Of a stretch of DNA of 12,211 nucleotides, positions 1-12,211 are shown piece by piece (the stretch's first letter is position 1; the number at the start of each line of letters is the position of its first letter). The stretch comes from an uncultured Clostridia bacterium (GTDB lineage Bacteria; Bacillota; Clostridia; Oscillospirales; Ruminococcaceae), in NCBI GenBank assembly GCA_947175045.1, contig CAMWLH010000030.1, positions 1-12,211 on the forward strand. The letters are read 5' to 3'. Under the pieces are notes generated by a model. It was not told where the DNA came from. It saw only the letters and a program-made list of their open reading frames with translations, and did not search any database. The translations under genes and the position numbers were made by a program.

Positions 1-601
1 CGCAGGTAACAAAAGAAGCAGCGATAAAATCAAAATTCTCTCTCGCCGCAAACCGTATATCGCTCTCGTCCACCTCGCTCACATAGGGCATCGACAGACT
101 TACTCCGGGAATATTCAGTCCCTTATTGTCGGACAGCAGACCGCCGTTCTGTATCGAGCATATTATATCCGCCGTCCCGTCGGGGTTCTTGATTATCTCC
201 GAGCACCGCAGGCTGATATTTCCGTCGTCAATAAGTATCCTTGTCCCTATGTCGATATCGTCCGCGAGACCCTTGTAGGTTATCGCCGCGCACTTTTCGT
301 CGCCCATGACGTCGCGGGTGGTCAGCGTAAAGCTATTCCCCGAGAAAATCTCGTACTTCTTACCATCGACAAACTTCTTTAATCTCACCTCGGGACCCTT
401 GGTGTCCAGCAGAGTAGCCACGGGCATACCCATCTCACGCGCGACTCTTACCACCTGGTCGTGGGTCTCTTTATGTCCCGCGTGATCGCCATGCGAGAAA
501 TTCTGCCGCGCGACGTTCATTCCGTTCTCGATAAGCTGTCTGAGCACCTCGTCGCTCTTGGTTGCGGGGCCGAGCGTGCAAACAATTTTAGTCCTCCTCA
601 T
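1..601 (-). CDS. pyk: Pyruvate kinase, N-terminal 200 residues (runs off window)
   Basis: Pyruvate kinase converts phosphoenolpyruvate and ADP to pyruvate and ATP in the last step of glycolysis. The reverse-strand translation opens with MRRTKIVCTLGPAT, the usual family start. It continues with the substrate-site segment ARQNFSHG (residues 31-38), LLDTKGPEVR (64-73), a B-domain, IDDGN (124-128), and GVSLSMPYVSE (166-176) leading to DFIAASFV (191-198) at the edge. The catalytic lysine region and the C-terminal half lie outside the window. The start at 601-599 is fixed by CAGGAGG six bases upstream. ARQNFSHG has Gln where many homologues have Phe or Leu; this looks like normal variation. The gene follows D-lactate dehydrogenase on the same strand but has its own promoter (968-996), giving a leader of about 360 bases. 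The identification is secure from sequence motifs. Confidence 0.96.
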   Translation of the reverse strand, partial: MRRTKIVCTLGPATKSDEVLRQLIENGMNVARQNFSHGDHAGHKETHDQVVRVAREMGMPVATLLDTKGPEVRLKKFVDGKKYEIFSGNSFTLTTRDVMGDEKCAAITYKGLADDIDIGTRILIDDGNISLRCSEIIKNPDGTADIICSIQNGGLLSDNKGLNIPGVSLSMPYVSEVDESDIRFAARENFDFIAASFVTC

Positions 602-961
602 AACTGCCTCCTGATTTTAAAAAATTTTCCGCGACCCGCCCGCCAAAACTCCGCTGACGCTCCGTTTTCGCAGGCTCTCGCGGAAAATTTCCTGCGTGGG
701 CTAAGCGTTGATCTTTGCAGGCGTTGCTTTTCTTAGTGGGCTTTATGTTGCGCTTTGCGAATGTTGCCTTGATCCGCGGCTACGACGCCGCACCGAATTA
801 AGAGCGTTTTCTCCCGCCGCCCTATGGGCGGCACTCGAAAACGCGGCGGTTCGCCGCCTTTCATTTCCGCAAGCGGAAATGACGCCGCTGACGCGGCGGA
901 ATTCGCTTCGCGAATTGGCGGCGAACCGCCTGCGGCACCCGAAAAGCGCAATCAAACATTT
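602..961 (-). promoter_or_regulatory. Long GC-rich pyk leader packed with palindromes
   Basis: This gene-free stretch is the predicted 5' untranslated region of pyk. Besides element A at its downstream end, it holds several short perfect hairpins: AATTCGC/GCGAATT around 900-916, a 22-base palindrome TCATTTCCGC..GCGGAAATGA around 871-892, CGCCGC/GCGGCG around 893 (one arm each side of TGAC/GTCA), and GCCGCCC/GGGCGGC around 815-832. I see no convincing protein in it; the open frames on both strands are Arg/Ala-rich by-products of the palindromes. It could be a highly structured leader or a cluster of short intergenic palindromic repeats. Confidence 0.5.
621..775 (-). repeat. Structured leader element, copy A (upstream of pyk)
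   Basis: The stem is a perfect 12-bp inverted repeat, AAATTTTCCGCG (622-633) and CGCGGAAAATTT (679-690). It encloses a smaller hairpin with AAAAC/GTTTT arms. Beside it lies the family tail, on the plus strand TGCGTGGGC (693-701) followed by GTTGATCTTTG and GCGTTGC. The tail is itself a degenerate tandem repeat: GTGGGC recurs at 696 and 736 and GTTGC at 723 and 763, a 40-base period. In the pyk transcript the tail comes first and the stem ends a few bases before the ribosome site. This is the most divergent of the four copies. Confidence 0.55.
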
Positions 962-967
962 TCGTAT

Positions 968-996
968 ATTATAACATATTTTCCCGCAAAATTCAA
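968..996 (-). promoter_or_regulatory. Sigma-A promoter for pyk
   Basis: On the minus strand, -35 TTGAAT (996-991) and -10 TATAAT (973-968) are exactly 17 bp apart, and TG one base before the -10 makes it an extended -10. Transcription would start near 961, leaving a leader of about 360 bases before the pyk start codon. The promoter lies just after the ldhA stop codon, so pyk can be expressed alone or by readthrough from ldhA. I see no terminator for ldhA in between. Confidence 0.75.
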
Positions 997-1031
997 GTAG
1001 CAACTTTCTCAAAACACAAAATATCCGCTGC

Positions 1032-2015
1032 TTATTTTTTTGCTTTGATCTCGTTTTTCAGTTCTTTCCCCGCGAAAAAATCATCCAGGTTGCCCAGCGT
1101 GACCTCCGCGATACCTTTCAGCGCCTCCTCCGTCAAAAACGCCTGGTGCGAGGTCAGCAGCACGTTCGGGCGCGACACAAGGATAGACAGTATTTCGTCC
1201 GTGACAATGCTGTCGGAGTTATCCTTAAAAAACAGATCGCTCTCCTCCTCGTACACGTCCAGAGCCGCGCCGCCTATACGCTTTTCGTTCAGCGCGCGCA
1301 AAAGAGCCTCGCTGTCTATCAGCTTGCCGCGGCTGGTATTGACGATAAGCGCGCTGCTTTTCATCAGCGATATCGCATCGTCGTCAATAATATACCTTGT
1401 CTGCTCCGTCAGCGGGCAGTGCAGGGAAATAATATCCGAGCTCCTGAAAAGCTCATCGGTCGACACATATTCAATCCCGCTGTTCTCCGCAGGGTATGGA
1501 TCGTACGCAATCACTTTCATGCCAAACCCGCGGCAGATATCAATAAATACCCGTCCGATCTTTCCCGTGCCGATGATCCCCGCCGTCTTTCCGTAAAGAT
1601 CGAATCCCGTCAGACCGTTCAGGCTGAAATTAAAATCTCTTGTGCGGTTGTAGGCGCGGTGTATCTTCCTGTTCAGCGAAAGTATCAGTCCCATAGCGTG
1701 CTCCGCCACGGCGTAGGGCGAGTACATTGGAACTCTTACGACCTTCAGTTTGCCTTCCGCCGCTTCGATATCCACATTATTGAACCCCGCGCAGCGCATG
1801 GCGATGATCTCCACTCCCTGCTCCGCCAGCAGCTCGATAGTCCTCGACGATATATCGTCATTAACAAACGCGCAGACCGCCCGGCAGCCCTCCGCGAGCT
1901 TCACCGAAGCCGGACGCAGCCTACCCACAAAATAATTTATCTCATAATTCTTGTTGATTTTGTCAAACCACTCCGTATCATATGGCTTAGTGTCAAAAAA
2001 GGCAATTTTCTCCAT
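1032..2015 (-). CDS. ldhA: D-lactate dehydrogenase (2-hydroxyacid dehydrogenase family)
   Basis: This 327-residue protein reduces pyruvate to D-lactate with NADH in the cytoplasm, regenerating NAD+ during fermentation. It closely resembles the LdhA branch: FVNDD (50-54), CAGFNNVD (75-82), AVAEHA (102-107) and NRKIHRAYNRTRD (115-127). The nucleotide-binding loop GTGKIG is at 149-154 and is followed by the acidic residue of YDPYP. The catalytic Arg229 (NTSRG), Glu258 and His290 (SHQAF) have the spacing known from lactobacillar D-LDH. The start at 2015 was chosen because AAGGAG lies seven bases upstream. An ATG further out at 2048 would add 11 basic residues and has no such site. The length is normal. 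Element B lies 5' of it, in the sense direction. I could not identify its own promoter with confidence. Other 2-hydroxyacid dehydrogenases are less likely given the motif match. Confidence 0.94.
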   Translation of the reverse strand: MEKIAFFDTKPYDTEWFDKINKNYEINYFVGRLRPASVKLAEGCRAVCAFVNDDISSRTIELLAEQGVEIIAMRCAGFNNVDIEAAEGKLKVVRVPMYSPYAVAEHAMGLILSLNRKIHRAYNRTRDFNFSLNGLTGFDLYGKTAGIIGTGKIGRVFIDICRGFGMKVIAYDPYPAENSGIEYVSTDELFRSSDIISLHCPLTEQTRYIIDDDAISLMKSSALIVNTSRGKLIDSEALLRALNEKRIGGAALDVYEEESDLFFKDNSDSIVTDEILSILVSRPNVLLTSHQAFLTEEALKGIAEVTLGNLDDFFAGKELKNEIKAKK

Positions 2016-2463
2016 TCTTTTCTCCTTATTTTTAAAAATTTTCCGCACCGCACACTCCGTCGCTTCGCGTCAGAGTCAGACTGTATATAAAGGTTGACCT
2101 GAATTGGATTATTTTAAAAAATTTCAAAATTTCCGCAAGCACGCGCCGTTCGCTGCGCTCACTCCGCGCGTTTGCGGAAACCGGTCATAATTTGCGCAGC
2201 AAATTATGACACTTTTTGAAATTTCATGCGCCGACATTGCGTGGCAAATAGGCTTTTTCTACAAGCTGACTCCGTCGCTTCGCGTCGGAGTGTGCTAGCT
2301 CGCCGTAAAAGTTTCCCGCGTGGGCGAGGTGCTGCTTTTTAAGGACATTGCTTTACTGCGGAAGCTATATGTTGCTCTCAGCAAACATCACTTTATGTGG
2401 CTTTTTGATATTTTGCTCGGATTTTCCTCGAATAATCACAAACCATTTTTTGGAATTTATTTT
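2016..2463. other. Gene-free stretch upstream of ldhA
   Basis: This stretch has element B in the middle and, at 2319-2420, degenerate copies of the family tail (GCGTGGGCG, GTGCTGC, GACATTGC). Next to ldhA is a short palindromic stretch with ACTCCGTCGCTTCGCGTCAGAG (about 2054-2075); a related block with ACTCCGTCGCTTCGCGTCGGAG recurs at about 2270-2291. The open frames across it have no coding character. I found no convincing ldhA promoter here. Confidence 0.5.
2119..2345 (-). repeat. Structured leader element, copy B (upstream of ldhA)
   Basis: The closing stem is an 11-bp perfect pair, AAATTTCAAAA (2119-2129) and TTTTGAAATTT (2214-2224). Inside are two hairpins. The larger one pairs TTTCCGCAA (2130-2138) with TTGCGGAAA (2172-2180), and within it ACGCGC (2141-2146) with GCGCGT (2166-2171). 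The smaller one pairs CATAATTTGC with GCAAATTATG around a three-base loop (about 2185-2208). The tail lies to the right (from 2225, with a better match at about 2317-2345). In an ldhA transcript the order is tail, closing stem, small hairpin, large hairpin, closing stem. The core ends about 100 bases before the ldhA start. Confidence 0.7.
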
Positions 2464-2466
2464 GCA

Positions 2467-2632
2467 CAAAAAAAGCGGCTCGGAAAAACCGAACCGCAAA
2501 ATCATTTTCGCCGCAAGCCCTCACACCAGCGGCTTGATCGTCACAGAGGAAAGAAGAAGTCGTAAAAACCGCCCCGATGGAACGATGAATGTAAAAACCG
2601 AATCGAAATAAGATTAAGTAGCTTTCGGGGAC
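2467..2632 (-). ncRNA. Candidate small RNA with own promoter and terminator
   Basis: A strong minus-strand promoter (2667-2639) and a canonical minus-strand terminator (2497-2468) bracket about 165 bases with no credible open frame or ribosome site. The predicted transcript begins near GTCCCCGAAAGC. CCCCGA (2630-2625) can pair with TCGGGG (2577-2572), and CAAGCC with GGCTTG forms a second hairpin further on. The motif CGGTTTTT occurs three times in the transcript (starting near 2600, 2571 and 2491), the last in the terminator hairpin. I do not recognise it as SRP RNA, tmRNA, RNase P or 6S RNA. It could instead be a prematurely terminated leader of ldhA, whose start lies about 450 bases past the terminator. 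Confidence 0.5.
2468..2497 (-). terminator. Rho-independent terminator of the candidate small RNA
   Basis: On the minus strand, GCGGTTCGG (2497-2489), a five-T loop and CCGAGCCGC (2483-2475) form a 9-bp stem with one G-U pair. Seven T follow (2474-2468). The T run lies downstream only in the minus direction, so the terminator serves the minus strand. Confidence 0.85.
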
Positions 2633-2638
2633 AATATT

Positions 2639-2667
2639 ATTATACTTCTTTGTGAGCCTTTTTTCAA
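2639..2667 (-). promoter_or_regulatory. Sigma-A promoter of the candidate small RNA
   Basis: On the minus strand, -35 TTGAAA (2667-2662) is followed after exactly 17 bp by -10 TATAAT (2644-2639). The predicted start is near 2632. The terminator about 135 bases further on suggests a short dedicated transcript. Confidence 0.7.
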
Positions 2668-2786
2668 TACAAAAATAAAGGAATTTTGGTTTCCTGTTAT
2701 TTCTGAACGCTTTTATGACGGAATTTGACGCAAAAAAGAATAACATGGTTCAATTTGAAATATTTGTTAATTTTGCTTTACCGCAT

Positions 2787-2841
2787 GGGAATATATTTAT
2801 ATTTCATTGCCGCAAAATATATGTATTTTTTATATATTCCC
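2787..2841. promoter_or_regulatory. Inverted repeat just upstream of the nrdD promoter
   Basis: GGGAATATAT (2787-2796) is repeated as its exact reverse complement ATATATTCCC (2832-2841), 45 bp apart start to start, and ends 10 bp before the -35 box. The AT-rich spacer contains a further ATATTT/AAATAT pair. The position fits an operator. Clostridial nrd genes are commonly controlled by NrdR, whose paired boxes are also AT-rich dyads, but these arms do not match the usual ACACTATATATTGTGT-type box well. Confidence 0.4.
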
Positions 2842-2851
2842 CAAAAGTACC

Positions 2852-2880
2852 TTGACAAAAACTTCAAAAAACTATATAAT
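2852..2880 (+). promoter_or_regulatory. Consensus sigma-A promoter for nrdD
   Basis: TTGACA (2852-2857) and TATAAT (2875-2880), both perfect matches, are separated by 17 bp. Transcription should start near 2887, giving a leader of about 105 bases before nrdD. nrdG has no promoter that I can see, so this probably drives both genes. Confidence 0.85.
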
Positions 2881-2893
2881 AGATTTAATCGCT

Positions 2894-2923
2894 GTCATTG
2901 CTACAAGATGTTGTGGGAATGAC
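2894..2923 (+). promoter_or_regulatory. Hairpin at the 5' end of the nrdD leader
   Basis: GTCATT (2894-2899) pairs with AATGAC (2918-2923), and inside it CTACAA (2901-2906) pairs with TTGTGG (2911-2916, one U-G) around a GATG loop. The two stems are separated only by a G-G mismatch. No T run follows, so it is not a terminator. It begins within ten bases of the predicted transcript start, so it may protect the 5' end or take part in regulation. It matches no riboswitch I know. Confidence 0.5.
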
Positions 2924-2992
2924 AAAAAACGCGGTGAGAGCTTATGCAGCGCCGTTTGAGATGAAATCAAGACGTTAAGGAGTACGGGCAAA

Positions 2993-5242
2993 ATGGCAAT
3001 GATTACAATGATCAAAAAAAGGGACGGCAGGCAGGTTCCGTTTAATATCGAGAAGATAGCCTCCGCGATATACAAGGCGGCGCAGGTAGTGGGCGGAAAC
3101 GACTACGGAGAGGCTATGAGGCTAGCGGACGAGGTGTGCCAGCAGCTCTCCATGTCCATAATCGGGCGCAATCCCTCGGTGGAGGAAGTCCAGGATATGG
3201 TGGAAAAGGTTCTTATCGAGGGCGGGCACTCCAAGACCGCCAAGGCGTACATTCTCTACCGCGCGGAGCGCACCAGGGCGCGCGAGATGGACTCCAAGCT
3301 GATGAAGATATACGAGGATCTCACCTTCAAATCAGCGGGAGAGTGCGACATTAAACGCGAAAACGCCAATATCGACGGCGACACCGCCATGGGAACCATG
3401 CTGAAATACGGCTCGGAGGGAGCCAAGCAGTTCAACGAGATGTACGTTCTCGACCCCGCCCACTCCCACGCTCACATAAACGGCGACATACACATTCACG
3501 ATCTGGACTTTCTGACGCTCACCACCACCTGCTGCCAGATCGACCTGTTAAAGCTGTTCCGCGGCGGGTTTTCCACGGGACACGGTTTTCTGCGCGAGCC
3601 CAACGACATTGTAAGCTATGCCGCGCTCGCCTGCATAGCTATCCAGTCCAACCAGAACGACCAGCACGGGGGGCAGTCCGTGCCCAATTTCGACTACGCC
3701 ATGTCGGAGGGCGTGAAAAAGACCTTCCGCAGAATGTACACCGCAAATCTTGCCAAGGCAATATGCTTTTCGCGCGGCAGCACCGATTTCGCCGAGGAGA
3801 CCGAAAAGCTGAAAAACGCTGCTAAGGACATCGCCGAGAAATACGGGCTTTATCCCAGGCTGATGGATAATTTTGACTATAAGGCGAAGGAATGGGAGCT
3901 GCTCGCGCGGGACTACGGCGACAATTTCTCCGCGCTCCAGGACAGCGCCGAGAAGCTGGCGGAGCAGGAGACCGACCGTTCTACCTACCAAGCTATGGAG
4001 GCTCTTATTCACAACCTCAACACCATGAATTCCCGCGCGGGCGCGCAGAATCCGTTCTCGTCGATAAACTACGGCACGGACACCTCTCCCGAGGGACGCA
4101 TGGTAACGCGAAACGTGCTTCTTGCGGAGGAAAGGGGCTTAGGCAGCGGAGAAACCCCTATTTTCCCCATTCAGATTTTCAAGGTCAAGGAGGGCGTGAA
4201 CTTTAACGAGGGCGACCCCAACTACGACCTGTTCAAGCTGGCTATCCGCGTTTCCGCAAAGAGAATGTTCCCGAATTTCAGCTTTATTGACGCGCCCTTT
4301 AATCTCCAATATTACAAAGAGGGCGACTACAACACCGAGATATCCTATATGGGCTGCCGCACCCGCGTTATCGGCAACTTCTACGACCCGAGCCGCGAGA
4401 TAGTCACCGGCAGGGGCAATCTCAGCTTCACCACGATCAATCTGCCCCGCCTGGGAATTGAAGCCAAAGGCAATATCCAGAAGTTCTACCGCGACCTTGA
4501 CGATATGATGGATCTGGTGATAGATCAGCTCACCGCGCGCTTTAAAATACAGTGCTCAAAAAAGGTCAAAAATTACCCGTTTCTTATGGGGCAGGGAGTG
4601 TGGATAGATTCCGAGAAGCTCGCGGACGACGACAATATCGGAGAGATATTGAAGCACGGCTCTCTCACAATGGGCTTTATCGGTCTGGCGGAGTGCCTTA
4701 AGGCGCTTATCGGAGCTCATCAGGGAGAAAGCGAGGAGGCGCAGCGTCTGGGTCTGGAGATCGTTGCCCATATGCGCGAGCGCGCGGACAGACAGTCCAA
4801 GCAGACGGGTCTGAACTATACACTGATCGCCACCCCCGCGGAGGGTCTTTCGGGAAGATTTATCAAGATCGACAAGAAAAAATACGGAATAATCGAGGGA
4901 GTGACCGACAAGGATTACTACACAAACTCTTTCCATATTCCGGTTTATTACAATATCAGCGCGTTCAAGAAAATTCGGCTGGAGGCTCCCTACCACGCGC
5001 TCACCAACGGCGGGCATATCAGCTATGTGGAGATGAACGGCGACCCGCTCAAGAACCTTGACGCATTCGAGCAGATAGTGCGCTATATGAAGTCCGAGGG
5101 CATAGGCTACGGCGCGATAAATCACCCCATCGACCGCGACCCCTGCTGCGGTTTTACGGGAATAATCGACGACGAATGCCCCGTCTGCCACCGACATGAG
5201 GACGAAATACGGTTTGATCGGTTCCGCCGCGCCAAATCATAA
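2993..5242 (+). CDS. nrdD: Anaerobic (class III) ribonucleoside-triphosphate reductase lacking its glycyl-radical tail
   Basis: NrdD reduces ribonucleoside triphosphates to dNTPs without oxygen, using a glycyl radical installed by NrdG. The 749-residue protein has an N-terminal ATP-cone (about 4-95, KKRDGRQVPFNIEKI) and then the catalytic barrel with HIHDLDF, NPFSSINYGTD, NYDLFKLAIRVSAKR and YMGCRTRV, where Cys455 is the likely thiyl cysteine. A zinc-site region near the C-terminus has Cys718, Cys719, Cys729 and Cys732. The start is fixed by AAGGAG (2977-2982) ten bases upstream. The end is abnormal. After the zinc site the family normally continues into an RRITGYLVGT-like segment bearing the radical glycine, then a helical tail. 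Here it reads FDRFRRAKS and stops, seven bases before the tail of element C. I found no GYL-type motif in any forward frame to 5464. All other parts look intact. It is either a truncated gene or works with a separate radical subunit. Confidence 0.93.
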   Translation: MAMITMIKKRDGRQVPFNIEKIASAIYKAAQVVGGNDYGEAMRLADEVCQQLSMSIIGRNPSVEEVQDMVEKVLIEGGHSKTAKAYILYRAERTRAREMDSKLMKIYEDLTFKSAGECDIKRENANIDGDTAMGTMLKYGSEGAKQFNEMYVLDPAHSHAHINGDIHIHDLDFLTLTTTCCQIDLLKLFRGGFSTGHGFLREPNDIVSYAALACIAIQSNQNDQHGGQSVPNFDYAMSEGVKKTFRRMYTANLAKAICFSRGSTDFAEETEKLKNAAKDIAEKYGLYPRLMDNFDYKAKEWELLARDYGDNFSALQDSAEKLAEQETDRSTYQAMEALIHNLNTMNSRAGAQNPFSSINYGTDTSPEGRMVTRNVLLAEERGLGSGETPIFPIQIFKVKEGVNFNEGDPNYDLFKLAIRVSAKRMFPNFSFIDAPFNLQYYKEGDYNTEISYMGCRTRVIGNFYDPSREIVTGRGNLSFTTINLPRLGIEAKGNIQKFYRDLDDMMDLVIDQLTARFKIQCSKKVKNYPFLMGQGVWIDSEKLADDDNIGEILKHGSLTMGFIGLAECLKALIGAHQGESEEAQRLGLEIVAHMRERADRQSKQTGLNYTLIATPAEGLSGRFIKIDKKKYGIIEGVTDKDYYTNSFHIPVYYNISAFKKIRLEAPYHALTNGGHISYVEMNGDPLKNLDAFEQIVRYMKSEGIGYGAINHPIDRDPCCGFTGIIDDECPVCHRHEDEIRFDRFRRAKS

Positions 5243-5246
5243 AAAA

Positions 5247-5391
5247 AGCAGCATAACGCCCACGCATCGGAATTTCAAAAAGTGCGCATTTGCCTTAACG
5301 GCAAATGCTGCACGGTTTCGGCTAAGCACGCGCAGCGCAGTGGAGCGAAGCAGAGCTGCGCGGAGTGTGGTTAGCCGAAATTTTGAAATTC
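5247..5391 (+). repeat. Structured element, copy C (between nrdD and nrdG)
   Basis: This is the best folded copy and looks like a three-way junction. The closing stem pairs GAATTTCAAAA (5270-5280) with TTTTGAAATTC (5381-5391). The small hairpin pairs GCATTTGCC (5286-5294) with GGCAAATGC (5300-5308). The large hairpin pairs TTTCGGCTAA (5316-5325) with TTAGCCGAAA (5371-5380), with an inner CGCGCAGC (5329-5336) and GCTGCGCG (5355-5362). Upstream is the tail CAGCATAACGCCCACGCAT (5249-5267), identical over 19 bases to the opposite strand of copy D. It follows the nrdD stop by a few bases and ends 73 bases before nrdG. It lacks a T run after the stem. Confidence 0.75.
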
Positions 5392-5464
5392 TCATTTAAA
5401 TCATTTAATTCTTGTCAACATAACCCAATAGCAAAACAGCCAAGATTAACCCCCGGAGTGAAAT

Positions 5465-5995
5465 ATGATCAGCGAAAATCAAGAAAATTCAAACAAGTTA
5501 AGAATCGCGGGTATCGTTGAGGAATCCTTTGTTGACGGTCCCGGGATACGCTTTGCGGTGTTTGTGCAGGGCTGCCCGCACCGCTGCGAGAGATGTCACA
5601 ATCCCGAGACCCACGATTTCGGCGGCGGGCGCGAGGTCGATACTGACGAGCTTTTTGAGCAGTGCCTCGCCAATCCGCTTATAAACGGAGTTACATTTTC
5701 GGGCGGAGAGCCCTTCTGCCAGGCGGCGGCGCTGTATAAGCTGGGCTGCCGCTTCAAGGAGAGCGGCTTAAACCTCATGTGTTACAGCGGCTGGACGTTT
5801 GAGGAGCTTCTGGAGAAATCGATCTCGGAAGAGGACGTTAAAAATCTGTTGTCGATATTGGATCACCTTGTGGACGGAAGATTTGAATTGTCGCAGCGCT
5901 CTCTTCAACTGAAATTCCGCGGCAGCTCAAATCAGCGGATAATCGACGTGCAGCGATCCCTTTCGGAAAACAAGGCGGTAACGGTCGAACTGTGA
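5465..5995 (+). CDS. nrdG: Anaerobic ribonucleotide reductase activating protein (radical SAM)
   Basis: NrdG is the radical-SAM enzyme that cleaves S-adenosylmethionine to create the glycyl radical on NrdD. The 176-residue protein has the 4Fe-4S motif CxxxCxxC at Cys37, Cys41 and Cys44 (GCPHRCERCHNPETHDF), preceded by FVDGPGIRFAVFVQ. It also has the SAM-binding TFSGGEP (77-83) and YSGWTFEEL in mid-protein. The LKFRGSSNQRIIDV segment near the end is typical of the family. The length is normal. The start has GGAG (5455-5458) six bases upstream. It lies 222 bases after nrdD with copy C between, and probably shares the nrdD promoter. An intact activase next to an NrdD without a radical site is what makes the pair odd. 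A pyruvate formate-lyase activase is unlikely at this size and context. Confidence 0.93.
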   Translation: MISENQENSNKLRIAGIVEESFVDGPGIRFAVFVQGCPHRCERCHNPETHDFGGGREVDTDELFEQCLANPLINGVTFSGGEPFCQAAALYKLGCRFKESGLNLMCYSGWTFEELLEKSISEEDVKNLLSILDHLVDGRFELSQRSLQLKFRGSSNQRIIDVQRSLSENKAVTVEL

Positions 5996-6009
5996 TTTTA
6001 AAAAACGAG

Positions 6010-6042
6010 TGCTCCCCGACTGAGATGGGGAGCATCACTTTT
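6010..6042 (+). terminator. Terminator after nrdG
   Basis: TGCTCCCC (6010-6017) pairs perfectly with GGGGAGCA (6027-6034) around a nine-base loop, and a short CACTTTT tract follows. It starts 15 bases after the nrdG stop, so it probably ends the nrdD-nrdG unit. The T run is short and termination may be incomplete. Confidence 0.65.
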
Positions 6043-6107
6043 CGGTTTCAACCGTAAAATATCACAAAAAAATCATTATTTAATCCCCCGCCGCTATGCT
6101 TTTTATA

Positions 6108-6136
6108 TAGACAATTCTCCTGTTTTGTGCTATAAT
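6108..6136 (+). promoter_or_regulatory. Sigma-A promoter for the peptide-binding lipoprotein
   Basis: TAGACA (6108-6113) and TATAAT (6131-6136) are 17 bp apart, with TG at 6128-6129 making an extended -10. The start would be near 6143, about 22 bases before the ribosome site. The stretch 6043-6107 upstream shows nothing else I can support. Confidence 0.75.
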
Positions 6137-6179
6137 AATTCAATAAACCCAAAACAACGCACATAAGGGAGCGATTAAA

Positions 6180-7799
6180 ATAAAACCCATCAAGAAAATC
6201 CTTGCCGCTGTTATTGCCGCGGCAATAATAACTCTTACGGGCTGCCGCGAGGAAGACGGCAGCGGCTATATTTTCAAATATGACATCTCCGCCAACCCCG
6301 GCACACTTGACCCGCAGATTGCCAACGACCCAAACTCCGAGGTCGTTATAAGCAATGTCTTTATGGGACTTCTCACCGCCAACGCGGACGGCTCTCTGTC
6401 CGAGGGTGTGGCGAGCGATTATATAGTATCCGACGACGGCTTGGTCTACACCTTTAAGCTGCGGCAGGACGTCTACTGGGTGGACTCCGGCGAGTTTGAG
6501 CAGCAGTGCACCGCAAAGGATTTTGTATACGGCTTTCAAAGACTTTTTCTCCCCGAGACCTCCGCGCCGAGGGCTTCGGAATACTACTGCATAAAAAATT
6601 CCCGCGCTGTAAATACGGGGGGAAGCTCCGACGCTTCGATCCTCGGGGTGAAGGCTCTGGGGGACTTCGAGCTGGAGATCACCCTTGAATACCCCAACCC
6701 GCGTCTGCCCGCGCTGCTGTCCGAGCCGCCCGCCATGCCCTGCTGCGAGGATTTCTTCGTCGGCTCTCAGGGAAAATACGGACTGTCCGCGGAGTGCACT
6801 CCCTCAAACGGCGCGTTTTACGTCTACGCCTGGGACTACGACCCCTACACTCTCACCGATAACAACAATCTGATACTCCGCCGCAACTCGAAAAACAGCG
6901 AGGCGCGTACGGTCTACCCGTCCGGGCTTAACTTCTTTATAGAAGAGGACGGCGATTTTGCCGCGGATTTTCTGGGCGGCACCACCACCTGCATTGCGGT
7001 CACCGACGAGGAAGCGGCGCTTATCAAGGGTGAATACGGCTGTGAGGAATTTAAAAATATCACGGTAGGGCTTATTTTCAACCGCGGATATGAGCTGTTC
7101 AAAAACGAGGATTTTCCCCGCGCTCTGGGAACCCTCACCGACAGACGAACCATAAACAAAGCGCTTACCCACTTTGCTCCCGCCTACGCGATAGTTCCCG
7201 AGGAGGTCTCCATGCTTGACAAGAGCTACCGCGAGCTTGCGGGGAGCTCCCTTACGCCGAAATACAGCGCGGAGACCGCGCGCGGATACTATGATAAGGC
7301 TCTGCCATCGCTCAACAAAGACCTTTTCGCGGGAGCGCGGATAATCGTCCCGAACGACAGCGCGGCGGAGGCTGTGGGCTATCTTATGCAGGAGTGGCAG
7401 CGGGAATACGGCTTCTACTGCGTGGTAGAGGTTCCGGGCGAGCAGGAATACCTCTCGCGGCTGAAAAGCGGCGATTATGAAATAGCCGCGCTGGAGCTTA
7501 CCGGCAGCTACAACAGCCCCTCGGCATACCTGGAGAGCTTCCGCCGCGGCAGCTCCGCGAACTACGGCAAATACAGAAGCACCGAGTTTGAGGAGCTTAT
7601 GGACGCCGCGGAGAAAGCGGTAGACCTGGCGGAAAGCGCGGAGCTCTACGCCAAAGCGGAGCAGCTTCTCATCGACGATGCGGCATTCGTTCCGCTGTAC
7701 TACAAGAACGAGTATTTTTATTATGACAAGGACTGCAGCGATATTATCTACAATCCCTTTACCAAAAACGTCTATTTCCGCGATGCCAAGAAATTTTAA
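6180..7799 (+). CDS. Peptide ABC transporter substrate-binding lipoprotein with apparent AUA start
   Basis: This looks like a family 5 extracellular solute-binding protein (OppA/DppA type), which captures oligopeptides outside the cell for an ABC importer. From 6180 the 539-residue product begins (I/M)KPIKKILAAVIAAA, a lipoprotein signal ending in the lipobox LTGC (19-22), so Cys22 would carry lipid. Then come SANPGTLDPQ, VFMGLLTANADGSLSEGVASDY and a long periplasmic-type fold ending in AFVPLYYKNEYFYY, all typical of the family. The start is unusual. An in-frame stop is at 6144, and no ATG, GTG or TTG occurs in frame before ATG 6363, which would remove the signal peptide. AAGGGAG (6165-6171) lies eight bases before ATA at 6180; ATT at 6174 is too close. 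The gene stands alone between two terminators, without permease or ATPase genes. The exact ligand is unknown. Confidence 0.85.
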   Translation: MKPIKKILAAVIAAAIITLTGCREEDGSGYIFKYDISANPGTLDPQIANDPNSEVVISNVFMGLLTANADGSLSEGVASDYIVSDDGLVYTFKLRQDVYWVDSGEFEQQCTAKDFVYGFQRLFLPETSAPRASEYYCIKNSRAVNTGGSSDASILGVKALGDFELEITLEYPNPRLPALLSEPPAMPCCEDFFVGSQGKYGLSAECTPSNGAFYVYAWDYDPYTLTDNNNLILRRNSKNSEARTVYPSGLNFFIEEDGDFAADFLGGTTTCIAVTDEEAALIKGEYGCEEFKNITVGLIFNRGYELFKNEDFPRALGTLTDRRTINKALTHFAPAYAIVPEEVSMLDKSYRELAGSSLTPKYSAETARGYYDKALPSLNKDLFAGARIIVPNDSAAEAVGYLMQEWQREYGFYCVVEVPGEQEYLSRLKSGDYEIAALELTGSYNSPSAYLESFRRGSSANYGKYRSTEFEELMDAAEKAVDLAESAELYAKAEQLLIDDAAFVPLYYKNEYFYYDKDCSDIIYNPFTKNVYFRDAKKF

Positions 7800-7812
7800 T
7801 GCAACAGCAATT

Positions 7813-7833
7813 CCCCCGCGCAATGCGCGGGGG
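7813..7833. terminator. Shared terminator between convergent lipoprotein genes
   Basis: CCCCCGCGC (7813-7821) and GCGCGGGGG (7825-7833) form a 9-bp GC-only stem with a three-base loop. It lies in the 41-base gap between the convergent peptide-binding protein and mannanase genes, so it probably works in both directions. Neither side has a long T run (plus side ATCAAATTTATT). Confidence 0.65.
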
Positions 7834-7840
7834 ATCAAAT

Positions 7841-9172
7841 TTATTCAAAAACGCTGCATTTCTCCGAGGTCTTGCGTATACCCGTATCTCCCTCGATCAG
7901 ATTAACGCCCCATTCCTCCGAAAGCCTTGAGCCGTCCCATTCCAGCGCGATATCGAGATATTCGACTCCCCCGCCGTTGCCCTTCCAGCTCCAGCCGAGA
8001 TAGCCTATATCGTTCTCGCCGCAGTACTGCATAATAAACGCCTCGTCAACGTCGCCGTCGGAGTGGTTGTAGCCGAACTCCCCGACGATAACGCACAAGC
8101 CCTTTTCGGTAACGCGCGCCAGATTCTGCCTTATGACTCTATCATTTTTGCCCGCCGAGCCGTACATATGTATCGAAAACATAGTGTTTTGCAGCGGGTC
8201 TGCCGCGAATACCTCCTCACCGCCGTCGGAGATGCTCTTGGCGTACTGCCCCCAGCCCGCGGCGTCTACGATTATAGTGTTCTTGATACCCGCTTCCCTC
8301 AGCCTGGGAATAGCCGCGGTATAGCCCTGCGTCCAGATATCGGAATCCCACGTTCCTACCCACTCATTGGCTATATTAAGCAGAACATAGGCTTCGTTGC
8401 CTATAAGCGCGTCCTTGACCTCTATCCAGTAATCAACGGTTTTTTCCAGGGCCGACAGCTCGTCCTTGCCGGTTATGTCGTGAACCTCAAGTATGGCTAT
8501 CATTTCAAGAGCCTTGCAGCGCTCCACCAACCGCGACAGGGTCTCCGCGCTGTCTCTGGCGTACTGCTGACCGTCGCCGCACACTATCCTCACACAGTTC
8601 GCGCCTGTCTCCGCTATTGCCGCCAGCGCAATATCATCTTTGTCTTTAAACCAGCTGTGCGGGTGATTTATCCCGCGCATTACAAACTCGTTGCCGTTTG
8701 CGTCGTACAGCTTTGTTCCCGAAACGTAAAAGCCCTCCGCGCCCTCATGCGGTTTGTCTGCGGGAGCTTCCTCCGAGGGCTCGGGTGAAGCCGCGGGCGG
8801 AACACTGCTTACCGAGCCGCTTTCCCGCTCGCTTACCGACGAATTATCCTCGGGAGCCCGCGAGCTGTCCGAAGCGCCCGCCTCGGGATCGCTTTCCGTA
8901 TCAAGCGGAGCCGTGCTGTCCGACCCGCTCTCGGAAGGAGCCGCCGTTTCGCTTTCGGAGGAGTTATCCTTAGTGTTGACCGGCGCGGTGCTTTCCGTAC
9001 CGCTCTCACTGCCGCTTGCGCCATCGCTGTCATCGGACGCGGCACTGTCCCGAATATCCGCCGAGCTTACCCCCGACGACCCGGTATCAATGCTGCTGTT
9101 GCTGCTCTCGGAAGCCGCGCAGCCGCTTATCATCATTACTGTCGCCAGCAGAATTGCCGTAAGTTTTTTCAT
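7841..9172 (-). CDS. GH5 subfamily 8-type beta-mannanase lipoprotein
   Basis: This is a 443-residue surface-anchored enzyme likely to cut beta-1,4-mannan. MKKLTAILLATVMMISGC is a lipoprotein signal with lipobox ISGC (Cys18). Residues 19 to about 145 form a low-complexity Ser/Glu/Asp/Pro/Thr linker with repeated STAP and ESGS units, which would hold the enzyme away from the membrane. The catalytic domain (about 147-443) closely follows GH5_8 mannanases such as those of alkaliphilic Bacillus: GFYVSGTKLYDANG, RGINHPHSWF, LEVHDITG, NIANEW with acid/base Glu270, DAAGWGQY, FSIHMY, VGEFG with nucleophile Glu365, and WSWKGNG. There is no carbohydrate-binding module. The start has AAAGGAG upstream. 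I found no clear promoter. The subfamily is assigned from remembered homologues; mannanase rather than cellulase activity is likely but inferred. Confidence 0.92.
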   Translation of the reverse strand: MKKLTAILLATVMMISGCAASESSNSSIDTGSSGVSSADIRDSAASDDSDGASGSESGTESTAPVNTKDNSSESETAAPSESGSDSTAPLDTESDPEAGASDSSRAPEDNSSVSERESGSVSSVPPAASPEPSEEAPADKPHEGAEGFYVSGTKLYDANGNEFVMRGINHPHSWFKDKDDIALAAIAETGANCVRIVCGDGQQYARDSAETLSRLVERCKALEMIAILEVHDITGKDELSALEKTVDYWIEVKDALIGNEAYVLLNIANEWVGTWDSDIWTQGYTAAIPRLREAGIKNTIIVDAAGWGQYAKSISDGGEEVFAADPLQNTMFSIHMYGSAGKNDRVIRQNLARVTEKGLCVIVGEFGYNHSDGDVDEAFIMQYCGENDIGYLGWSWKGNGGGVEYLDIALEWDGSRLSEEWGVNLIEGDTGIRKTSEKCSVFE

Positions 9173-9228
9173 AAAAGTCTCCTTTCAAATATAAGGCAGC
9201 GCCGCACACTCTGCTCAACGCTCAGTCC

Positions 9229-9429
9229 TTAATAAGTGTACATAAACATGCCGCTCGGCTGCAATATTTCATCAATATAATTTATATAAAAATCCGTGAA
9301 ATCAACGTTCAGAGTTTCAAACAGTTTCAGCGCAGATATAAATTTGTCAATGAAAATAAAGCTTTTCTTCTGAAAAAAATATTCTCTTTGAATATCAAAA
9401 TCGGGAAATCTGTCCTTGTTCAATTCCAT
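9229..9429 (-). CDS. Small AT-rich open frame of unknown function, possible gene remnant
   Basis: The 66-residue product (MELNKDRFPDFDIQREYFF... ending SGMFMYTY) is rich in Phe, Ile, Tyr and Asp and looks protein-like, but I do not recognise a family. The DNA is visibly more AT-rich than the genes on either side. No ribosome site precedes the ATG at 9429. The frame stays open upstream for 21 more codons up to the TGA that ends the diguanylate cyclase, so 87 sense codons in all are open. That is long for AT-rich DNA by chance. It may be the end of a gene whose 5' part was lost, or a small protein translated from the cyclase message. It has no signal peptide or membrane segment. The rest of the gap 9173-9492 shows nothing I can support. 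Confidence 0.35.
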   Translation of the reverse strand: MELNKDRFPDFDIQREYFFQKKSFIFIDKFISALKLFETLNVDFTDFYINYIDEILQPSGMFMYTY

Positions 9430-9492
9430 AAATCGTATTTGAAATGCTCTTACAAAATACTCGTTTATAATTGCAAAAAATGAGCTATACCG

Positions 9493-10767
9493 TCATATCA
9501 CCACTATATCGTCGATCGCCTCGGGAATGCTCTCCACAATGCAGTTTCTGCCGTGGTTTTTGCCGTAATACAATCTGCTGTCCGCGGCGTTGACCAGCGC
9601 GTCCACCGTGCCGCCCTCATAATCCGATATACCGAATGTCATTGTAACGGATATATCCCGCCCCTCATATTCACAGCGGTAGGCGTGTATTCTGTCCATT
9701 ATCCGCCGCAGCGCCTCCAGCGCCTCGTTATATGGCACATTGAAGATCAGCAGAAATTCCTCTCCGCCCCAGCGCGAAGCGAAGCCAATATTCCTTACTC
9801 CGTCCCTCAATATCCCCGAGATATCCTTCAAGACCTCGTCGCCGCAGGCGTGTCCGTAATTGTCGTTAAAGCGCTTGAAAAAGTCGATATCCCCTATCGC
9901 CGCCACAAAGGGAGCTCCCTCCGAGCCGGCTCTGTCCCGAAGATCGTTCATTTTTATCCCGCAGGCGCGGCGGTTATACAGCCCCGTAAGCGGATCGTTG
10001 GAAATAAGTTTTCTGAGCGCCTGCTGGAGCTTTACCGCGCTTCTTCCCATATCGCCTATTTCGTCTCTGCGGTTTACCAGCCGCGCGTCAGCCACACATT
10101 CGGTATCACCCTGCGAGATAACGCGCAGGAAATCTGCCGCCGACAGCAGCGCTTTGACCATTCCGCCCGACACCAGCACGCTCAGCAGACCCGCCGCCAG
10201 CGCCGTCACCCATGACAGTACCAGAGAGCCTGCCACCGATTTGACCAGATTTTCGAGAACCGATTCGCGGCTTTTTCCCGCGAAAACCATTCCCGTCACC
10301 GAGCCGCCCTGATCGGCAATCGGCATATAATAACCGAAAAATTCCGTACCGTTAACGTCCACATTGTCCGAGAAAAACTCCTCGCCGCCGCCGAGAACCG
10401 TGTTCACTACCTCTGCCGCCGCTCTTGTTCCCACAGCGCGCTCTCCGCTTGAGTTGGTCACGGTAGTTATCTTTCGTTTATCTCCCTCAAAAACCGTTAT
10501 GTAAATTCCCGTTCTTTCCGTTATCCCGTCGAACAGATCAGCCTTATTGTCAAAATAATCATACTTTTCGGCGGCGTACTGCTCGTTGTGCTCCAGCATC
10601 TCAAACACGCTCACGCATACGCCGGACATCTCGTGAGATATCTCGTCACATACGTTCTGATAGCCGGAAAATCCGATAAATATCGACATGACCACCGACA
10701 AGATCATCAGCGGAACTATCGTCAGCGCCGCGACCTTGCCCGTCAGCCCAAACCCTTTATGTGCCAT
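9493..10767 (-). CDS. Membrane diguanylate cyclase with extracytoplasmic Cache-like sensor
   Basis: This protein makes cyclic di-GMP from two GTP in response to an outside signal. The 424 residues hold TM1 (about 11-33), an extracytoplasmic region (34-175) resembling single-Cache sensors (GERAVGTRAAAEVVNTVL, GTEFFGYYMPI, VTGMVFAGKSR), TM2 (about 176-200), a HAMP-like linker (about 200-252) and GGDEF (about 255-412). The active-site motif is RWGGEEF (332-338), with Asp293 (GDIDFFK) as metal ligand and NDNYGH (301-306), so the enzyme looks active. The product-inhibition I-site, normally RxxD, reads RNIG (325-328) and is probably lost. The start at 10767 has GAGG seven bases upstream; ATGs at 10784 and 10887 lack one. 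A consensus promoter (11120-11148) gives a 345-base leader with element D. I see no terminator after it. Confidence 0.93.
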   Translation of the reverse strand: MAHKGFGLTGKVAALTIVPLMILSVVMSIFIGFSGYQNVCDEISHEMSGVCVSVFEMLEHNEQYAAEKYDYFDNKADLFDGITERTGIYITVFEGDKRKITTVTNSSGERAVGTRAAAEVVNTVLGGGEEFFSDNVDVNGTEFFGYYMPIADQGGSVTGMVFAGKSRESVLENLVKSVAGSLVLSWVTALAAGLLSVLVSGGMVKALLSAADFLRVISQGDTECVADARLVNRRDEIGDMGRSAVKLQQALRKLISNDPLTGLYNRRACGIKMNDLRDRAGSEGAPFVAAIGDIDFFKRFNDNYGHACGDEVLKDISGILRDGVRNIGFASRWGGEEFLLIFNVPYNEALEALRRIMDRIHAYRCEYEGRDISVTMTFGISDYEGGTVDALVNAADSRLYYGKNHGRNCIVESIPEAIDDIVVI

Positions 10768-10863
10768 TCCGTTTCCTCTTTTCATATATTTAAGCGAAAA
10801 ACGCCGTTGTTTTTGAACTATGATGCTTTTAAGCTGTGTTGACGAGAGGCAAAAATTTAAAAA

Positions 10864-11070
10864 GAATTTCAAAGTTCCCGCAAGCACGGTCCGCTCACGG
10901 AGTTTTGCGCAAACGGCTGCAAAATGCTGTAAATAACCGTATGACCGCCGCGCACAACTTACCGATCGCGGAAACCGATCAGAATTTGCCGCGCAATTTC
11001 CGAACTCTTTTTGAAATTCCCATGCGTGGGCGTTATGCTGATCTTTATGGACGCTGCCTTTGCTTCTCGG
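10864..11070 (-). repeat. Structured leader element, copy D (upstream of the diguanylate cyclase)
   Basis: The closing stem pairs GAATTTCAAA (10864-10873) with TTTGAAATTC (11010-11019). The small hairpin pairs GAATTTGC (10982-10989) with GCAATTTC (10993-11000), with one T-T mismatch. The large arm is looser, TTCC/GGAA with CGC/GCG nearby. The tail contains ATGCGTGGGCGTTATGCTG (11022-11040), identical to the reverse strand of copy C, then ATCTTTATGGACGCTGC. In the cyclase transcript the order is tail, closing stem, small hairpin, large hairpin, closing stem, as in copies B and C. The core ends about 100 bases before the start codon. Confidence 0.7.
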
Positions 11071-11119
11071 TTATTACGCTGCAATAACTTTTCCGCAAGC
11101 CGATCATCATATTAAGTGT

Positions 11120-11148
11120 ATTATACCAAAAAAAATTCACCCTGTCAA
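11120..11148 (-). promoter_or_regulatory. Consensus sigma-A promoter for the diguanylate cyclase
   Basis: On the minus strand, TTGACA (11148-11143) and TATAAT (11125-11120) are perfect matches, 17 bp apart. The start near 11113 leaves a leader of about 345 bases containing all of element D. The next plus-strand promoter lies about 100 bp away, so the two GGDEF genes are divergently transcribed. Confidence 0.85.
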
Positions 11149-11248
11149 GTTATTTTGCGTGTCATGGGAACTTCACGGGATCATTTGAGACTTTTTGTGG
11201 CATATGATAAAATACGCCTTAAAATTTGTAGCTTTTTACAAAAGGCTA

Positions 11249-11277
11249 TTGCAAAAGTTAAAAATATATGTTATAAT
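11249..11277 (+). promoter_or_regulatory. Sigma-A promoter for the degenerate GGDEF gene
   Basis: TTGCAA (11249-11254) and TATAAT (11272-11277) are 17 bp apart, with TG at 11269-11270 forming an extended -10. The start would be near 11284, about 35 bases before the ribosome site. Between the two divergent promoters (11149-11248) I see AT-rich DNA with no clear operator. Confidence 0.7.
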
Positions 11278-11330
11278 AAACACAATATGGTTCGGACGTT
11301 GAATTAGTTGAATTAGAAGAAGGTGACGCT

Positions 11331-12211
11331 GTGAACATAATTGATTATTCAAGCGAAAATTATAAAAGGCTGATCGAAATGATGGCGCAGGACGAGGGAT
11401 GCGTTCACTTCCTGTGGTGCTGCTCCGAAGAAAAGGTGCTGCCCATAGGCGATATCTTTATCCCGCAGGGCTTCTCCGACCCGCTGGACTATCTCAGAGG
11501 GAGCGGATTGATCGACAATTCCTCTATGGGAGCGTTCAATGTGTTCTGCGCCCAGATAGAAGAGGCTGTCTTCTCGGGCAGCGCGGCAAACAATTCGGAT
11601 ATCGAACTGCAAATGAAGCTCCCGAAGGACGAACAGCCCGCGATGTATCATCTGTTCGCCCTTTTCTTGAAGAACGGCGATAAGGTCACGGATATTCATT
11701 TCTGCTTAAGACCCTGCTCCGAAAAGGAGATATACGCAAAGCAGGTGGTAGACCTGTTTTCCAGCGATAAAAACCCGAAATTTTTCGAGCAGCGCATACG
11801 AAATATGCTTGCTAGAAACAAGGACAAAAGGATCGCCTTTGTACAGTTCGACGTGGAGCGCTTCAAGCTGATAAACGAGAATCTCGGGTCAGAAACGGGC
11901 GACGAGCTCCTTCGCTTTTTCAACGATTCCCTGGGGCTCATCTGCGGGTCGGAACAGCCCTTCTGCCGTCTCACCGCAGACGTTTTCATGATAGTGACCC
12001 CGTTTGAGGAATCCGCCGAGCTTGTGAGCTTCGTACATATGCTGGAAAGCAGGCTGAGCGACTACAACGGCATTGAGTACCGCCTTGTTTTCGGAATAAC
12101 CACCACCGAGAACACGGAAAATATGAACACGCGCCAGATGGGCGATCACACCACGCTCGCCCGACAGTCCATCAAGGGCAACGCTCTTGAAAACATCGCC
12201 TTCTACAACGG
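11331..12211 (+). CDS. Protein with degenerate GGDEF domain (runs off window)
   Basis: The first 293 residues of a cytoplasmic protein are present. It starts at GTG 11331 with AAGGTGA (11320-11326) just upstream, matching the end of the anti-Shine-Dalgarno region; the next in-frame ATG (11379) has no such site. Residues 1 to about 155 form an unrecognised N-terminal part that could be a PAS-like sensor (MNIIDYSSENYKRLIEMM, HFLWCCSEEKVLPIGD). From about 165 a GGDEF-like fold begins (FVQFDVERFKLINENLG, with Asp174 at the metal position). The signature GGDEF is replaced by TADVF (215-219), so it cannot be a normal cyclase. Such domains often bind GTP or regulate an EAL phosphodiesterase joined after them; the C-terminus is outside the window. 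No signal peptide or membrane segment is seen. Confidence 0.8.
   Translation, partial: MNIIDYSSENYKRLIEMMAQDEGCVHFLWCCSEEKVLPIGDIFIPQGFSDPLDYLRGSGLIDNSSMGAFNVFCAQIEEAVFSGSAANNSDIELQMKLPKDEQPAMYHLFALFLKNGDKVTDIHFCLRPCSEKEIYAKQVVDLFSSDKNPKFFEQRIRNMLARNKDKRIAFVQFDVERFKLINENLGSETGDELLRFFNDSLGLICGSEQPFCRLTADVFMIVTPFEESAELVSFVHMLESRLSDYNGIEYRLVFGITTTENTENMNTRQMGDHTTLARQSIKGNALENIAFYN

Follow-up and report, generated by a model that had tools for sequence, protein, structure and literature searches.

Repeat-derived structured elements of a Ruminococcaceae genus as candidate 5' leaders, putatively spread in part by an IS1182-type transposase

Four structured elements (copies A to D) precede genes in the window, i.e. 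the whole 12,211-nt stretch of DNA of an uncultured Clostridia bacterium (Ruminococcaceae) that was analysed. According to the reading that we favour, at roughly even confidence, they represent repeat-derived structured 5' leaders that would have been spread partly by an IS1182-type transposase and would play a general supporting role for the mRNA. A model (R1) trained on 30 copies from this genome, B and C among them, gives 76 strong matches (at least 45 bits) in this draft genome, which rules out a simple four-copy leader; of 42 further genomes from the genus, 11 also carry copies. In an order-wide search only this genome matched; because no more than 12 candidates were scored per genome, this is weak support for its absence elsewhere, and the repeat family appears so far to be confined to this genus. 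Within the genus, species differ in whether a given gene carries a copy: the core at the transketolase gene is present in 3 of 30 genomes and, at two genes checked, most species have no core. A known Rfam RNA family is excluded by searches of the whole window (4227 families, no match at gathering score), of the copy C region at 5200-5470 (no match up to E 1) and of ten related loci, where a tRNA was the sole match. Among the papers listed in literature searches, such a family is described in no title or abstract opening, subscription papers and preprints being outside the scope of this search.

Architecture of the elements and conservation of their fold

The four elements had been described in an earlier note as related structures, which holds in part. 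A three-way-junction layout is common to copies B, C and D, in which the closing stem, the AAAAAG linker, the small hairpin, the CGGTTTC motif and the large hairpin were all located at the places described (Table 1), whereas copy A is a related single long hairpin that carries the common tail and is devoid of the AAAAAG and small-hairpin part. That the arms differ in sequence and still pair in B, C and D was likewise confirmed. Compared with 200 dinucleotide shuffles, the fold z-scores are -5.72 for C, -3.78 for B, -2.16 for A and -0.45 for D; 59 of the 200 shuffles fold as well as D, which would be unconvincing taken alone. Copy D is matched at 55.6 bits by R1, whose training set holds B and C and not D. 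The downstream genes proposed beforehand are supported by Pfam, including pyruvate kinase (pyk, downstream of A), as is NrdD upstream of C.

Table 1. Features of the four copies and of their surroundings in the window.
Feature	Positions	Strand	Basis or remark
Copy A: GCCCACGCA tail and single long hairpin (arms 677-692/619-633)	619..701	-	3' arm ends 17 nt before pyk start codon; no small hairpin
Repeat-like 5' units (AAAGCAAC...AGCCCAC) upstream of copy A	702..775	-	Direct reading, alignment
Promoter-like site (10/12) upstream of copy A and pyk	968..996	-	Consensus match only
D-isomer 2-hydroxyacid dehydrogenase (ldhA-like), downstream of B	1035..2048	-	Pfam
3' arm of putative A-like hairpin leader of dehydrogenase gene, insertion site of B	2034..2053	-	Suggested by duplicated hairpin
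Right copy of 23-nt duplicated hairpin flanking B	2054..2076	-	22/23 identical to 2269-2291
Right terminal inverted repeat of copy B (CTTTATATACAGTCTG in sense)	2077..2092	-	
Copy B core	2116..2227	-	R1 match 97.0 bits, in training set; fold
Copy B stems	closing 2214-2224/2119-2129; small hairpin 2199-2210/2184-2195; large hairpin arms 2172-2180/2130-2138	-	
Left terminal inverted repeat of copy B (CAGCTTGTAGAAAAAG in sense)	2253..2268	-	
Left copy of 23-nt duplicated hairpin flanking B	2269..2291	-	22/23 identical to 2054-2076
5' arm (2298-2317) and GCCCACGCG tail (2315-2325) of putative A-like hairpin around B	2298..2325	-	
Promoter-like site (11/12) upstream of copy B and dehydrogenase gene	2639..2667	-	Consensus match only
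Promoter-like site (12/12) upstream of nrdD	2852..2880	+	Consensus match only
5' tail of copy C (AAAAAGCAGCATAACGCCCACGCA)	5243..5266	+	Immediately past nrdD stop codon
Copy C core	5267..5394	+	R1 match 100.7 bits, in training set; fold z -5.72
Copy C stems	closing 5269-5280/5381-5391; small hairpin 5282-5294/5300-5313; large hairpin 5314-5325/5371-5380	+	
3' unit of copy C (TTTAAATCATTTAATTCTTGTCAACA...), between core and nrdG	5395..5430	+	
4Fe-4S/radical-SAM activase taken as NrdG, downstream of C	5465..5995	+	Pfam
Cache-GGDEF diguanylate cyclase, downstream of D	9496..10767	-	Pfam
Copy D core, extra sub-hairpin within large hairpin	10861..11022	-	R1 match 55.6 bits; 93 nt before GGDEF gene start
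5' tail of copy D (GCATAACGCCCACGCATGGG)	11019..11046	-	
Promoter-like site TTGACA-17-TATAAT (12/12, extended -10) upstream of D	11120..11148	-	Consensus match only

The earlier proposal that pairing is kept through changed sequence is borne out by 83 copies from relatives, none of which was used in model building and whose kinship was ignored. Here 95.9% of cells are paired, two-sided compensatory changes occur at 28 of 34 pairs, and the covariation score reaches 0.444, compared with 0.132 (sd 0.006) for shuffled and 0.022-0.064 for slid alignments. Across the 166 cores pooled for motif and T-run counts, AAAAAG is present in 149; the junction letters AAAAAG and CGGTT are seen to be conserved and the stems freely exchanged. 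On the sense strand, and with end and junction pairs excluded, G.U pairs outnumber A.C pairs (75:26 in relatives, 56:5 in set A2). Sense cores fold on average 6.75 kcal/mol better than antisense cores, of which shuffled cores already give 5.32, so that the strand difference in folding is mostly base composition; base composition, or else strand-biased mutation, may also account for the excess of G.U.

Orientation and placement before genes

All four window copies lie in sense relative to the next gene, an orientation that the earlier note had stressed and that recurs throughout the family: between co-directional genes, 111 of 126 copies of this genome and its relatives are sense. The sense:antisense ratio is 45:9 in this genome when all 90 matches are considered, 38:9 for the 76 strong matches only, and 66:6 in relatives, and convergent gene pairs hold few copies (6/90 and 3/90). 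In relatives, the core ends 14-22 nt before the start codon in 46 of 77 cases, adjoining the Shine-Dalgarno sequence, a spacing found in just 9 of the 52 strong copies of this genome with a sense downstream gene; the majority of 54 core-to-start junctions read TTTAAATAAGGAG or near it. The commonest place of the family is thus predicted to be a 5' leader in sense, and position and orientation fit a 5' untranslated region. Random insertion as a complete account is ruled out by orientation and spacing. Orientation bias alone does not establish a regulator, since loss of antisense copies could give it. The view of the elements as leaders rather than insertions is supported by the orientation bias, and the Shine-Dalgarno-adjacent placement goes further than the earlier note had seen, but the view does not hold as an either/or, as the family is mobile too.

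Within the window, a promoter-like site just upstream of copy D would place D in the untranslated leader of the GGDEF mRNA, and with another such site before nrdD, copy C would be part of a transcript running from nrdD into nrdG. Promoter-like sites upstream of the Shine-Dalgarno-adjacent cores of relatives showed no enrichment (17/46 vs 12 in shuffles). A regulator in the sense of a switch is not supported: by reading, 140 downstream entries show no evident common function, and the Shine-Dalgarno sequence is not more hidden than with shuffled cores. The predicted fraction of unpaired Shine-Dalgarno letters is 0.613 with the native core and 0.513 with shuffled cores (p 6e-4), and is higher still without any core (0.704). 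A sequestering ON/OFF switch is accordingly disfavoured, given that native cores keep this region more open than shuffled ones.

Mobility and the link to the IS1182 family

Copy B reads as an insertion into an older, A-like hairpin in front of the dehydrogenase gene, because a hairpin is duplicated on both of its flanks. This duplication and the terminal inverted repeats of B had gone unnoticed in the first reading. Target-site duplication of the MITE type, named at that time as a sign against a leader, is thus seen for B, and also in the genome at large: of the 12 two-ended copies that could be tested, 7 have a flank duplication beyond the 95% null, and 6 of these also exceed the null maximum, examples being the copy at C17:8175 (25/25 nt) and B (22/23); the remaining 5 have no clear flank duplication. 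Terminal inverted repeats (up to 3 mismatches) were found at 26 of the 76 cores of this genome, compared with 2.5 in shuffles, and near 5 of 90 cores in relatives, compared with 3.6 expected. The count in relatives does not stand out from chance, which limits the evidence for IS1182 involvement to a fraction of the copies in this genome. Of 47 inverted-repeat ends, 40 abut a hairpin, vs 20.7% of 3000 random positions, the two ends of an element being non-independent. As for the transposase, a full-length IS1182 gene scoring above cut-off is present in another genome of the genus; its ends are similar, and a hairpin of 21 nt is duplicated there. A search of this 78%-complete genome with NF033551 (transposase) gave no match at E <= 1e-10; an interrupted 39-aa transposase start, a weak match (E 0.01, 14.8 bits), lies here behind a matching end. 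Judging from these ends and duplications, the family is also mobile, and in this genome part of the copies have ends that resemble those of an IS1182-family element found in the genus.

Several known repeats share some of these features. BOX, RUP and SPRITE of Streptococcus pneumoniae are small structured intergenic repeats, partly modular and sometimes co-transcribed with genes, which, in the account cited, show a mild coding bias, with 60.8-63.3% lying on the leading strand, and are enriched where genes converge (PMC3049150). The window family is likewise made of small structured intergenic repeats, but differs from that account in its strong sense bias between co-directional genes and in the narrow start-codon spacing in relatives. 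ERIC, Correia and BIME repeats alter the stability or expression of the mRNAs that carry them, ERIC in a given orientation, and their descriptions in the sections cited mention neither a three-way junction nor a fixed placement before the Shine-Dalgarno sequence, unlike what is found here (PMC3049150). According to the cited part of a review, such repeats insert into one another, and MITEs as riboswitch-like leaders are conceivable (PMC10969869). IS1182-family elements, e.g. IS1272, use inverted repeats as targets, and new IS1272 insertions are described in the cited part as replacing the target rather than duplicating it (PMC5678879). The window family resembles the IS1182 family in the ends that it shares with an element of the genus and in the hairpins found at these ends; compared with IS1272 as described there, it differs in having no transposase gene in its elements, in the hairpin duplication at several copies and in that most copies have no inverted repeats.

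Alternative explanations and proposed role

A selfish, MITE-like repeat, whose sense bias would arise via loss of antisense copies and whose structure would serve transposition or a terminator, is a serious alternative as far as that bias is concerned, although we regard it as rather unlikely. On the antisense strand, the small hairpin followed by CTTTTT would act as an intrinsic terminator, so that an antisense copy in an operon or leader would stop transcription and a sense copy would be tolerated. In B and C, two of the four window copies, the terminator scan indeed flagged antisense sites, the wide occurrence of AAAAAG, the inverted repeats, the hairpin duplications and the IS1182-family partner in the genus all agree with it, and an antisense terminator would be a simpler cause of the orientation bias. 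Copies with inverted repeats are also less biased (12:5, vs 92:10 for those without; pooled p 0.04, this genome 0.10), as gradual loss would give. However, antisense loss leaves the 14-22 nt start-codon spacing in several species unexplained, the excess of G.U over A.C within the small hairpin alone (27:4 and 23:3 in sense) goes the wrong way for an antisense RNA hairpin, and most of the relatives' cores sampled have no inverted repeats.

The constancy of the junction letters among exchanged stems, together with the adjacency of cores to the Shine-Dalgarno sequence, could also be explained by a trans-acting regulon, in which AAAAAG/CGGTT would bind one protein or small molecule and tune the translation or decay of tens of genes per genome. 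The lack of a common function among the downstream entries, the lack of any pairing seen to hide the Shine-Dalgarno sequence (in an analysis that was not a search for switches) and the missing cores in most species at the two genes checked make this improbable. A very unlikely option is that of sense-strand attenuators, comparable to SPRITE or BIME repeats, that would limit read-through into the gene. Strong hairpins, insertion at terminator hairpins and a T run past the closing arm (at least 4 T in 108 of 166 copies, at least 5 T in 43) speak for it; against it, the scan flagged none of the four window copies in the sense direction, the runs of T are of small length and differ between species, and few copies lie between convergent genes.

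In the favoured reading of repeat-derived leaders, the cores would have spread at least partly by an IS1182-type transposase acting on hairpins, such as those of terminators or older leaders, and copies would then have been retained where they lay in sense within a 5' untranslated region. There, the folded core, placed between the upstream RNA and the ribosome site, would shield the mRNA from 5'-to-3' decay and would keep the Shine-Dalgarno region from base-pairing with upstream sequence, a role of general support and not of a metabolite switch. In the STAB-SD, ermC and aprE leaders of Bacillus, a folded or ribosome-protected 5' end prolongs mRNA life while the ribosome site is left exposed; those are leaders of single genes, whereas the elements described here form a repeat family. 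A bolder version, in which a portable, self-folding 5' leader would serve tens of unrelated genes per genome, with its junction letters read by a dedicated factor and with gene sets that turn over, is in our estimate unlikely.

That repeats alter nearby expression is already known. If the favoured reading is true, the family would provide a clear case of repeat DNA adopted wholesale as mRNA leaders, on the basis of a structure kept while its sequence is exchanged and of a commonest position that, in several species, lies at one short distance from the Shine-Dalgarno sequences of dozens of genes with unrelated functions. It would make testable the idea that bacterial mRNAs are supported in a general and interchangeable way by structured 5' ends, and it would extend hairpin-targeted IS1182-type insertion, with the whole hairpin duplicated, to elements that have no transposase gene.

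Members of the family in the window and in the genus

Copies B, C and D, located upstream of the ldhA-like dehydrogenase gene, nrdG and the GGDEF gene, respectively, share one layout, in which a closing stem (AATTTCAAAA/TTTTGAAATT) is combined with AAAAAG, a small hairpin, CGGTT and a large hairpin into the three-way junction called here the core. Copy A, upstream of pyk, has the GCCCACGCA tail of the other three followed by a single long hairpin, so that the four related elements proposed in the earlier note are alike in layout for B, C and D, while A shares the tail. Fold z-scores are -5.72 for C, -3.78 for B, -2.16 for A and -0.45 for D, which is recognised through the model and not through its own folding energy. 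An extra sub-hairpin (about TTTTGCGCAA ... TTGCGCAAAA) within some large hairpins (D and the loci L027, L040 and L023:587-810) is a recurring variant, and some cores are preceded by tandem repeats of a unit of roughly 40 nt and followed by units of about 30 nt (L026, L029, L071), which look like expandable modules. The stretch at 780-960, which separates copy A from the end of the dehydrogenase gene, is very GC-rich, with dense palindromes. No Rfam family matched the window.

Coordinates and strands of the copies and of the sites predicted around them
Feature	Position	Strand	Remarks
Copy A	619-701	minus	GCCCACGCA tail, then single long hairpin
Copy B core	2116-2227	minus	three-way-junction layout
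Copy C core	5267-5394	plus	three-way-junction layout
Copy D core	10861-11022	minus	three-way-junction layout
Promoter-like site, 10/12	upstream of A		consensus match
Promoter-like site, 11/12	upstream of B		consensus match
Promoter-like site, 12/12	upstream of nrdD, ahead of C		consensus match
Promoter-like site, 12/12	11148-11120	minus	upstream of D, consensus match
Terminator-like site in B	2184-2216	plus	antisense hairpin-CTTTTT
Terminator-like site in C	5308-5282	minus	antisense hairpin-CTTTTT

This genome, whose contig C30 is the window, is a draft assembly of 443 contigs that total 2.55 Mb, with a completeness of 78%. Searching its DNA with C as query gave 55 match rows, and an alignment of 30 of its copies (A2, with two-sided changes in 14 of 34 predicted pairs) yielded the core model R1. 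This model found 105 matches up to E 1 in the genome, the best 90 of which (122 to 28.8 bits) were analysed further, 76 of them at 45 bits or more. A genus scan (E <= 0.001, stricter filters, at most 86 candidates per genome scored) gave matches in 12 of 43 genomes and none in 31, with 75 in this genome and 73, 58, 41, 23, 14, 14, 11, 10, 9, 3 and 1 in the others. The first set of relatives included 16 genomes from outside the genus, none of them matched by R1, and in an order-wide sample of 295 genomes the model matched this genome only. Since the order-wide scan scored just 12 candidates per genome, these searches suggest, not firmly, that the family is restricted to the genus.

Conservation of the pairing

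R1 was trained on this genome alone, and covariation was tested in relatives, from which 83 copies were aligned to the model. In these copies, 95.9% of cells are paired, and the covariation score is 0.444, compared with 0.132 in shuffled controls (sd 0.006, 0 of 500 as high) and 0.022-0.064 with the partners slid. The claim that pairing is kept while sequence changes is thus borne out in copies outside the training set, with two-sided changes in 28 of 34 pairs. Covariation gives strong support to selection on the pairing, as scored without tree correction on related copies in an alignment fitted to the structure. RNAalifold, run without constraint on 27 copies from several genomes, predicted the closing stem and the large stem again but just three pairs of the small hairpin; of its 29 pairs, 19 carry two-sided changes.

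On the sense strand, G.U cells outnumber A.C cells among all pairs (166:34 in relatives, 105:5 in A2), after removal of end and junction pairs (75:26 and 56:5) and in the small hairpin alone (27:4 and 23:3), an excess consistent with one strand being active, the sense one. The sense strand is also better folded than the antisense in 151 of 166 cores, by a mean of 6.75 kcal/mol; shuffled cores already show most of this difference (149 of 166, mean 5.32 kcal/mol), which is therefore mostly base composition and counts against the sense-strand reading.

Orientation and placement ahead of genes

Gene calls for the orientation counts came from a simple codon-score script. Around the 90 matches of this genome, neighbours are sense on both sides in 45, antisense on both in 9, divergent in 13, convergent in 6 and missing at a contig end in 17; among the 76 strong matches, sense exceeds antisense by 38 to 9. 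The relatives' sample comprises 76 loci from seven genomes, picked mostly among the best-scoring matches and not randomly, with 98 matches at E <= 0.001, from which the weakest 8 (<=40.2 bits) were dropped. The remaining 90 are 66 sense, 6 antisense, 8 divergent, 3 convergent and 7 at contig ends (sense versus antisense, p 7e-14; per genome, G048 19:1, G049 20:1, G023 14:2, G018 7:0, G006 4:2, G024 1:0 and G013 1:0). The sense orientation noticed in the four copies hence extends genome-wide (45:9) and to relatives (66:6).

Among cores with a sense downstream gene, the core ends 14-22 nt before the start codon in 46 of 77 cases in relatives and in 9 of 52 here, where such spacings are fewer because most copies have an additional 3' unit. 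In most of the 54 junctions listed, from G000 (this genome), G048, G049, G018, G023, G006 and G013, the sequence is core-TTTAAATAAGGAG-N-ATG or a near form. Twelve A-like single-hairpin copies, A included, were found in 275 kb of DNA chosen around R1 matches, and nine of them lead directly into a Shine-Dalgarno sequence and ATG. For 54 copies, the Shine-Dalgarno letters are predicted to be unpaired with a probability of 0.704 when the core is left off, 0.613 when the native core is present and 0.513 when it is replaced by shuffled ones; in this prediction the site is less hidden by the core than by a random leader, yet no more open than without a leader. The 140 downstream entries (some genes twice), labelled by the author's reading of protein starts, include gyrA, topA, trpS, uvrC, mraY, dnaN, aroA, dnaK, lepA, ffh and transketolase, and no common function was apparent among them on reading.

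A promoter scan of the window gave 23 consensus matches against 10.6 (sd 3.0) in shuffles, and the sites ahead of the copies agree with predicted sense transcription through all four. Upstream of Shine-Dalgarno-adjacent cores in relatives, promoter-like sites are not enriched (17 of 46, 12 in shuffles). Seven copies, five in relatives and two here (one of them, C17:4440, a weak match of 29.1 bits), lie between divergent genes within 25 nt of a start codon, and at these the gene promoter is very probably upstream of the core.

Mobility, turnover and possible role

A search allowing one mismatch located the inverted repeat CAGNCTGTANANAAAG at 53 places in this genome and the reversed control at 4; with up to three mismatches the repeat adjoins 26 of 76 cores, where shuffled flanks predict 2.5. 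Both ends are present in 13 copies, 12 of which allowed a test for direct repeats in their flanks, with 144 mismatched flank pairs as the null. Seven exceed the 95% null level, with 9 to 25 identical positions (six above the highest null score, the seventh tying with it), and the other five give no clear repeat. In the seven, the right repeat begins at the element end and the left one ends 0-8 nt before the element. Around B, 22 of 23 letters of a hairpin are identical on both sides, and the sequence around it looks like an A-like leader of the dehydrogenase gene that the insertion of B interrupted. Overall, a hairpin adjoins 40 of 47 inverted-repeat ends, versus 20.7% of random positions.

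A young 193-nt relative (L230, contig C33, 5081-5273) has the family's flanking units around another core and, as judged by eye, sits between two identical 25-nt copies of an imperfect palindrome. Its ends recur in L224-L229, L232, L233, L235, L236 and L238-L243, and several copies are truncated at contig ends, as if the element had interrupted the assembly. At L226 (C53:38-53) a copy of it follows directly on GCATCGGAATTT, with which the three-way-junction element begins; one repeat therefore seems to have inserted into the closing stem of another. In the genome G021, a transposase of the IS1182 family, insertion sequences with hairpin targets, scores 324.7 bits (cut-off 270); ends like the family's inverted repeats (one and two mismatches) flank it, with a 21-nt hairpin duplication seen by eye. 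This genome showed only the interrupted start of such a gene, behind a matching end. IS1182-type mobility probably explains part of the copies in this genome; the relatives' sampled leaders lack the inverted repeats beyond chance level (5 of 90, with 3.6 expected).

The same sites differ among species. At nrdD-nrdG, R1 up to E 1 matched none of 29 relatives' loci. The spacer after the nrdD stop codon was located in 25 of them, all but G001, G016, G019 and G024; by eye, two copies of a terminator-like hairpin enclose a different element with like inverted repeats in G009 and G057, and G050, G041 and G058 hold the hairpin alone. Another palindromic repeat, TTAAGGCAATACCGCACAAAG...TTGCCTTAA, recurs in the genus (L019, L030, this genome's contig C6 near 7030), including the nrdD-nrdG spacers of G006, G013 and G023. 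Ahead of transketolase, R1 matched 3 of 30 loci (G048, G018, G049), a single-hairpin relative was seen by eye in G051, and no core was found in G024, whose protein is 88% identical. In six of 14 cross-genome BLASTP pairs of downstream genes, judged orthologous, leaders are 61-77% identical, their mean identity to other leaders of their own genome being 64-84%. For three pairs, the orthologue's leader is less similar than every own-genome leader, or than every one except one; the other three are mixed, one of them joining G006 and G023, the two closest sets.

Orientation is less biased among copies that have inverted repeats (12:5) than among those that lack them (92:10; p 0.04 for the pooled data and 0.10 for this genome by itself), which hints that the bias arises by retention and not by insertion. 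A good rival explanation of the orientation bias is the loss of antisense copies that terminate transcription: read on the antisense strand, AAAAAG and the small hairpin become a hairpin followed by CTTTTT, a terminator scan flags this in B and C and no site on the sense strand of A, B, C or D (23 sites in the whole window, 16.1 in shuffles, sd 4.1), and AAAAAG is kept in 149 of 166 cores. Such loss leaves the narrow spacing to the start codon unexplained. In sense, the closing arm is followed by at least four T in 108 of 166 copies and at least five in 43. The role proposed for the core is that of a general leader that would protect and insulate, the bolder alternative being a dedicated binding factor. 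Judged from sequence comparison, the family consists of repeat DNA whose copies are gained and lost, with the sense 5' leader as its commonest place.
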